This document shows positions 1-64,000 of a stretch of 64,000 nt of DNA, one piece after another; position 1 is the first letter of the stretch, and each line of letters opens with the position of its first letter. The translations under genes and the position numbers were made by a program. Origin of the DNA: Bacteroidota bacterium (GTDB lineage: Bacteria; Bacteroidota; Bacteroidia; JACCXN01); assembly GCA_013696965.1 (NCBI GenBank), contig JACCXN010000072.1:9488-73487 (forward strand), read 5' to 3'. Below the pieces are notes generated by a model. The model was given only the letters and a program-made list of their open reading frames with translations. It made no database searches and was not told the DNA's origin.

Positions 1-798
1 GAAATAAAGCTGGGCGATCATTCCGAAATGATTTCTTCCTTTTATTACTTTTAATGAGCAGAAGTTACCGGATTCATTGAGCTTATGGCAGAACATTTCG
101 CTACTTTCAGAAATAGTTTTATACGTTTTAGATCCTGTAAAAACGAGAAAAGGAACAGATCCTTCTTTGGGGATATGATAAATCGGGGAGGCCTTTCGCC
201 ATATACGGGGATCGGTTGTAAAAACTGCTCTTAAAGATTTGCTATAATTATTGTTGTATTGTTCAAAATAAGAAACCATATCCAGACCAAAGGCATCAAT
301 AAGTATGGTCTTTTTTATAGGGTTGTTAAGGTTTAAATCTTTAAACGTATTTCCTAAAGTAATTAAAGCGACAAGATGGCCCCCGGCCGAATGCCCTGCA
401 ACAGTTATTTTTTTAGGATCGCCACCGAATTTTGAAATGTTTTTGTAAACCCAGTCTGTTGCAGCAGCACAGTCCTCTGCCATCTTATCATATTTAACGG
501 AAGGACTTAAACGGTAGTTTATCAAAACCGTAACAATGCCTTTTTTTGCCATTCTATTACCGATAAAATGAAATCGGTTTTTACTTCCTGTGTTCCAACT
601 GCCCCCGTGAACAAATACTAAAACCTCTCTTTTGTTTTCGCCAGGTTCTGGATAAAAAATATCCAGGATATGCCTGTCAGGGTCAAATTCATTAAGGGTT
701 TTATCCTTGTATGGAATATCTTTCGACTTACGGATGTTTGTGCTCCATAAAAAGGAGGTAAGAAAAATCGGAAGGGTCAACAATACCACGCTTTTCAT
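1..798 (-). CDS. Alpha/beta hydrolase, BD-FAE/carboxylesterase-like (partial, C-terminus outside window)
   Basis: An open frame runs from ATG at 798 to the left edge, so the C-terminus is cut off. A hydrophobic N-terminus suggests a signal peptide or lipid-free export signal. The HGGSW oxyanion-hole motif is followed by the nucleophile elbow GHSAG and, near the edge, a Gly-Arg-Asn-His-Phe stretch that places the catalytic His. This is the layout of the bacterial feruloyl-esterase-like/esterase-lipase family, which hydrolyses carboxylic esters. The start overlaps the stop of the DUF1295 gene by 4 bp (ATGA), so the two are probably co-transcribed. The natural substrate cannot be told from the sequence. 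Confidence 0.8.
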   Translation of the reverse strand, partial: MKSVVLLTLPIFLTSFLWSTNIRKSKDIPYKDKTLNEFDPDRHILDIFYPEPGENKREVLVFVHGGSWNTGSKNRFHFIGNRMAKKGIVTVLINYRLSPSVKYDKMAEDCAAATDWVYKNISKFGGDPKKITVAGHSAGGHLVALITLGNTFKDLNLNNPIKKTILIDAFGLDMVSYFEQYNNNYSKSLRAVFTTDPRIWRKASPIYHIPKEGSVPFLVFTGSKTYKTISESSEMFCHKLNESGNFCSLKVIKGRNHFGMIAQLYF

Positions 799-1583
799 TT
801 TATTCTGAACCAAGGGAAAAATGCATTCGTTGTTTTTTGATAGTTAATATATGCTTCTCCTTTTGATAAAACTGCCAGTTTCTCCAACATAGGAATGCCT
901 GTTACATTATTCAATAAAAAATACATACTAATGGGTGAAGTTAAAGCCAGCCAGCCAAAAGGAGAGGATAATGCATAAACGGCAAAGCCGACCCATATCA
1001 GCCATTCGAAAAAATAATTGGGGTGGCGGGAATATTTCCAAAGTCCTTTTTGACAAACTTTTCCTTCATTTCCACTTTCTTTTTTAAAAGATTTAAGTTG
1101 TTTGTCTGCCACACTTTCCCCAACAAACCCTACCAACCAAATGGTAGAACCGGAGATCTCAAAAAAAGAAACAGAGGAGTCCTGATCAATAAAAACCAAC
1201 AAAAAAGGAATTGAAAGCAGCACGTTTGAAAATGCCTGGATTAAAAAAAACGACAGCATGTTACGATTGGCATTTTTTCCGTATCCTTTTCTCAATAAAG
1301 CATATCTTATGTCTTCTTTATTTCGGTGAAAAGAGTTTCGGATCAATAAATAAGTTCCAAGCCTTATGCTCCAAAACATTACCATGGCTATTAATAAAAA
1401 AATCCTGATAGAAGAACCTAAGGTTAGAAAATAAAAAAGAACGATCAGAAAAGTAAAATTATAGGCCCACCAGGCATCTACTATGCCGGCATTTTTTGTT
1501 TTTAATTGCCTTAGCCATACAATAAACAGTACCGATGAAGTAAGCAATAGCCCCGATAATAGCATTTTAACAATAAGCAACAT
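795..1583 (-). CDS. DUF1295 membrane protein (steroid 5-alpha-reductase-like/isoprenylcysteine methyltransferase fold)
   Basis: This is an integral membrane protein of about 262 residues with roughly six hydrophobic segments. The C-terminal half carries Gly-Leu-Trp-Lys-Tyr-Ser-Arg-His-Pro-Asn-Tyr-Phe-Phe-Glu, the signature of the DUF1295 / 5-alpha-reductase C-terminal superfamily. These enzymes are membrane oxidoreductases or methyltransferases acting on lipids; the substrate here is unknown. I start at ATG 1583, just before the first membrane helix; the frame stays open upstream to 1625 through a poorly supported Cys/Lys-rich stretch. The gene ends in a 4-bp overlap with the esterase downstream, suggesting a lipid-related pair. 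Confidence 0.8.
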   Translation of the reverse strand: MLLIVKMLLSGLLLTSSVLFIVWLRQLKTKNAGIVDAWWAYNFTFLIVLFYFLTLGSSIRIFLLIAMVMFWSIRLGTYLLIRNSFHRNKEDIRYALLRKGYGKNANRNMLSFFLIQAFSNVLLSIPFLLVFIDQDSSVSFFEISGSTIWLVGFVGESVADKQLKSFKKESGNEGKVCQKGLWKYSRHPNYFFEWLIWVGFAVYALSSPFGWLALTSPISMYFLLNNVTGIPMLEKLAVLSKGEAYINYQKTTNAFFPWFRIK

Positions 1584-1703
1584 TATATTTATATAAGTTT
1601 TTTTACAAAAAAGAAGACAGAACAAATTTAGGAAGACGGGAATTATACAGAATTTAACTGGGTATAAAAAAAATGGTATATCCTTAAATTTAAATAAATT
1701 CTA

Positions 1704-2042
1704 TTAATTATTTTGTTTGATGAGCAAATCTTTTATACTCTCCTTTTCCTTTAACTGAAACAGTTCTTTTAATATGTAGATACAGGTGGCTACACTTCCC
1801 AGCAGAATCAAGAGTATTAACCACAATATCTTCTTATAGTGCTTTTTTTCTTTGTAAGCTATCCAAAGAAACAGCGCTGCTACATTGGCATAGAAATCAA
1901 TAAGGGTAGCTTTCATCCAGGGTATTCGGATTAAATCCGGAAGTGCTTCAAAAAGATTGCTTTGCAGGCTTGTTTGTATAATGGTGAAAACCATTCCAAT
2001 TAAAAGGATGGAAAAGAGGAAAATCAATAAGTTTTTTAGCAT
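1704..2042 (-). CDS. DUF1475-family small membrane protein
   Basis: This is a small protein of about 112 residues with three hydrophobic helices. The central Asp-Phe-Tyr-Ala-Asn-Val-Ala with Leu-Trp-Ile-Ala-Tyr-Lys-Glu matches what I recall of DUF1475 proteins, which have no known function. ATG 2042 starts directly at the first transmembrane helix, while an upstream ATG at 2063 would add only seven residues. A charged Lys/Glu-rich tail follows the last helix. It lies between the anti-sigma factor and the DUF1295 gene on the same strand, with gaps of about 75 and 120 bp, so co-transcription is possible but unproven. Confidence 0.65.
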   Translation of the reverse strand: MLKNLLIFLFSILLIGMVFTIIQTSLQSNLFEALPDLIRIPWMKATLIDFYANVAALFLWIAYKEKKHYKKILWLILLILLGSVATCIYILKELFQLKEKESIKDLLIKQNN

Positions 2043-2116
2043 GGCAGATATAAAATATATCATATATACGCTAAAAGAAAAGAGTTGGATTTTTAAAGAA
2101 GCAGAAAAAACGGAGA

Positions 2117-2959
2117 TTATACTTTTCCAAGCACAAACATTTCTTCCATTGTAGGAGAAGGAGATCCTCCCTTTTTCTCTAAGGTTACCGCAAATGCCTG
2201 GGGGTTTTCAACCTGTTTCATTTTTTGCAGCGTTTCCAAACGATATTCAAAAACACCCATGTCCACCGGCTGGCCTTCCACAATTGCCCATAGTTGGTAT
2301 TGTTTTCCGGAAGGGGGCTCGGGAAGGTTGTTTAAGCTTAAATAAACACTGTTGTCAGAGGGATTGAAGTAAACAGAGGTAAGTCCGTCAGGTGCTTTGT
2401 TCTCAAGGCCTTTTAATAGCACTTTTATGTTGTTCGGGTCTTTCACAACAGCGAGTTCTTCTTCTGTGTTGTTTAAATTTTCCTGTAGGGAGGATAGTGA
2501 TGCCGAAACGGCATTTCTTTCTTCTGTTATATTTGTGATCTGTTGCTTTTGTCCAACATAATTCCTGTATAGGTTATAAGAGAACAAACCTGTTGCTATC
2601 AAAATTGAAACAGAAGCAGCGACAGCCAATTTAAGATAACCGGTTTTGGCACTTTCTGTTTTCACGTTATTGCCTGCATCATTAATTGAGATAATCTTTG
2701 ATTCAGGCCCCTGTTTCTTTTTTTGCTGCTCTTCTATTTCTTCAACTTGCTTAAAAATTTTGTCTTTCAGAGTGGGGGGAGGTGTTGTTTGATGGGAAAA
2801 GGCATATCCTTCCATGGCACTTTCAAATCTTGAAAGTTCCTGTTTTATTTCAGGGTAAATATGAGACATACATTCTACCTCACGCCTCTCTTGATCAGAA
2901 GCCTGTCCTAAAATATAGTCCTCCAATATTCCGGAAGATATGTAACTTTTTACATCCAT
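2117..2959 (-). CDS. Anti-sigma factor, RskA-type
   Basis: This is a 280-residue single-pass inner-membrane protein. Residues 1-75 form an N-terminal anti-sigma-like cytoplasmic domain (short Asp-Tyr-Ile-Leu-Gly motif near 14). A transmembrane helix lies at about 110-131 and a coiled coil at about 136-173. A periplasmic RskA C-terminal domain spans 178-280 with the family hallmark YQLWAIVEGQPVDMGVF at 221-237. Such proteins hold their cognate ECF sigma factor inactive until an envelope signal releases it. The start codon directly abuts the stop of the sigma gene, so the two are translated as a pair. The canonical zinc-binding His/Cys cluster is not evident in the N-terminal domain. Confidence 0.88.
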   Translation of the reverse strand: MDVKSYISSGILEDYILGQASDQERREVECMSHIYPEIKQELSRFESAMEGYAFSHQTTPPPTLKDKIFKQVEEIEEQQKKKQGPESKIISINDAGNNVKTESAKTGYLKLAVAASVSILIATGLFSYNLYRNYVGQKQQITNITEERNAVSASLSSLQENLNNTEEELAVVKDPNNIKVLLKGLENKAPDGLTSVYFNPSDNSVYLSLNNLPEPPSGKQYQLWAIVEGQPVDMGVFEYRLETLQKMKQVENPQAFAVTLEKKGGSPSPTMEEMFVLGKV

Positions 2960-3502
2960 TTAATTGAATAATTTCCTTAATTCTTTTAATGCGGCCCTTA
3001 CCCTCGTTTTAACAGTTCCCAACGGAATGTTTAATTCTTTTGACGCCTCCTCATGGGTGTAACCTGAAAAATAGATTGCATGGATTACTTTTTGATACTC
3101 AGGGCCCAGTTTATTTACAACTTCCCTCATTCCTATTGTTTGAATATTGTTTTGATGGTTTTGGCTTTTATCAATAGTATATACGCTCTGATCGATATCT
3201 TGGATTTCGGGCCTTGTTTTTTTACTGCGTAATTTATCTATGGATTTATTCCTGGCAATATTAAGCATCCAGGTAAACAGTGAACCTTTCTTTGCATCAT
3301 AGCTCTCCATTGCCTGCCATATTTTAACAAATGCTTCCTGAAGAACATCTTCAGCCAGTTCCTGGTCGGACAGTATTTTTATGACGACCCCGAACAAGGC
3401 GCCTGAATATTTATCATACAGATAGCTGAAAGCTTCTTTGTCTTTCTTTTTTAAAAGATCAACCAGCTCCTGCTCACTGTATGTTTTTTTGTTTTTTAAC
3501 AA
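2960..3502 (-). CDS. RNA polymerase ECF sigma factor (SigK-like)
   Basis: Sigma region 2 contains a tyrosine-rich stretch and Glu-Asp-Val-Leu-Gln-Glu-Ala-Phe; region 4 ends in an HTH with Leu-Gly-Thr-Val-Lys-Thr-Arg. The length suits ECF sigma factors paired with RskA-type regulators. The stop abuts the anti-sigma ATG. No ATG exists at the 5' end. The frame opens with TTG codons at 3526 and 3502, and a consensus TATATTTG minus-7 element covers 3524-3531, which would start transcription inside the longer form. I therefore prefer TTG 3502; TTG 3526 would add eight residues. Autoregulation is plausible but not shown. Confidence 0.88.
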   Translation of the reverse strand: MLKNKKTYSEQELVDLLKKKDKEAFSYLYDKYSGALFGVVIKILSDQELAEDVLQEAFVKIWQAMESYDAKKGSLFTWMLNIARNKSIDKLRSKKTRPEIQDIDQSVYTIDKSQNHQNNIQTIGMREVVNKLGPEYQKVIHAIYFSGYTHEEASKELNIPLGTVKTRVRAALKELRKLFN

Positions 3503-3523
3503 AGATTTTAATTTTGGGCCGGG

Positions 3524-3531
3524 CAAATATA
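3524..3531 (-). promoter_or_regulatory. Bacteroidota-type minus-7 element of the sigma/anti-sigma operon
   Basis: The minus strand reads TATATTTG, a perfect match to TAnnTTTG, the minus-7 element recognised by the Bacteroidota primary sigma factor. TTTC, one base off the minus-33 TTTG, lies 19 bases upstream. Transcription would begin near 3520, giving an 18-base leader to TTG 3502. Confidence 0.5.
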
Positions 3532-4284
3532 CATTTTTTCACATTCATCCGAAACTTTTTATAAACCCCATTAAAATCCTCTGTAATTACTGATTTCATT
3601 GAAATAGCAATGAATTATTTCTGAAAACATCTCCTTTTTTTTGTTCCTATGGCTTGTCCCTGAATTTGCACAACACTTACCTCCAATTGCCACCGTTAAT
3701 CCAAAAATGTAGTCTGTTTTTAAGAAGTAACTGATTTTAAATAATCCATTTGAGATTTTATAAAAAGCTCCTGTGCATTTATGATTTCAAGGTGCTTCCT
3801 GCCTATTATTGTATTGTTTAATTACTGTTACAGAATTATACTGTCGCTGGCATTTCAATTGGCAAATTGGCAATGAAAGGTCTGCCTAGTTAGAAATTTA
3901 AAACAAAAAAGGGAATAGTATATTTTAATGGAAAAATAAAATAGCCATTATTACTCAGGTGTTTAAAATTATTGTTTAAGAGGTAATTAAATCGACCAAA
4001 GTGTTTGAAATTTGGTTTTTACACTTTTTGAGTGCTTTGCGTAACCTTTGCGAACTTTGCGGTTAAATACCAAAGATACTAACTTAAATCGTTATATATC
4101 AATAACTTAGCGAATCCACAAAAAGAATAGGAACTTGGCTTTTTTATCGTAATTAAAGATTCGAATTTTTATGCTGTAGAACCAAATCCACAAGTTTCAT
4201 AAATAAGCCCACACCTTATTATTTATCTTCCCCTTAAGCAGCCGGAATTTCAGTCGGGAACAGATTTTGGTTTTACTCCAGGTA
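3532..4284. other. Intergenic region between divergent sigma operon and GT2 operon
   Basis: About 750 bases are without a convincing reading frame on either strand. The only structure I see is three imperfect copies of CTTTGCG ending in GGTTAAA at 4034-4067. The promoter of the plus-strand operon must lie here, but I cannot place it; no clean TAnnTTTG with an upstream TTTG sits near 4285. Confidence 0.6.
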
Positions 4285-6153
4285 ATGAAAGAGTTTTATT
4301 TCAACCAGTTCGACCACCGTAAGCCATATAAACCCGTAAAAGATAACATTTACAGGGCAAGGTTATTTCAGGTGGCCGGAATCCTGGCAATCATAGCAGG
4401 GCTGATTTACCTTTACTGGAGGTGGGCTTTTTCATTGAATTTTGATGCACTCTGGTTCTCACTGCCGCTGGCCATAGCCGAAACATTCTCCTTTTTGGGG
4501 ATTTGCTTTTTTATTTTCGATTTATGGCAAAATAAAGATGCAGCACAGCAACCAGCACCTCATTATTTATCAGAGGTGGAGGAGTTGAACGGGAGGGAAG
4601 ACAGGCCCATTAAAATAGATGTTTTTATTGCCACTTTAAATGAAGAAGCAGAATTGCTAAGGTACACCATCAAAGATGCCAAAGCAATGGAATATCCTTT
4701 TGACGATATGCCTGTTCATATTTTTGTTTTGGATGATGGAAGGCGTGACGGGCGCAATATTCACAAGGAAAATATAAAAAAACTCTGCCAGGAGGAAGGT
4801 GTAAAGTATATTTCCAGGGAACATAACACCGGTTATAAAGCAGGAAATTTAAAAAACGGCATTGAACATACTTCTGGCGATTTTTTTGTAATACTTGATG
4901 CCGACAACAGGCCGTTTCCAGGTTTTTTAAAAAATACCCTTGGTTATTTCAAAAGGGAAAAAGTTGCCTGGGTGCAAACCTGCCATTGGTTTTATGATAC
5001 CACAGAAACAATCCCTTTAAGTACCTACCTGATTAATGCCCTGGGCATTACTTCTGAAAAACTTAAGAAAGCAATTATTTTTTCAACAGGATATATTAAT
5101 ACTGGCGGAGATATCTTCGGAAGTGAGCCAAGGCAGTTTTATGAGGTAATCCAACGTAGAAGAAACTTCCACAATGCGTCCTTTTGTTGTGGCGCTGCAT
5201 CTGTTCACAGAAGGGAAGCGGTTATGGGCAATTCCATTAAATTATTCAGTGAATCCTTCAATGAAGGCTTTCTGCAGGGGAAAATGCAAAAGGACAACCA
5301 AAACCTTATGGCAAAGCGGATGGAATTAATCCAAAGCAAAGAATTAATGCCTTTTATGTTTCATGCCTCAGAAGACCTCTATTCTTCTATGGTTATCCAC
5401 AGCGACAGTAAAAATAAATGGGAGAGCGTGCTTCACCCTTACGTGGAAAGTAAGTTGCTTTCGCCACAGGATATGCAAACCTTTGTAAAGCAAAGGCTTC
5501 GCTATGCAGAAGGCTCTATTGACATCGCCCTCCACGACAACCCCTTATTCAAAAAAGGGCTTAGCTGGAGGCAAAAACTTTGTTATTTCCATACAGCCTG
5601 GGCTTATTTTTCCTGCATCTGGATACTGATATTCTTACTTAGCCCTATCGTATTTTTCTTTACGCATCAATTGCCTGTGGATTGCAGCTCTACAGAATTT
5701 TTTGCAGTATTCATTCCTTTTTATTTCATCTATAAAATAGCCGAAACAGCAGGCTCCTGGGGAATCTCTCAAAAACGTGGCAGGCAGTATTATATATGCC
5801 TTTTCTGGATAAACCTTCAGGCAATCATCAGTGTTTTATCAGGCAAGAAAGTGAAATTCACAGTTACGCCTAAATATAAGCAGCAGTCGCACCCGCTAAA
5901 ACATTCCTGGCCACATTTAACCATTATAATACTCACCGTTTCTGGTATCATTTTAAATGGAATACTGGTGTTTTTTGGAAGTGAAAATCTCTCATTTGGC
6001 ATTACCATGAATACTTTGTGGGGGCTTCATAATTGTTACACTTTAAGTGTTTATGTGCGCGCTGCGTATTGGGATACGGAATTATCCGGTGTTAAAGAAA
6101 AAGTTAAGGAAATCGAGAGAAAATCATATAGACCTCTGGCGGTAGAAGCCTGA
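4285..6153 (+). CDS. Membrane glycosyltransferase, GT2 cellulose-synthase-like
   Basis: This is a 622-residue membrane synthase. Two N-terminal helices (about 28-46 and 58-80) precede a cytosolic GT2 domain with all processive-synthase signatures: LDDG at 149-152, DAD at 205-207, Ser-Glu-Asp at 362-364 and QRLRY at 403-407 (the QxxRW motif with Tyr for Trp). Four or more C-terminal helices would form the export channel. No PilZ domain is seen, so c-di-GMP control is not predicted. ATG 4285 is preferred over the in-frame TTG at 4267. It is the first gene of a four-gene operon with an SGNH hydrolase, UDP-GlcNAc 2-epimerase and FAD protein, which fits synthesis and export of a modified polymer. 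The sugar donor is unknown; amino-sugar precursors are plausible because of the epimerase. Confidence 0.85.
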   Translation: MKEFYFNQFDHRKPYKPVKDNIYRARLFQVAGILAIIAGLIYLYWRWAFSLNFDALWFSLPLAIAETFSFLGICFFIFDLWQNKDAAQQPAPHYLSEVEELNGREDRPIKIDVFIATLNEEAELLRYTIKDAKAMEYPFDDMPVHIFVLDDGRRDGRNIHKENIKKLCQEEGVKYISREHNTGYKAGNLKNGIEHTSGDFFVILDADNRPFPGFLKNTLGYFKREKVAWVQTCHWFYDTTETIPLSTYLINALGITSEKLKKAIIFSTGYINTGGDIFGSEPRQFYEVIQRRRNFHNASFCCGAASVHRREAVMGNSIKLFSESFNEGFLQGKMQKDNQNLMAKRMELIQSKELMPFMFHASEDLYSSMVIHSDSKNKWESVLHPYVESKLLSPQDMQTFVKQRLRYAEGSIDIALHDNPLFKKGLSWRQKLCYFHTAWAYFSCIWILIFLLSPIVFFFTHQLPVDCSSTEFFAVFIPFYFIYKIAETAGSWGISQKRGRQYYICLFWINLQAIISVLSGKKVKFTVTPKYKQQSHPLKHSWPHLTIIILTVSGIILNGILVFFGSENLSFGITMNTLWGLHNCYTLSVYVRAAYWDTELSGVKEKVKEIERKSYRPLAVEA

Positions 6154-6181
6154 AATAATTTAATTATTAATAAGAATAAAC

Positions 6182-6862
6182 ATGAACTGGGAAACATTAA
6201 TGTGCTTCGGAGATAGCATCACCATCGGGGCAAGAAGTTATTGCGGATATCCTGAATATGCCGGAAACCTTTTGGAAAAAAAACTTGGAAACAACTGGAA
6301 TGTCATCAACCTGGCGGTGTGTGGCTATACCGCAATGGATTTGGCACGCTACATTAGCAGTAACTTTTCAAACCTAAAGCAATTTGAGCCAGGCATCATA
6401 TCTATTTTGATAGGAACCAATGATGTAAAGAAAAACACCTTGCCTTCTGATTTTGAAATAGCATACCGGCAAGTTATCCTGAAAGCTTTGTTGCTTTCCT
6501 GCAACCGGAATGTGGTATTGATAAAATTGCCCTTTTTTCCTAAAAATGTAGCATATCCCTATAACTTCGGGATGAATAATAAAGTCGATTCATGCAATGA
6601 AATTATTGACCAATTGGCTGTGAATTATAACCTAAGGGCCATGGAATTTCATTTAAATGATGCTGACCTTTTCGATGGGGTACACTTGAATGCAACTGGT
6701 TCAAAAAATACCGGGGCACAATTATCGCGCTTTATTGAAGCGGATAAAGGGCTGGTTCAAATAAAAGAAATTCCTGCAATGGCTAAAGATGCAATCGCAG
6801 GAAACATCTTAAAGGATTTTGTTGGAAATGATTTAAGCACTTTCAAAGCAAAAAATGGATAA
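6182..6862 (+). CDS. SGNH/GDSL-family hydrolase
   Basis: This 226-residue protein has the four SGNH blocks: Gly-Asp-Ser at 10-12 (nucleophile Ser12), Asn in GTND at 78-81, a Gly in block II, and Asp165-His168 in DGVH. There is no signal peptide, so the protein is probably cytoplasmic. Members are esterases, deacetylases or acyltransferases, often acting on sugar O- or N-acyl groups. Its position 28 bp after a GT2 synthase and overlapping the epimerase gene by 8 bp suggests it removes or installs an acyl group on the same glycan. About 40 residues after the catalytic His lie beyond the usual fold. Confidence 0.8.
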   Translation: MNWETLMCFGDSITIGARSYCGYPEYAGNLLEKKLGNNWNVINLAVCGYTAMDLARYISSNFSNLKQFEPGIISILIGTNDVKKNTLPSDFEIAYRQVILKALLLSCNRNVVLIKLPFFPKNVAYPYNFGMNNKVDSCNEIIDQLAVNYNLRAMEFHLNDADLFDGVHLNATGSKNTGAQLSRFIEADKGLVQIKEIPAMAKDAIAGNILKDFVGNDLSTFKAKNG

Positions 6863-8042
6863 AGCATTATTGGCAATAGGAACAAGGCCTGAGCTCATCA
6901 AGGTTGCACCCGTTATCCGGGAGATGGAAAAGCGTGGCCTTCGGGGACAATTAATCGTAGTAAATACCGGGCAGCATAAGGAGTTAATGAAAAACACCTT
7001 CCGGATTTTAGGAATTGATGCAGACTATACACTCGATTTAATGATTCCGGGCCAAAGTTTAAATGAATTAACCGCCAGGGCATTGGTGCAGTTTCAGCAA
7101 TTAATAGATGAACTTCAGGTAAAAAATGAAAAACCTGCTATTTTTCTGGCCCAGGGTGATACCGCAACGGCTTTTGCAGCATCGGTTACTGCTTTTCATA
7201 ATAAAATTCCATTTGCCCATATTGAAGCAGGTCTTAGGACAAATAACCTGGAGAATCCTTTTCCGGAGGAATATTACAGAAAAATCATCAGCCTGAATAC
7301 GATGAAACATTTTACCCCAACTATATCGGCAAGCAACAACCTGTTAACAGAGGGGATAAATCCAGAAAACATCATCATGACCGGAAATACGGTGGTTGAT
7401 GCTATCGAATATATTAAAAAAGTTCAGTTAATGGATGAAGTTGCAAAAGATTTAAAATTGCCAATGCATTACCTTAAACAGCAGAAAAACCTGGTGCTGA
7501 TTACATGCCACAGGCGTGAAAATTTTGGGGCTAATATGGAAAATATTATAAAGGCCATTGGAGAATTGGCTCATGAAAACCCGGGCCATAATTTTGTTTG
7601 GCTGAGGCATCCGAACCCTTCTGTCCAAAAAAGCCTGGAACTAGCCAAAATTGGCGAACAGGCTAATGTTGCCATTATTGACCCGCTGGATTACTTTGAC
7701 CTGGTAAGTATTTACCCATTCATAAAGATTATGATTACAGATTCCGGTGGCCTGCAGGAAGAGGCGCCTACCTTTAAAATTCCGGTGATTATTTTAAGGG
7801 AAACCACAGAACGTATGGAAAGCGTACAAAATGGTTTTGCATTTTTATGCGGGGCAAACCGGGAAAAGATAAAAAATGCTTTTCAAGGCTGTGTTTTAAA
7901 ACCGGTAAACATAACCCATAACCCTTATGGGGATGGAAAAGCCTCGAATAGAATTGCTGATTTTCTCCAGGATTTCCTGAAGCCTGAAATTAAAATTATC
8001 ATACAAAAAGAAGGTTATGAAGAATTGCACGCTAAAGTTTAA
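6855..8042 (+). CDS. wecB: UDP-N-acetylglucosamine 2-epimerase (non-hydrolysing)
   Basis: This 395-residue protein has the GT-B-type fold of WecB/MnaA: GTRPE at 9-13, GQHKELM, AQGDT near 100, HIEAGLRT near 120 and DSGGLQEEAP near 295. Family members interconvert UDP-GlcNAc and UDP-ManNAc. The usual Pro-Glu-Glu-Ile-Asn-Arg motif reads Pro-Glu-Glu-Tyr-Tyr-Arg, a noticeable departure near the active site. The C-terminus continues about 20 residues past the usual end, and the next gene starts 26 bp before its stop. In this operon it most likely supplies the ManNAc-type donor for the GT2 synthase. The symbol is by family, not proven orthology. Confidence 0.85.
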   Translation: MDKALLAIGTRPELIKVAPVIREMEKRGLRGQLIVVNTGQHKELMKNTFRILGIDADYTLDLMIPGQSLNELTARALVQFQQLIDELQVKNEKPAIFLAQGDTATAFAASVTAFHNKIPFAHIEAGLRTNNLENPFPEEYYRKIISLNTMKHFTPTISASNNLLTEGINPENIIMTGNTVVDAIEYIKKVQLMDEVAKDLKLPMHYLKQQKNLVLITCHRRENFGANMENIIKAIGELAHENPGHNFVWLRHPNPSVQKSLELAKIGEQANVAIIDPLDYFDLVSIYPFIKIMITDSGGLQEEAPTFKIPVIILRETTERMESVQNGFAFLCGANREKIKNAFQGCVLKPVNITHNPYGDGKASNRIADFLQDFLKPEIKIIIQKEGYEELHAKV

Positions 8043-9351
8043 AACAGTTATTATTGGCGCAGGGCCTGCCGGCACAGGAATAATTTTTAATGCCATACGA
8101 AAGGGGAAGTTGAAGGAGCTATTAGAAGGTGGCCTTGCTTTTATTGAGTCAACAGGCAATTTTGCATCCGGTACTATCGGGAAGTACCTGGTTAATTCAG
8201 ATTCTAATGGGGGAGTGTTTTTAGAATGTTTAAATGACACCGGCACCGATTGGTTTAACCATCTCCAAGCGGATGAAAAAGTTAAATCTATTGCAGAAAT
8301 GGCATCCAATCCTGTTCCTCTGGAATTAGTGGGTGAATATTTACATAGGCTTGGAGCAGCATTAAAAAACATAATAAATGGTATTTCCCCTTCCGGAATT
8401 TTTCAAAATTCAAAGGCAATTTCTATCTATAAAGAAAAAAGCGGGCAATTTTTAGTTAAAATGCAAACAACAGAAGATGGCAAAGTAACAGAGCGCCTGA
8501 TAGAAGCAGAATCCCTGGTATTTGCAATGGGTGGGAAACAGGATTTTGAGAATATGGCCAATAGCAGTATTACACCCTCATTAAAATTAAAAGAATTTGA
8601 ACAGAAAATCTTCCTGACAGATGAATTTTTTACCGCTCCAGGACTATCAAAAGCGGAAGTATTAATTAGAAAAGCAAAATGTAATAAAGTTGTGGTCATT
8701 GGAGGCTCTCATAGTGCATTTTCATCCATTTGGCTGATGTTAAATAAAATGAATGGAATTGAATTTGAAAAAGCAGCCATTTCCTTAATTCACAGGGGAA
8801 AGTTTAAACTGTTTTATGAATCAAAAGAAAAAGCGTGGGCGGAAGGTTATGGTGATTTTACGGAAGCGGATATTTGCCCGGTAACGCAAAGGGTATTTCG
8901 GATGGGGGGCATGCGTGCCGATTCAAAGGACTTGCTAAGAAAACTTTTCGGCTTAAGCCATCAAAGGGAAGAAAGGATAGAACTGCTTGAAATTGATGAT
9001 GGTGGCGATAATTCAGAAATTCTGAAAAAGAAATTGAATGAAGCGGCACTCATCATACCTGCTTTTGGTTATCAGCCTAATACCATTCCTTTATATGATG
9101 AAGCAGGAGTTGAGCTCATGTTTTCCCAAAAACCACTGGTCAACAAATACTGCCAGGTAATGGATGTTAATGGGAATACTATTACCGGGCTTTATGGAAT
9201 TGGGCTTGCATCCGGCTTTTTACCCTGGGGTGAAATGGGCGGTGAAGCCAGTTTCAATGGGCAAACCAATAGTTTATGGGCATACCAGCACGGAATAGGG
9301 GAGTTAATTTTTAACCAACTGATGAATGCCGGGAAAGTTATGGCGATATAA
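8017..9351 (+). CDS. FAD/NAD(P)-binding protein of unknown substrate
   Basis: This 444-residue protein opens with VIIGAGPAGTG at 11-21, a dinucleotide-binding Rossmann motif for FAD. A second nucleotide-binding motif (VVVIGGSHSAFS) occurs near 227 and a C-terminal Gly-Leu-Tyr-Gly-Ile-Gly segment places the flavin ring end. The two-motif layout with GGSHSA resembles flavin monooxygenases and the lysine/ornithine N-hydroxylase fold more than classical disulfide reductases; no CxxC redox pair is seen. It overlaps the epimerase gene by 26 bp, so the four genes are one transcript. I infer an oxidative modification of the sugar or a lipid carrier. The exact reaction cannot be read from the sequence. 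Confidence 0.7.
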   Translation: MKNCTLKFKTVIIGAGPAGTGIIFNAIRKGKLKELLEGGLAFIESTGNFASGTIGKYLVNSDSNGGVFLECLNDTGTDWFNHLQADEKVKSIAEMASNPVPLELVGEYLHRLGAALKNIINGISPSGIFQNSKAISIYKEKSGQFLVKMQTTEDGKVTERLIEAESLVFAMGGKQDFENMANSSITPSLKLKEFEQKIFLTDEFFTAPGLSKAEVLIRKAKCNKVVVIGGSHSAFSSIWLMLNKMNGIEFEKAAISLIHRGKFKLFYESKEKAWAEGYGDFTEADICPVTQRVFRMGGMRADSKDLLRKLFGLSHQREERIELLEIDDGGDNSEILKKKLNEAALIIPAFGYQPNTIPLYDEAGVELMFSQKPLVNKYCQVMDVNGNTITGLYGIGLASGFLPWGEMGGEASFNGQTNSLWAYQHGIGELIFNQLMNAGKVMAI

Positions 9352-9735
9352 AATCATCCCCATCAAGTCCTGATCCTAATTTTTAGTATTATATGTGGTT
9401 TGTGAAAAACAGAATGGCTGTTGGAGTTGATACCAAAGTCATAGGATGGGTGAGCAAAAAAGGGATGTTTTCGAAAATACAAATGAATATAACATGGCGA
9501 AACGTAAGTTCGTGAAATCAAAGATTCATGAACACCTTTAAAAATTAAAAGACAAGTGAATAATACATAAAAAAACACATGCTTTAGCATTGGCTTTGCC
9601 GAATCTTGATTTGGTAAAGCAAATCATCGATTTCATGAGTTCCTTAAAGGAATAATAAAAAAAACGAATAATTAAGGAATGAACAATTCCATTTGAATTT
9701 ATTTTATCAAGAGATTTATTATAAGTAATTTTATT
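9352..9735. other. Intergenic region, no gene seen
   Basis: About 380 bases lie between the convergent FAD gene and Fic gene. Only AT-rich sequence and a short unremarkable frame on the minus strand are present; no clear stem-loop terminator was found. Confidence 0.5.
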
Positions 9736-10854
9736 TTAAGCTTCTTCCAGAATCCGGATTAAACTGTCATTTAGGTAAAAAACTTCTTTTCCGTTTTTTT
9801 TATAGGATAAAATTCCTGCCTCAACCAACTCCGCCATGTATTTTGTTAAAGTTGTTCTGGAGGTTTTTCCTAATGCCTCTCCTACAACAGCAGGCTTAAT
9901 ATAAGGTTGATAAAAAAGCGCCTCATTTACTTCCTTGTTGTACCATTTGATTTCCTTTTTTCCATGGCTTAATGTTGACTCCATTTGTTTGATGATCTGG
10001 TCGATTAAATCATTGGTAATTGCAGAGGTTTTGCATACTGCTTCAAGCATATACAGTACCCATGGCTTCCAGGCGTTTCTTTGTGTTACAGCGCCCAGGT
10101 TAAAATAGTAATCCTCCTTATTATTAATGATATATTTTGAAAGGTAAAGAATAGGGTGGGAAAGTAGCTTTTTCTGAACCAAGTAGAGCAGGTTCAAAAT
10201 CCTTCCTGTCCTTCCATTTCCATCCTGAAATGGGTGGATTGCTTCAAATTGATAATGGGCAATACACATTTTCAGTAAAGGGTCTTCTGGAAATTGCACA
10301 TCGTCATCCATATAATCCAACAGGTTTTTTACAAGTTTTTCAATGATGCCTTTTCCTCTTGGTGGCGTATAGATTACTTCCCCCGGTTTAAATTCACTCG
10401 GGCCACGCTTAATAACCACAAGGGCATGTGGAGGGCGAAAACCGGTATGGGCATTTTTAACCATCTGAAATACCCTCTTAATAGTTTCTTCCTGTATAAT
10501 GCCATTCTTTGTAAGTTCATCATGCCCTGCCCATAAGGCTTCTCTGTACCTCAATACTTCTTTGGTTGATAAATCAGCATCTTTCTCCTTTACGCTATCT
10601 GAAATTGCTTTATATAATTCGTCTTCAGTTGTAAAAATATTCTCTATTTCTACAGATGTTTTAGCCTCCTGAAGCGCAATGGTATTAATGAGCATAAAAG
10701 GATTCGGCAACCTCAGGATATTAGCATTTACGGTTGCCAATTCCCTTGAAGCCAACAGCAGTTTTTTAAGGATTTCCAGGTCCTCGTCCAGTTTTTTAGA
10801 AGGAGGAAGCAATGGTAATTCATTATATGGGAGGTTTCGATCTAATTTAGCCAT
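9736..10854 (-). CDS. Fic-domain AMP-transferase with C-terminal winged helix
   Basis: This 372-residue protein carries the complete Fic motif HPFQDGNGRTGR at 207-218, with the catalytic His207 and the anion-binding GNGR. An inhibitory helix signature Ser67-Val-Glu-Ile-Glu71-Asn72, the (S/T)xxxE(G/N) pattern, lies N-terminal to it. That makes it a class II Fic protein whose Glu71 should block ATP until relieved. Residues about 300-372 look like a winged helix-turn-helix, so it may also bind DNA. Such proteins AMPylate hydroxyl groups of target proteins. No antitoxin gene is beside it, which fits built-in inhibition. The start codon lies directly below a 70-bp tandem repeat with palindromic half-sites, a likely autoregulatory operator. 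Confidence 0.9.
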   Translation of the reverse strand: MAKLDRNLPYNELPLLPPSKKLDEDLEILKKLLLASRELATVNANILRLPNPFMLINTIALQEAKTSVEIENIFTTEDELYKAISDSVKEKDADLSTKEVLRYREALWAGHDELTKNGIIQEETIKRVFQMVKNAHTGFRPPHALVVIKRGPSEFKPGEVIYTPPRGKGIIEKLVKNLLDYMDDDVQFPEDPLLKMCIAHYQFEAIHPFQDGNGRTGRILNLLYLVQKKLLSHPILYLSKYIINNKEDYYFNLGAVTQRNAWKPWVLYMLEAVCKTSAITNDLIDQIIKQMESTLSHGKKEIKWYNKEVNEALFYQPYIKPAVVGEALGKTSRTTLTKYMAELVEAGILSYKKNGKEVFYLNDSLIRILEEA

Positions 10855-11030
10855 ACGTCCATTTATTTGCTTTTATTGAACATGTTTACGAAATTAAATA
10901 AAAAACTGGACATATAATCATAACATGTCCATTATTTGCCTTTTATTGAACATGTGTAGTTTTGTTGTACAGAAACTGGACATATAATCGTTACATGTTC
11001 ATTTTATATTAAAAATTGAACATGTTTGGT
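10855..11030 (-). promoter_or_regulatory. 70-bp tandem repeat with palindromic half-sites upstream of fic (candidate operator)
   Basis: Two and a half imperfect copies of a 70-base unit begin directly upstream of the Fic ATG. TGAACATGT occurs at 10877, 10947 and 11017; TGGACATATAATC at 10907 and 10977; ATGTCCA-like arms at 10855, 10925 and 10995. The pairs TGGACAT...ATGTCCA form inverted repeats centred at 10919 and 10989. Exact 70-base phasing puts equivalent sites almost seven helical turns apart, as in operators bound cooperatively. Binding by the winged helix of the adjacent Fic protein is an inference. Confidence 0.65.
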
Positions 11031-11111
11031 TTGAATTGATAAAAAGCGGAGCATCAATTTTTTCTTTTACAGGTTTGTAATTTCCTACCTGTAGAATGAT
11101 TATCAAAACCT

Positions 11112-11141
11112 ACTCATAGTCCTGAGCCTTTACCTGCACAT
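11112..11141 (-). pseudogene. Fragment of a T9SS-paralogue signal-peptide end
   Basis: On the minus strand ten codons read Val-Gln-Val-Lys-Ala-Gln-Asp-Tyr-Glu-stop. The five intact paralogues at 14.6-23.2 kb have the matching junction of signal peptide and mature protein (for example QVKAQEWEW). No Met or downstream frame remains. The match is short, so this is a suggestive trace only. Confidence 0.4.
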
Positions 11142-11175
11142 GGAGAAGAGTCAATGTTAGTATTATTATTAATTA

Positions 11176-11382
11176 AAGTTTCGGAGTTGTAAATTCCTTG
11201 TTTTACTGATGTTTCAGTATGTAAAAATATTTTAGATAAAAAACTGAAACATAGAATTAGTGCTTCCAGCACATTTATGTTCAATTGTTTGGCAAAACAC
11301 ACATTGTTGAAAATTAGCAATTTGCGTTGTTGTATTTTTTTAATATACTGAAATTAAGGCAATTAAATCAGCTCCGAAACTT
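11176..11382. repeat. MITE-like element, copy 1 (207 bp)
   Basis: This element is bounded by inverted ends AAGTTTCGGAGTTG (11176-11189) and its complement at 11369-11382 with one mismatch. Inside, ATGTTTCAGT and ACTGAAACAT form a 10-bp inverted repeat with a loop of about 27 bases. TTATTAATT flanks it on both sides, as a target duplication would. It differs from the adjacent copy at about four positions. No transposase frame is present. Confidence 0.7.
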
Positions 11383-11395
11383 CAGTTATTAATTA

Positions 11396-11602
11396 AAGTT
11401 TCGGAGTTGTAAATTCCTTGTTTTACTGATGTTTCAGTATGTGAAAATATTTTAGATAAAAAACTGAAACATAGAATTAGTGCTTCCAGCACATTTATGT
11501 TCAATTGTTTGGCAAAACACAAATTGTTGAAAATTAGCAATTTGCGCTGTTGTATTTTTTTAATATACTGAAATTAAGGCAATTAAATCAACTCCGAAAC
11601 TT
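11396..11602. repeat. MITE-like element, copy 2 (207 bp, tandem)
   Basis: This is the second copy at an exact 220-base period from copy 1. Its terminal inverted repeats are perfect over 14 bases (AAGTTTCGGAGTTG at 11396-11409, complement at 11589-11602). TTATTAATT follows again at 11606. The near identity of the two copies indicates a recent tandem duplication or repeated insertion. Confidence 0.7.
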
Positions 11603-11947
11603 CAGTTATTAATTTCCTCATAACTAAGTTCAAATCTTCTGTTTTTCAGCATTAAATCTAATTAACCATTCGGCTATCAATACATACCTCTTCTTCTCCA
11701 TAAAATTTAGCCAAAAAAACACCTTCGCAATTTGTGATATTTAGAATTCAGGTAGTAAAGTGGCTGACGGAATTGCCCAAGGTGGGGGAAACCTTCTGCA
11801 GAAGCTAAAAAATGTTTTCCTAATCCCGATTCTACCCAATACTCAAACGGTTTTTGGTGTAGATAAACATTTCTGGAATTGCTGATTTTTCTTTAATGGA
11901 TAAAAGGGTATGATTTTAGAAAAATTTAAGTAATTAATACTTAAAAA
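11603..11947. other. Intergenic region downstream of repeats
   Basis: About 345 bases lie before the next gene. A short minus-strand stretch is open but too short and unfamiliar to call. The promoter of the plus-strand T9SS gene must lie here; I see no consensus element. Confidence 0.4.
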
Positions 11948-14317
11948 ATGAAAAGGCTGTATCTGTTTTTCCTTATGTTTTTAATGCAGGTAAATCTTTA
12001 TGCACAGGAGATAGAGTGGGCAAAGAAGATTAGTATTCCTTTTTGGAATCCACATGGAATGTTATATGATAATTCCGGAAATGTTTATCTCTATGGCTCA
12101 TATTACAGAAACTGGAACATCAATGATCCTGGCCAGGTTATAAATGATACTGTAGGTTCCTTTATTCAAAAATATTCCGATGAAGGCGAATTAATATTTG
12201 AAAAAAGGTGGAAGCTTCCATTTTATATCGTTAAAATGATTTTTGATGGTGATAATGCCTTTTATTTTACTGGCTGTTTTGCAGGTTCTCTTAATCTAAA
12301 TGGAGTTGCTTTTAATAGTATGGGCGAATATGATGGTATGGTAGGGAAAATGGACTTAAATGGCAATATTTATTGGGTTAGTACTTTCGGAGGAGGTAAA
12401 TCTGATTTTGGAATGGGCATAAGCATGTATGCCAATAGCACAAATTTGCTGATAACAGGTTCTGTAGCTGATTCTCTTTTTGTAAACAGCCAGTATAAAG
12501 GCAGTGAACCCCTTCCAATGTTTTTAGGCATTTTTAATTTAAATGGGCATAATATAAAAAACAAACTTGTTGATTTTATTCCTGAAAGAATCCATTCAAA
12601 TAGAGGAATAGAAATAACCTGCGACAAGAATAATGAAATTTTTGTTCTTGGGGACAGAGAAGGCGCCCATTGGTATGGTGATACTATTGATGGCCCTTTA
12701 GCAGGAAGATATATCATAAAATTTAATGAAAATCTTGATACCCTATGGTCGAGGTATTTGATTGGGCCATCCTGTTATAACGGATGGAGCAATGGAAATC
12801 TTGTAGCCGACAGCAAGTGAGATATTTATACCAGAAGTTACTGCTCTTTTAAATATGGTGGAGATGGCAGTATCAGCAGGTTAAGTAATTCGAATGCAAG
12901 TACATTATGGACAGGGCAAAATAGGGATGGGGGTTATAGTGATATTTTTTTCCGTAACAATTCCATATGGTTTGTTGGTAAAGAAGGGGCAAATGGCTGC
13001 CCTTGCCCTGGCAGCAATTCTGGTTATCAGGTGATAAAGAAGATGGATGAAAATAACCAACTTTTGGGTGAGGCAAGGATAATGGGAGTATGGCTACGGA
13101 AAATTATTCAGGATAATCAGGGAAATGTATTTGTATATGGTGCTTTTAATGAAAGGCAAGCACATATTGGCAAAGATGTAATACTAGCTGATAGTATTTC
13201 AAGCAGTGGTACTTCTTTTTACTATTCTGGACATTTTTTAATCAAACTGAATGATAAAAACTGTACTCCTCCAAGTATTAATGATGTACCACACCATCCA
13301 TTTAACAGGATTATTTGCCCAGATCAGGTCTTTCAACTTGATGCAGGCCCTGGCTTTGTGGATTATGAGTGGAGTAATGGTTCTAAAACTCAGAAAATAG
13401 AAGTTTCTGAGCTAAACAGATATACCGTAAAGGTGAAGGATAAGAATAATTGCATTTCATACTCATCTCCAATTTCAATTTTACATAAAGAAAATAGTTC
13501 TGTACACAATTTATGCCTGATAACTTATGAAAATGATAAACAAATAATTTATGGCACTTTGAATTTTGATTATAGTACAAAGAATTATAAAATATACAAA
13601 ATAGATAAAGCAACAGGAGATACTGTAGATGTTTTGTTTGAAGATTACAAAAATTATTTAAATGTTCAATTTGTTGATGAAAATTCTACACCTTCAACCA
13701 AAGCTTATTTATATTCCATTTCAAAGGTTGATACTTGTGGCCTTGAATCACCAGTTAGTGTTGCCCATAAGCCAATTCTGCTAAAAATAAGAAAGGAAGG
13801 CACAAGTAATTTACTTGAGTGGGAGCCTTATGAAGGGATGGATATTCATAGCTATCATATTTATAAAGGAACAGATAAAGGGAAGATGCGTTTGGTTGAT
13901 TCTATTGGTGTTTCAGTTTTAATTTACGTTGACACAAATCTGGATAGCCTTTTTCATTATCAGGTGAAGGCCAACAAAAAATTATTTTGTTACTTGGGTA
14001 GTAGTAATTATTTTGGAACTACATCTTCAAATATTGTTGTGGATGAGGCCTATGTACCTACAATTGTTGAGGCAACTGAAATGGATATTAATGCCGATCT
14101 CTTTCCTAACCCTGCCCATGATATTTTAACCATTCAGCTTCCTGAACAAAAACAAGTAACTATAGTTCTTAAAAACCTATTAGGAGAGGTACTTTATAAA
14201 ACCTCAGGCAATCAAAATAAATTTGAAATTCCAATGCAAAATTTTAAACAGGGTTTATATGTTATTTCTATTGATTATGGAGTGGAAAGGAAGCAGTTTA
14301 AAATTATAAAACATTAA
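11948..14317 (+). pseudogene. T9SS type A sorting-domain protein interrupted by an in-frame TGA
   Basis: One frame runs 790 codons from ATG 11948 to TAA 14317, broken only by TGA at 12818-12820 (codon 291). Codons on both sides continue the same repeat-rich sequence without a shift, so a single nonsense change (for example from TGG or CGA) is the simplest cause. The N-terminus is a Sec signal peptide ending Leu-Tyr-Ala-Gln. The body has beta-propeller-like Gly/Asn-rich repeats. The C-terminus is a T9SS type A domain with FPNPAHD and Gly-Leu-Tyr-Val-Ile-Ser motifs. As it stands the 290-residue product lacks its sorting domain. An alternative is translational readthrough or a sequencing error; TGA is a normal stop in neighbouring genes. 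Confidence 0.8.
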
Positions 14318-14652
14318 AAGTTTTTAGTCATAAAGGCTGTTGTAATTTAGGATGGTATAAATTATCTATTTATACTTTTGGTTTTATACTTGCAAGGAAA
14401 ACTTTAAAATATATTTAAGCAGTTTTCATTCTGTATTCTACATTTTGATACTATCAAATGCTAATGAAGCCACCTAATGAAATAACCCACCTGAACAAAA
14501 AAAATCAGTATTAAAGTAATCAGCCTTTTCATAATCTACACTTTTTAATTTAAAATCTTAAGCATTTTCATCACTACAACTTGTCCCGTCCCGAAAGCTT
14601 TATAGGTCATCGGGATCACCATAATCCGCTAATCATCGCATCCGCTAATTAG
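14318..14652. other. Intergenic region with a gene remnant and dispersed repeat
   Basis: These 335 bases lie between convergent T9SS genes. They hold the 5' remnant of a paralogue at 14461-14532 and one copy of the ATCCGCTAATCATCGCATC repeat at 14621-14650. The sequence 14533-14580 is nearly the same as that upstream of the intact paralogue at 18238-18285, so the promoter-side flank was copied too. Confidence 0.6.
14461..14532 (-). pseudogene. 5' remnant of a T9SS paralogue (signal peptide only)
   Basis: From ATG 14532 the minus strand encodes MKRLITLILIFFVQV, almost the signal peptide of the intact genes starting at 18237 and 19899. It then departs from the family and stops at 14461 after 23 codons. 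Upstream bases also match the paralogues. This is the beheaded end of a lost sixth array member. Confidence 0.75.
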
Positions 14653-16725
14653 TTAATTGATAACCAGCTTCCTCCTCACCAAATCCTCCCCAACTTTCAC
14701 CTGCACAAAATAAATTCCTTTAGAAAAGCCACTGGTGCTGATGTTTTCGTTGCTTTTTACCTGGCGCTGGAGCATAATTCTTCCTGAAAAATCGGTGATG
14801 GTAACATCAGCTTTCTCGGCTTCAAAAGAAAGGGTGAAATGGGAAGAGGTGGGGTTTGGGTGGAGGAGAAAATTAATTCTATTTATTGCTTCCGACTCTA
14901 TACTGACATTACTACTTAATTCCATGCTGTGTATATAAACTCCTCCTCTGTTCAGCGATGCATAGAGTTTACCATCTCTTACAACTAATCGCCAAATTTT
15001 ATTTCCTGCTAAATCATTTTCTAAATCAAAATCTATCCCCTCATTCATTGGTTCCCAGGTTTTGCCAAAATCTTTGGTGAACAAAAGGTTTCCATTATAA
15101 TTGACTGTAATGGCTATTAGTGAATCCTCTATAACAATATTGCTAACAAGATTTTTAAATCTCATATTTGAATTGTCTTCCCAGGCCTTGTTCCAGGTGG
15201 CCCCACCATCACGGGAGATATAGAGGCCTTGGTTAAAAGTACCTATGCATATTATATCACCTTTTACTTTTGCTGAGTATATTTCCCATATACCCAACCA
15301 GGAAAGAATTGCAATTTTTTTAAAGGTTATACCACCATCATCTGACCTAAATAATTCCTGCCTTGTAAAGCCATAAATGAAATCATTGTCTGAATCCAAT
15401 AAGCTATAATTTTCACCTCCTAAATATTTATAAGATTTTCCTTCAAGCTCATATAGCCCGTGAGTGGTGGACAGCAACAGTTTACCTTTATGCTTTAAAA
15501 AACTTTTGGCACTTATATCATTTGTACTGTCAGGAAAAATGACTTCCCATTCATTGCCTCCTTGTTTTAAGATGCTTAATTGTAGTTTATCGTCAATAAT
15601 ATAAATATCCCCTTTGTAAGTTTGTGCTTGGGTAATATAACCTGGGGAAAAATAGGGAGTAGGTTTGCCTGAATCAGAAAAGGCGAATTGAGTGCTTAAG
15701 TCAGGAGATATTTTTTCCCATTTCTGTTTTTTCTCATCCAGCTTGTATAGTTTTTGATTAATTGAAGCTAACAGGCCTGCATCAGTATTTGAAAGGCTAT
15801 ATACTGGAGCGCCATTTAGAAATATGCTGGCTTCTTCCCAGGTGCCATTGTTGAATTTGTATATTCCATTAAAATTATCTGTTCCTGCAAATAAATGCCC
15901 TTTGAACTTTACAAAAGAGGTTACATTTTTTCTTTCAAGTCCGGTACCCAGGTAATTCCATGTTAAGCCATTATCAACAGAATAGTACACACCGTTGATG
16001 GTGCCAGCATAGAGGGTGTCAGTGTCCATAAAAAAAGTTCTTAGGTATGCAGGTATAGATATGGTTTGTTCCAGCCACGTTTGCCCCAGGTTTGGAGAAA
16101 TATGATAACCTAAAAAAATACTGTCCCCTTTAAATTCTAAGGCATTTGAGCTTCTTGGAGAATCAATGGTTTTCCATGATAAGCCATTGTTATAAGATAT
16201 ACAAGTTTTGCCTTCATTTTGCCTTTTTGTACTTGCTATTAAGGTATTATTTCCAGCTGCAAATGAAACAAAATTCCCTCCTATGACTAATTTCCAGGTA
16301 TTATCATTGAAGCCACATTTTAAAATTCCACCCTGATGGCAGAAAAAAACAGTGTCATCAATCGCTGCAAATCTAGGTACACCATCCCAACTAGAGGAAT
16401 GAAAGTAAAAGTTATCATTCTGAATCATCTCCTGCCAGGAATCTCCGTTATCAAGGGAAACATAGTATTTACCTGTGTAAATAAATAATTTTCCTCTGTA
16501 GTGAAAAATGGCCCTTGTGAATTCATAATTATTAAAATTCCATGTTTTGCTTCCATCATCAGAAAAATATAACCCTCTATCGGTGCCAGCGAAAATTCGA
16601 GTATCGGAGGCCGCAAGGCAATTAATAGTCGCACCGTAAGGCCCGTTTGTGGGCTGCCAACTTTCCTGGGCCTGTACTAAGCCCTGTAATACAACAACCA
16701 TTGAAAACAAAATCAACTTTCTCAT
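14653..16725 (-). CDS. T9SS-sorted surface protein with Asp-box (BNR/sialidase-like) propeller repeats
   Basis: This is a 690-residue secreted protein. A signal peptide ends at Val-Gln-Ala-Gln near 20. The body carries about eight Asp-box motifs of the type Ser-x-Asp-x-Gly-x-Thr-Trp (for example near 51, 84, 193, 251, 487, 532 and 575), typical of VPS10/BNR beta-propellers. The last 70 residues are a T9SS type A sorting domain beginning HPNPTSSHF. It is the last member of the five-gene minus-strand array. Its CTD is nearly identical to the other four while its N-terminus and body differ, so it looks like a different propeller grafted on the same tail. Ligand or enzymatic activity is unknown; the sialidase active site is not evident. 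Confidence 0.85.
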   Translation of the reverse strand: MRKLILFSMVVVLQGLVQAQESWQPTNGPYGATINCLAASDTRIFAGTDRGLYFSDDGSKTWNFNNYEFTRAIFHYRGKLFIYTGKYYVSLDNGDSWQEMIQNDNFYFHSSSWDGVPRFAAIDDTVFFCHQGGILKCGFNDNTWKLVIGGNFVSFAAGNNTLIASTKRQNEGKTCISYNNGLSWKTIDSPRSSNALEFKGDSIFLGYHISPNLGQTWLEQTISIPAYLRTFFMDTDTLYAGTINGVYYSVDNGLTWNYLGTGLERKNVTSFVKFKGHLFAGTDNFNGIYKFNNGTWEEASIFLNGAPVYSLSNTDAGLLASINQKLYKLDEKKQKWEKISPDLSTQFAFSDSGKPTPYFSPGYITQAQTYKGDIYIIDDKLQLSILKQGGNEWEVIFPDSTNDISAKSFLKHKGKLLLSTTHGLYELEGKSYKYLGGENYSLLDSDNDFIYGFTRQELFRSDDGGITFKKIAILSWLGIWEIYSAKVKGDIICIGTFNQGLYISRDGGATWNKAWEDNSNMRFKNLVSNIVIEDSLIAITVNYNGNLLFTKDFGKTWEPMNEGIDFDLENDLAGNKIWRLVVRDGKLYASLNRGGVYIHSMELSSNVSIESEAINRINFLLHPNPTSSHFTLSFEAEKADVTITDFSGRIMLQRQVKSNENISTSGFSKGIYFVQVKVGEDLVRRKLVIN

Positions 16726-16785
16726 TATCTTAAACTTTCAATTTTCTAAAAACCACATCCGTTAATCCGCTAATCATTTCATCCG

Positions 16786-18237
16786 CTAATTAATAACCAA
16801 TTTCCTTCTTACAACTTCCTCCCCAACTTTTATCTGCACAATATATATCCCTTTAGAAAAGCCGATGGTGCTGATGTTTTCATTGCTTTTTACCTGGCGC
16901 TGGAGCATAATTCTTCCAGAGAAATCGGTGATGGTAACATCTGCTTTTTTGGCTTCAAATGAAAGGGTGAAATGGGATGAGGTTGGGTTGGGGTTGAGGG
17001 AAAGGGAAGTCTTTGAAATATTTCTTTTTATAGCTGAATTCTGTTCTGGCAAGGTATCCGGAGGAAAATTTCGCAAAGCGTATTTTGCTAAAAATGTATA
17101 ATAACTGTCTTCAGTTTTTCCAATGTTGAAAGGGCCAATACTTATCGGTTCATTGGCCGTCCCAAAAAAATATAAATTATCATTTTCATCTATGCTTACT
17201 TTTTGACCAGTCAATTTGACTGCCCAGCCTGGCACAAAGGTTTCAAGTAATTCTCCTGTTTCATCATTTAATTTCCAGGCAAATGATTTGGTTTTACCAT
17301 CGCCAGATGCCACATAACCAGTTCCATAAAGATTTCCATTTTTGTCAAAAACTATGTTCGAAAATTGACTGTAAACAGCATCTATATTGGTCTTCCAGGT
17401 TTCCTTTCCATCTTTTGAGTTTTTGAATAAGGTAATGCCGGAATATCTGCTGACATTGGCTCTATAAACACTTCCGTCTTCTTTTACTTTTAGAAACCCT
17501 TGAGAACCATATGGATTCCCACCTTTATTCTGAAAATATTTTACTTCTAGGTTTGTGTCGAAAATTATTTCAAAATTATTGGTATAAAAGCCATCCCATC
17601 CGGAGCTTATACTTTCAATCAACCAAAAATCTTCCCTGTTGCCACCTATCAGGTATATAAAACCCAGGGTGTCGGATTCAATTCTTTGGCCGAACCCTCC
17701 CTTCTTTGCCTCAAAGGCTTTTAATGCTTTGCCTACAGAATCAATTTGAATTATAAACAATCCACTATTACTAAAGGTATAGTCTCCAAAGTGGTCACCT
17801 TGGTTAGCTTTTCCCGTAATCCAATAATTTCCATAATAATCTATGTGGATTTCGGAAAGCGATACCTGCTCATTTCCTTCCAGGTTCTGTTGCCACATTG
17901 AATTTCCGTCTTCTGAGAATCTTTCAAGTGTAAACCTTTTTTTATCCTGGCTTCCATAGGTAAGAAAAAAACCTCCCTGTTTCAATGTCTTCAAAGAAAC
18001 TGTCCAATAATCATTTGAGATTTGCCTGGTCCAGAGCATTTCCCCTTCAGAAGAAAATTTTTCAAGGTTTATTTTTTCTTGTTCACTATCAAAATGAAAT
18101 AAATAAATGTTTCCAAATGCATCCACATCGCAGGAAGAAGAGCGTATAAAATCGAGCTCTTTTACCCACTCCCATTCCTGGGCTTTAACCTGCACCTGAA
18201 CAAAAAACATCAATATTAAAATAATCAGCCTCCTCAT
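16786..18237 (-). CDS. T9SS-sorted surface protein, SBBP/propeller-like
   Basis: This 483-residue protein has a signal peptide ending Val-Lys-Ala-Gln (residue 20). The body has repeated Gly-Asn-Xaa-Tyr/Ile segments (such as DAFGNIYLF, DKNGNLYGTG and DENDNLYFFG), which resemble bacterial beta-propeller (SBBP-like) repeats. The 70-residue T9SS type A domain begins NPNPTSSHF. Its signal peptide is almost the same as that of the next paralogue upstream, while the middle is unrelated in detail. It is an array member, probably cell-surface or secreted; no catalytic motif is seen. Confidence 0.82.
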   Translation of the reverse strand: MRRLIILILMFFVQVQVKAQEWEWVKELDFIRSSSCDVDAFGNIYLFHFDSEQEKINLEKFSSEGEMLWTRQISNDYWTVSLKTLKQGGFFLTYGSQDKKRFTLERFSEDGNSMWQQNLEGNEQVSLSEIHIDYYGNYWITGKANQGDHFGDYTFSNSGLFIIQIDSVGKALKAFEAKKGGFGQRIESDTLGFIYLIGGNREDFWLIESISSGWDGFYTNNFEIIFDTNLEVKYFQNKGGNPYGSQGFLKVKEDGSVYRANVSRYSGITLFKNSKDGKETWKTNIDAVYSQFSNIVFDKNGNLYGTGYVASGDGKTKSFAWKLNDETGELLETFVPGWAVKLTGQKVSIDENDNLYFFGTANEPISIGPFNIGKTEDSYYTFLAKYALRNFPPDTLPEQNSAIKRNISKTSLSLNPNPTSSHFTLSFEAKKADVTITDFSGRIMLQRQVKSNENISTIGFSKGIYIVQIKVGEEVVRRKLVIN

Positions 18238-18357
18238 AATTTACACTTTTTAATTTAAAATCTTATGCATTTTACCATCACCAAATCACTTTCCCGATTC
18301 GTACCTCAAATGGATTTCGCTTCTCTCATAATCCGCTAATATCGCATCAGCAATTAG

Positions 18358-19899
18358 CTAATTGATAACCAGCTTCCTTCTTACCACATCCTCTCCAAGC
18401 ATCACCTGCACAAAATAAATCCCTTTTGAAAAGCCGCTGGTGCTGATGTTTTCCTTGCTTTTTACCTGCCGTTGGAGCATAATTCTCCCTGAAAAATCGG
18501 TAATGGTAACATCTGCTTTTTCGGCTTCAAATGAAAGGGTGAAATGGGATGAGGTGGGGTTTGGGTGGAGGTTGAGGGAAGAGTGAAAATTCTTGTTTTC
18601 TGAATGTACTTTTGTAAATTTTTCGATTGTGTTTATTTTGATAAGAAAGTTTATTTTAAGATTATCCCGATTGACTTCCAAATTATTACCAAAACTAATT
18701 AATGAAGAAGATACTCCTGTTATATAAAGGTTTTTGTTGTTGTCATAACAAATTGAGTATCCTATTGATTCCCAGCTTTCAATTTCACTACTTTTCAATT
18801 TGAAAATTTTCGTACCTGTTGAATCTGTTAATTCTACACTTAATCCTGTTTTAGGATAATTTAAAAATGTACTCAATGTTGCAAAACCATAATTTATTAA
18901 TTCCATCTTAATAGGATGTAGATTGTTTAAGCTAAAACCCCAACGATAATTAAGCAGACTATCGTAGCTTTCAATTCGATCAGTACAGGGTGAATGATTG
19001 CCACAGAATGATCTATAAAAATAAAAGTTGTTAATTGAATCAATTTTAAAATCGGAAATAAATTTGCGTGAGCTCGAAATATTCTTATGATTTAAAAAAT
19101 AGCCTTCTTTGGAAAATTTGAGCATATACTGGCCACTTTCATAAGCCAGTAAATTATTTGAGAAATTAGTTTCTCCATTAATGCGGGCAATTAAATAAAT
19201 ATCATCCTGATTATTTATTTTAATTAAATCTGGCTTGGATCCAATAGGATTAATTAAAGAAGGTGAGTCTTTAAGAAATATTTCTTTTGCCCATAGAGAT
19301 ACACCGTAAGTATCATATTTGGCATAAAAGATATTATCTTCTTCAGCTTCTGAAAAAAACATTTGATTATTAATTGACCCGCCCTTACTAAAGCTTCCTG
19401 TAATCACAATTTCACTATTCTTTATATCCATGGTTTTGAAAACTTCCTTCTTAGTCCCTCCATCCCTTTTTACCATCTTCAAATCCCTCTCCATATCAAA
19501 AGAAGCCAGAAAAATATCCCAACCACCGACAGAAGTTTCATCTCCTAAACTTGATTTCAAAGTCCCTGTAAAATTCCCCCCAATATAAGCCACCCCTGCT
19601 TTGGCTTTAAGCTCAACCATTACAAGGGTATCAGTACTTCCAATGGTTTTCCACCAAAGGATATTCCCATCTTCATCATACCTTAAAACAAAACAAGCTG
19701 ATTTTTCAGGTGAGGCAATTGTAACTTCTCCTAATTTGCAAGAGCCTTTGAAATTTCCTGAAGCAAAAAGATTTCCTTCTTCGTCCGCGGCTGTTTGGAG
19801 GTTTTCAATGCCTTCGCCTTCTATAACCCATTCCCAATCCTGGGCTTTAGACTGCACCTGAACAAAAAACATCAATATTAATATAATCAGCCTTTTCAT
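18358..19899 (-). CDS. T9SS-sorted surface protein, array paralogue
   Basis: This 513-residue protein has a signal peptide (MKRLIILILMFFVQVQ...KAQ), then about 140 residues nearly identical to the paralogue ending at 21667, then an unrelated middle, then the array CTD (HPNPTSSHF to RRKLVIN). The shared N-terminal block holds propeller-like repeats (EEGNLFASGNFKGS, AYIGGNFTGTL, EIVITGSFSKGG). A sharp loss of similarity about residue 150 marks a recombination or diversification boundary. Its function is unknown; the architecture is that of exported beta-propeller proteins in which ligand binding is set by the variable body. Confidence 0.82.
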   Translation of the reverse strand: MKRLIILILMFFVQVQSKAQDWEWVIEGEGIENLQTAADEEGNLFASGNFKGSCKLGEVTIASPEKSACFVLRYDEDGNILWWKTIGSTDTLVMVELKAKAGVAYIGGNFTGTLKSSLGDETSVGGWDIFLASFDMERDLKMVKRDGGTKKEVFKTMDIKNSEIVITGSFSKGGSINNQMFFSEAEEDNIFYAKYDTYGVSLWAKEIFLKDSPSLINPIGSKPDLIKINNQDDIYLIARINGETNFSNNLLAYESGQYMLKFSKEGYFLNHKNISSSRKFISDFKIDSINNFYFYRSFCGNHSPCTDRIESYDSLLNYRWGFSLNNLHPIKMELINYGFATLSTFLNYPKTGLSVELTDSTGTKIFKLKSSEIESWESIGYSICYDNNKNLYITGVSSSLISFGNNLEVNRDNLKINFLIKINTIEKFTKVHSENKNFHSSLNLHPNPTSSHFTLSFEAEKADVTITDFSGRIMLQRQVKSKENISTSGFSKGIYFVQVMLGEDVVRRKLVIN

Positions 19900-20051
19900 A
19901 ATTATAAATTTTTATTCTCAATTCACTCAACATCAGCTAATCCGATTCCCTATTCCTACCTCACCGGGATTTCGCTCTCTCATAATCCGCTAATCATCGC
20001 ATCAGCTTCCCGATTCGAACCTCATCGGGATTTCGCTTCGCTCAAAATCCG

Positions 20052-21638
20052 CTAATTGATAACCAGCTTCCTCCTCACCACTTCCTCCCCAACCTTCACC
20101 TGCACAAAATAAATCCCTTTAGAAAACCCGCTGGTGCTGATGTTTTCGTTGCTTTTTACCTGCCGCTGGAGCATAATTCTTCCTGAAAAATCGGTGATGG
20201 TAACATCTGCTTTTTCGGCTTCGAAGGAAAGGGTGAAATGGGATGAGGTTGGGTTGGGGTTGAGAGTGAGGGGGATTATCTTTGTTTCAGATATTATTGG
20301 AGTTGTTTCACCTTTATATGGTGTTGTAAGTTTTGCGAAAAATAATCTCTGAAGGGTATCTGAGGTATTTAATTTAAAACTACCTAGGACTAAATTTCTA
20401 TTCCCCTCGGTGCAATAGTAGTCAGTTCTGTTGTAATTTCCAATTACATAAGAATTTCCCTTTCTATCGCTGATAATATCAGTTATTTTATTGCATCCAT
20501 CACCTTCAGAAGTAATTGCCCATTGAAATTTATTATCTTTAGATATGCCTGCCAATAACAATCTTTCCATTGTATCTGGAACAATGTAATGACTGTCAAA
20601 ATAAACAGTATCAAAATTCATATAAACATTTTTTTTTATGGCTCCTGATATTATTATATCTTCTTCATTTTGTGCAGTGATAAAATTCGTGTAATAACCA
20701 TTATAATATTTACCTACATCTTTTCTAAGGTTGCTTGTTCCGTTAGAAAGTTGGTCATAAATTGATCGGTCGCCATAATTATATCTGGTTTTCATATTAA
20801 GGGAAGTAATTTTAGAATTATATGATATAAAATCTACAGATGCCCATGTAAAGGAAAATTGTATTATTTGAATTTCTTCTCCGCTAGGTTTAATCTTAAA
20901 AATTATATTCTTACCACAATACGCATAACAACCAGGTTCAAGTGTGGAAAGTGTGGAATATGAAGAGAGGAAGATATAATTATCAGGGCCAACCTTAATT
21001 TTAGCTCCATTGTGATTATTAATACTATCGTTTAAATGCCAAATAAATTCTCCGTTTTTATCAAGTTTAATTAAATAAGCCCAACTTTTCTTATCGTTAT
21101 TAATGGTATTATTTTCAATCAAATAATCGCCAAAAATCTGGCCTCCGAAATAAATGTTTCCTTTTATATCAACTCCGACAGAACTAGCTATTTCTTTATT
21201 TTCATCATTTCCTATAGGTTTTGCCCATATACAATCCCCTTCTGGATTAAATTTTGCTAAAAATGCATCAGAGCTCCCAAGGCTTAAAATTGATATTGAA
21301 TTAAAGCTCAGTTGCACAGTGAATAGACCCACTAAATAAAAGTTGCTGTTATTATCTGTAGTAATGTCTTCAATTATTCCTGAATAATTCTTACCCCAAA
21401 TGAAATTTCCATCTATGTCGTATTTTAAAATGAAATAGCCAGTGTCAAGAGTAGTATTAATTATTTTGCTTTTGCCATCCTGGTAAGCCAAGACGTAAAT
21501 ATGTTGTTGATTAAAGCAAATTTTCCTGGCATCCTGTCGGCCTTCTACAACATCGAATCCTTTCACCCACTCCCAGTCCTGGGCCTTTACCGCTCCCATA
21601 AGTAGGGTAATCATCAGAAATAACAAAAACTTTTTCAT
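20052..21638 (-). CDS. T9SS-sorted surface protein, array paralogue
   Basis: This 528-residue protein starts at ATG 21638 (an upstream in-frame TTG at 21644 is less likely). The signal peptide ends Val-Lys-Ala-Gln, followed by Asp-Trp-Glu-Trp-Val as in its neighbours. The body has SBBP-like repeats with Gly-Asn-Ile-Tyr-Phe-Gly-Gly and Asn-Ser-Asn-Phe-Tyr-Leu-Val-Gly elements and a Cys-rich patch. The CTD is the array type (NPNPTSSHF). The stop codon TAG is formed within the adjacent intergenic repeat. The gap to the next gene upstream is only 28 bp. Confidence 0.82.
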   Translation of the reverse strand: MKKFLLFLMITLLMGAVKAQDWEWVKGFDVVEGRQDARKICFNQQHIYVLAYQDGKSKIINTTLDTGYFILKYDIDGNFIWGKNYSGIIEDITTDNNSNFYLVGLFTVQLSFNSISILSLGSSDAFLAKFNPEGDCIWAKPIGNDENKEIASSVGVDIKGNIYFGGQIFGDYLIENNTINNDKKSWAYLIKLDKNGEFIWHLNDSINNHNGAKIKVGPDNYIFLSSYSTLSTLEPGCYAYCGKNIIFKIKPSGEEIQIIQFSFTWASVDFISYNSKITSLNMKTRYNYGDRSIYDQLSNGTSNLRKDVGKYYNGYYTNFITAQNEEDIIISGAIKKNVYMNFDTVYFDSHYIVPDTMERLLLAGISKDNKFQWAITSEGDGCNKITDIISDRKGNSYVIGNYNRTDYYCTEGNRNLVLGSFKLNTSDTLQRLFFAKLTTPYKGETTPIISETKIIPLTLNPNPTSSHFTLSFEAEKADVTITDFSGRIMLQRQVKSNENISTSGFSKGIYFVQVKVGEEVVRRKLVIN

Positions 21639-21666
21639 AACCAACTTTTAACTTTTAACTTTTAAT

Positions 21667-23211
21667 TTAATTTACCACCAGTTTCCTCCTTACCAATTCC
21701 TCCCCAACCTTCACCTGAACAAAATAAATTCCCTTTGAAAATCCTTGGGTGCTGATGTTTTCGTTGCTTTTTACCTGCCGCTGGAGCATAATTCTTCCAG
21801 AGAAATCGGTAATGGTAACATCTGCTTTTTCGGCTTCAAAGGAAAGGGTGAAATGGGATGAGGTTGGGTTTGGGTGGAGGGATTCGGATAATTGACGACT
21901 TATTGCATCGAAGCCAGTCTGGGTTTCAAAAGAATGATTCTTAGCAATTTTAGCAATATATTGAACTTGTTTTCTATTTTCATTTATTATTTGGGCTCCA
22001 AAAGATATTTTATCAGCTAAGGCTCCTGAAATAATAACAAAATCTGATGAAACTGAAAATATATTGTGCGGGGATATAGAATAAAATGTCCCTGCTGATT
22101 CTACTTTTCCAAGATTGAAATTTATTAATTTTCCTTCTGTATTAAATTCTTGAATTAAAAGTCCATTCTTATTTTCATTGTTATAATTGTTAACCGAAGT
22201 AAAAATTAGAATTTTATCTTCCTTTACTTCTAATGATAAAGGATAAGCGGGCTCTGCGTTTATTGAATAGATCCAATTTGCATTCCCAGAACTATCAGAG
22301 TATTTCGAAAGCGAAGTTATGATATATCTGATACTGCTCCGAAAAAAACGATAAAAAAAACCATCTGAATCAATATGTATTGATTTAGTAGAATGGCCGG
22401 GATTGCTTATGCAATATAAATATTCAAGAAAATCACCTTGAGGAGAAAATTTTAATAATTTGTCACAAGAATTAAAGGTTGTATCAACTTCACCAATCCT
22501 AATATTTTGTATCCCACAACTAATATATATATTTCCCTTTGAGTCCGTTACTGCCATACGAGCAAAACTATACGAATCCTCTCCACCTAAAAATTCTTTT
22601 ATCCACTCATAGTTACCTAGCGTGTCCATTTTTAAATAATATGAATTATTTCTTGTAGACTGTGATGTGAAGTTTATGTTCCCAATTTTTCCTCCAACTG
22701 AAAAGCTGCCAATAACAATTAAATCTTCTCCCGTAAAAGCCAAGGAAACCAGTTCCTCCCTCTCAGGCCCACCATCCCTCTTCACCATCTTCAAATCCCC
22801 CTCCTTATCAAAAGAAGCCAGAAAAATATCCATTCCACCTGCAGATGGGGAAATACCTAAACTAGATTTCAAAGTCCCTTTGAAATTTCCTCCAATATAA
22901 GCCACACCTGCTTTGGCTTTAAGCTCAACCATTGCAAGGGTATCAGTACTGCCAATGGTTTTCCACCAAAGGATATTCCCCGCTTCATCATACCTTAAAA
23001 CAAAACAAGCTGATTTTTCAGGTGAGGTAATTGTAACTTCTCCAAGTTTGCAGGAGCTCTTAAAATTTCCGGAAGCAAAAAGGTTTCCCTCTTCATCAGC
23101 GGCTGTTTGGAGGTTTTCAATGCCTTCGCCTTCTATAACCCATTCCCAATCCTGGGCTTTAGACTGCACCTGGAACAGGATAATCATTAAAACTATAAAT
23201 AACATTCTCAT
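21667..23211 (-). CDS. T9SS-sorted surface protein, array paralogue (first of the minus-strand array)
   Basis: This 514-residue protein starts at ATG 23211; a GTG at 23223 would add four residues. After the signal peptide (…VQSKAQDWEW), residues up to about 155 match the paralogue at 18358-19899 almost word for word. This includes several silent-looking and a few missense differences. The middle then diverges entirely, and the final 70 residues are the array CTD (HPNPTSSHF to RRKLVVN). It is the most upstream gene of the array, so the shared promoter probably lies in 23224-23422. Confidence 0.82.
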   Translation of the reverse strand: MRMLFIVLMIILFQVQSKAQDWEWVIEGEGIENLQTAADEEGNLFASGNFKSSCKLGEVTITSPEKSACFVLRYDEAGNILWWKTIGSTDTLAMVELKAKAGVAYIGGNFKGTLKSSLGISPSAGGMDIFLASFDKEGDLKMVKRDGGPEREELVSLAFTGEDLIVIGSFSVGGKIGNINFTSQSTRNNSYYLKMDTLGNYEWIKEFLGGEDSYSFARMAVTDSKGNIYISCGIQNIRIGEVDTTFNSCDKLLKFSPQGDFLEYLYCISNPGHSTKSIHIDSDGFFYRFFRSSIRYIITSLSKYSDSSGNANWIYSINAEPAYPLSLEVKEDKILIFTSVNNYNNENKNGLLIQEFNTEGKLINFNLGKVESAGTFYSISPHNIFSVSSDFVIISGALADKISFGAQIINENRKQVQYIAKIAKNHSFETQTGFDAISRQLSESLHPNPTSSHFTLSFEAEKADVTITDFSGRIMLQRQVKSNENISTQGFSKGIYFVQVKVGEELVRRKLVVN

Positions 23212-23422
23212 AAATACATACACTTTTTACTTGTGCATCTATTGGATAGTGTAATAAAACTTTGCCGTTATTTCAGGAAAAAGTAAATGCTTGTGTCTCT
23301 GTTTTTCAGAAAGTTGGGCAGATGTGCCTCTTGCACAGGATGGGGAATTTTTTTCCTTTGGATTAACTAGTGAGTAGGGGAATCAAAATTGCAAATACAA
23401 ATCGCAAGTTCTTGACAATCAA

Positions 23423-24811
23423 CTATTTTCCTATGCAGAAATTCCTGAAAATATTCTCCAATAAATCATCAGTGGTAATACTTCCCGTAATTTCTCCTAA
23501 ATGAAACAATGATTTTCGGATATCAATAGCGAGGAAATCACTGCTAATTCCTGAAACAAGGCCCGTATTTACACTATCAATAGCTTCGGATGCTTTTTTT
23601 AATGCCTCATAATGGCGCACATTGCTTACTATTGTTTGTCCGCTTTGGAGTAGTCCTGTGTTGATAAAGGAAGATAGTTTTTGGGTAAGTTCTTCCAGGT
23701 TTTCTTTCTGTTTTGCGGAAATGAAAATAACATTTTCCAATTCACTGAACTTTAGTTTTAGTTCATCCAGGTTGATTTTGTCAGCTTTGTTGGCAAGCAA
23801 GATTAAATGTACCGGCAGTTTTTTTATTTTTTCCTGTAATAAGGCTGTATTTTTCTGAATTGTCTGAGGACTATCATTATAGGCATCAAACATATACAAT
23901 AATACCCGTGCCTTTTCAATTGCATCATAAGTCCTGGAAATACCCAGAGCCTCTATTGTGTTTTGGGTTTCCCTGATTCCTGCCGTATCAATAAAACGAA
24001 ATACAACCCCATCAATATTAATTTCATCTTCAATGGTATCTCTGGTTGTGCCAGCTATTTCCGAAACTATTGCCCGCTCTTCGTTGAGCAGTGCATTTAA
24101 AAGAGTGGATTTACCAACATTAGGTTCTCCTGCAATAGCAACTGGAATACCAGTTTTAATTACATTGCCAACAGAAAAAGAATTAATTAAACGTGAAAGT
24201 ACTTTTTGAATATGCTTTAAGAGATCCTGTAAATCCTTGCGATTGGCAAACTCAACATCCTCTTCAGAAAAATCAAGTTCCAGTTCTATCAGGGAAGCAA
24301 AGTTTATGAGTTTCTCCCTCAAGTCATTAAGTTCTTTTGCAAAACCACCCCTCATTTGGTGCATAGCAATTTGATGTGAGGCTTCTGAATCAGAAGCAAT
24401 CAGATCTGCAACAGCTTCAGCCTGTGAAAGATCTATCTTCTTATTTAAATAAGCCCTTAAAGTAAATTCGCCGGGTTTTGCAGCTCTTGCACCTGTCTTA
24501 ATCAACAATTGTAGAATCTGTTGCTGAATATAAACAGAACCATGACAGGAGATTTCAATGGTATTTTCTCCTGTAAATGAATTTGGACCCTTAAAAACTG
24601 AAATTAAAACTTCATCAATTATTTTATTATCCTCCTTAATAAAACCAAAGTGCAGGGTATGGGATTTGACTTCTGAGAGTTTCTTTCGAGATTTAGAATC
24701 GAAAATTTTTTCGGTAATAAAAATAGCCTGAGGGCCAGAAATGCGAATAACAGCAATTGCACCCATTCCAGGCGAAGTTGCAATAGCACAAATAGAATCT
24801 ATATTTATCAA
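23423..24811 (-). CDS. mnmE: tRNA modification GTPase MnmE (TrmE)
   Basis: This 462-residue protein has the full MnmE layout. An N-terminal tetrahydrofolate-binding domain contains Gly-Ala-Ile-Ala-Val-Ile-Arg-Ile-Ser-Gly. A helical domain is interrupted by the Ras-like G domain (G1 GEPNVGKST, G3 DTAGI, G4 NKAD), and the invariant C-terminal Phe-Cys-Ile-Gly-Lys supplies the catalytic Cys. With MnmG it installs the 5-carboxymethylaminomethyl group on wobble U34. No ATG or GTG exists between the upstream stop (24824-24826) and the conserved N-terminus, so translation must begin at TTG 24811. The usual MnmE starts Met-Ile-x-x-Asp-Thr-Ile, matching this position. Confidence 0.95.
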   Translation of the reverse strand: MINIDSICAIATSPGMGAIAVIRISGPQAIFITEKIFDSKSRKKLSEVKSHTLHFGFIKEDNKIIDEVLISVFKGPNSFTGENTIEISCHGSVYIQQQILQLLIKTGARAAKPGEFTLRAYLNKKIDLSQAEAVADLIASDSEASHQIAMHQMRGGFAKELNDLREKLINFASLIELELDFSEEDVEFANRKDLQDLLKHIQKVLSRLINSFSVGNVIKTGIPVAIAGEPNVGKSTLLNALLNEERAIVSEIAGTTRDTIEDEINIDGVVFRFIDTAGIRETQNTIEALGISRTYDAIEKARVLLYMFDAYNDSPQTIQKNTALLQEKIKKLPVHLILLANKADKINLDELKLKFSELENVIFISAKQKENLEELTQKLSSFINTGLLQSGQTIVSNVRHYEALKKASEAIDSVNTGLVSGISSDFLAIDIRKSLFHLGEITGSITTDDLLENIFRNFCIGK

Positions 24812-24977
24812 TGATTTGTTTTTTATAGTAATTACCGATATTTATTAACGTTAAAAAGTGCCAAAAATATAAGGTTTTGCAAAAATATCATTTTACTTTG
24901 TTCCTTTTTACGAGAATAAACTTTATTTTAGCGCTCTGAATAAGGGTATTTTCAATAAAACTAACCAAAAATAAACA

Positions 24978-25895
24978 ATGAGTGTTTTAATAAACAAGAA
25001 TTCCAAAGTAATTGTGCAAGGGTTTACAGGCAGCGAAGGAACCTTTCATGCCGGTCAAATGATTGAATACGGGACCAATGTTGTAGGAGGAGTAACTCCT
25101 GGTAAAGGGGGACAATCACATTTAGATCGTCCAGTATTTAACACAGTTGAAGAGGCTGTAAAAAAAACAGGAGCAGATGTTTCCATCATTTTTGTTCCAC
25201 CTCCATTTGCAGCTGATGCTATAATGGAAGCTGCAGAGGCTGGTATTAAAGTTATAATATGTATTACTGAAGGAATTCCAACAAAAGACATGATTGATGT
25301 TAAAGAATATCTATCAGATAAGGATTGCAGGTTAATAGGACCAAATTGTCCTGGAGTGATTACAGCAGGGGAAGCTAAAGTTGGTATTATGCCTGGTTTT
25401 GTTTTTAAATCGGGTAGAATTGGGATTGTTTCCAAATCAGGGACTTTAACATATGAAGCAGCAGATCAGGTTGTGAAAGCAGGCTTGGGGATATCAACAG
25501 CAATTGGAATAGGAGGGGATCCAATAATTGGAACTCCAACAAAGGATGCAGTAAAACTTTTAATGGAAGATCCTGAAACAGATGGTATTGTAATGATAGG
25601 TGAGATAGGTGGAGGAATGGAAGCTGAGGCCGCTTATTGGATAAAGGAATTTGGAACTAAGCCAGTTGTGGGATTCATAGCCGGTCAAACCGCCCCTCCA
25701 GGAAGAAGAATGGGCCATGCTGGGGCAATTGTAGGTGGAGCGGATGATACTGCTGCTGCCAAAATGAAAATTATGAGTGAATGTGGGATTATAGTTGTAG
25801 ATTCTCCTGCAATTATTGGAAAAGCAATAGCTGATGCAGTTGCCAAGGAATCCAGAACAGAAAATCCTCATCATTATGCAAACCGAGTAGATTAA
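24978..25895 (+). CDS. sucD: Succinate-CoA ligase (ADP-forming) subunit alpha
   Basis: This 305-residue protein contains the CoA-binding [10 protein letters not shown] motif at 15-24, the GPNCPG segment at 121-126 and the phospho-histidine loop [10 protein letters not shown] with His247. It is the TCA-cycle enzyme that couples succinyl-CoA cleavage to nucleotide triphosphate formation. The beta subunit gene (sucC) is not adjacent, as is usual in Bacteroidota. It is transcribed divergently from mnmE with a 166-bp gap and followed by a strong terminator. Confidence 0.95.
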
Positions 25896-25972
25896 TTATT
25901 CCCGTTGATACCATTTAAAGTCTAATTTTTGTACTTATTGGACTAAAGTAAATACGATTAAACTGGCTGGAA

Positions 25973-26001
25973 GCCACTCCATTTATGGGGTGGCTTTTTT
26001 T
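25973..26001 (+). terminator. Rho-independent terminator of sucD
   Basis: Stem GCCACTCC/GGGGTGGC (one mismatch) with a six-base loop, followed by seven T residues. Confidence 0.85.
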
Positions 26002-26106
26002 ATTGGCTTATATTAAACTATTTGGCAAGGTTTTGAATTGGTTTAAGCAAGAGAATGAATGATTTGGAGGATTAAAAGAGTAAAAACAACTTAAATATTA
26101 ATAATT

Positions 26107-26604
26107 ATGGAAACTAAAAAAATCAGCCGGAGAATATTTTCCTTTTTAGGGATTTTAGGAATCGCGGCAATGGTATATTCCTGTGAACCAAGTAAACGAG
26201 CAGCAGATACAACAGCTTCAGTGCCAATTACAGAATCGGTAACCCCTGGAAATGAAGGTGCAGCGGCATTGGATTCAAGGATTCAGAACCTTAACCAAAA
26301 TTTTACAAATGTTGAAAAGGAAGTGATGTCATCCGACAAAGTATCTGAAGAAGGCTTTAGGGAGGAATGGAGAAAAGTTGAGGTTAAAAGACATGAACTA
26401 AACCGAAGTATTGAACTCTATAATCAGGCAATTGAAAAAGATGCTTCACTTGAAGCCGCTGAATTAAGGACTGATATAAACAGAATGATAACTGAACTGG
26501 AAAGGGATTTGATATCTGTAAGAGATGGTGATGGAATGCAGCAAGAACCAACGCAAGAGCCTCAATTTGAGCAAGAACAGGAAATTGAACAATATCCAGA
26601 ATAG
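26107..26604 (+). CDS. Predicted lipoprotein with coiled-coil body
   Basis: This 165-residue protein has a Lys/Arg N-terminus, a hydrophobic segment and a lipobox ending Tyr-Ser-Cys26, so it is predicted to be processed by signal peptidase II and lipidated. Residues about 60-150 are heptad-like and highly charged, consistent with a helical coiled coil. The tail is Gln/Glu/Pro-rich. No recognised domain. The gene is isolated between two clear terminators, so it forms its own transcript. A structural or periplasmic-scaffold role is possible but unsupported. Confidence 0.7.
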   Translation: METKKISRRIFSFLGILGIAAMVYSCEPSKRAADTTASVPITESVTPGNEGAAALDSRIQNLNQNFTNVEKEVMSSDKVSEEGFREEWRKVEVKRHELNRSIELYNQAIEKDASLEAAELRTDINRMITELERDLISVRDGDGMQQEPTQEPQFEQEQEIEQYPE

Positions 26605-26638
26605 AATTATTTTGGCTTCAAAAACCTATTTATTCAAT

Positions 26639-26670
26639 GGGCTGACTTTAATTAGTCAGTCCATTTTTTT
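26639..26670 (+). terminator. Rho-independent terminator of the lipoprotein gene
   Basis: Nine-base stem GGGCTGACT/AGTCAGTCC (one G-T pair), loop TTAATT, then A and seven T residues. Confidence 0.85.
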
Positions 26671-26838
26671 ATTAATATACCCATTAATTAATAATAAAGT
26701 TTCTCGAATTGTGGAAGATTCTCTTCAAATTTAATTTTTTACTCTTAACATTCCAAGAAATATTCAACTCATAAGTGGAGGAGCCAATGCGGCAAGATTT
26801 TTTAATTAAGTTAAAATGACTTGAAAAAAAATAGCAAA

Positions 26839-28314
26839 ATGGACTCAAAATATACAATTTCCTGTTTCACGAACTTCAAAAACATTATGTTCTTTTTGGT
26901 AATGTTGTTAGTTCCATTAATTTCTTATGGCCAAATAACTTTTCAAAAAATATTTGGAGGAACTCGTTCTGAATCCTCTTATAAAGTGGAAATATGTTCA
27001 GATGGAGGCTATATAACTGCTGGATATACCGTATCCTCTGGACCAGGAGATGCGAGTATGCAATTAATTAAAACAGACTTGTATGGTAAACAAATTTGGG
27101 AGGCAGTAATTGGTGGAAAATATACAGATTATGCATTTGCAGTAACCACAACAACAGATGGAAATTATGTAGCTGTGGGCTCTACAACAAGCTTTGGTTC
27201 TGGTCAACAAGATATTTATGCAGTTAAAATTGATAATAATGGAAACAAATTGTGGGAAAAAACATATGGAGGATTACAAAAAGAAGAAGGTTGGGACATA
27301 AGACAGACCAACGATGGCGGATTCATTATTACGGGAATGACCAATAGTTTTGGGGCAACTTTCTTCGATGCTTTTCTTTTAAAAATAGATACTAATGGAA
27401 ATGAAGAATGGAAAAAGCTATATGGAGGTCCTTCTTATGATTCAGGATTATGCGTAAGACAAACTCTGGATGGCGGTTATGCTTTCCTTGGCCAAACACA
27501 TAGCTTTGGAGAAGGTTCAGGAGATTTTTATTTAGTGAAGACTGATTCAAATGGAAATAAAGAATGGTCAAAAACTTATGGAGGGACATTAACAGAAGAG
27601 GGTAGATATTTTTCACTTACTGATGATGGAGGATTCATTTTAATTGGAAAAACAGAAAGTTTTGGAGCAGGAGATGAGGATATTTATGTTGTAAAAACAG
27701 ATGATAAAGGGATTCTTGAATGGTACAAAACATTTGGTGGTGATAAAAAAGATACTGGAAAATCCATTGAACCAACTAATGATGGGGGTTATATAATTGC
27801 TTCTTCCTCCCGTAGTTTTAATTGGGCAAACCCAAATGCTTGGTTTATTAAAATAGATAAACAAGGTGAACAGGTATGGGCTAAAGAATATGGAGGTTAT
27901 GATCATGATCACGGACATCATATTCTTCCAACTTCCGATGGGGGTTACATTGCCACTGGACATGTTAATAAGAATATAGCACAAATGGAAGATTCCTATT
28001 TGCTTAAACTAGATTCACTGGGCGAATGGAGTGATAACACTGGAATCAGAGAAGAGTCATTAGCAAATACAATTCAAATATATCCTAACCCAAGTTCTGG
28101 AATTGTGGAACTTTCACTTAAGATGAACACGCATGGCTCTTTAGAAATCAATATTTTAAGTTACATGGGAAAGGTAATTTATAAAAATATTTATCATCCT
28201 GAAAACCTTTCATTTTCAATAAAGATAGATATGCAAAGTTTTCCAAAAGGTATTTATTTGCTCCGTGTTTCCGATGGCCTTGATCAAACTACCACAAAAG
28301 TAATATTGGATTAA
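26839..28314 (+). CDS. T9SS type A sorting-domain protein with seven-fold repeat body
   Basis: This 491-residue secreted protein starts at ATG 26839 (the longer TTG start at 26821 is less likely). A hydrophobic signal segment ends Ser-Tyr-Gly-Gln near 34. Six to seven repeats of about 50 residues follow, each carrying Thr-x-Asp-Gly-Gly-Phe/Tyr-Ile-x-x-Gly, Ser-Phe-Gly and Lys-x-Asp-x-x-Gly-x-x-x-Trp, as expected for a beta-propeller. The last 75 residues form a T9SS CTD starting YPNPSSG. The CTD is unlike the array tails at 14.6-23.2 kb. The TPR gene begins 31 bp downstream and may be co-transcribed. Confidence 0.85.
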   Translation: MDSKYTISCFTNFKNIMFFLVMLLVPLISYGQITFQKIFGGTRSESSYKVEICSDGGYITAGYTVSSGPGDASMQLIKTDLYGKQIWEAVIGGKYTDYAFAVTTTTDGNYVAVGSTTSFGSGQQDIYAVKIDNNGNKLWEKTYGGLQKEEGWDIRQTNDGGFIITGMTNSFGATFFDAFLLKIDTNGNEEWKKLYGGPSYDSGLCVRQTLDGGYAFLGQTHSFGEGSGDFYLVKTDSNGNKEWSKTYGGTLTEEGRYFSLTDDGGFILIGKTESFGAGDEDIYVVKTDDKGILEWYKTFGGDKKDTGKSIEPTNDGGYIIASSSRSFNWANPNAWFIKIDKQGEQVWAKEYGGYDHDHGHHILPTSDGGYIATGHVNKNIAQMEDSYLLKLDSLGEWSDNTGIREESLANTIQIYPNPSSGIVELSLKMNTHGSLEINILSYMGKVIYKNIYHPENLSFSIKIDMQSFPKGIYLLRVSDGLDQTTTKVILD

Positions 28315-28345
28315 AATATTAAAAAGAGAATTAAATATTCGATTT

Positions 28346-30358
28346 ATGGCAACTAAGCTATTTAAGGAAACACGTACTGGGAAAATAGTAAATGAAATAT
28401 TAATTATGAGTTTGTTATTAATTGTTTTTACAGGTTATTCCAACCCAATTCACTTGCCTTTAAAACTGAAAATTACACATGAAAACGAATGTGCTGATTA
28501 TATAAGAAAAGGGAAACAAAAAATGGATAAACAGGATTATAAGGGTGCTATTTTTGATTTCACAAAAGCTGTTGAATTGGATCCAAATAATTCCGAAGCT
28601 TTTTATTTGCGAGCAAATTCATTAAATAGCCTCAAAGATTATGATGCTGCCATAGAAGATTACAACAAAGTTTTGCAGTTAAAACCAATGTTTGCTGATG
28701 CATATTTGAACAGGGCTATTGTGAAGGAAACCCAAAAAGAATTTAAAGATGCTGTTGCAGACCTTAACCAATTTCTAAAAATAAACCCCAATGACAATAT
28801 GGTTCTTATTAAACGCGGAGAACTGAAAATGAAATTACAAGATTTAAATGGAGCTCTTGATGATTTTACTGCTGCAATAGAAATTCAACCAAGCTATACT
28901 CCTGCACTTGAACTTCGAGCAACAGTTTATGTGATAAACAAAAAATTTAAAGAAGCTTTGGATGATTACAATCAAATTATTAGTTTGAATCCTGATAATG
29001 CCTTAGTGTACTGCAACAGAGCAAATATATTATCTGAACTAAAGGATTTTGAAGGAGCAATGTTAGATTATGAAAAAGCACTAAGTATTGATCCAACTAT
29101 TTCTGAGGCTGCACAAAAGAAAAACAGCATACAGAATAAACTATCTAACATAAAATCACTTCCAGAAGACAAGAATGAAATAACTGAAAAAAGCCCCAGC
29201 TATGCTGAGGACTTTGTGCGAAGGGGAACATTTAATTACGAGCAGGGAAAGTTTCAGGAAGCCCTTTATGATTTTGGCAAGGCGATAGAACTACAGCCTG
29301 ATTATGAGGAAGTTTATCAAAAAAGAGCGAATACCTACCTAAAACTTGAAGATTATAATGCAGCTCTTAAAGACTATACAATTCAATTAAGGTTAAATCC
29401 AAACAATGAACTTGCCTACAACAACCGAGGCATGGTTAAAGCAAAACTTAAGGATCATGCAGGTGCCCTTGCAGATTACAATAAAGCAATTGAATTAAAT
29501 CCTGATTTTGCCATAGCCTATAGTAACCGTGGTAGTACATACAGCGAATTGAATGATATACAATCTGCAATGAGAGATTTTGATAAGGCCCTGGCAATTG
29601 AGGGAAATTCTGCCGAAGCTTATTACAACAGGGCTTTGGCACGAAATCAACTAGGTGATACAAAAGGTGCAATAGAGGATTACAATATGTGCATAAAACT
29701 AAATCCAGGAAATGCAATGGCTTACAACAACAGGGCAAACGCATATTGTGACATTGATGATTATAAGAAAGCCTTAGAGGATTACAATAAAGCAATAATG
29801 ATGAAAATTGATGGAGCAGATGTTTATTTTAACCGAGGTATGGTAAGACATATAATGGGAGATTACAAACTCGCAATAATGGATTACAACAATGCTATTG
29901 AATTAAAACCAGATGATTCTGAGGCATATTCACAAAGAGGAATGGCAAAAGCTGAACTGGGTGATTTCAGAGGTGCTCTTGCAGATTATGATAAGGCATT
30001 AACCTTAAAACCAAAGTCAATGGTTGGTTATTATAAAAGGGGTTTGCTAAGGCACATCAATAAAGATTACAAAGGAGCATTAAGTGATTTTAATAATGCA
30101 ATAGAAATAAAATCGGATTATGCACTTGCCTATTATAACAGGGGATTAGTAAAAAAAGACCTTGGTGAATACGAAGAAGCAATTATGGACTTTACAATTG
30201 CCATCGAATTCAAACCTGGTTTTGAAAAGGCATACAATAGCAGAGGTATGGTAAAATTTGAAATGGGGGATAAGGATGGCGCTTGTTTTGATTTAAGTAA
30301 AGCTGTAAAACTTGGATATAGAGTTGCCTATGACAATATGCAATTGTATTGTAAATGA
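28346..30358 (+). CDS. Large tetratricopeptide-repeat protein
   Basis: This 670-residue protein has a hydrophobic N-terminal segment at about 18-32, perhaps a signal peptide or anchor. About seventeen 34-residue TPR units then run almost without interruption from 48 to 650. They show the pattern Ala-Tyr-x-Asn-Arg-Gly, Ala-x-x-Asp-Tyr-Asn-Lys-Ala-Ile-x-Leu-x-Pro. One spacer with a Ser/Pro/Glu-rich linker (about 270-290) splits them into two solenoids. The protein is likely a protein-interaction scaffold, possibly periplasmic. It lies just after a T9SS gene, so a role in surface-protein handling is conceivable but not shown. Confidence 0.85.
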   Translation: MATKLFKETRTGKIVNEILIMSLLLIVFTGYSNPIHLPLKLKITHENECADYIRKGKQKMDKQDYKGAIFDFTKAVELDPNNSEAFYLRANSLNSLKDYDAAIEDYNKVLQLKPMFADAYLNRAIVKETQKEFKDAVADLNQFLKINPNDNMVLIKRGELKMKLQDLNGALDDFTAAIEIQPSYTPALELRATVYVINKKFKEALDDYNQIISLNPDNALVYCNRANILSELKDFEGAMLDYEKALSIDPTISEAAQKKNSIQNKLSNIKSLPEDKNEITEKSPSYAEDFVRRGTFNYEQGKFQEALYDFGKAIELQPDYEEVYQKRANTYLKLEDYNAALKDYTIQLRLNPNNELAYNNRGMVKAKLKDHAGALADYNKAIELNPDFAIAYSNRGSTYSELNDIQSAMRDFDKALAIEGNSAEAYYNRALARNQLGDTKGAIEDYNMCIKLNPGNAMAYNNRANAYCDIDDYKKALEDYNKAIMMKIDGADVYFNRGMVRHIMGDYKLAIMDYNNAIELKPDDSEAYSQRGMAKAELGDFRGALADYDKALTLKPKSMVGYYKRGLLRHINKDYKGALSDFNNAIEIKSDYALAYYNRGLVKKDLGEYEEAIMDFTIAIEFKPGFEKAYNSRGMVKFEMGDKDGACFDLSKAVKLGYRVAYDNMQLYCK

Positions 30359-30531
30359 TTTTTTCTTCACCTAAATTATCAAAAAAAGGGATTTTGAAGT
30401 TTAAAAATTCAATAGAAGTAAAAGTAATCATTTGTGTAGTTTGCGTTTTCGTTTGTGTAGTAATTTGTGAAGTCCCTACCACACAACCCTAAAACATACA
30501 CAACCTAACACGCTGAAAAACACTCAGAAAC

Positions 30532-30563
30532 AAAAAAAGGAGCGCATTTCTGCGACTCCTTTT
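30532..30563 (-). terminator. Terminator of tRNA-Asp
   Basis: The minus strand reads GGAGTCGCA, loop GAAA, TGCGCTCC, then seven T residues, directly after the tRNA 3' end. One unpaired base interrupts the stem. Confidence 0.75.
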
Positions 30564-30564
30564 G

Positions 30565-30638
30565 CGGTCCGGACGGGACTCGAACCCGCGACCTCCTGCG
30601 TGACAGGCAGGCATTCTAACCAGCTGAACTACCGGACC
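30565..30638 (-). tRNA. tRNA-Asp (anticodon GTC)
   Basis: The minus-strand cloverleaf has acceptor stem GGTCCGG paired with CCGGACC, a D arm with AGCTGGTTAGAAT, an anticodon arm CCTGC-CTGTCAC-GCAGG with anticodon GTC, and a T arm with GGTTCGAGTCC. The discriminator is G, as in Asp tRNAs. CCA is not encoded. Confidence 0.95.
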
Positions 30639-30807
30639 GTTTTTACTATTTTTAAGAGTTTAAAACTCATTATTTTTAAGAACAATTTTCCCTTAATTGG
30701 TTTTAGAGAGCGGCAAAAGTAGTTTATTTTTTTTAATACCACAAAGAAAAAGAAAAATAATTAAAAATATTTTTTTAAACTTTTTCTTTTGCCAAAATCC
30801 TTCTAAA

Positions 30808-31734
30808 TTAAAGCATTTTAGATCGCTTTATAAGATAGGGGAGTAGCACTTGATTAAAACCCTCACCAATATCTGCCTCTACAAATTCTATTTTATATTG
30901 ACCACACTTTAACATCAACTCTTTATTGTATTCTTTTATAGCTTTCAAATAGTTTGACTTTACTTCGTTTGCGTGGACTTTTACCTCCTCGCCAGTTTCA
31001 ACATCAATAAATTGATAGGGTCGGTTTTCAAATTCAAAATCTAGTTCTTTCTTTTTATCTGTAACATGAAACAGTATTACCTCATGTTTATTATGCCTGA
31101 GATGTTGAAGGGAAGAAAATAAATCATCCTTGGAAGCTGAACTTTCCATCATGTCACTAAAAATTATCACCAATGAGCGGCGATGAATATTATCAGCAAT
31201 TTTATGCAATGCCTGAACTGCAAATGTTTTCTTTTTATCCGGCTTATCTTCCAGCAATTGCTCCATTTGATCAAAAAGATATTTATGATGCATTGAAGTT
31301 GATTTGGACGGAGTATGCAATTCAACATCCTGGGAAAACACACTTAAGCCGGCTGCGTCTCTTTGTCTTCCAAGGAGTTCAATGAGTGCGGCTGCGCAAT
31401 ATATTGAAAAATGGATTTTACTAAACTGGTTATCCTTTAAAGATTCCTTCAAGGGATAATACATTGAAGAGGAATTGTCAATGATTAACTGACATCTTAA
31501 ATTTGTTTCTTCTTCAAAGCGCTTTATAAATAATTTTTCTGTACGGGCATATAATTTCCAATCAATATGCCTTGTTGACTCACCGGTATTGTAAATGCGG
31601 TGCTCAGCAAATTCAACTGAAAAACCATGAAAAGGACTTTTATGCAAACCGGTAATAAAACCTTCTACAACTTGTTTGGAGAGTAGTTCAAGATGGGAAT
31701 ACTGCTGAAGTTGGTGTAGGTCTATGCTTGCCAT
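30808..31734 (-). CDS. DUF58 domain-containing protein
   Basis: This 308-residue cytoplasmic protein contains the DUF58 signature Arg-x-Ile-Asp-Trp-Lys-Leu-Tyr-Ala-Arg-Thr near 55-65. It has a MIDAS-like Asp-Asn-Ser-Ser-Ser-Met (DxSxS) near 85-90, placing it with von Willebrand A-type metal-binding folds. DUF58 proteins commonly accompany MoxR ATPases and BatA/BatB membrane proteins in oxidative-stress or envelope-assembly clusters; no MoxR gene is in this window. The start codon is overlapped on its upstream side by one arm of a long inverted repeat. Confidence 0.88.
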   Translation of the reverse strand: MASIDLHQLQQYSHLELLSKQVVEGFITGLHKSPFHGFSVEFAEHRIYNTGESTRHIDWKLYARTEKLFIKRFEEETNLRCQLIIDNSSSMYYPLKESLKDNQFSKIHFSIYCAAALIELLGRQRDAAGLSVFSQDVELHTPSKSTSMHHKYLFDQMEQLLEDKPDKKKTFAVQALHKIADNIHRRSLVIIFSDMMESSASKDDLFSSLQHLRHNKHEVILFHVTDKKKELDFEFENRPYQFIDVETGEEVKVHANEVKSNYLKAIKEYNKELMLKCGQYKIEFVEADIGEGFNQVLLPYLIKRSKML

Positions 31735-31742
31735 TTTAAGTC

Positions 31743-31874
31743 AATCAATTTTGTTAATTCGCCAATTGTAATTTTCCTTTTAAAATCACAATTATTTTAA
31801 GTCTTAATAATAAACTTACAACAATTCAATTTAGTATTAATTATCGAATTGGCGAATTATCAAATTGATTTAAA
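31743..31874. repeat. Inverted repeat between the DUF58 gene and trxA
   Basis: AATTCGCCAATT and flanking bases at 31743-31767 are repeated inverted at 31847-31874, arms of about 25 bases with two to three mismatches. The enclosed 80 bases are AT-rich. The pair could be a terminator for trxA, a MITE scrap or a supercoil-sensitive structure; it sits against the DUF58 start codon. Confidence 0.55.
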
Positions 31875-31876
31875 GT

Positions 31877-32194
31877 CTAAAGGTGGGCGTCAATTTTTGC
31901 TGCAAGCACAGATTTTGGCACAGCTCCAACTTGCTTATCCACAATTTCTCCGTTTTTAAAAAACAAAATAGTTGGAATGTTTCTTATACCAAACTGTGCA
32001 GAAATACCAGGATTATTATCAACATCTAATTTTCCAATTACTGCTTTCCCTTCGTATTCCTTGGAAAGTTCCTCTACTATTGGCCCAACCATTCTGCATG
32101 GACCGCACCATTCTGCCCAAAAGTCAACTAAAACAGGCTGATTTGATTTCAATACTGTTTCTTCAAAATTAGCATCTGTGAATTCTAAAGCCAT
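31877..32194 (-). CDS. trxA: Thioredoxin
   Basis: This 105-residue classical thioredoxin has the active site Trp-Cys30-Gly-Pro-Cys33 in VDFWAEWCGPC and the cis-Pro segment Arg-Asn-Ile-Pro-Thr. It has no signal peptide, so it acts in the cytoplasm as a general disulfide reductase. It lies 123 bp downstream of dnaE on the same strand, probably under its own promoter. Confidence 0.95.
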   Translation of the reverse strand: MALEFTDANFEETVLKSNQPVLVDFWAEWCGPCRMVGPIVEELSKEYEGKAVIGKLDVDNNPGISAQFGIRNIPTILFFKNGEIVDKQVGAVPKSVLAAKIDAHL

Positions 32195-32317
32195 AATTTA
32201 TGTTTTATTTTTATAATGAATGTTTATTTTACTAATAGTTGTAAAAGTATATAATTTACTGTCTTCTCCCAAAAAATAGTCTGATTTTAAATATAAAAAC
32301 GCATTTAATATAAATTA

Positions 32318-35300
32318 TTATTGCAAACTCAAATCAATAATTTTCCAGGATTTCATTTCATCTAGAAATTCTTTTTCCAGGTTTACTTTTAACTGTTTGG
32401 CAGGCATGTCAATTTTAATATTCTCAACAGGGTCATAAACAGTGATATTCAACCTGCATTTTCCGGAATTTTTTCGAATTAACTGATCAAGCTTTTCAAT
32501 TAAATCTTCATTGATATTTGACAATGCAATTTTCAAATTAAGGTTTTTGACCAAATTATCTTTTACATCGGTTAACAGCTGAATAGTATGTATTTTAAAT
32601 TCGAGCTGTTCTGGCGCTCCCCATTTCCTGTTTTGAGCTTTCCCTTTAACAAATAGGAAACAATCTTTTATCATATATTTCTGAAAGTTCAGATAATCCT
32701 CTGAAAACAATGCAAACTGAAAGGAACCAGTATAATCTTCTACCGTTAGAAGTCCGAATTGTTTGCCCATTTTAGTGGTGCGGTGAATAAAGTCAGTTAC
32801 AATGCCTGCTATGGCCACATCCCTGCCTTTTACCTCCTCTAAATTTCCAAGTTGATTTAATTGAACATTACAAAAAGTATCAATTTCTAATTTAAAATCA
32901 TCGAGTGGATGACCGGATATATAAATTCCAATGACTTCTCTTTCGCGGGAAAGCCTTCTTAATGTGGGCCATTCTTCAATAATTGGCACTTGTGGAAGGG
33001 CAATATCAACTGATGAGGCTTCTCCAAAAAGATTTGGGGCTGCACTATCGTTTTCTTGACAACTGTTCCCATAACGGATTATTTTCTCAAGAAATGTAGC
33101 AGCGTTGGCATTGTCCTGGTAAAAATATTGAGCACGGTTAAAAGTACCCAATGAATCCAGGGCGCCACCAAAAGTAAGACTTTCAAAACATTTTTTATTT
33201 GCAGATTTTAAATCAACCCTCCTTACAAGGTCAAATATATCGGCATAAAGCCCATTTTTTTTGCGCTCCTTAACAAGAGCTTCAACAGCCGCTTCTCCAA
33301 TTCCTTTAATTGCACCTAATCCAAACCGGATCTGGTCATTTTTATTTACCGTAAACATATATTCACTCTCATTCACATCGGGACCAAGCACTGAAACCCC
33401 CATTCTTTTACACTCTTCCATAAAAAAACTTATCTTATCAATGTTGCTCAAGTTATGAGTAAGAACAGAGGCCATATATTCGGCCGGATAATTGGTTTTA
33501 AGGTAAGCAGTCTGATATGCAACAACTGAATATGCTGCCGAATGGGATCGGTTAAAACCATATTCAGCAAATTTGGCCATTATGGCAAAAATTTCTTTGG
33601 CTTGATCTTTTGGAACATTGTGTATTTTTTGTGCGCCTTCAATGAAAATAAGGCTTTGGCGCTCCATTTCTTTATGGTCTTTTTTACCCATTGCCCTTCG
33701 AAGCAAATCTGCCTGGCCAAGGGAATAGCCAGCCATTATTTGAGCTGTTTGCATGATTTGTTCCTGGTAAACCATTATTCCATAGGAATAGTTAAGTATT
33801 GGTTCCAGCAATTCATGTGGATAAGAAACTTCTTCTCTACCGTGTTTCCTGTTGATAAAATTAGGAATAAATTGCATTGGACCTGGCCTGTAAAGGGCAT
33901 TCATGGCAATAAGGTCTTCAATGTTATTGGGTTTTAAATCAACAAGGTGTTTACTCATTCCATCGCTCTCAAACTGAAAAATACCAACAGTATCCCCTCT
34001 TTGAAACATCTGATAGGTTTTCTCATCATCCAAAGGAATATTATCAATATCTATTATTTGCCCTTTATTGCTCTTTATAAGCCTGATAGCATCACGGATA
34101 ATTGTTAAATTTTTGAGACCTAAAAAGTCCATTTTAAGCATTCCAGCACTTTCAATGTATTTTCCATCAAACTGGGCAACCAATAAATCAGTTTCCTTAG
34201 AAGTTGAAACAGGAATGTAGTTTAACATATCATCGGGAGCAATAATGATTCCTGCGGCATGAATACCGGTATTGCGCACCGAACCTTCAAGTTTTACGGC
34301 AAGTCTTAGCGTTTCACCCCTTAAATCATTTCCCTTTCTGATGTCATCAAATTCTTTTGCCTCAAAAGCTTTCTTTAAAGTAACACCTGCACCATCCGGA
34401 ACCATTTTTGCCAACAGGTTTGCTTCGGAAAGAGGCAAATCAAGAACTCTTGAAACATCTTTAATGGATGATTTTGCAGCCATTGTTCCAAAAGTAATAA
34501 TCTGAGCAACCTGGTTTCTTCCGTATTTTTGAACCACGTAATCAATTACCTTTCCACGGCCTTCATCATCAAAATCGGTATCGATATCGGGCATGGAAAC
34601 ACGTTCGGGGTTTAAAAACCTTTCAAAAAGCAAATTGTATTTGATGGGATCAATATTTGTAATACCTACACAATAAGCAACTGCTGAACCAGCAGCAGAT
34701 CCTCTTCCGGGCCCAACTGCAACATCCATTTTACGGGCTTCATTAATAAAATCTTGTGTAATAAGAAAGTAGCCTGCAAATCCCATGGTTTTAATTATGA
34801 ATAGCTCATGGTTAATTCTTTCTTCTACTTCCTGTGTAATTTCTTTATACCTTTCCTTGGCGCCTTTAAAAGTCAAGTGTTTAAGAAATTCATCAGCTCC
34901 TGAAAATTCTTCAGGAATAGGATAATTAGGTAAAAGAATATCTCGCTTTAATTTTAGAACTTCAACCTTGTCAACAATTTCATTTGTATTGTCAATTGCT
35001 TCAGGTATATCGGCAAATAAGGTATTCATTTCTGCCTGGTTCTTAAAGAAAAATTCATTGTTAGGAAAACCAAACCGCCTATCCCTGCCATGACCAATCT
35101 CAGTTGATTTCTTTTCCCCGGTATTCACACATAATAATATATCATGAGCCTCTGAATCTTCTTGTTCAATATAATGGGAATCGTTGGAAGCAATAATTTT
35201 AACATTGTATTTTTTCGCAAATTTCAACAATACTGCATTTACCCTTTCCTGTTCCTCCATTCCGTGACGCTGCAATTCCACATAATAATCCTCACCAAAA

Positions 35301-35800
35301 ATATCGAGCCACCATTTAAAAAGTTCTTCTGCCTCGGCTTCGTTTTTATTCATAATTGCCTGAGGCACTTCAGCTCCAAGGCAACAAGTTGTTGCAATAA
35401 GGTCCTGGTGGTATTGTAAAATAAGCTCTTTATCAATTCGGGGCCATTTGCTGTATAAGCCATCAATATAGCCCAAAGAACAAAGCCTGCTTAAATTTTT
35501 ATATCCATTGGCATTCTTTGCAATTAACAACTGATGGTAACGCTGATCTTTTTGTTCTTTTGTGAAATTTTTTTTAAATCTGTCTTCAACAAGATAAAAT
35601 TCGCATCCAACTATTGGTTTTACATTGTATTTACTTGCCTCTGCAACAAATTTAAACACCCCAAACATATTGCCATGATCTGTTATGGCAACTGCTTTCA
35701 TGTTGTCTTCTTTGGCCTTTTTGAATAAACCGGAAATATCAGCAGCACCATCCAACAATGAATACTGAGTATGAACATGTAAATGAGAAAAATCAGGCAT
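32318..35800 (-). CDS. dnaE: DNA polymerase III subunit alpha
   Basis: This 1160-residue replicative polymerase of the DnaE type begins with a PHP domain (His-Leu-His-Val-His-Thr-Gln-Tyr-Ser-Leu-Leu-Asp-Gly). The family C polymerase core follows, with [10 protein letters not shown] near 355 and the catalytic PDIDTDFDDEGR near 395. Helix-hairpin-helix and OB-fold regions follow toward the C-terminus. It lacks the PolC exonuclease insert. The segment 34535-34735, which covers the catalytic aspartates, is duplicated at 37694-37894. Confidence 0.97.
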   Translation of the reverse strand: MPDFSHLHVHTQYSLLDGAADISGLFKKAKEDNMKAVAITDHGNMFGVFKFVAEASKYNVKPIVGCEFYLVEDRFKKNFTKEQKDQRYHQLLIAKNANGYKNLSRLCSLGYIDGLYSKWPRIDKELILQYHQDLIATTCCLGAEVPQAIMNKNEAEAEELFKWWLDIFGEDYYVELQRHGMEEQERVNAVLLKFAKKYNVKIIASNDSHYIEQEDSEAHDILLCVNTGEKKSTEIGHGRDRRFGFPNNEFFFKNQAEMNTLFADIPEAIDNTNEIVDKVEVLKLKRDILLPNYPIPEEFSGADEFLKHLTFKGAKERYKEITQEVEERINHELFIIKTMGFAGYFLITQDFINEARKMDVAVGPGRGSAAGSAVAYCVGITNIDPIKYNLLFERFLNPERVSMPDIDTDFDDEGRGKVIDYVVQKYGRNQVAQIITFGTMAAKSSIKDVSRVLDLPLSEANLLAKMVPDGAGVTLKKAFEAKEFDDIRKGNDLRGETLRLAVKLEGSVRNTGIHAAGIIIAPDDMLNYIPVSTSKETDLLVAQFDGKYIESAGMLKMDFLGLKNLTIIRDAIRLIKSNKGQIIDIDNIPLDDEKTYQMFQRGDTVGIFQFESDGMSKHLVDLKPNNIEDLIAMNALYRPGPMQFIPNFINRKHGREEVSYPHELLEPILNYSYGIMVYQEQIMQTAQIMAGYSLGQADLLRRAMGKKDHKEMERQSLIFIEGAQKIHNVPKDQAKEIFAIMAKFAEYGFNRSHSAAYSVVAYQTAYLKTNYPAEYMASVLTHNLSNIDKISFFMEECKRMGVSVLGPDVNESEYMFTVNKNDQIRFGLGAIKGIGEAAVEALVKERKKNGLYADIFDLVRRVDLKSANKKCFESLTFGGALDSLGTFNRAQYFYQDNANAATFLEKIIRYGNSCQENDSAAPNLFGEASSVDIALPQVPIIEEWPTLRRLSREREVIGIYISGHPLDDFKLEIDTFCNVQLNQLGNLEEVKGRDVAIAGIVTDFIHRTTKMGKQFGLLTVEDYTGSFQFALFSEDYLNFQKYMIKDCFLFVKGKAQNRKWGAPEQLEFKIHTIQLLTDVKDNLVKNLNLKIALSNINEDLIEKLDQLIRKNSGKCRLNITVYDPVENIKIDMPAKQLKVNLEKEFLDEMKSWKIIDLSLQ

Positions 35801-36257
35801 TTAAGGAAATATTTGTCGCTCCTGAAATTGGAACAAGGTTTAAAAATTGCAAATGTAAAATTAAGAAAAAAGCAGAGGCCTTAGCCTGTTGTTAAAAACT
35901 TTAAACGTAAAAAATTTAAACTTAATTTATATTTAAATAGCAGTATCATCAATCCAATAAACCAATATGCGACTTGTAAATTAAAGTTTAAAAAATGAAG
36001 ATAATTGAATAAAAGTACTATGTTTGTGAAGCTTAAAAGTGCTTTTTAACAAAAATATCTTCTCCATTTTAAAATTTAATTTTGGAGCACAAAAGCTGTG
36101 AAATTATAGAAAAGTGAATTTAAAGAAAACAGTATTTGTTAATTTATCTAAAAAAGCGTTATACTTAAATTCTTTCTAATTGAAATGATTAAATTATTGA
36201 TGTTCAAACTAAATTTGATTAACATTTTAAAATTTCAAAAATAATAATTGGAAAATT
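35801..36257. other. Intergenic region between divergent dnaE and DUF389 genes
   Basis: About 457 AT-rich bases have no reading frame of note. They contain the dnaE minus-7 candidate and, on the plus strand, TATGTTTG at 36019-36026, which could start a long leader for the DUF389 gene. Confidence 0.5.
35850..35857 (-). promoter_or_regulatory. Candidate minus-7 element of dnaE
   Basis: The minus strand reads TACATTTG, a perfect TAnnTTTG, 50 bases before the dnaE ATG. No TTTG minus-33 element is evident at the expected spacing, so the call is weak. Confidence 0.35.
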
Positions 36258-37583
36258 ATGCAAAGAATTGTCTTTATAAGAAAAGCTTTAAATTATTTTA
36301 ATCTTGAGACTGAACTTGATGACTTTGATATTATCCATGAAAATATTTCAAAAGATATAGTATTTAAGGGTACAAATCTCTGGATTTTAATATTTGCAAT
36401 AATTATTGCATCCATTGGATTGAATATGAATTCCACGGCTGTGATTATTGGTGCAATGCTTATTTCCCCTTTAATGGGCCCAATCAATGGCATGGGATAC
36501 AGTATTGCAACCTATAATTTTCCTTTATTCAGAAGATCACTTAAAAATTTCGCTTTTGCAGTTGTCGCAAGTCTCGTTGCATCAACAACTTACTTTGCTT
36601 TAAGTCCAATTTCTACGGCTCAATCAGAACTCTTGGCTCGTACAAGTCCAACTATTTATGATGTGTTAATAGCATTGTTTGGCGGCCTTGCTGGTATTGT
36701 TGCTATCAGTAGTAAACATAAAGGAAATGTAATTCCAGGAGTAGCAATTGCTACTGCTTTAATGCCTCCATTATGCACTGCGGGTTTTGGATTGGCAACA
36801 GGTAATTTTTATTATTTTATTGGGGCAATTTATTTATTCACAATAAATACAGTTTTTATCGCATTGTCCTCTGTTTTCATATCTCAAATATTAAAATTTC
36901 CTATCCGAACAATATCTTTAGATTCTCAAAGAACAAAAGTAAACAGATGGATTTCTTTAGTTACTATTTTAATCTTAATTCCAAGTATTTATTTTGGTTA
37001 CGTTCTTGTTCAAAAAGAAAAATTCTTGGCTAATGCAACTAATTATGTAAGGAATATTAGCATTGTAGAGGGTAATTACCTGCTGAAAAATGAAATTGAT
37101 CCTAAGAGCAAAAAGATTATATTAGTTTATGGAGGGGCAAACATGAATAACGATCAAAAGGAAAAAATTAAAGAAAAAGCCAAAGATTTCTCCATTGATA
37201 ATGCAAAAATTATTTTTCAGCAAGGGTTATCTTTTGATTTAATTAACAACAAAAATAGTGAGGTAGAAACCCTTAAAGCTGAAATGAACAGATTAAATAC
37301 TTTACTAAAGTTAAATGAAAACCGTGTTGACAGCATTTCCCAGAGCAAATTATTAGGAAAACAAATATACTATGAGATAAAGAACCTATATCCCCAAATA
37401 ATAAGTTGTTCATATGCCAGCACCTTGTTGTTTAATGATACTTTGGTAAATTCAAACCAAATGGAAATAGTTGCATTTAATACAAAGGGAAATATAAATA
37501 GTATTGATAAAAAGAAAATTGGACAGTGGTTACAAGCCAGGCTTAAAACTGAAAAAATAAAAGTTTACTTTGAAAACCAATAA
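36258..37583 (+). CDS. DUF389 (TIGR00341) membrane protein
   Basis: This 441-residue protein has about six membrane helices in residues 35-260. They include the DUF389 core Leu-Met-Gly-Pro-Ile-Asn-Gly-Met-Gly (near 72-80) and Gly-Val-Ala-Ile-Ala-Thr-Ala-Leu-Met-Pro-Pro-Leu-Cys-Thr (near 160). A large hydrophilic C-terminal domain of about 180 residues follows. The family is widespread and of unknown function; some members are annotated as possible hydrophobic-domain transporters without proof. It appears to be a single-gene transcript. The adjacent 870 bp downstream hold only gene debris. Confidence 0.88.
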   Translation: MQRIVFIRKALNYFNLETELDDFDIIHENISKDIVFKGTNLWILIFAIIIASIGLNMNSTAVIIGAMLISPLMGPINGMGYSIATYNFPLFRRSLKNFAFAVVASLVASTTYFALSPISTAQSELLARTSPTIYDVLIALFGGLAGIVAISSKHKGNVIPGVAIATALMPPLCTAGFGLATGNFYYFIGAIYLFTINTVFIALSSVFISQILKFPIRTISLDSQRTKVNRWISLVTILILIPSIYFGYVLVQKEKFLANATNYVRNISIVEGNYLLKNEIDPKSKKIILVYGGANMNNDQKEKIKEKAKDFSIDNAKIIFQQGLSFDLINNKNSEVETLKAEMNRLNTLLKLNENRVDSISQSKLLGKQIYYEIKNLYPQIISCSYASTLLFNDTLVNSNQMEIVAFNTKGNINSIDKKKIGQWLQARLKTEKIKVYFENQ

Positions 37584-37693
37584 TATTTACCATAAAACAA
37601 CCAGTACAAAAATATATACTCCTATAGTATTGAAAACTTGTCCTTTTAGTTTTTTCGGTTTAAATTAATCTAGCAGTTGGTATGCCAATACAA

Positions 37694-37894
37694 CACGTAA
37701 TCAATTACCTTTCCACGGCCTTCATCATCACAATCGGTATCAATATCGGGCATGGAAACACGTTCGGGGTTTAAAAACCTTTCAACAAGTAAATTGTATT
37801 TTATGGGATCAATATTTGTAATACCTCCGCAATAAGCAACTGCTGAACCAGCAGCAGATCCCCTTCCGGGCCCAACCGTAACATCAATTTTACG
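37694..37894 (-). pseudogene. Duplicate fragment of dnaE (catalytic segment)
   Basis: These 201 bases align without gaps to 34535-34735 inside dnaE, with about eleven substitutions by eye. The frame stays open across the copy but neither a start nor the rest of the gene is present. In the copied catalytic motif Phe of DTDFDDEG is replaced by Cys. Some changes are silent and some not, so the piece has drifted since copying. It ends abruptly on both sides with no repeat flanks that I can see. Confidence 0.9.
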
Positions 37895-37956
37895 CTGAAA
37901 AAACGACTCGGTTTTAGTGTAATATCCAAACTTAATATGTTTTTAATACCCTATTT

Positions 37957-38290
37957 CTACCTTAACTCCTGCGGAGGCCTTATAAGTTGCTTTATGGCCC
38001 TGAAAATGGTTTGAATTTCTTCTCCCTGTTTCCTTAGTCCTCCATCGTTTTTAATCATTTTCTTTTCCAGTTTTAACAGTACGTCCTTTTCATTTATGAT
38101 CAATTCACGTATCCGGGTGAAAATCCTGATAATTTGTATGTTTGCTTCTATAGCTGCTTCACTTTTTTAATACACTGGATAGCATTGCTACACCTTGTTC
38201 TGTGAATACACAAGGGAATTTCAGGAGTCCCATTTTCTCTTTAATGGATATCACAAAATCCTTGGGAAAACGCGTTTCAATTTCTTTTTA
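37957..38290 (-). pseudogene. ORF6N-domain protein, frameshifted and 5'-truncated
   Basis: In one minus-strand frame the segment reads Glu-Thr-Arg-Phe-Pro-Lys-Asp-Phe, then FPCVFTEQGVAMLSSVLK, then stops at a run of six A residues near 38165. One base fewer restores Ser-Glu-Ala-Ala-Ile-Glu-Ala-Asn-Ile-Gln-Ile-Ile-Arg and continues to Arg-Pro-Pro-Gln-Glu-Leu-Arg-stop at 37957. This is the C-terminal two-thirds of an ORF6N (KilA-N-associated, phage-derived) DNA-binding protein. The N-terminal third is missing. Confidence 0.8.
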
Positions 38291-38331
38291 CTGGCAGGTT
38301 TAATACCCTTATTTCTACTCCATAAATATTG

Positions 38332-38448
38332 GGCAGCCTAAGTGATAAAAAAGCTGTTCTTCTTTGTACCTTTCTGTAATGAAATGTTTCAGCAAATTGC
38401 CCATTTCGGTAAATTGGGAGAAAATTAAAACGTTCTCAATTGCAATAG
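38332..38448 (-). pseudogene. Fragment of a SNF2-family helicase
   Basis: The minus strand encodes Ala-Ile-Glu-Asn-Val-Leu-Ile-Phe-Ser-Gln-Phe-Thr-Glu-Met-Gly-Asn-Leu-Leu and about 20 more residues before TAG. Val-Leu-Ile-Phe-Ser-Gln-Phe is the motif IV start of the SNF2 helicase C-terminal lobe. Only this 40-codon scrap is left. The family call is by motif and moderately sure. Confidence 0.6.
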
Positions 38449-38452
38449 GTAC

Positions 38453-39463
38453 TTAATAAAAAACAAGCGAAGTGAATAACAACAGGAGAAAAAATAAGGG
38501 GATAAACAATAACAGGTAACTCAATGAAAGCATTATGAAACTTGAAATTGTCTTTTTGTAACTTTCACCATATACCTTTTTCATTGCCATGAAAAGATAA
38601 ACTAAAAGCAGCAGAATTGAAATAGAGAATGAAAAATCAAATACATAGTGCACAAAAAGCAGGTTTATAATTAAATAGCTGAAAATAAATGTGTGAAAAT
38701 GAAGGGAAAATATAAAATGTTCGTAAAAGTATTTTCCTTTTCTTATATAAATAAACTTCAGTAACAATGCAAAAAAGGGTAGCATCAGGAAAATTAATTT
38801 TGAAGAGAAGTTAACTACAACTTCAGTAAATTTAGAATGATCATCAATAAATATTTTTATCAGTTGTTTAACTATAAACTTCTCATATTTACTATCATTC
38901 GGTCTAATTGAATCTATATAAGTATCAAAACCAACTTTGGAAATTAAGTTTCTTGTAGAATCAATATTGAAACCAATATTAAAATCATTTCCAAAATCTA
39001 ATTTTACCACAGCTTTATTTCCTGGTTCATTTGAATGAACAACTTTTTTGTTTTCAGTATGAGCATAATTTTCATTCTTATTTGGCAAACTGTCGTTTAA
39101 ACCGCTATTAGTAGTAGTTTCAAACTCAATAAAACTGCTTTTCTGATTGTTAAGAGAAGAAAACAATAGAAAAAAAGCAACAGAAATAATAATGAAAACT
39201 CTGAAAGGAGGAATAAATTTAACTCTTTTTCCTTTTATATATTCAAGTGTTAAATGCCCGGGGTTAACAAAAAGGGGAATAATGCTTTTAAAAATTTTTG
39301 AATCATAGGAAAAGTAATCTCCTAAAAAATCCTGGATAAAATGAATTATGGGAACTTTGGCAGGAGTTGTTTTTTGCCCGCATTGCCCACAGTAAGAATC
39401 TTTATCATCTATTGGCTTTTCACAATTCAAACAAATTTTCTTCTCTGATATAGATTGATCCAT
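38453..39463 (-). CDS. DUF3667 membrane protein with N-terminal zinc ribbon
   Basis: This 336-residue protein opens with a zinc-ribbon-like CxxC...CxxC (Cys-Leu-Asn-Cys near 11, Cys-Gly-Gln-Cys near 25). The DUF3667 signature Asp-Phe-Leu-Gly-Asp-Tyr-Phe-Ser-Tyr-Asp-Ser-Lys and Pro-Gly-His-Leu-Thr-Leu-Glu-Tyr follows. Membrane helices occur near 91-105, 220-245, 255-275 and 280-330. The large Asn/Ser/Glu-rich loop at 105-210 is probably extracytoplasmic. The family is Bacteroidota-enriched and of unknown function. Starts at ATG 39463, back to back with the rpsP operon. Confidence 0.85.
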   Translation of the reverse strand: MDQSISEKKICLNCEKPIDDKDSYCGQCGQKTTPAKVPIIHFIQDFLGDYFSYDSKIFKSIIPLFVNPGHLTLEYIKGKRVKFIPPFRVFIIISVAFFLLFSSLNNQKSSFIEFETTTNSGLNDSLPNKNENYAHTENKKVVHSNEPGNKAVVKLDFGNDFNIGFNIDSTRNLISKVGFDTYIDSIRPNDSKYEKFIVKQLIKIFIDDHSKFTEVVVNFSSKLIFLMLPFFALLLKFIYIRKGKYFYEHFIFSLHFHTFIFSYLIINLLFVHYVFDFSFSISILLLLVYLFMAMKKVYGESYKKTISSFIMLSLSYLLLFIPLFFLLLLFTSLVFY

Positions 39464-39599
39464 ATACTATTTTTGTGGAAATATAGCTAAATTTAAAATA
39501 ATTAGCGGAACATGCGTTAATATTATATAAATTTTTACGATATTCGCACACCCAAAAAAAGGGAGTAAACTATTATTTAACTTAAAAACTTAATTAACA

Positions 39600-40154
39600 A
39601 TGCCTACAAGAATCAGATTACAAAGACATGGTAAAAAAGGGCAAGCCTTTTTCCATATTGTAATTGCCGATGGTCGTGCACCTCGTGATGGAAAATATAT
39701 CGAGAAAATAGGCACGTACAACCCGAATACCAATCCGGCAACAATCGACATTAATTTTGACAAAGCTTTAACCTGGCTTAAAAACGGAGCACAACCTTCA
39801 GATACCTGTAGGGCAATGTTATCTTACAGAGGTGTTCTTTACAGATATCACCTTGCAAAGGGTGTTGCAAAAGGCGCTTTAACTGAAGAGCAGGCTGATG
39901 CTAAGTTTGAGAAGTGGTTAGAGGAGAAAGAAGGTAGAATTACTGGTAAAAAAGACAAATTGTCTTCTGGAAAACAAGAAGCTACTAAAAAACGTTTGGC
40001 TGAAGAATCAGTTTCAAGGGAGGCAAAAGCTGCCAAAATAGCTGCGAAAAACACGCCCCCTGCTGAGGAAGTAGCCGTTGAAGAGGCTCCAGCTGAAGAA
40101 ACAACTTCAGAGCCTAAAGCAGAATCTGCAGAAGAAAACAGTCCAGAAGCTTAA
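39600..40154 (+). CDS. rpsP: 30S ribosomal protein S16
   Basis: The N-terminal 80 residues are canonical S16 (MPTRIRLQRHGKKG start, Gly-Arg-Ala-Pro-Arg-Asp-Gly-Lys). The remaining 100 residues, a Lys-rich stretch and then an Ala/Glu/Pro-rich acidic tail, are the elongated C-terminus typical of Bacteroidota S16. It is a small-subunit assembly protein. rimM follows 9 bp downstream, the usual partnership of ribosomal protein and maturation factor. Confidence 0.96.
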   Translation: MPTRIRLQRHGKKGQAFFHIVIADGRAPRDGKYIEKIGTYNPNTNPATIDINFDKALTWLKNGAQPSDTCRAMLSYRGVLYRYHLAKGVAKGALTEEQADAKFEKWLEEKEGRITGKKDKLSSGKQEATKKRLAEESVSREAKAAKIAAKNTPPAEEVAVEEAPAEETTSEPKAESAEENSPEA

Positions 40155-40163
40155 TTTAAAGGT

Positions 40164-40691
40164 ATGCACAAGAAAGATTGCTTCTATCTTGGACATACGG
40201 TAAAATTACATGGATATAAAGGTGAACTCAGCATTAAATTAGATGTTGATAATCCTTGGGAATACAAAGAATTGGAATCAGTTTTCATTGAAATAGATGA
40301 ACAACTGATTCCTTTTTTTATTAAACAAATTGATGTTAAAGACAAGGGCTTTGCTGTTGTAAGATTTGACGGAGTTGATAACCTTGAACAAGCACAAAGA
40401 CTTTTAAGTAAAGAACTTTATCTGCCTTTAAGTGTTCTTCCTGCTTTAAATGGCAATAAATTTTATTACCATGAAGTAGTTGATTTCACTGTAGTTGATA
40501 AAAATTTTGGTGTTGTTGGTATTGTAAAACAAGTTCTTGATTTCCCTAATCAGGCTGTTTTGCAGGTTTTTAAGGATAACAAGGAAATTCTTATTCCGGT
40601 TAATGATGAAATCATCAAATCAGTTGACAGAATTCAAAAAGAGGTGATAACAGAGACTCCCGAAGGCCTTATTGCCCTTTATTTAAAATAA
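40164..40691 (+). CDS. rimM: Ribosome maturation factor RimM
   Basis: This 175-residue protein has the N-terminal RimM beta-barrel (Gly-His-Thr-Val-Lys-Leu-His-Gly-Tyr-Lys-Gly-Glu-Leu) and a C-terminal PRC barrel ending Glu-Gly-Leu-Ile-Ala-Leu-Tyr. It binds S19 and assists 30S head assembly. It follows rpsP at 9 bp, forming an operon. Confidence 0.95.
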   Translation: MHKKDCFYLGHTVKLHGYKGELSIKLDVDNPWEYKELESVFIEIDEQLIPFFIKQIDVKDKGFAVVRFDGVDNLEQAQRLLSKELYLPLSVLPALNGNKFYYHEVVDFTVVDKNFGVVGIVKQVLDFPNQAVLQVFKDNKEILIPVNDEIIKSVDRIQKEVITETPEGLIALYLK

Positions 40692-40756
40692 ACTTTTCCT
40701 TCATTTTTTCTTTATTGCCTTTCTTTTTGTAAATTGCTTTTCTAAATATATCAGTT

Positions 40757-41029
40757 ATGGAAACCAATGAAATCACAATTAAGGTAGTTGTAGACGAGTG
40801 TAATGTAAAACATCAGATTGATATTGCTATGGAAACCATTATTTATTCAGAAGATGGGGATAACAAAATAGTATGGCGATCAAAAGATGGAAAATACAAA
40901 CTACAGGTGTGGAGAAATGGCAATGAAATCGTAATAAATCCGGCAAATGTTGATAAGGATGAAAAAATTGTTTCTACTGCTGTGGAAATAGCAGATCAGG
41001 TAGACAGAATTAAGCCCGATCAATATTAA
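40757..41029 (+). CDS. Small conserved-looking protein, function unknown
   Basis: This 90-residue soluble protein is rich in Val, Ile and charged residues, with alternating hydrophobics that suggest a beta sheet (residues 5-15 and 45-60). It has no Cys motif, signal or membrane segment. It lies 65 bp after rimM on the same strand and could share its transcript. I do not recognise a family. Good start and length, codon use like its neighbours and no overlap with another gene make it likely real. Confidence 0.6.
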   Translation: METNEITIKVVVDECNVKHQIDIAMETIIYSEDGDNKIVWRSKDGKYKLQVWRNGNEIVINPANVDKDEKIVSTAVEIADQVDRIKPDQY

Positions 41030-41051
41030 TTGGATTTTTAATTGATCCAAC

Positions 41052-41453
41052 TTATTTTTTTTCTTTCATGTCCAATTCATTTTGATGAGCTTGTTCGTCT
41101 GAGCTTGCCAAGTTCTCTGATTGCTTATTGTATCTGTTTTTTAATTCATCTCCAACCGTTTTTTTCCAAAGTGGGTCCCCAATAAAATAGGCTGCCCTGC
41201 CAATCATATGAGCTGCAGCAGGACCTGTTAGGAATACAAAGAGTAAAATTGCCAAGGCCCTGGTTGTAATAGCGAAATTTTCATAATGAACGGCAAGGCC
41301 AATAAGCATAAATCCTACGCCAAGGGTAGCGGCTTTGGTAACAACAGAAATTCTTAAATACACATCAGGCATGCGTAATATTCCAATAGATGCAGTAAGG
41401 ATAAAAAATGTTCCCAGAATTAAGAAAACAAGGGTTGTAATTGTAGAAATCAT
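41052..41453 (-). CDS. mnhG: Na+/H+ antiporter subunit MnhG/MrpG
   Basis: This 133-residue protein has three membrane helices with Gly-Ile-Leu-Arg-Met-Pro-Asp-Val-Tyr-Leu-Arg-Ile, the MrpG motif, and a charged cytoplasmic tail. It is the last of seven genes of the Mrp operon; its ATG overlaps the mnhF stop by 4 bp. Confidence 0.92.
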   Translation of the reverse strand: MISTITTLVFLILGTFFILTASIGILRMPDVYLRISVVTKAATLGVGFMLIGLAVHYENFAITTRALAILLFVFLTGPAAAHMIGRAAYFIGDPLWKKTVGDELKNRYNKQSENLASSDEQAHQNELDMKEKK

Positions 41454-41731
41454 TCAGTCCCCCTTCTTTTAAGATAATAGGCAAATGCAATTGTGCTCAA
41501 AAATGCTATTAAAGCAAGTATCATTGCAATATCCAGATAGGCAGATTGGCCAGTGGCAATGCTGTAAACAGAAATAATGGCTATTCCAATTGTTACCAGT
41601 AAATCCAAAGCAACAACCCTATCAGTTAAACTAGGTCCTTTTATAAACCGTATAACAACTAGCATGATGGCAATTCCCATAATTGGTAAAAAAACGATAA
41701 CAGATAAATTCTCAATTAATAGTAGATTCAT
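41450..41731 (-). CDS. mnhF: Na+/H+ antiporter subunit MnhF/MrpF
   Basis: This 93-residue protein has three helices with Gly-Pro-Ser-Leu-Thr-Asp-Arg-Val-Val-Ala-Leu-Asp, the MrpF signature. It overlaps mnhE by 4 bp upstream and mnhG by 4 bp downstream, indicating translational coupling within the Mrp complex. Confidence 0.92.
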   Translation of the reverse strand: MNLLLIENLSVIVFLPIMGIAIMLVVIRFIKGPSLTDRVVALDLLVTIGIAIISVYSIATGQSAYLDIAMILALIAFLSTIAFAYYLKRRGTE

Positions 41732-42201
41732 CTTAAAACCTCCAATAGCCTTCTTTCCAGGCCTGATTTGATTTGCTCAATAAATTTTTCAGGGGTAACC
41801 AAATACATAGTATGAACATATATTATTTTTTTGTCATCAGAAACATCAATGCTTAAGGTGCCAGGGGTAAGGGTTATAAGATTTGCAAGCAAGGTTATTT
41901 CTAAATCCGATTCAACTGACAAGGGGACTGCAATGATTGCAGGTTGCATTTTAAATTTTGGAGTTATAATATCATAAGTAACTAATACATTAGCTTTTAA
42001 CAATTCCCGTATAAAGTAAAAAATCAATCCGAAAGCACTGATTAACCTGGGGAAATAACGGGATGACTTTCCGTAACCTGTAGATATCCACAGCACAAAG
42101 AAACTCATTGCAAAACCCAAAATAAAGTTTTGATAAATAAACTCCCCTGTTAAAACAACCCAAACAAAAGTCAGTAATATGTTAGTTAAAAAGGATCTCA
42201 T
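41728..42201 (-). CDS. mnhE: Na+/H+ antiporter subunit MnhE/MrpE
   Basis: This 157-residue membrane protein has the MrpE pattern of two N-terminal helices and a cytoplasmic domain with Leu-Thr-Pro-Gly-Thr-Leu-Ser-Ile-Asp and Tyr-Val-His. It starts 121 bp after mnhD, the only real gap in the operon besides the one after mnhA. Confidence 0.9.
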
Positions 42202-42322
42202 AATAATTCTGGTAAATTCTTGAAACCAACTATTTTGTTCTTAAATTAAATCTCTTTTTATTCTCAAATTAAAAATTCAGTCTACACTTAGTTCTAAAAA
42301 ATACAATTTATAATTATTTAAC

Positions 42323-43834
42323 TTACTTTCCTAAAACCTCATTTATATAAATCTGAGGATCCATTAATTGTTCTGCTGCTCTTTGTGCAATTGAAATGGC
42401 AGTTTCAGCACCAAAGCTAATCAAACCTATTAAGATGCATAACCAGATTATTGGTCCAAATATCATTGCTTTTTTCATAAAATTAAATTGTTGATAATTT
42501 CCAATAGTATTGAGGCTTTCTTTAGGAGTAGTTTTCCAAAAAGCCTGAGTCCATATCTTAATCATAGAAAATAATGTTAGAACACTTACAATTAAGGAAA
42601 TGGCAAGAATTGCATATTGTTCCGTTTCAATGGCCGCTTTCATAAGTATAAATTTTCCCCAAAATCCTGAAAGTGGAGGTACACCAGCAAGTGAAAGTGC
42701 CGGAATCAGAAACAAAATGGAAAGAAAGGGGAAAGCCTGGTACAATCCGCCAAGATAATACAATTGATAATGCCCTTTTATTTTATAAATAATTCCACTA
42801 ACCAGGAATAAAGCATTTTTAACAATAATATTATGAAACATAAAATAAATAGCCCCAGCTAGTGCAAGGGGGGTGAAAATGGCTAGTCCCATAATCATAT
42901 ATCCTATTTGGGATATAATATGGAAAGATAGCAACCTCCTTATTTCTGATTGTGCCACTGCACCCAAGACACCTGTTACCATGGTAAAACCAGCAATTAC
43001 CAGGAGTATGAAATGTGTAAAATCAATGTCGTGGATAAAAATAAGGGTAAAAATGCGAATTAAAGCATATGTACCAACCTTGGTAAGCAAACCCGCAAAT
43101 ATGGCAGAAACTGCTATGGGAGGGGTATGGTAAGATGCAGGAAGCCAATAAAACAATGGAAAAACAGCGGCCTTTATTCCAAATGCAATAATAAATAATA
43201 CAGCCGCAATGTTTATTATTCCTTTATCTTCAAAGGCGGCCACTTTTACAGCAATATCAGCCATATTTAATGCACCGGTAATTCCATAAATCATCCCAAC
43301 AGCAGTTAACAGCATTATGGATGCAAATAAATTCAGAGTAACGTATTTAATTGCTCCCTCAAGCTGCGCCTTTTCACTTCCTAAAGCTATTAAAACAAAC
43401 GAAGTGATGAGTATTAATTCAAACCAGACATATAAATTAAACAAATCACCAGCTAAAAAGGCGCCTGAAATACCCATCATTAAAAAATAAAATAATGGAA
43501 AAAAACCATATTTTATCCTTTGCTTATCCATACTAACCATTGAGTATATTGCACCCCCTGACCCAAGAATTCCTGTAACAAGAATCATAATTGCACTATA
43601 TAAATCTGCTACGAGTGTTATTCCAAAAGGGGCAGGCCAATTGCCTGACTGAAAAGTGATAATATCAAAATGATTTACCTGAAGAAAAAGATTAACAGTT
43701 GTTCCAAGAAAAATCAATGCGCCAAAAATGTTTAACCATAGCTGTATTTTTTGTTTCCACCAGAAAAAAATGGATAAAATAGCCACAATACAAGGTACAA
43801 CTATAGGAAGAATAATACTTATATAACTATTCAT
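42323..43834 (-). CDS. mnhD: Na+/H+ antiporter subunit MnhD/MrpD
   Basis: This 503-residue protein has about 14 membrane helices, homologous to the ND2/ND4-type ion-pumping subunits of complex I ([11 protein letters not shown] near 127; [12 protein letters not shown] near 220). The conserved Glu and Lys within these motifs are part of the proton path. It overlaps mnhC by 4 bp. Confidence 0.93.
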
Positions 43835-44199
43835 TCTCCGAATTCGATTAATTCCTGATCCGTTGTAATTAATTCATCCAAATCATCTGTTTGAGATCCC
43901 TGATAAACTTTTTTAATTAATACAATTGCAAAAGCTTGTACACCAAAACTAATAACTATAGCTGTTAAAATAAGTGCATGCGGAACAGGATCTGCGTAAA
44001 GTTCTTTAAGAACTTCAGAAGATTCTTCAATAAGCGGTGGCGTTCCTCTGGTAATACGACTGATAACAAAAATAAATAAATTTGCGCCATGTGAAAGCAA
44101 AATTAAACCAATAATAAGTTTAACTATACTCCTTCTAAGCATCATATACATTCCTCCGGCATAGAGTATTCCAACGATAACGGCTAAAAATAAATTCAT
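43831..44199 (-). CDS. mnhC: Na+/H+ antiporter subunit MnhC/MrpC
   Basis: This 122-residue NuoK-like protein has three helices containing [13 protein letters not shown] and the acidic C-terminal tail. It pairs with MnhD in the complex and its stop overlaps the mnhD start. Confidence 0.92.
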
Positions 44200-44204
44200 A
44201 CTTT

Positions 44205-44612
44205 TTAATCTTCTGCAAGTGAAAAAACAATAGTATTGGTAACTCCAAATACAACAAGGAAAACACCAACATCAAACAACAATGGGGTACTAAGTTTTCC
44301 GAAGGCTGGAATATGAAAATCTGACCATAATCCAGTTAAAAACGGCAATTGAAAAAACAAGGGCAGAATACCTGAGCCTACTGCGAAACTTAATCCTGTT
44401 GCAATGAATATTCCCGGTTTAACTTGTAATGTAGCAGTTGCATATTTTACTCCATTTGCAATTGTATATAAAGCAAATGCAGTTGAAGCTACCAATCCCC
44501 CTACAAATCCACCACCGGGCTCATTGTGCCCTCTTATCAATAAAAAAATTGAAAACAATAGCAGCAATGGTAACAAAAACCTAGAAGCTGTTGTAAATAA
44601 TTTTGATTTCAT
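44205..44612 (-). CDS. mnhB: Na+/H+ antiporter subunit MnhB/MrpB
   Basis: This 135-residue four-helix MrpB protein contains [12 protein letters not shown], its hallmark. It lies 108 bp after mnhA and 5 bp before mnhC. In this operon mnhA and mnhB are separate genes, unlike the fused form of some proteobacteria. Confidence 0.92.
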
Positions 44613-44720
44613 TATTAAAAGTTAAGTTTATCCTTGTTAAAAAATGGCGAACTGTTTAAAATTTTGTCTTAAAGTTAAATATTTGCGGTTATAAAATAGA
44701 ATTGGTTAAAAACGGATTTA

Positions 44721-47018
44721 TCATTGTTTTTCATCAAGCTTAAGTTTTAAAAGGGCATAAACACCTATTGCGGCAACCGCTAATACAGTAATTTCAACTA
44801 GTGTATCAAGACTTCTGAAATCAACCAGAATTACATTTACTACATTTCTTCCTTTTGCAAGCAAGTAACTATTTTGTGCAAAAAAAGTTCTTAATCCCGC
44901 ATCTGAGGGCTTTGCTGAAACATAGAAAATTATAAATGTGAGTAAAGCTCCGGTTGTGAGTGCAATGAGCATATCCCTAATGCGCACATAAATAGTTGAC
45001 ATTGTTGAGAATGTTGGGAGTTTATAAAGTATCAAAACAAAAAGAATAACTGTAAGCGTATCAATTGTGAACTGAGTCATTGCAATATCAGGAGCGCCAA
45101 AAAGTACAAATATCAGCGCAAGCCCATAACCAGCAAGACCAAGGGAGGCTACGGCCATTAATCTTGATTTTGTAATAACAATTGAAATTGATGCTATAAC
45201 AATGGTAATTCCAAGAAAAAACTCGTAGATCATTAGATCTTTAAGATAAAATTCAATTGGAGGGGAAATATACATGAATAGGGTAATTACTAATAAAAGC
45301 AGCAAGAACAATATTATAGCCAAAAGGTAATGCCTTAAATATCCATTTTGAATTGCCTTTGTTTGAAGCCAGGAAAATTTAAGCAAAGCATTTATTAATT
45401 GTTCATACCATTTTTCAGGCCCTATATTAAAAAGAATGTTTAAATATGGATTTTTTTTAAGTCTGTAAAGCCTAAGAAAATACAAACCAACCCCTAAGGT
45501 TACTGTCAACACACTTAAAAACAACATTACATTTAATCCATGCCAGAGCTCTAATTGCACTTGTGTTTTAACATTCAAAATAGCACTAACTGATTGAGTA
45601 ATGAAAACATTAGCCACTACTTGAGGAAAAACACCTGCAAAAAGGCCTGCCAGGGCTAGAACAGCGGGTCCAAACCAAAGTAAAAAAGGAACATTTAAAG
45701 GAAGCTTAGGGGCAGAAGTTTTACCCATAAAAGGTTTGATGCCAACTTGAATTGCAGTTACAACAAGTAGTATATTTGATAAAACAGCAAGTCCAATGAA
45801 AAAATAAGAGCTTTGTTCGCCAACTGCAATAGCAGCTTCGTAAATTAATTCCTTTCCAATAAACCCTATTAAAGGCGGTACACCTGAATAAGATAAGGCA
45901 GCAAAAATTCCTGCCAGGCCTACTAACGGCATATATTTAAACAGTCCTCCAAGCTTTGAAATATCCCTACTAGTAGTTAAATAATCTACATTTCCTACTA
46001 CCAAAAACAAAGCGCCTTTATAAAGGGAATGAATAATTAAAAAGGACATTGCAGCTTTAATAGCAACTTCCCCTCCGATACCTATAAGCAGTACAAGCAT
46101 TCCCAATGAGCTAACAGTTGAGTAGGCCAGAATTTTTTTCATATCAGTTTGAAGTACTGCCATTATTGCCCCTGTAAGCATTGTTATAGCACCAATATTC
46201 ATCAATAGATTACTCCATAACACAGTTTCCCCTAAAACAGGGCTCAATCTTGCAAGTAAATAAATACCCACCTTAACCATTGTTGCTGAATGAAGGTATG
46301 CGCTAACAGGAGTTGGTGCAGCCATTGCATTTGGCAGCCAAAAATGAAAAGGAAACTGAGCTGATTTAGTAAATGCTCCAATAGAAACCAAAAGTAAAAT
46401 TGGAACGTAAGCCCCATCAGTGCGAATAAACTGAGAATTATTCAACATTTCTGAAAGTTCATAAGTTCCTATCCTCTCACCCAGAATTATCATTCCTGCA
46501 AGCAACAATAAGCCTCCACCAGCTGTTACCAGCAAAGCTTGAAGGGCCGATTTTCTGGAATCTTCATCCTGATGTTTATGTCCGATAAGAAAAAAGGAAC
46601 TAATGCTTGTAATTTCCCAAAAAATAAATAAACAAATAATATTCCCTGCCAAAACAAGTCCAAGCATGGATGCCATGAAAAGCAGAATAAATAAATAAAA
46701 TCTTCCAGCATGCTTGTCATTTTTCATGTATTCACTGGAAAAAAGCATAACCAGGAAACCGATGAAAGTAATCATAATAGCAAACAGTATACTTAGGCCA
46801 TCTGCATAAAAAGAAATATTAATTTGCAAAACAGGTACCCAATTATAAAACTCAACTTCAGGATCGCCTTTAATAATTTGGGGTAAAAGAATAAGCAGGT
46901 AAATTAAAAAAAGCAATGGATAAAAGGAAAACATTACCAATGCTAGCCTTTTGGAAAATTTATATAAAGCAGGAGCAAGCAATGCAAGGGTTATTCCTAA
47001 TATAATAAGAAAAAACAT
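44721..47018 (-). CDS. mnhA: Na+/H+ antiporter subunit MnhA/MrpA
   Basis: This 765-residue protein has about 20 membrane helices. The N-terminal 450 residues are NuoL-like (Phe-Trp-Glu-Ile-Thr-Ser-Ile-Ser-Ser-Phe-Phe-Leu-Ile-Gly near 132, Lys-Ser-Ala-Gln-Phe-Pro-Phe-His-Phe-Trp-Leu-Pro near 218). The C-terminal part carries the DUF4040/MrpA extension with Phe-Gly-Ala-Pro-Asp-Ile-Ala-Met-Thr-Gln-Phe. It is the largest subunit and first gene of the complete A-B-C-D-E-F-G operon, which exports Na+ in exchange for protons. Confidence 0.94.
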   Translation of the reverse strand: MFFLIILGITLALLAPALYKFSKRLALVMFSFYPLLFLIYLLILLPQIIKGDPEVEFYNWVPVLQINISFYADGLSILFAIMITFIGFLVMLFSSEYMKNDKHAGRFYLFILLFMASMLGLVLAGNIICLFIFWEITSISSFFLIGHKHQDEDSRKSALQALLVTAGGGLLLLAGMIILGERIGTYELSEMLNNSQFIRTDGAYVPILLLVSIGAFTKSAQFPFHFWLPNAMAAPTPVSAYLHSATMVKVGIYLLARLSPVLGETVLWSNLLMNIGAITMLTGAIMAVLQTDMKKILAYSTVSSLGMLVLLIGIGGEVAIKAAMSFLIIHSLYKGALFLVVGNVDYLTTSRDISKLGGLFKYMPLVGLAGIFAALSYSGVPPLIGFIGKELIYEAAIAVGEQSSYFFIGLAVLSNILLVVTAIQVGIKPFMGKTSAPKLPLNVPFLLWFGPAVLALAGLFAGVFPQVVANVFITQSVSAILNVKTQVQLELWHGLNVMLFLSVLTVTLGVGLYFLRLYRLKKNPYLNILFNIGPEKWYEQLINALLKFSWLQTKAIQNGYLRHYLLAIILFLLLLLVITLFMYISPPIEFYLKDLMIYEFFLGITIVIASISIVITKSRLMAVASLGLAGYGLALIFVLFGAPDIAMTQFTIDTLTVILFVLILYKLPTFSTMSTIYVRIRDMLIALTTGALLTFIIFYVSAKPSDAGLRTFFAQNSYLLAKGRNVVNVILVDFRSLDTLVEITVLAVAAIGVYALLKLKLDEKQ

Positions 47019-47115
47019 ATTCTTGTATTTAAGTATTTAATCTATTTTCTGATGAGCTTATGCCTCTAATATACTGAAATTGCATATAAAAATGTAATCT
47101 TTTTAATTTTTAATC

Positions 47116-47123
47116 TATATTTG
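47116..47123 (+). promoter_or_regulatory. Candidate minus-7 element of fabI
   Basis: TATATTTG, a perfect TAnnTTTG, lies 34 bases before the fabI ATG. A T-rich tract sits at the minus-33 distance but no exact TTTG, so this is moderate support. Confidence 0.4.
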
Positions 47124-47157
47124 AAAATCCATTTTTTATACAAAAAATCATAAAACT

Positions 47158-47976
47158 ATGTCTAACAATTTATTAAAAGGAAAAAGAGGAATAATATTCG
47201 GAGCGCTTGATGAAAAATCCATTGCCTGGAAGGTTGCAGAAAGGGCTTATGAGGAAGGCGCAATATTTACATTAACAAATGCCCCAATAGCGTTAAGAAT
47301 GGGAGCTATAAATCAACTGGCTGAAAAATGTAAAACAACAGTTATTCCAGCTGATGCCACCTCGGTTGAAGATTTGGAAAACCTTTTTAAAGTATCCATG
47401 GAACAAATGGGGGGGAAGGTAGATTTCGTGTTGCATTCAATAGGAATGTCACCAAATGTTAGAAAAGGAAGACATTATACAGATAGTAATTATGAGTTTT
47501 TTCTTAAAACCCTTGACATTTCGGCATTGTCCTTTCATAAGGTATTACAAACTGCTATGAAACTTGATGCTATTAATGATTGGGGATCTGTTTTAGGTTT
47601 AAGTTATATTGCAGCGCAAAGAGTTTTTCCGGATTATAATGATATGGCAGATGCAAAATCCCTACTTGAATCTATTGCAAGAAGCTTTGGGTATCATTAT
47701 GGCATAAAAAGGAAAATAAGGGTTAATACCATTTCACAATCTCCAACAGTTACAACAGCTGGAAGCGGGGTGAAGGGTTTTGAAAAGTTTTTTGATTATG
47801 CTAATAAAATGTCTCCTCTAGGAAATGCTCCGGCAGTAGATTGTGCTAATTTCTGTGTTTCTATGTTCTCAGACTTCACACGTTATGTAACTATGCAAAA
47901 TTTGATGCATGATGGTGGTTTTTCCAATACAGGGATAAGTGAGGAAGTAATGAACCATTTTGGTACAAATAAATAG
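47158..47976 (+). CDS. fabI: Enoyl-[acyl-carrier-protein] reductase (NADH), FabI type
   Basis: This 272-residue short-chain dehydrogenase-like enzyme starts with Leu-Leu-Lys-Gly-Lys-Arg-Gly-Ile-Ile-Phe-Gly-Ala-Leu-Asp-Glu-Lys-Ser-Ile-Ala-Trp, the atypical FabI nucleotide-binding loop. The active-site Tyr/Lys pair is in Pro-Asp-Tyr-Asn-Asp-Met-Ala-Asp-Ala-Lys. It catalyses the last reduction of each fatty-acid elongation round. It is a single gene, convergent with clpC over a shared terminator. Confidence 0.95.
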   Translation: MSNNLLKGKRGIIFGALDEKSIAWKVAERAYEEGAIFTLTNAPIALRMGAINQLAEKCKTTVIPADATSVEDLENLFKVSMEQMGGKVDFVLHSIGMSPNVRKGRHYTDSNYEFFLKTLDISALSFHKVLQTAMKLDAINDWGSVLGLSYIAAQRVFPDYNDMADAKSLLESIARSFGYHYGIKRKIRVNTISQSPTVTTAGSGVKGFEKFFDYANKMSPLGNAPAVDCANFCVSMFSDFTRYVTMQNLMHDGGFSNTGISEEVMNHFGTNK

Positions 47977-48004
47977 GGGAGAAGCAGATAAAATACGATA
48001 ATCA

Positions 48005-48063
48005 AAATAGGTATAAAAAAGAAACCCGGTCCAAATGGCCGGGTTTCTTTTTTATACCTATTT
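48005..48063. terminator. Bidirectional terminator between fabI and clpC
   Basis: Two perfect 25-base inverted arms (48005-48029 and 48039-48063) enclose a nine-base loop. The core is GAAACCCGG/CCGGGTTTC flanked on both sides by A/T runs, so it ends transcription of fabI on the plus strand and clpC on the minus strand. Confidence 0.92.
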
Positions 48064-48079
48064 GAATTAAATCTTAAAA

Positions 48080-50626
48080 CTAATCTTTTTCTTTCTCATC
48101 ATCCGCCTTAGTTTTTCTTTTTTTAGGTTTAGTTATTTTAATTGAAATTTCAGTTTTTTCCTTGTCAAAATCAACAAGAATAGAATCACCTTCAGCAAGA
48201 TTTGATTTTATTATTTCCTCTGCAAGTGGATCTTCAATGTATTTTTGAACGGCCCTTTTTAAGTGACGAGCACCAAATGCTTCATCAAAACCTTTATCAG
48301 CAATGAAATCTTTAGCTTCTTCTGAAATTTTAATTTCATAACCTAGTTGAAGGATTCTTTTGAATAAGCTATTTAATTCAATATCAATAATTTTATGAAT
48401 ATCCTCTCTGGACAAATGGTTAAACATCACAATATCATCAATCCTGTTAAGGAATTCAGGTGAAAATGCTTTTTTCAATGCACCTTCTACAACATTTTTA
48501 GCATAAACTTCAGATCCCCCTTGTTTAGCCGAAGTAGAAAATCCTACTCCTTGTCCAAAATCCTTTAATTGACGAGAGCCAATGTTGGAGGTCATGATGA
48601 TAATAGTGTTTTTAAAATCAATTTTTCTACCTAAACTATCTGTTAACTGTCCGTCATCTAGAGCTTGCAGTAAAAGGTTGAAAACATCAGGATGTGCTTT
48701 TTCAATTTCATCCAGCAATACAACTGCATAAGGTCTTCTTCTTACTTTTTCAGTAAGTTGTCCGCCTTCTTCGTAACCTACATATCCCGGAGGTGCTCCA
48801 ACAAGCCTTGATAAGGCAAATTTTTCCATGTACTCACTCATGTCAATTCTAATGAGTGCATCTTCATTATCAAACAAATACCTTGAAAGCACTTTAGCAA
48901 GTTGTGTTTTTCCAACCCCGGTAGGGCCAAGGAAAATAAAAGAACCAATAGGTTTATTAGGATCCTTAAGTCCGGCACGATTTCGTTGAATAGCCTTTAC
49001 AACTTTTTTCAAAGCCTCATCCTGTCCAATAACTGCCTCCCTCATCTCATCCATCATTTTTGAAAGCTTATTGCTTTCATTCTGTGCCACACGTTGCACA
49101 GGAATTCCACTCATCATAGAAACAACTTCTGCAACATTGTCCTCACTTACAACTTCTCTATGTGTACGTGTTTCTTCTTCCCATGCTTTTTTTGCTGCTT
49201 CCAATTGTTCTTGCAACTGTCTTTCAGTATCCCTTAAACGAGCTGCTTCTTCATACTTTTGGCTTCTAACAACTTTGTTTTTTTGTTCTTTTATATCTTC
49301 AATTTTCTTTTCAATCTCAATAACATTCTTTGGAACATTAATATTCTTAATATGAACCCGTGAGCCTGATTCATCCAGGGCATCAATGGCTTTATCTGGC
49401 AGATGCCTGTCGGTAATGTATCTTTGTGTTAAAGTAACACAAGCTGAAATGGCCTCATCAGTATAAACAACGTTGTGGTGATCCTCGTACTTGCTTTTAA
49501 TGTTGTGAAGAATTTGTATGGTTTCTTCAACAGAGGTTGGTTCAATCAATACTTTTTGAAACCTTCTTTCCAGCGCCCCGTCCTTTTCAATATACTGTCT
49601 GTATTCGTCAAGAGTGGTAGCTCCTATACATTGAATTTCGCCTCTTGCAAGGGCTGGTTTAAACATGTTGGAAGCATCAAGTGATCCAGAAGCACCACCC
49701 GCACCAATTATGGTATGAATTTCATCAATAAATAAAATAACATCAGGATTTTTCTCCAGTTCATTCATTACTGCTTTCATTCTTTCTTCAAACTGTCCAC
49801 GGTATTTAGTACCGGCAACAAGAGAAGCCAAATCAAGAGAAACAATGCGCTTATCAAAAAGCACTCTGGATACTTTTCTTTGAACAATTCTTAAAGCAAG
49901 ACCTTCTGCAATAGCGGATTTACCAACACCTGGCTCTCCAATTAAAATAGGATTGTTTTTCTTTCTGCGACTCAAAATTTGAGAAACCCTTTCAATTTCT
50001 TTTTCACGACCTACAATAGGATCAAGTCTTCCCTCATCTGCTGCTTTAGTCAAATCTCTTCCAAAATTATCCAAAACGGGAGTCTTGGATTTGGAATCAG
50101 CCACTTTTTTTGCACCACCTGAAAAACCGGAAGACTCTTCTGGATCATCATCATCAGCTTGATTTCCGGGCATTTCTGATTTCGGATTAAAATTATTCAT
50201 AATATCTAATTCCTCCTTTACAAGTTCGTAAGTAATATTCATTTGATTAAGTGACCTGGTAGCAACGCTGTCTTCATCTTTTAAAATAGAAAGCAATAAG
50301 TGTTCTGTTCCAATCACAGAACTTTTCATCAATTTGGCTTCAAGGTAGGTGATTTTCAATACTTTTTCTGCCTGCTTTACCAATGGAATATTGCCTGCAG
50401 CAGGACTTTTACCTGTGTTTACTTTTGTTGAATGTTCCACAGTTTTTCTTAAATCTGATAAATCAACATTAAGACTTTTCAATACTTTTATAGCCATTCC
50501 ATCACCCTCTCTAATAATTCCTAGCAAGAGATGTTCCGTACCTATATAATCATGTCCTAATCTTAAAGCTTCTTCTCTGCTAAAGTTAATTACCTCTTTA
50601 ACACGTGGGGAAAATTTCTGATCCAT
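48080..50626 (-). CDS. clpC: ATP-dependent Clp protease ATP-binding subunit ClpC
   Basis: This 848-residue Hsp100 unfoldase has two N-terminal Clp_N repeats (about 5-140). The first AAA+ domain has Walker A GEPGVGKS and Walker B LFIDEIH. A middle coiled-coil linker includes the UVR-like Tyr-Glu-Glu-Ala-Ala-Arg-Leu-Arg-Asp. The second AAA+ domain has GPTGVGKT, and a C-terminal D2-small domain follows. The tail is short and Lys/Glu-rich. It delivers unfolded substrates to ClpP; clpP is not in the window. Confidence 0.95.
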
Positions 50627-50953
50627 AATTTTTTATTCTATTGTTTATTATACTATTTTTTTAATTAATGTGTTTGATTAATTATAAATTAAAACGTTCT
50701 TTTTACGATTGAGGTATGTTAAATATAGTTAAAAATAAAACAACTCAAATTTAAAGAACAATTATTCTTGAAATAGTTTATTAATGGCTTTTTATCAACA
50801 GAATTTTGTTAGTAATTAAGTGCATTTTCACAATTGCCTGCATTAATTTTAACTATTTTCGGAACTTCAAAAAGCTTATAAATTTTATACAAATATAAGG
50901 ATTTCTGAACATTTGCATTATGCTAATAAAAAACAATAAAATAATATAAAAAC
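50627..50953. other. Intergenic region between divergent clpC and gyrA
   Basis: These 327 AT-rich bases contain, on the minus strand, TAAATTTG at 50746-50753, a perfect minus-7 element 120 bases before clpC but with no minus-33 match. No CIRCE-type inverted repeat (TTAGCACTC) is present, so HrcA control of clpC is not indicated. Confidence 0.5.
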
Positions 50954-53539
50954 ATGGCAGAAGAAGAAGGAAAAATTATCAATATAAATATTGAGGATGA
51001 AATGAAAACCGCTTACATTGATTATTCAATGTCGGTAATTGTTTCCAGGGCTCTTCCTGATGTAAGAGACGGATTAAAGCCTGTTCATCGCAGAGTCCTT
51101 TACGGAATGCTGGATCTTGGTGTTTTATCAAACCGTGCACATAAAAAATCTGCAAGGATAGTAGGTGAGGTTTTAGGTAAATATCATCCCCATGGTGATA
51201 CATCGGTATATGATGCTATGGTGCGTATGGCCCAGGAATGGTCACTTCGCTACCCTTTGGTAGACGGACAAGGAAACTTCGGTTCAATTGATGGTGATAG
51301 CCCTGCTGCAATGCGTTATACCGAAGCAAGATTGAAAAAAATTGCTGAGGAAATGGTTGCAGATATTGACAAGGAAACCGTTGATTTCAGGCTGAATTTT
51401 GATGATTCACTCGAGGAACCAACAGTTCTTCCTGCACGAATTCCTAATTTGTTAATTAATGGAGCTTCTGGTATTGCCGTTGGTATGGCAACTAACATGC
51501 CTCCGCATAATCTTACAGAGGTAATAAATGCAACAGTTGCATACATCGACAACAGGGAAATAGACATAGCTGGATTGATGCAATATGTTAAAGCTCCTGA
51601 TTTTCCAACCGGAGGTACCATTTATGGTTATGAAGGGGTAAAAGATGCTTTTGAAACAGGGAGAGGGCGTGTTGTAATGCGTGCTAAATCTCATATTGAA
51701 AATGAAAATGGCAGAGATCAAATTGTTGTAACCGAAATACCTTATATGGTAAATAAGGCTGAAATGATTAAAAAAACAGCCGAGCTAGTAGAAGATAAGA
51801 AAATTGAAGGTATATCGGATATGCGCGATGAGTCGGACAGGGACGGTATGCGAATTGTATATGAGCTTAAGCGTGATGCAATTACCAATGTTGTATTAAA
51901 CAAGTTGTTTAAATACACCCAACTCCAAACTTCATTTAGTGTTAACAACATTGCCCTTGTAAAAGGAAGGCCAATGATGCTTAATTTAAAAGATATGCTT
52001 GTTCATTTTGTTGATCACAGGCATGAAGTTGTTGTAAGAAGAACTCAATACGAACTAAAGGAAGCTCAAAAAAGGGCGCATATTCTTGAAGGATTATTAA
52101 TTGCGCTTGACCATTTAGATGAAGTAATTAAGCTAATTCGCGCTTCAAGAACCCCAGAAGATGCAAGAAACGGGCTAATGGGCCAGTTCGGGCTAAGTGA
52201 AATCCAAGCCAGGGCTATTCTTGATTTGAGATTACAAAAGTTAACCGGACTTGAACGCGATAATATTAAAGCAGAACATGCTGAGTTAATGAAGCAAATC
52301 AATTATTACCAGGAAATTTTAGGTAATGAAGGCCTAAGAATGGAAATTATAAAAACAGAATTAATCGAAATACGTGATAAATATGGTGATGAAAGAAGGA
52401 CTGACATTGTATATGCAGCTGATGATTTCCGTATTGAAGACATGATTGCTGATGAGGCTGTTGTTATTACTATTTCTCATCTTGGTTATATTAAAAGGAC
52501 TGCTCTTTCAGAATACCGTGTACAAAGCAGGGGAGGAAGAGGTTCTAAAGGCAGTGCCACGCGTGATGAGGATTTCCTTGAACATATATTCATTGCAACT
52601 GCCCATAACTATATGCTTTTCTTTACTGAACAAGGCAAATGTTTTTGGTTAAGGGTATTTGAAATTCCTGAAGGAACTAAGACTTCAAAAGGAAGAGCCA
52701 TTCAAAATTTAGTTAATATCGGGCCAGATGATAAGGTAAAGGCTTTTATTAATGTGAAGGATCTTACTGATCAGGAATATATCAAAAATAACTACATAAT
52801 TATGTGTACCGAGAAAGGTGTGATTAAGAAAACCACACTTGAGGCTTATTCCAGGCCAAGGGTAAATGGTATTAATGCCATTACTGTTCGTGAAGGCGAT
52901 CATTTACTTGGGGCAAGATTGACCAACGGTAAAAATGAAATTATTATGGCATTGCGTTCTGGTAGAGCAATCCGTTTTAATGAGGAGAAAGTTAGGCCAA
53001 TGGGTAGAAATGCATCAGGAGTAAGAGGAGTAAGGCTAAAGGATGAAAAAGATGCGGTAGTGGGTATGATATGCGTTTCTGATCTTACATCTACAGTTTT
53101 GGTTGTATCTGAAAAAGGATACGGAAAACGTACTGATGTAGAGGATTATAGAATTACTAACCGTGGAGGTAAAGGTGTTAAAACCTTGAATGTAACTGAA
53201 AAAACAGGTGAACTAATTGCAATTAAACTTGTAAGCGATGAGGAAGATTTGATGATTATTACCAAGTCTGGTGTTGTAATCAGAACACCGGTTTCTGAAT
53301 TAAGGGTAATGGGAAGAGCCACACAAGGGGTAAGGTTGATAAATTTAAAAGGTAATGCAAGTATAGCAGCAGTTACAAATGTTCCCCATGAGGATGAGGA
53401 GCAGGAAATAATTGTAACTGATGATGGAATTGTAGTGGATTTAGGACCATCAATTGACACAACACCTGATAATAATGGATCCAGTGGAAATGAACCTGAG
53501 ACAGACGAATCAGAAGAAGAAAATCCAGAGGTTGAATAA
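50954..53539 (+). CDS. gyrA: DNA gyrase subunit A
   Basis: This 861-residue type IIA topoisomerase subunit has the catalytic Tyr122 in Ala-Ala-Met-Arg-Tyr-Thr-Glu. The quinolone-determining stretch is His80-Gly-Asp-Thr83-Ser84-Val-Tyr-Asp87, and the GyrA box Gln-Ser-Arg-Gly-Gly-Arg-Gly near 518 marks it as gyrase rather than topoisomerase IV. The C-terminal beta-pinwheel is complete and ends in an acidic tail. Numbering aligns with E. coli, where residue 83 is Ser; here it is Thr. Confidence 0.96.
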
Positions 53540-53558
53540 TTCTTTTTAATACTAAAAG

Positions 53559-53591
53559 AGAGGTTGAATCTATGGATTCAGCCTCTTTTTT
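53559..53591 (+). terminator. Rho-independent terminator of gyrA
   Basis: Twelve-base stem AGAGGTTGAATC/GATTCAGCCTCT with one T-G pair and loop TATG, followed by T residues. Confidence 0.88.
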
Positions 53592-53740
53592 AGTATTAAT
53601 TTTTCAAAGACTATGAAAATGGCATAAAAAGTGAGAACTTTAACACCTGAAATTAAAAACCCACGTTTGTAATTTTTAATTATTAAGATAAAGGAAGAAT
53701 TAAAAAAGATTTTATGGAATCAAAAACAAATAATTCAATT

Positions 53741-54946
53741 ATGAAAAAATTAATCCTCTCAGCAATCCTTGCTGCTGCAACCACCCTTACTTTTGCACAA
53801 AATAACAAGGTTGTTACTGCTTTTAATTACCATAAGTATTATGTTGAAAGGGGCGGCAAATTAGATGATCTTATGAATGCAAAGGCGGCAATTGACGAGG
53901 CTACCCAACATGCACAAACAATGGGAAATTCAAAAACCTGGTATTACAGGGGACAGATTTATCATGCAATGGTGGAGAGTAAGGAAGCATCCTTAATTGA
54001 AACTAAGGATAAAAACCTTCAGGAAACAGTAAAATCTTACCTTAAAACACTTGAACTTGATTCAAAAAAGGAATATTCTAGAGAAACATTGCAGCGATTG
54101 GCAATTGCTCAAATACAATATTTAAACCTTGGGGTTGAGCAATTCGAGAATAAAAAGTACGTACATGCAGCAAATGCTTTTGAAGAGGCTGTAATTGTTG
54201 CAGGACATCTTAATAAGGTTGATACTTTAGCCTTATACAATGCTGCATTGGCTGCTGAAAAAGGCAATTTAAATGATAAAGCTATAGCTCATTATGAAAG
54301 ATTAATCCAATTGAAATACGGAGGGGCTAATACCTACATATTTCTTTCCAATATCCATAAAAATCTAAAACAGGATGATAAAGCTCAGGAAGTTATCAAA
54401 AAAGGAAGAACCGCTTTTCCTGATGATAAAAACCTGATAATTGAGGAACTTAATTATTATTTAATCCAGGGTAAATTAAAAGAAGCAATTTCAAATCTAG
54501 AATTAGCCGTGCAGGCAGATCCAGCCAACCATATTCTTATTTTTTCACTTGGAAGTGTTTATGATAATCTTGCCAATCCTGATAAAGAGAAAACTCAACC
54601 AACCCCAGCTGAATATACTGAATACATGAACAAATCCGAGGCTTCATATAAAAAAGCACTGGAAGTAAAACCTGATTATTTTGATGCTATTTACAATTTA
54701 GGGGCCTTGTATTTTAACCAAGCTGTAAAAATTAATGATCAATCACAAAATATTAAAGATAACGCTGTTTATGCAAAGGAAATTAAAAAATCAGATGATA
54801 AATTTGCACTGGCATTACCATATTTGGAAAAAGCACACGAACTTGATCCTAAAGACAGAAATACTTTGATTTCTTTAAAACAACTTTATGCCCGTACACA
54901 ACAGGCCGATAAATACAAAAAGATCAAGGAATTATTGGAGAATTAA
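53741..54946 (+). CDS. Exported TPR-repeat protein
   Basis: This protein of about 401 residues has a signal peptide ending Ala-Gln near 20 (MKKLILSAILAAA...FAQ). I start at ATG 53741; ATG 53714 would add nine hydrophilic residues before the signal. The body has TPR-like helical repeats, clearest at 110-200 and 230-400, including Ala-Leu-Glu-Val-Lys-Pro-Asp-Tyr-Phe-Asp-Ala-Ile-Tyr-Asn-Leu-Gly. Probably periplasmic and part of an envelope complex, but no partner is adjacent. A hairpin terminator follows. Confidence 0.82.
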   Translation: MKKLILSAILAAATTLTFAQNNKVVTAFNYHKYYVERGGKLDDLMNAKAAIDEATQHAQTMGNSKTWYYRGQIYHAMVESKEASLIETKDKNLQETVKSYLKTLELDSKKEYSRETLQRLAIAQIQYLNLGVEQFENKKYVHAANAFEEAVIVAGHLNKVDTLALYNAALAAEKGNLNDKAIAHYERLIQLKYGGANTYIFLSNIHKNLKQDDKAQEVIKKGRTAFPDDKNLIIEELNYYLIQGKLKEAISNLELAVQADPANHILIFSLGSVYDNLANPDKEKTQPTPAEYTEYMNKSEASYKKALEVKPDYFDAIYNLGALYFNQAVKINDQSQNIKDNAVYAKEIKKSDDKFALALPYLEKAHELDPKDRNTLISLKQLYARTQQADKYKKIKELLEN

Positions 54947-54966
54947 ACTAATTTATAATTATCTTT

Positions 54967-55001
54967 AAAGAAAGGGGAATCGTATTGATTTCCCTTTCTT
55001 T
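54967..55001 (+). terminator. Rho-independent terminator of the TPR gene
   Basis: Stem AAAGAAAGGGGAATC with GATTTCCCTTTCTTT (one mismatch) and a five-base loop, followed by a C/T-rich stretch rather than a pure T run. Confidence 0.65.
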
Positions 55002-55136
55002 CTTTAATCCTATTTAACATAATATTAATTATAGGGCAAATATATAAATGTAACAATACGATTTTATGCTCATTACATACAATTTTAAAATCAGGTTTTA
55101 AAATATTAAATTTAATTCTATTTAATAAAGAATTGG

Positions 55137-55301
55137 ATGAATTTAAAAAAGCTATTAATAATTGGACTATTAATTGCGATTATAATATACCTTGTATTTG
55201 CATTAATTATAGAAACAATACAATTGGCAATTACTGCAGCGGTATTATTTTTACTTACCTATCTTTTGATTATTCTCATTAAAGGAAAAAAAGAAAAATA
55301 A
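55137..55301 (+). CDS. Small two-helix membrane protein
   Basis: A 54-codon frame from ATG 55137 encodes a basic start (Met-Asn-Leu-Lys-Lys), then two hydrophobic helices (about 6-24 and 31-48) around a Glu-Thr-Ile-Gln turn, then a Lys-rich tail ending at TAA. The positive-inside pattern and regular hydrophobicity make it a plausible inner-membrane micro-protein. It is too short for family recognition and no ribosome-binding site helps. Confidence 0.5.
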   Translation: MNLKKLLIIGLLIAIIIYLVFALIIETIQLAITAAVLFLLTYLLIILIKGKKEK

Positions 55302-55339
55302 ATGTCTTAATACTGTCATTATAGAATATTGGTCTTCTT

Positions 55340-55534
55340 TTATCCTATGATTTGCTTTACCCTGCCAATTTCTCCATTTTCCAGCCTCACTTTAATTCCA
55401 TGGTGATGCATTGGCGAATTTGTAAGAATATCTTTTACGATCCCTTGTGTAAGTATTCCTGATTTTTGATTTTGCTTTGTAACTATCTTTACAATTAATC
55501 CTGATTTAATATCAGCTCGATTTGTTCCATCCAT
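55340..55534 (-). CDS. YwbE-family protein (DUF2196)
   Basis: This 64-residue protein matches the YwbE pattern: Arg-Ala-Asp-Ile-Lys-Ser-Gly-Leu-x-Val-x-Ile-Val, Gln-Lys-Ser-Gly-x-Leu-Thr-Gln-Gly-Ile-Val and His-His-Gly-Ile-Lys-Val-Arg-Leu. It is a small soluble beta-rich fold of unknown function found widely in bacteria and archaea. It is alone between divergent small genes. Confidence 0.85.
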   Translation of the reverse strand: MDGTNRADIKSGLIVKIVTKQNQKSGILTQGIVKDILTNSPMHHHGIKVRLENGEIGRVKQIIG

Positions 55535-55630
55535 TTTATACTATTTAGTTTTTAAAGTTAATTTTATAAATCGTTTTCATTACAATATATCTGTTCATTT
55601 TTTATAGTTTTACAAAAAAAACAATTTCCA

Positions 55631-56227
55631 ATGAGGTATATATTTGGTTTGATACTAATATTTATAATTGCATCCTGTCAGGAAAAAACTCCTGATGCTT
55701 ATTTTAAGGTTTCTAATGAGGGAAATTTACCTGGCAAGGAAATCAAAATAATAAACCAGACTATTGAAGGTCATTTCTTTAAATGGGAAGTATTAAATTA
55801 CGCGAATTATTTCATAGAAGAATTTTCAACGAAAGATTTAACATATACTCCCAGTAAGGAAGGACAATATTCTATTACATTAAAAGCCTATTCAAAAAAC
55901 AAGACAAAATCAGATGAATACTCTAAATCATTGATAGTAGAGGCTGATAAAGGCAAGGTGATTTTTTACAGGAACTTCAATTATAGTGCTTGCACCAGTG
56001 GCGATATATTTGTAACCATTTCACCTGGAAACCACGAAGGAAGTATTTATTCCTCCTATAATTATGTTCCTAATTGTACAACAACCTATGGCAATTATAT
56101 TAAAGAATTAGAAAGTGGGGAGTATTCTTATACAGCCCGTCATGGATACTCCAGCAATTGTAAAAAATGGAGCGGTAATTTTACCATAACAAAGAATGGT
56201 TGCTACCCAATTTTGATGGCACTATAG
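55631..56227 (+). CDS. Predicted lipoprotein, PKD-like N-terminal half
   Basis: This 198-residue protein has a lipobox Ile-Ile-Ala-Ser-Cys16. Residues about 25-100 form a beta-sandwich-like stretch (Phe-Lys-Trp-Glu-Val, Gly-Gln-Tyr-Ser-Ile-Thr-Leu-Lys-Ala-Tyr-Ser) typical of PKD-type folds. A C-terminal region with four Cys at about 118, 145, 173 and 187 may form two disulfides. It is probably anchored to the outer membrane. Its function is unknown; it ends 6 bp into the convergent ROK kinase gene. Confidence 0.7.
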   Translation: MRYIFGLILIFIIASCQEKTPDAYFKVSNEGNLPGKEIKIINQTIEGHFFKWEVLNYANYFIEEFSTKDLTYTPSKEGQYSITLKAYSKNKTKSDEYSKSLIVEADKGKVIFYRNFNYSACTSGDIFVTISPGNHEGSIYSSYNYVPNCTTTYGNYIKELESGEYSYTARHGYSSNCKKWSGNFTITKNGCYPILMAL

Positions 56228-57211
56228 TATTGGTTTAATTTTTTTTTTATTTATTACAAGATCCCAGCCAAGGGCGCTCGCACCTAATATTGCACTGTTT
56301 TTATCCAGTAATTCGGAGATTTGCAATTTGATTTTATTTTTAAATACGGGGAGCAAATTTTCTTCCATGGCTATTTTAGCAGGAGCCAGTAATAAATCAC
56401 CTGCTCTTGCCAGTCCTCCTCCAAAAAAAATTGCCTCAGGGTCAAGAATAGAAACAATATCTGCCAATTTTTTGCCCAAAATAGCTGCGGTATATTCAAA
56501 TGCTTTTATAGCTATTGTATCTCCATTTTCTGCTGCTTGGGTAATTTGTTCACCTGTTAAGTTATTAAAGGTAATATCCCGGAATTCACTATTTTGTTTT
56601 GAATCAGAAAGCATATAATAAATTGTCCTTTTAATTCCTTCGGCTGAAACATAAGCTTCCAGGCATCCGCGTATTCCCGATCCGCACATTCTCCCATTTT
56701 CATGCATTATAATGTGCCCCATTTCACCTGCGAAACCCTGGTGGCCATGTACTATTTTTCCATTTGTATAAATACCGCTTCCCAATCCTGTACCAAGAGT
56801 TAAACTTAAAAAATTATCCATTTTTTTTGCACCACCAAATAATTTCTCCCCAATAGCAGCAGCATTTGCATCATTGGTTAATGCAACAGGAAGTTCTGTA
56901 TTTTGGTTAAATAGCTTTACAAAGGGAATTATACCCTTCCAGGATAGATTAACAGGATATTCAATTGTTCCACGGTAAAAATTTGCATTTGGAGCACCAA
57001 TTCCAATTGCTTTTATTGCCAAATTTTCCCTGGATTCATTTTTAAGTTGATTAATTGCCTTTAAACATTGTTTAACAAATTCATTTACCTCAGTAAATTC
57101 ACTCGTGGTTAGTATGCATTTTTCAAAACAAGTCCCAAAGGCATCAACTAAACCAATTTCGGTTGTAAATCCTCCCACATCGATACCGGCTACAACTGAA
57201 ATTTCCTGCAT
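56222..57211 (-). CDS. ROK-family sugar kinase/regulator-like protein
   Basis: This 329-residue protein has the ROK phosphate-binding motif Gly-Ile-Asp-Val-Gly-Gly-Phe-Thr near 9-16, the sugar-binding Gly-Ala-Pro-Asn and Leu-Thr-Leu-Gly-Thr-Gly-Leu-Gly-Ser-Gly motifs, and a Gly-His-Ile segment. The zinc motif Cys-x-Cys-Gly-x-x-Gly-Cys reads Cys-Gly-Ser-Gly-Ile-Arg-Gly-Cys, so the third ligand is Ser. No DNA-binding domain precedes it, so it is an enzyme-type ROK, likely glucokinase. It follows pgk at 2 bp, joining it to glycolysis. Confidence 0.85.
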   Translation of the reverse strand: MQEISVVAGIDVGGFTTEIGLVDAFGTCFEKCILTTSEFTEVNEFVKQCLKAINQLKNESRENLAIKAIGIGAPNANFYRGTIEYPVNLSWKGIIPFVKLFNQNTELPVALTNDANAAAIGEKLFGGAKKMDNFLSLTLGTGLGSGIYTNGKIVHGHQGFAGEMGHIIMHENGRMCGSGIRGCLEAYVSAEGIKRTIYYMLSDSKQNSEFRDITFNNLTGEQITQAAENGDTIAIKAFEYTAAILGKKLADIVSILDPEAIFFGGGLARAGDLLLAPAKIAMEENLLPVFKNKIKLQISELLDKNSAILGASALGWDLVINKKKIKPIL

Positions 57212-57213
57212 TA

Positions 57214-58425
57214 TTATTTGTTTTGCTCTGCGTAAGCATGAACCTCTTCTAAAGCCTTAATAGCGGGAAATTGTTTACCTTCAATATACTTTAAAAGCGC
57301 TCCCCCTCCTGTTGAAACATGAGAGAACTGGTCTGTTAAACCGAATTTTTTTACCGCTGCGGATGTTTCCCCCCCACCTATAAGGGAAAATGCACCATTT
57401 CGGGTAGCATTAGCAATAGCTTTTGCAATTGCTTTTGTACCACCTTCAAATTCATTGATTTCAAACACACCCATTGGTCCATTCCAAAGTATGGTTTTTG
57501 AGTTATCAATAATATCCTCAAACATGCCTCTTGCTTCAAAACCAATGTCCATTCCTTTAAAATGCTCAGGTATTTGGTCAGTTTGTGAATCTTCGGGATC
57601 GTTAGCCTCATCCATATCCACAATCATAGAATCTAGGGGAAGCATTATTTTTACATTGTTTTGTTTTGCTTTTTCTAATAAAGCCAGGGCCTTATCCAAA
57701 GCATCTTTTTCATAAATGGAACTTCCTATATCTCCGCCTTTAGCCTTAACAAAAGTATAAGCCATAGCCCCACCAATAAGTAAATAATCCACTTTATCCA
57801 ACAATACTTCAATAACTTTTATCTTATCGGATACTTTAGCCCCACCAATTATTGCAATAAATGGTTTTTGCTGATTTTCCATTATCTTATTTATTTTCTC
57901 AAGTTCTTTTAAAAACAATATACCTGCATACCTTTCTTTAATAAATTGAGGCAAAACAGAAACTGATGCATGAGGGCGATGGGCTGCTCCAAAGGCATCA
58001 TTTACATATACATCACCAAGAGATGCAAGTTTTCTTGCAAAATCCTCGCTTCCCTCCTCTTCTTCTTTGTGAAATCTTAGGTTCTCCAACAAAAGAACTT
58101 CTCCTTTTTTTAAGCCTCTGGAAAGTGAAACAGCTTGATTGCCAATGCAATCATCAGCAAAAAGAACTTCTAGTTTTAACAGTTCGCTTAAAACAGGAAG
58201 CACATTTGTTAAAGATAGTTCCTCTTTAAACTCACCTTCTGGTTTACCTAAATGTGTCATTATAATTACTGAACCACCGTCTCTTATTATTTTTCGAATG
58301 GTTGGAATTGTTTTCCTTATTCTTGTATCATCGGTAATCTCTTGCATTTCATTGAAGGGAACATTAAAATCAACTCTTAAGAGCACTTTTTTTCCTTTGA
58401 AATTGGCCTCATCTATGTTTTTCAT
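57214..58425 (-). CDS. pgk: Phosphoglycerate kinase
   Basis: This 403-residue protein has Arg-Val-Asp-Phe-Asn-Val-Pro-Phe-Asn near 17 (substrate Asp/Asn), a basic patch Arg-Phe-His-Lys-Glu-Glu-Glu-Glu and the C-terminal nucleotide-binding Gly-Gly-Gly-Glu-Thr-Ser-Ala-Ala. It is the ATP-forming step of lower glycolysis. It heads a two-gene unit with the ROK kinase and shares an AT-rich 379-bp upstream region with the next divergent gene. Confidence 0.96.
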   Translation of the reverse strand: MKNIDEANFKGKKVLLRVDFNVPFNEMQEITDDTRIRKTIPTIRKIIRDGGSVIIMTHLGKPEGEFKEELSLTNVLPVLSELLKLEVLFADDCIGNQAVSLSRGLKKGEVLLLENLRFHKEEEEGSEDFARKLASLGDVYVNDAFGAAHRPHASVSVLPQFIKERYAGILFLKELEKINKIMENQQKPFIAIIGGAKVSDKIKVIEVLLDKVDYLLIGGAMAYTFVKAKGGDIGSSIYEKDALDKALALLEKAKQNNVKIMLPLDSMIVDMDEANDPEDSQTDQIPEHFKGMDIGFEARGMFEDIIDNSKTILWNGPMGVFEINEFEGGTKAIAKAIANATRNGAFSLIGGGETSAAVKKFGLTDQFSHVSTGGGALLKYIEGKQFPAIKALEEVHAYAEQNK

Positions 58426-58804
58426 TTTCAGGAATTATTTTTAGGTAAATAGATTTTTTAATGCACGAATCATCAAATATTGAGCCTGCAATAAATTTTT
58501 AAATTATGTGTGGATTAAAGGGAGATTTTCATTTTTAATCCCAAATGTTTTGCAGAACAAGTGGAAAAAAAGTCACATTTTGAGTAAATGTTTCATCAAG
58601 AAACGGATAGTATAAATTCAAATTAGATTAAAAGCTTTATCACTTAATATGGAGAAAAGGCATTTGAAAAACCTGGTTTACTTAAAAACTATTTGACAAA
58701 TGAATATTTGCCTTTCTCTGCTGATTTCTGTACTTTTGTATTATGTTAATTAAAGCTAGTATAAAATTACTTGTTTAGTTGCTTTTACTAAAAAAACGAA
58801 CAAC
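58426..58804. other. Intergenic region between divergent pgk and lipoprotein gene
   Basis: It contains a well-matched promoter for the plus-strand gene at 58707-58738 and AT-rich sequence for pgk; no frame is visible. Confidence 0.6.
58707..58738 (+). promoter_or_regulatory. Bacteroidota promoter of the HGEPGH lipoprotein gene
   Basis: Minus-33 TTTG at 58707-58710 and minus-7 TACTTTTG at 58731-58738, both exact, with a 20-base spacer. The start codon lies 66 bases downstream, leaving a leader of about 60 bases. Confidence 0.6.
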
Positions 58805-59191
58805 ATGAAAATTGCATTCTATTTTTTAATATTATTTTCTGCCTTGAATTTTTCGGCATGTAACCAATCTGTTGATAATAAAACCATTGGTACCGAAAAC
58901 AATATAGATGTTTTGCCTGTGGAGGCCCATAATGTTAATGAATTTAATACTGGTGCCCTTAATCCAGTACATGGCGAGCCAGGGCATCGTTGTGAAATTG
59001 CGGTTGGTGCGCCCTTAGATTCAGATCCTGGACAAGCTGCTATTACCACCATTTCCCAGCCTGATTTATCTACTACACCTACATTTTCTCAACCCGTTGA
59101 AAAGGTTATTGCTGCCAATGGAACTAATCCTGCACACGGTGAACCAGGCCATGATTGTGCTATTGCCGTTGGAGCCCCATTAAATAAATAA
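58805..59191 (+). CDS. Lipoprotein with two HGEPGH-Cys repeats
   Basis: This 128-residue protein has a lipobox Phe-Ser-Ala-Cys19. Two copies of an 19-residue motif lie at 53-71 and 108-126: Asn-Pro-x-His-Gly-Glu-Pro-Gly-His-x-Cys, then Ile-Ala-Val-Gly-Ala-Pro-Leu. His56, His61 and Cys63 repeat exactly as His111, His116 and Cys118. The rest is a Ser/Thr/Pro/Asn-rich linker. I recall the motif as recurrent in Bacteroidota lipoproteins of unknown role. The His/Cys arrangement suggests metal or haem binding but nothing proves it. Confidence 0.75.
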   Translation: MKIAFYFLILFSALNFSACNQSVDNKTIGTENNIDVLPVEAHNVNEFNTGALNPVHGEPGHRCEIAVGAPLDSDPGQAAITTISQPDLSTTPTFSQPVEKVIAANGTNPAHGEPGHDCAIAVGAPLNK

Positions 59192-59490
59192 GAAATTAAT
59201 TTAATCGATTTCTTTTTCACTTTACTTAACCTTTAAATTAAGTTCAATCTATTTGAATTATATGGTCTTTTTATTTAAGCAAACTAATAGTTTTCTTAAA
59301 TACCTGTTAAAAATTCTTGATTGAATTTTTAACCCATTTTATTTTCCCAATAAATCTATATTAATATTTCATCTTTTTGTTATATATATTCATTTATATC
59401 AAAGAGCTAATAAATAAATATATAATTATGGTTCATTAATATTTGGCACTTGAATTGGCTGGATGAAAAGTATATTCATTCAATTAATTT

Positions 59491-60546
59491 ATGAAAATTG
59501 CCCAAATTGCACCTTTGTATGAGAGTATTCCACCAAAAATGTATGGCGGAACCGAACGCATTGTTTATTACCTTACTGAAGAACTCATTAAACAAGGTCA
59601 TCATGTAACTCTTTTCGCTTCGGGGGATTCAAGAACCAATGCTGAACTGGTTTCAATATGTGATAATTCCTTACGATTAAATCAGCAATGTGTTGATCCA
59701 TTTGCCCATCATATTGTACAATTGCAATTGGTCCAAAACAGGATTTCCGAATTTGATATAGTGCATTACCATACTGATTATTTTCACTTTCCATCTTCAT
59801 CCCTTAATAAAGAGGTTAACCACGTTACCACAGTACATGGGAGATTAGATATTATTGATTTGCAAAATGTATACACCGTTTTTAACGGAATACCTTTAAT
59901 CTCAATTTCGAATAACCAGCGTATTCCAATCCCTTATGCAAACTGGGTAGGAACGGTTTATCATGGGCTTCCTTTTAATTTATATAAATTCTATCCAAGT
60001 CAAGGTAAATATTTAGCCTTCCTGGGAAGGATATCTCCTGAAAAAGGGGTAGAACGAGCAATAGAAATTGCAAAGCGATCTGGAATTAAATTGATTATTG
60101 CTGCAAAAATAAGTAATGTGGATGAAATATATTTTCAAACTACAATAAAACCACTTCTAAATAATGAGTTAATAGAATTTATCGGGGAAATTGGTGAAAA
60201 AGAAAAAGGTGATTTTTTGGGAAATGCAATTGCCTTGCTCTTTCCTATTGACTGGCCAGAGCCCTTTGGCATAGTTATGATTGAATCCCTTGCTTGTGGC
60301 ACCCCTGTAATAGGTTTTAACAAGGGTTCAGTACCGGAAATATTAACTGAAGGGGAAAACGGGTTCATTATTGATTCAATAGAAGCTGGAGTTAAAGCAA
60401 TTACTAATATAAATTCAGTTGACAGGGCGAAATGCAGAGCAATTTTTGAAGAAAAATTTTCTGCTGAAAGAATGACAAATGATTATTTGAAAATTTATGA
60501 ACAAATACTAAAGAAAAAAGTCTTTTCAAATACTGTCAATTATTAA
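59491..60546 (+). CDS. Family 4 glycosyltransferase
   Basis: This 351-residue GT-B enzyme has the start Pro-Pro-Lys-Met-Tyr-Gly-Gly-Thr-Glu-Arg, the donor-site Phe-Leu-Gly-Arg-Ile-Ser-Pro-Glu-Lys-Gly and the E-x7-E motif in Glu-Pro-Phe-Gly-Ile-Val-Met-Ile-Glu. It has no signal or membrane helix, so it is cytosolic. It lies 15 bp before the debranching enzyme, which suggests a role in glycogen, maltodextrin or a related glucan. Donor and acceptor are unknown. Confidence 0.85.
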   Translation: MKIAQIAPLYESIPPKMYGGTERIVYYLTEELIKQGHHVTLFASGDSRTNAELVSICDNSLRLNQQCVDPFAHHIVQLQLVQNRISEFDIVHYHTDYFHFPSSSLNKEVNHVTTVHGRLDIIDLQNVYTVFNGIPLISISNNQRIPIPYANWVGTVYHGLPFNLYKFYPSQGKYLAFLGRISPEKGVERAIEIAKRSGIKLIIAAKISNVDEIYFQTTIKPLLNNELIEFIGEIGEKEKGDFLGNAIALLFPIDWPEPFGIVMIESLACGTPVIGFNKGSVPEILTEGENGFIIDSIEAGVKAITNINSVDRAKCRAIFEEKFSAERMTNDYLKIYEQILKKKVFSNTVNY

Positions 60547-60561
60547 TTTTTAAGCTATTTT

Positions 60562-62748
60562 ATGAGTAACCGGATTAAAATTGAAGACAATTATTACATT
60601 TCTGCTACATCAACTTATGCTGATAGCAGGGTATTTGTGTTAAATAATGCGGATACTTTTGGTGTGTTTGATTTATGGGGAGACATTAATCTGATCGGGA
60701 AGGAAGCACAGGGAATTTACCATGCAGGAACTCGCTTTGTTTCTGAGCTTGAATTTAAAGTTAATGGTGAAAGGCCAGTATTATTGAGTTCTGCTATTCG
60801 GGAAGAAAATGATATTTTACATGCAGATTTAACCAATGTAGATGTTATAATTAATGGAGAAATAACCTTAATAAAAGGATCCATTCACATTAGTAGAATC
60901 AAGTTTATAAAGAACGGCATGTGCCATGAAAAAATAACCTTGATTAATTACAATAGAAGTGCTCATGAGCTGAATTTTTCGTTTTCTATTGATGCTGATT
61001 TTAAAGATATTTTTGAAATCAGAGGGATCAAGCGGGAAAATCGAGGTGAGACTGTACAAATTAATAAAAATTTAGAGAAATTCACTTTCACCTATCTGGG
61101 TCTTGATAATATTAGCAGAAAGACTGAATTCACTTTTTTTCCACTGCCTGATAATAGTATAGGTTCAGAGCTTAATTACAAAGTTGTTTTACAACCTTTA
61201 ATAGCCTTTGAACTGAGTTATAGTATTTCTTTTGAAATCGGTTCTAAATCAATTAAAACCGAACAAATGGATTTTTATAATTGCTATAAACAATTAAATA
61301 TTCAGTTGGAAAAAGAGAAGAAGCAAATAGCAGGAATAACAACTGAAAATGGTTTTTTTAATCATTGGATCAACCGCTCAAGAGTTGACCTTATTTCATT
61401 GATCGCTCACACTCCGCACGGTAGATATCCATATGCTGGAATTCCATGGTATAATACTGCTTTTGGAAGAGACGGTATTATTACAGCCCTTGAGGTTTTA
61501 TGGGTATATCCTGATATTGCAAAAGGTGTTTTATTTTATTTGGCTCAAACCCAATCCAAGTCAACCAATTATTACCAGGATTCAGAACCAGGAAAAATTT
61601 TTCATGAAACACGGGAAGGAGAAATGGCTGAATTAGGCGAAGTTCCATTTAAATTATATTATGGAACTGTAGATGCAACACCCTTATTTATTGTGTTGGC
61701 AGGCGCATATTACAAGCGCACTAATGATTTGGAAACAATAAAAAAGATTTGGAAAAATATTGAAGCAGCACTTGCATGGATAGAAAAATATGGAGATTTG
61801 GATGGGGATGGATTTGTAGAATATCAGCATCATTCTGAACAAGGTCTATACAACCAGGGATGGAAGGATTCATACGATTCTGTAAGTCATAAAAATGGTG
61901 ATTTGGCCAACTCCCCCATTGCCTTGTGTGAAGTTCAGGCTTATGTTTTTGATGCAAAAAAAAATGCATCTTTCCTTGCAAATGCTTTAGGTTTCCAGGC
62001 TTTATCAAACAAATTGAATGAAGAGGCCGAACTATTGAAAAAAAAATTTAATGAGGCATTTTGGGATGAGGAATTGCAGTGCTTTGTTCTTGCACTTGAT
62101 GGAAACAAAGAACCTTGCAGGGTTAAGTCTTCAAATGTTGGGCACTGTTTATTTTCAGGAATAGTAAATCAGGAATATGTAATGCCTTTAGTTAATACAC
62201 TATTTGCAAAGGAAATGTTCTCACAATGGGGAATAAGAACACTTTCCTCTGAGGAGGTAAGGTATAATCCAATGTCTTATCACAATGGTTCTGTTTGGCC
62301 CCATGATAATGCTTTAATTGCTTTTGGTTTAGCAAGATATGGATTGCAAAAAGAGGCCTTGAAAATATTAAGCAGTTTTTACCAGGCAACAATGTATATT
62401 GATCTTCAGAGATTACCCGAGCTATTTTGTGGTTTTGAAAGGCAATTTGGGGAAGGTCCAATTGCTTATCCAGTTGCCTGTTCACCACAAGCCTGGGCAG
62501 TTGGGGCTTTATATATGTTATTACAAGCCTGTATTAAAATTGATATTAATGCTATCGAAAAAAGAGTAACCTTCCATAAACCGGTACTGCCTGATTTTAT
62601 CCATAGAATAGAAATAGACAATTTAACTCTTGGAAGTGAAGTTGCTGCTATTCGATTACAAAAACAAATAGTTGAAACTGAAAGTTCTGATGTTACCATC
62701 ATGGTAATTAAAAAGCCTGCAGATTGGGAAATAGTGATCATTAAATAA
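60562..62748 (+). CDS. Amylo-alpha-1,6-glucosidase (glycogen-debranching-type)
   Basis: This 728-residue protein has an N-terminal GDE_N-type domain (Gly-Val-Phe-Asp-Leu-Trp-Gly-Asp, Tyr-His-Ala-Gly-Thr-Arg-Phe-Val-Ser). An (alpha/alpha)6 barrel follows with Gly-Arg-Tyr-Pro-Tyr-Ala-Gly-Ile-Pro-Trp-Tyr and Phe-Gly-Arg-Asp-Gly near 310 (catalytic Asp), Gln-Gly-Trp-Lys-Asp-Ser near 435 and the C-terminal Asn-Gly-Ser-Val-Trp-Pro-His-Asp near 575 (acid/base region). It hydrolyses alpha-1,6 branch points. It is cotranscribed with the GT4 gene 15 bp upstream. No signal peptide, so it is intracellular. Confidence 0.88.
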   Translation: MSNRIKIEDNYYISATSTYADSRVFVLNNADTFGVFDLWGDINLIGKEAQGIYHAGTRFVSELEFKVNGERPVLLSSAIREENDILHADLTNVDVIINGEITLIKGSIHISRIKFIKNGMCHEKITLINYNRSAHELNFSFSIDADFKDIFEIRGIKRENRGETVQINKNLEKFTFTYLGLDNISRKTEFTFFPLPDNSIGSELNYKVVLQPLIAFELSYSISFEIGSKSIKTEQMDFYNCYKQLNIQLEKEKKQIAGITTENGFFNHWINRSRVDLISLIAHTPHGRYPYAGIPWYNTAFGRDGIITALEVLWVYPDIAKGVLFYLAQTQSKSTNYYQDSEPGKIFHETREGEMAELGEVPFKLYYGTVDATPLFIVLAGAYYKRTNDLETIKKIWKNIEAALAWIEKYGDLDGDGFVEYQHHSEQGLYNQGWKDSYDSVSHKNGDLANSPIALCEVQAYVFDAKKNASFLANALGFQALSNKLNEEAELLKKKFNEAFWDEELQCFVLALDGNKEPCRVKSSNVGHCLFSGIVNQEYVMPLVNTLFAKEMFSQWGIRTLSSEEVRYNPMSYHNGSVWPHDNALIAFGLARYGLQKEALKILSSFYQATMYIDLQRLPELFCGFERQFGEGPIAYPVACSPQAWAVGALYMLLQACIKIDINAIEKRVTFHKPVLPDFIHRIEIDNLTLGSEVAAIRLQKQIVETESSDVTIMVIKKPADWEIVIIK

Positions 62749-63016
62749 AATCTTCAGACTTTTTTATTTTGTCCTAATAATTGAATTAGTGCATGTTAAA
62801 TAAAAAAAAATGCAGAAGTGTTTATAGAAACAGTAGAATAAAGGATTAATGTATTATTTTCCAGTAAATCATTTTACTCAAAAAATGACATTCTATAAAA
62901 TCCAATCCTTTTAATATCAATTTATTTCATTGCTTGCTTATTAGATCCATCTCATCCCTAATTCGGATTGAATTTTGTATCACATAAACTAGAAAAAATA
63001 TTAAACAATTGAAATC

Positions 63017-63658
63017 ATGAAAAAAACGATTTTTATTTTGGTAAGTATTTTCCTTTTTTTCCTTAATGTAAAAGCTCAGGACTTAGTTAATCCAAATACC
63101 ATTTCCATTGGACCCAGAGTGGGTATTAATATGAGCGGCTTATCTATGGAGGATCAAAATACCAGTTCAAGGATAGCTCCAACATTTGGTGTTATGATGG
63201 TTTACAGTTGGAATCGAAGTTTCGGAATAGCAGCTGATTTAATGTATGTTCCAATGGGTGCTAAAATTGAAATTCCTTCCAATGGATCATCCAGGGAATT
63301 AAATATTTCCCTAAATTATTTGCACTTACCCATCCAGGGGCTTTATTTCTACGACCTAACAGAAAGTTTTCGGCCAAAAATTGGTCTTGGACCTTATGTT
63401 TCTTTTCTTGTAAACAGTTCAGAAAAAATTGATGGAATGGAAGTAAATACAGGAAGAGCTTACGCCCCTTTGGATTTTGGTGTTAATGCTACAATTGGAT
63501 TCAATTACCTAATTACTCCCCGCATTTGGTTAAATACTGATTTACGTTATGCACTGGGACTAATTAACATTGAAGCTGCAAACGGACCAAACACAACAAA
63601 CACAAGCTTAGGCCTTACTATTGGAGTAGGATTTTCATTGGGAACTATCGTCAACTAA
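63017..63658 (+). CDS. Outer-membrane beta-barrel protein, PorT-like
   Basis: This 213-residue protein has a signal peptide ending Lys-Ala-Gln near 21, and residues 22-213 alternate hydrophobic and polar residues in eight or so strands separated by Gly/Asn turns. It starts Gly-Pro-Arg-Val-Gly-Ile-Asn-Met-Ser-Gly-Leu and ends in a strand with an aromatic-free Gly-Val-Gly-Phe-Ser-Leu. It resembles the small porin-like family PF13568. Its role (porin, receptor or T9SS-associated barrel) cannot be told. Confidence 0.82.
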   Translation: MKKTIFILVSIFLFFLNVKAQDLVNPNTISIGPRVGINMSGLSMEDQNTSSRIAPTFGVMMVYSWNRSFGIAADLMYVPMGAKIEIPSNGSSRELNISLNYLHLPIQGLYFYDLTESFRPKIGLGPYVSFLVNSSEKIDGMEVNTGRAYAPLDFGVNATIGFNYLITPRIWLNTDLRYALGLINIEAANGPNTTNTSLGLTIGVGFSLGTIVN

Positions 63659-63697
63659 TTAAGGCTAAAAGGAACGAATTTTATAGGAGAATAAAGT

Positions 63698-63738
63698 AAA
63701 GCAGTTAAGAACCCTTAGGTTTTTTAACTGCTTTTTTA
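63698..63738 (+). terminator. Rho-independent terminator of the barrel gene
   Basis: Eleven-base stem AAAGCAGTTAA/TTAACTGCTTT with a loop containing a smaller AACC/GGTT pair, followed by a T run. Confidence 0.88.
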
Positions 63739-63892
63739 TTTCATCAATTGAAAAACAATTAATATATAAGTATTACCAGACTATTTTGAGGTTTTGGACA
63801 AAGGACAAAAAAGATTATATTTATCCAGATTTTATTAATTCACCCCAGGATTTTTTATAGAGAATCGTTTTTTAACATACTTAAATTGAAAT
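63739..63892. other. Intergenic region, nothing recognised
   Basis: AT-rich sequence with no frame or clear signal lies before the terminal repeat. Confidence 0.4.
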
Positions 63893-64000
63893 TATGAAAT
63901 AGCCATGCACCGAACAGTGCACAAACACTAATAAAGATAACATGGCTATACCAAATGACAGTTAAAAAACAAAAAAAACACATATGAAATAGCCATGCAC
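63893..64000. repeat. Hairpin-rich repeat with 90-bp period, cut by the window edge
   Basis: TATGAAATAGCCATGCAC occurs at 63893-63910 and again at 63983-64000, the very end. Between them, GTGCAC at 63917-63922 and the inverted pair ATAGCCATG (63899-63907)/CATGGCTAT (63941-63949) can fold into a nested hairpin. At least one more unit may follow outside the window. Confidence 0.6.

Follow-up and report, generated by a model that had tools for sequence, protein, structure and literature searches.

Five neighbouring T9SS genes in the 64,000-nucleotide stretch of DNA analysed here (the window) form an array that is probably a recombination mosaic, in which homologous recombination between adjacent genes has swapped the sorting tags or made them alike, while the bodies are far more diverged. 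Two findings require recombination among neighbours: synonymous divergence (dS) along one pair of genes, C and E, jumps from approximately 0.4 to saturation and back, and different segments of a single gene have different closest siblings.

Five intact T9SS genes in tandem

According to the ORF list, genes A to E are five co-directional neighbours on the minus strand (14653-23211), transcribed in the order E, D, C, B, A. All five ORFs are intact, each with its own start, signal peptide, and CTD:

21667..23211, minus strand: gene E, the array's first gene, with a signal peptide, an SBBP-type beta-propeller body, and a T9SS type A CTD
20052..21638, minus strand: gene D, ATG at 21638; signal peptide, SBBP-type propeller body, and CTD (TIGR04183/PF18962 and propeller-family matches)
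18358..19899, minus strand: gene C, combining a B-like signal peptide and an E-like N-terminus with a middle of its own and the shared CTD
16786..18237, minus strand: gene B, signal peptide, SBBP-type body (diverged), and CTD
14653..16725, minus strand: gene A, signal peptide, BNR/sortilin-type propeller body, and the shared CTD (PF15902, PF02012, PF18962)

Matches to the sorting-domain profiles TIGR04183 / PF18962 were above the cut-offs in all five genes, with E-values from 1e-11 to 1e-16. SprA, the component searched for, was found in the same genome with a score of 2698 bits (cut-off 200), indicating that the T9SS machinery is present. The five array proteins would be exported via this system to the surface, and their bodies may bind different ligands.

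Another T9SS gene lies in the window at 11948-14317 on the plus strand. It has 789 codons and a type A CTD, but one in-frame TGA (12818-12820) splits it, which points to either a pseudogene or a sequence error. This split gene is homologous over its full length (33%) to gene G on contig C24 and also to a gene on contig C26.

The CTDs of A to E are one family, set apart from all others in the genome

The 3' ends of the array genes constitute a single repeat family (D1) of five copies of 227 nt, with DNA identities of 85-91% to the reference copy:

21661..21887, minus strand: CTD segment, copy in E
20046..20272, minus strand: CTD segment, copy in D
18352..18578, minus strand: CTD segment, copy in C
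16780..17006, minus strand: CTD segment, copy in B
14647..14873, minus strand: CTD segment, copy in A

The last approximately 70 residues (71 codons) share 86-94% protein identity in the pairs computed and terminate in VRRKLVIN/VVN. The tail of gene E matched the solved T9SS CTDs 8glj and, weakly, 8glk. The first-pass annotation had described near-identical 70-residue CTDs in five neighbours, and this is borne out at the protein level, but the DNA is not near-identical: dS was 0.34-0.54 in the pairs computed, and the longest exact run common to array CTDs, between D and E, was 51 nt. With 148 type A CTDs in the genome, the closest one outside the array was at most 53% identical to an array CTD, and in the CTD tree A to E formed one clade (support 97/95).

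The 148 type A sorting domains of this 3.9-Mb genome include several tandem clusters, among them those on contigs C38 and C91, which served as controls. In the C38 cluster, identity was 0.31-0.57 in the CTD versus 0.56-0.63 in the body, and in one C91 cluster it was 0.63-0.70 versus 0.69-0.73. Another C91 pair was reversed, with 0.73 in the CTD versus 0.55 in the body. In a three-gene propeller array from another genome (G020:C56), the CTDs were visibly different. Since the CTDs on C38, in one C91 cluster, and in G020:C56 diverge, constant tails are not the rule in such arrays. In the genome analysed here, slow change is thus no inherent property of CTDs. An mnmE-based scan of genome contigs for relatives suited to a comparison of synteny or swapped bodies returned only ones at approximately 62% MnmE identity or less.

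Conflict among sites within the five CTDs was also high, with 86 incompatible pairs, whereas simulations along the best single tree, run with three models, averaged 24-27 (P <= 0.01). The conflicts also exceeded star-tree simulations in five of six settings. The PHI and neighbour-similarity (NSS) tests on the CTD detected no clustering among compatible sites, and part of the excess conflict could come from biased substitution. When trees were built from CTDs only, a constraint placing C, E, and F (a paralogue on contig C24, see below) together was not rejected (AU p 0.27-0.49), and the root of the CTD group was not fixed.

The propeller bodies have separate histories

Full-length alignments of B, C, D, and E, shared tail included, gave 29-51% identity, identifying them as members of one diverged SBBP-type beta-propeller family. 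Only A differs in body type, being of the BNR/sortilin type. The middles had been called unrelated, which is right for A but goes too far for B to E, where even the middles of C and E are 30% identical. For gene E, structure prediction (pLDDT 76) gave a beta-propeller of several blades with a small domain of beta-strands behind it, and the top Foldseek match was the CylK propeller.

In the body tree, C and E join the paralogue F with support of 100/100. A clade of B, C, D, and E without F was rejected (AU p ~1e-24). The branches leading to B and D are long, and a grouping of C, D, E, and F was not rejected (p 0.39). The body of D has many matches in genomes of other families that are closer to it than its neighbours C and E. 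A search of its own genome found no near relative of the body of A.

On contig C24 (L103, G000; 315-4927), F adjoins G, the homologue of the window's split gene, in divergent orientation, and the pair is followed by a transposase-like ORF at 5364-5963 (judged by eye). This is a second locus that pairs an array paralogue with a split-gene homologue, in another arrangement. Two closely similar propeller T9SS genes were also noted on short contigs, L109 (C78) and L143 (C36). Their body branch lengths are 0.15 each, and their tails are less alike than their bodies (CTD-tree branches 0.46 and 0.26), the opposite of the array pattern.

C and E alternate between similar and saturated blocks

C and E were said to have about 140 N-terminal residues in common, ending abruptly, and this is what we found: the match covers 461 nt at 87% identity (longest exact run 74 nt) and breaks off at codon 148. 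The tracts are:

19456..19851, minus strand: N-terminal tract of C common to E (codons ~17-148); dS 0.37; change point at codon 148
22768..23163, minus strand: N-terminal tract of E common to C (codons ~17-148); dS 0.37; change point at codon 148

Uneven synonymous divergence along such pairs had been anticipated, and dS along C/E was indeed not uniform. It was 0.37 over the N-terminal 140 codons and 0.42 in the CTD, while the middle (262 aligned codons) was saturated, with a dN of 0.87, a dS of 1.7, and only 6 of 18 four-fold sites identical. The proportion of identical codons in the N-terminal, middle, and CTD blocks was 71%, 14%, and 70%, respectively. A two-change-point model located the breaks at codon 148 and codons 443/444; it raised the log-likelihood by 88, whereas none of 200 permutations gained more than 9.4. 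In the predicted structure of E, the break at codon 148 lies in the gap between two blades, after the final strand of one (140-146) and before the opening strand of the other (152-160), and the second break falls inside a low-confidence linker preceding the CTD.

Paralogue F provides a measure of how fast these parts change. Compared to C and E, F is 63-64% identical in the N-terminus and 56% in the CTD, and dS of ~1.8-1.9 in both shows that neither part is generally held constant. By nature the N-terminus changes more slowly than the middle, yet the N-terminal dN between C and E is ~2.4-fold lower than that to F. The middles of C, E, and F are equidistant from one another (27-30%). The C/E pattern could have arisen by conversion of the ends or by replacement of one middle, and equidistant middles fit either.

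Signal peptides, leaders, and spacers are shared in other combinations

Gene C is composite in its segments, with a signal peptide nearest to that of B, an N-terminal tract nearest to that of E, and a middle of its own. The signal peptides of C and B share 91% DNA identity, whereas those of E, D, and A are less alike, so that the near-identical signal peptides of the first-pass annotation are confined to C and B. Three features outside the genes belong to the same picture:

14461..14532, minus strand: signal-peptide-only remnant 3' of gene A (MKRLITLILIFFVQVGYFIRWLH*), without a body, with a stop after 23 residues
18238..18357, minus strand: C/B spacer, with a repeat unit of the D/C spacer type (89% over 61 nt)
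19900..20051, minus strand: D/C spacer made up of ATTAGCGGAT-type and GCGAAATCCCG..GAGGT repeats, the longer repeat being confined to the array locus

The 5' leader of the remnant is 95% identical to that of gene B. At its length of 61 nt, the spacer unit of D/C and C/B is absent from the rest of the genome.

The array spacer motif occurs once, with one mismatch, at the end of contig C19 (L104, G000; 53-80), apparently in a reading frame. That the spacer repeat is a genome-wide mobile element was ruled out, as it is local to the array save for this one contig-end match.

Weighing alternative explanations

Functional constraint on CTD domains speaks for a history with no recombination at all, in which purifying selection would hold the tail and the propeller start while the bodies diverge by positive selection. 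However, selection at the protein level cannot drop dS from saturation to 0.4 in blocks, and in most sibling clusters of this genome the CTDs have diverged as much as the bodies. Given the dS contrast within C/E and the divergent CTDs in other tandem clusters, selection on the tail is inadequate, and we consider this account highly improbable. Under another scenario, a burst of tandem duplications of the junction of CTD, spacer, and signal peptide would have picked up different bodies on one occasion, after which the copies diverged independently without further exchange. The star-like CTD divergence, with dS 0.34-0.54 in all computed pairs, is consistent with such a burst, as are the spacers and signal peptides duplicated along with the CTDs in places and the lack of spatial clustering in the PHI test. 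On the other hand, conflicting sites are too numerous for a star or a single tree under most of the models tried, the N-terminal tract of C/E would require a separate event, and the spacers and 5' leaders do not follow a single common unit. We therefore regard a burst without later exchange as unlikely.

The array had also been proposed to be a surface-diversification system comparable to bacterial antigenic-variation loci. Variable middles between conserved ends are typical of antigenic variation of the pilE/pilS, vlsE, and msp2 types. In the array, too, the ends are conserved and the bodies variable, a signal-peptide stub lacks a body, and the architecture would permit in-frame swaps. Nevertheless, if antigenic or surface variation were active here, with bodies swapped in living populations through recombination at the conserved ends and cell-to-cell or strain-to-strain diversity as the outcome, frequent exchange should leave long identical tracts, whereas dS at the ends is ~0.4 and exact runs reach at most 51-74 nt. 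Every gene is complete, and other close copies are absent from the rest of the genome. Unlike the pilE/pilS, vlsE, and msp2-type systems, the array has no expression site, silent partial cassettes, or long identical tracts; a search of the array and the genome for silent partial donor cassettes found only complete ORFs and the one signal-peptide stub. A scan of ten flanking proteins turned up no recombinase, and there was no switching inverted repeat at the array, where the sole inverted pair (70%) consists of two signal-peptide starts facing each other. Lacking repeats around switchable segments, and a recombinase among those ten proteins, the array is not of the invertible (shufflon) type either. 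These observations argue against the proposed system, and active antigenic variation is very unlikely. It is quite unlikely, too, that this is a T9SS cassette array still swapping propeller bodies in living populations with the export tag as recombination handle; if that were true, the array would be a surface-diversification system built on this handle.

Gene conversion or cassette shuffling had been suggested as the source of the conserved ends. The block-wise dS and the segment-specific siblings uphold recombination, while an active switching system is not supported. In the recombination mosaic that we favour, neighbours would have exchanged or homogenised their CTDs and, at some positions, also spacers, 5' leaders, signal peptides, or the first propeller blades. 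This may have proceeded by gene conversion and/or by unequal crossing-over between the direct repeats of adjacent genes, with ordinary homologous recombination, the simplest option, as the presumed agent. Because CTD dS is ~0.4, the exchanges look old and rare, suggesting slow concerted evolution.

Relation to known systems and significance

The closest precedent for the array is the set of KLIKK proteases of Tannerella forsythia, clustered secreted proteins of different catalytic families with a virtually identical T9SS CTD (PMC4404884). Their authors considered the arrangement unusual and suggested that the common CTD was acquired relatively recently, leaving its origin open (PMC4404884). 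The array resembles them in that near-identical CTDs (86-94%), at most 53% identical to other CTDs, sit on different bodies. The likeness is confined to this arrangement: the KLIKK proteins, all proteases, are encoded in two clusters and have a conserved motif of 30 residues ahead of a variable region, while the array consists of beta-propellers in one cluster and its proteins lack both the C-terminal KLIKK motif and the protease domains. Moreover, in some genes of the array the mosaic extends to the signal peptide and the first blades.

In Porphyromonas gingivalis, the gingipain/haemagglutinin proteins are modular, mosaic T9SS surface proteins, and their structure has been ascribed to recombination and allelic exchange (PMC5266723). 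There, domain rearrangement was shown between strains, whereas the array displays mosaicism between paralogues in one genome. More generally, in concerted evolution by gene conversion, exchange keeps part of each duplicate similar while the rest diverges (PMC3924837). What distinguishes the array is that the homogenised part is a sorting signal, spread across bodies of different propeller types. A literature search on CTD homogenisation by gene conversion returned nothing save the P. gingivalis study (PMC5266723), although its terms were limited and absence is unproven.

Besides the KLIKK proteases, the array offers another natural example that bears on the origin of near-identical CTDs. If it is a recombination mosaic, as we think probable, neighbouring cargos have in common a T9SS sorting tag that evolves by recombination, while their exposed bodies keep their own histories, which bears on how large repertoires of exported surface proteins are assembled in Bacteroidota.
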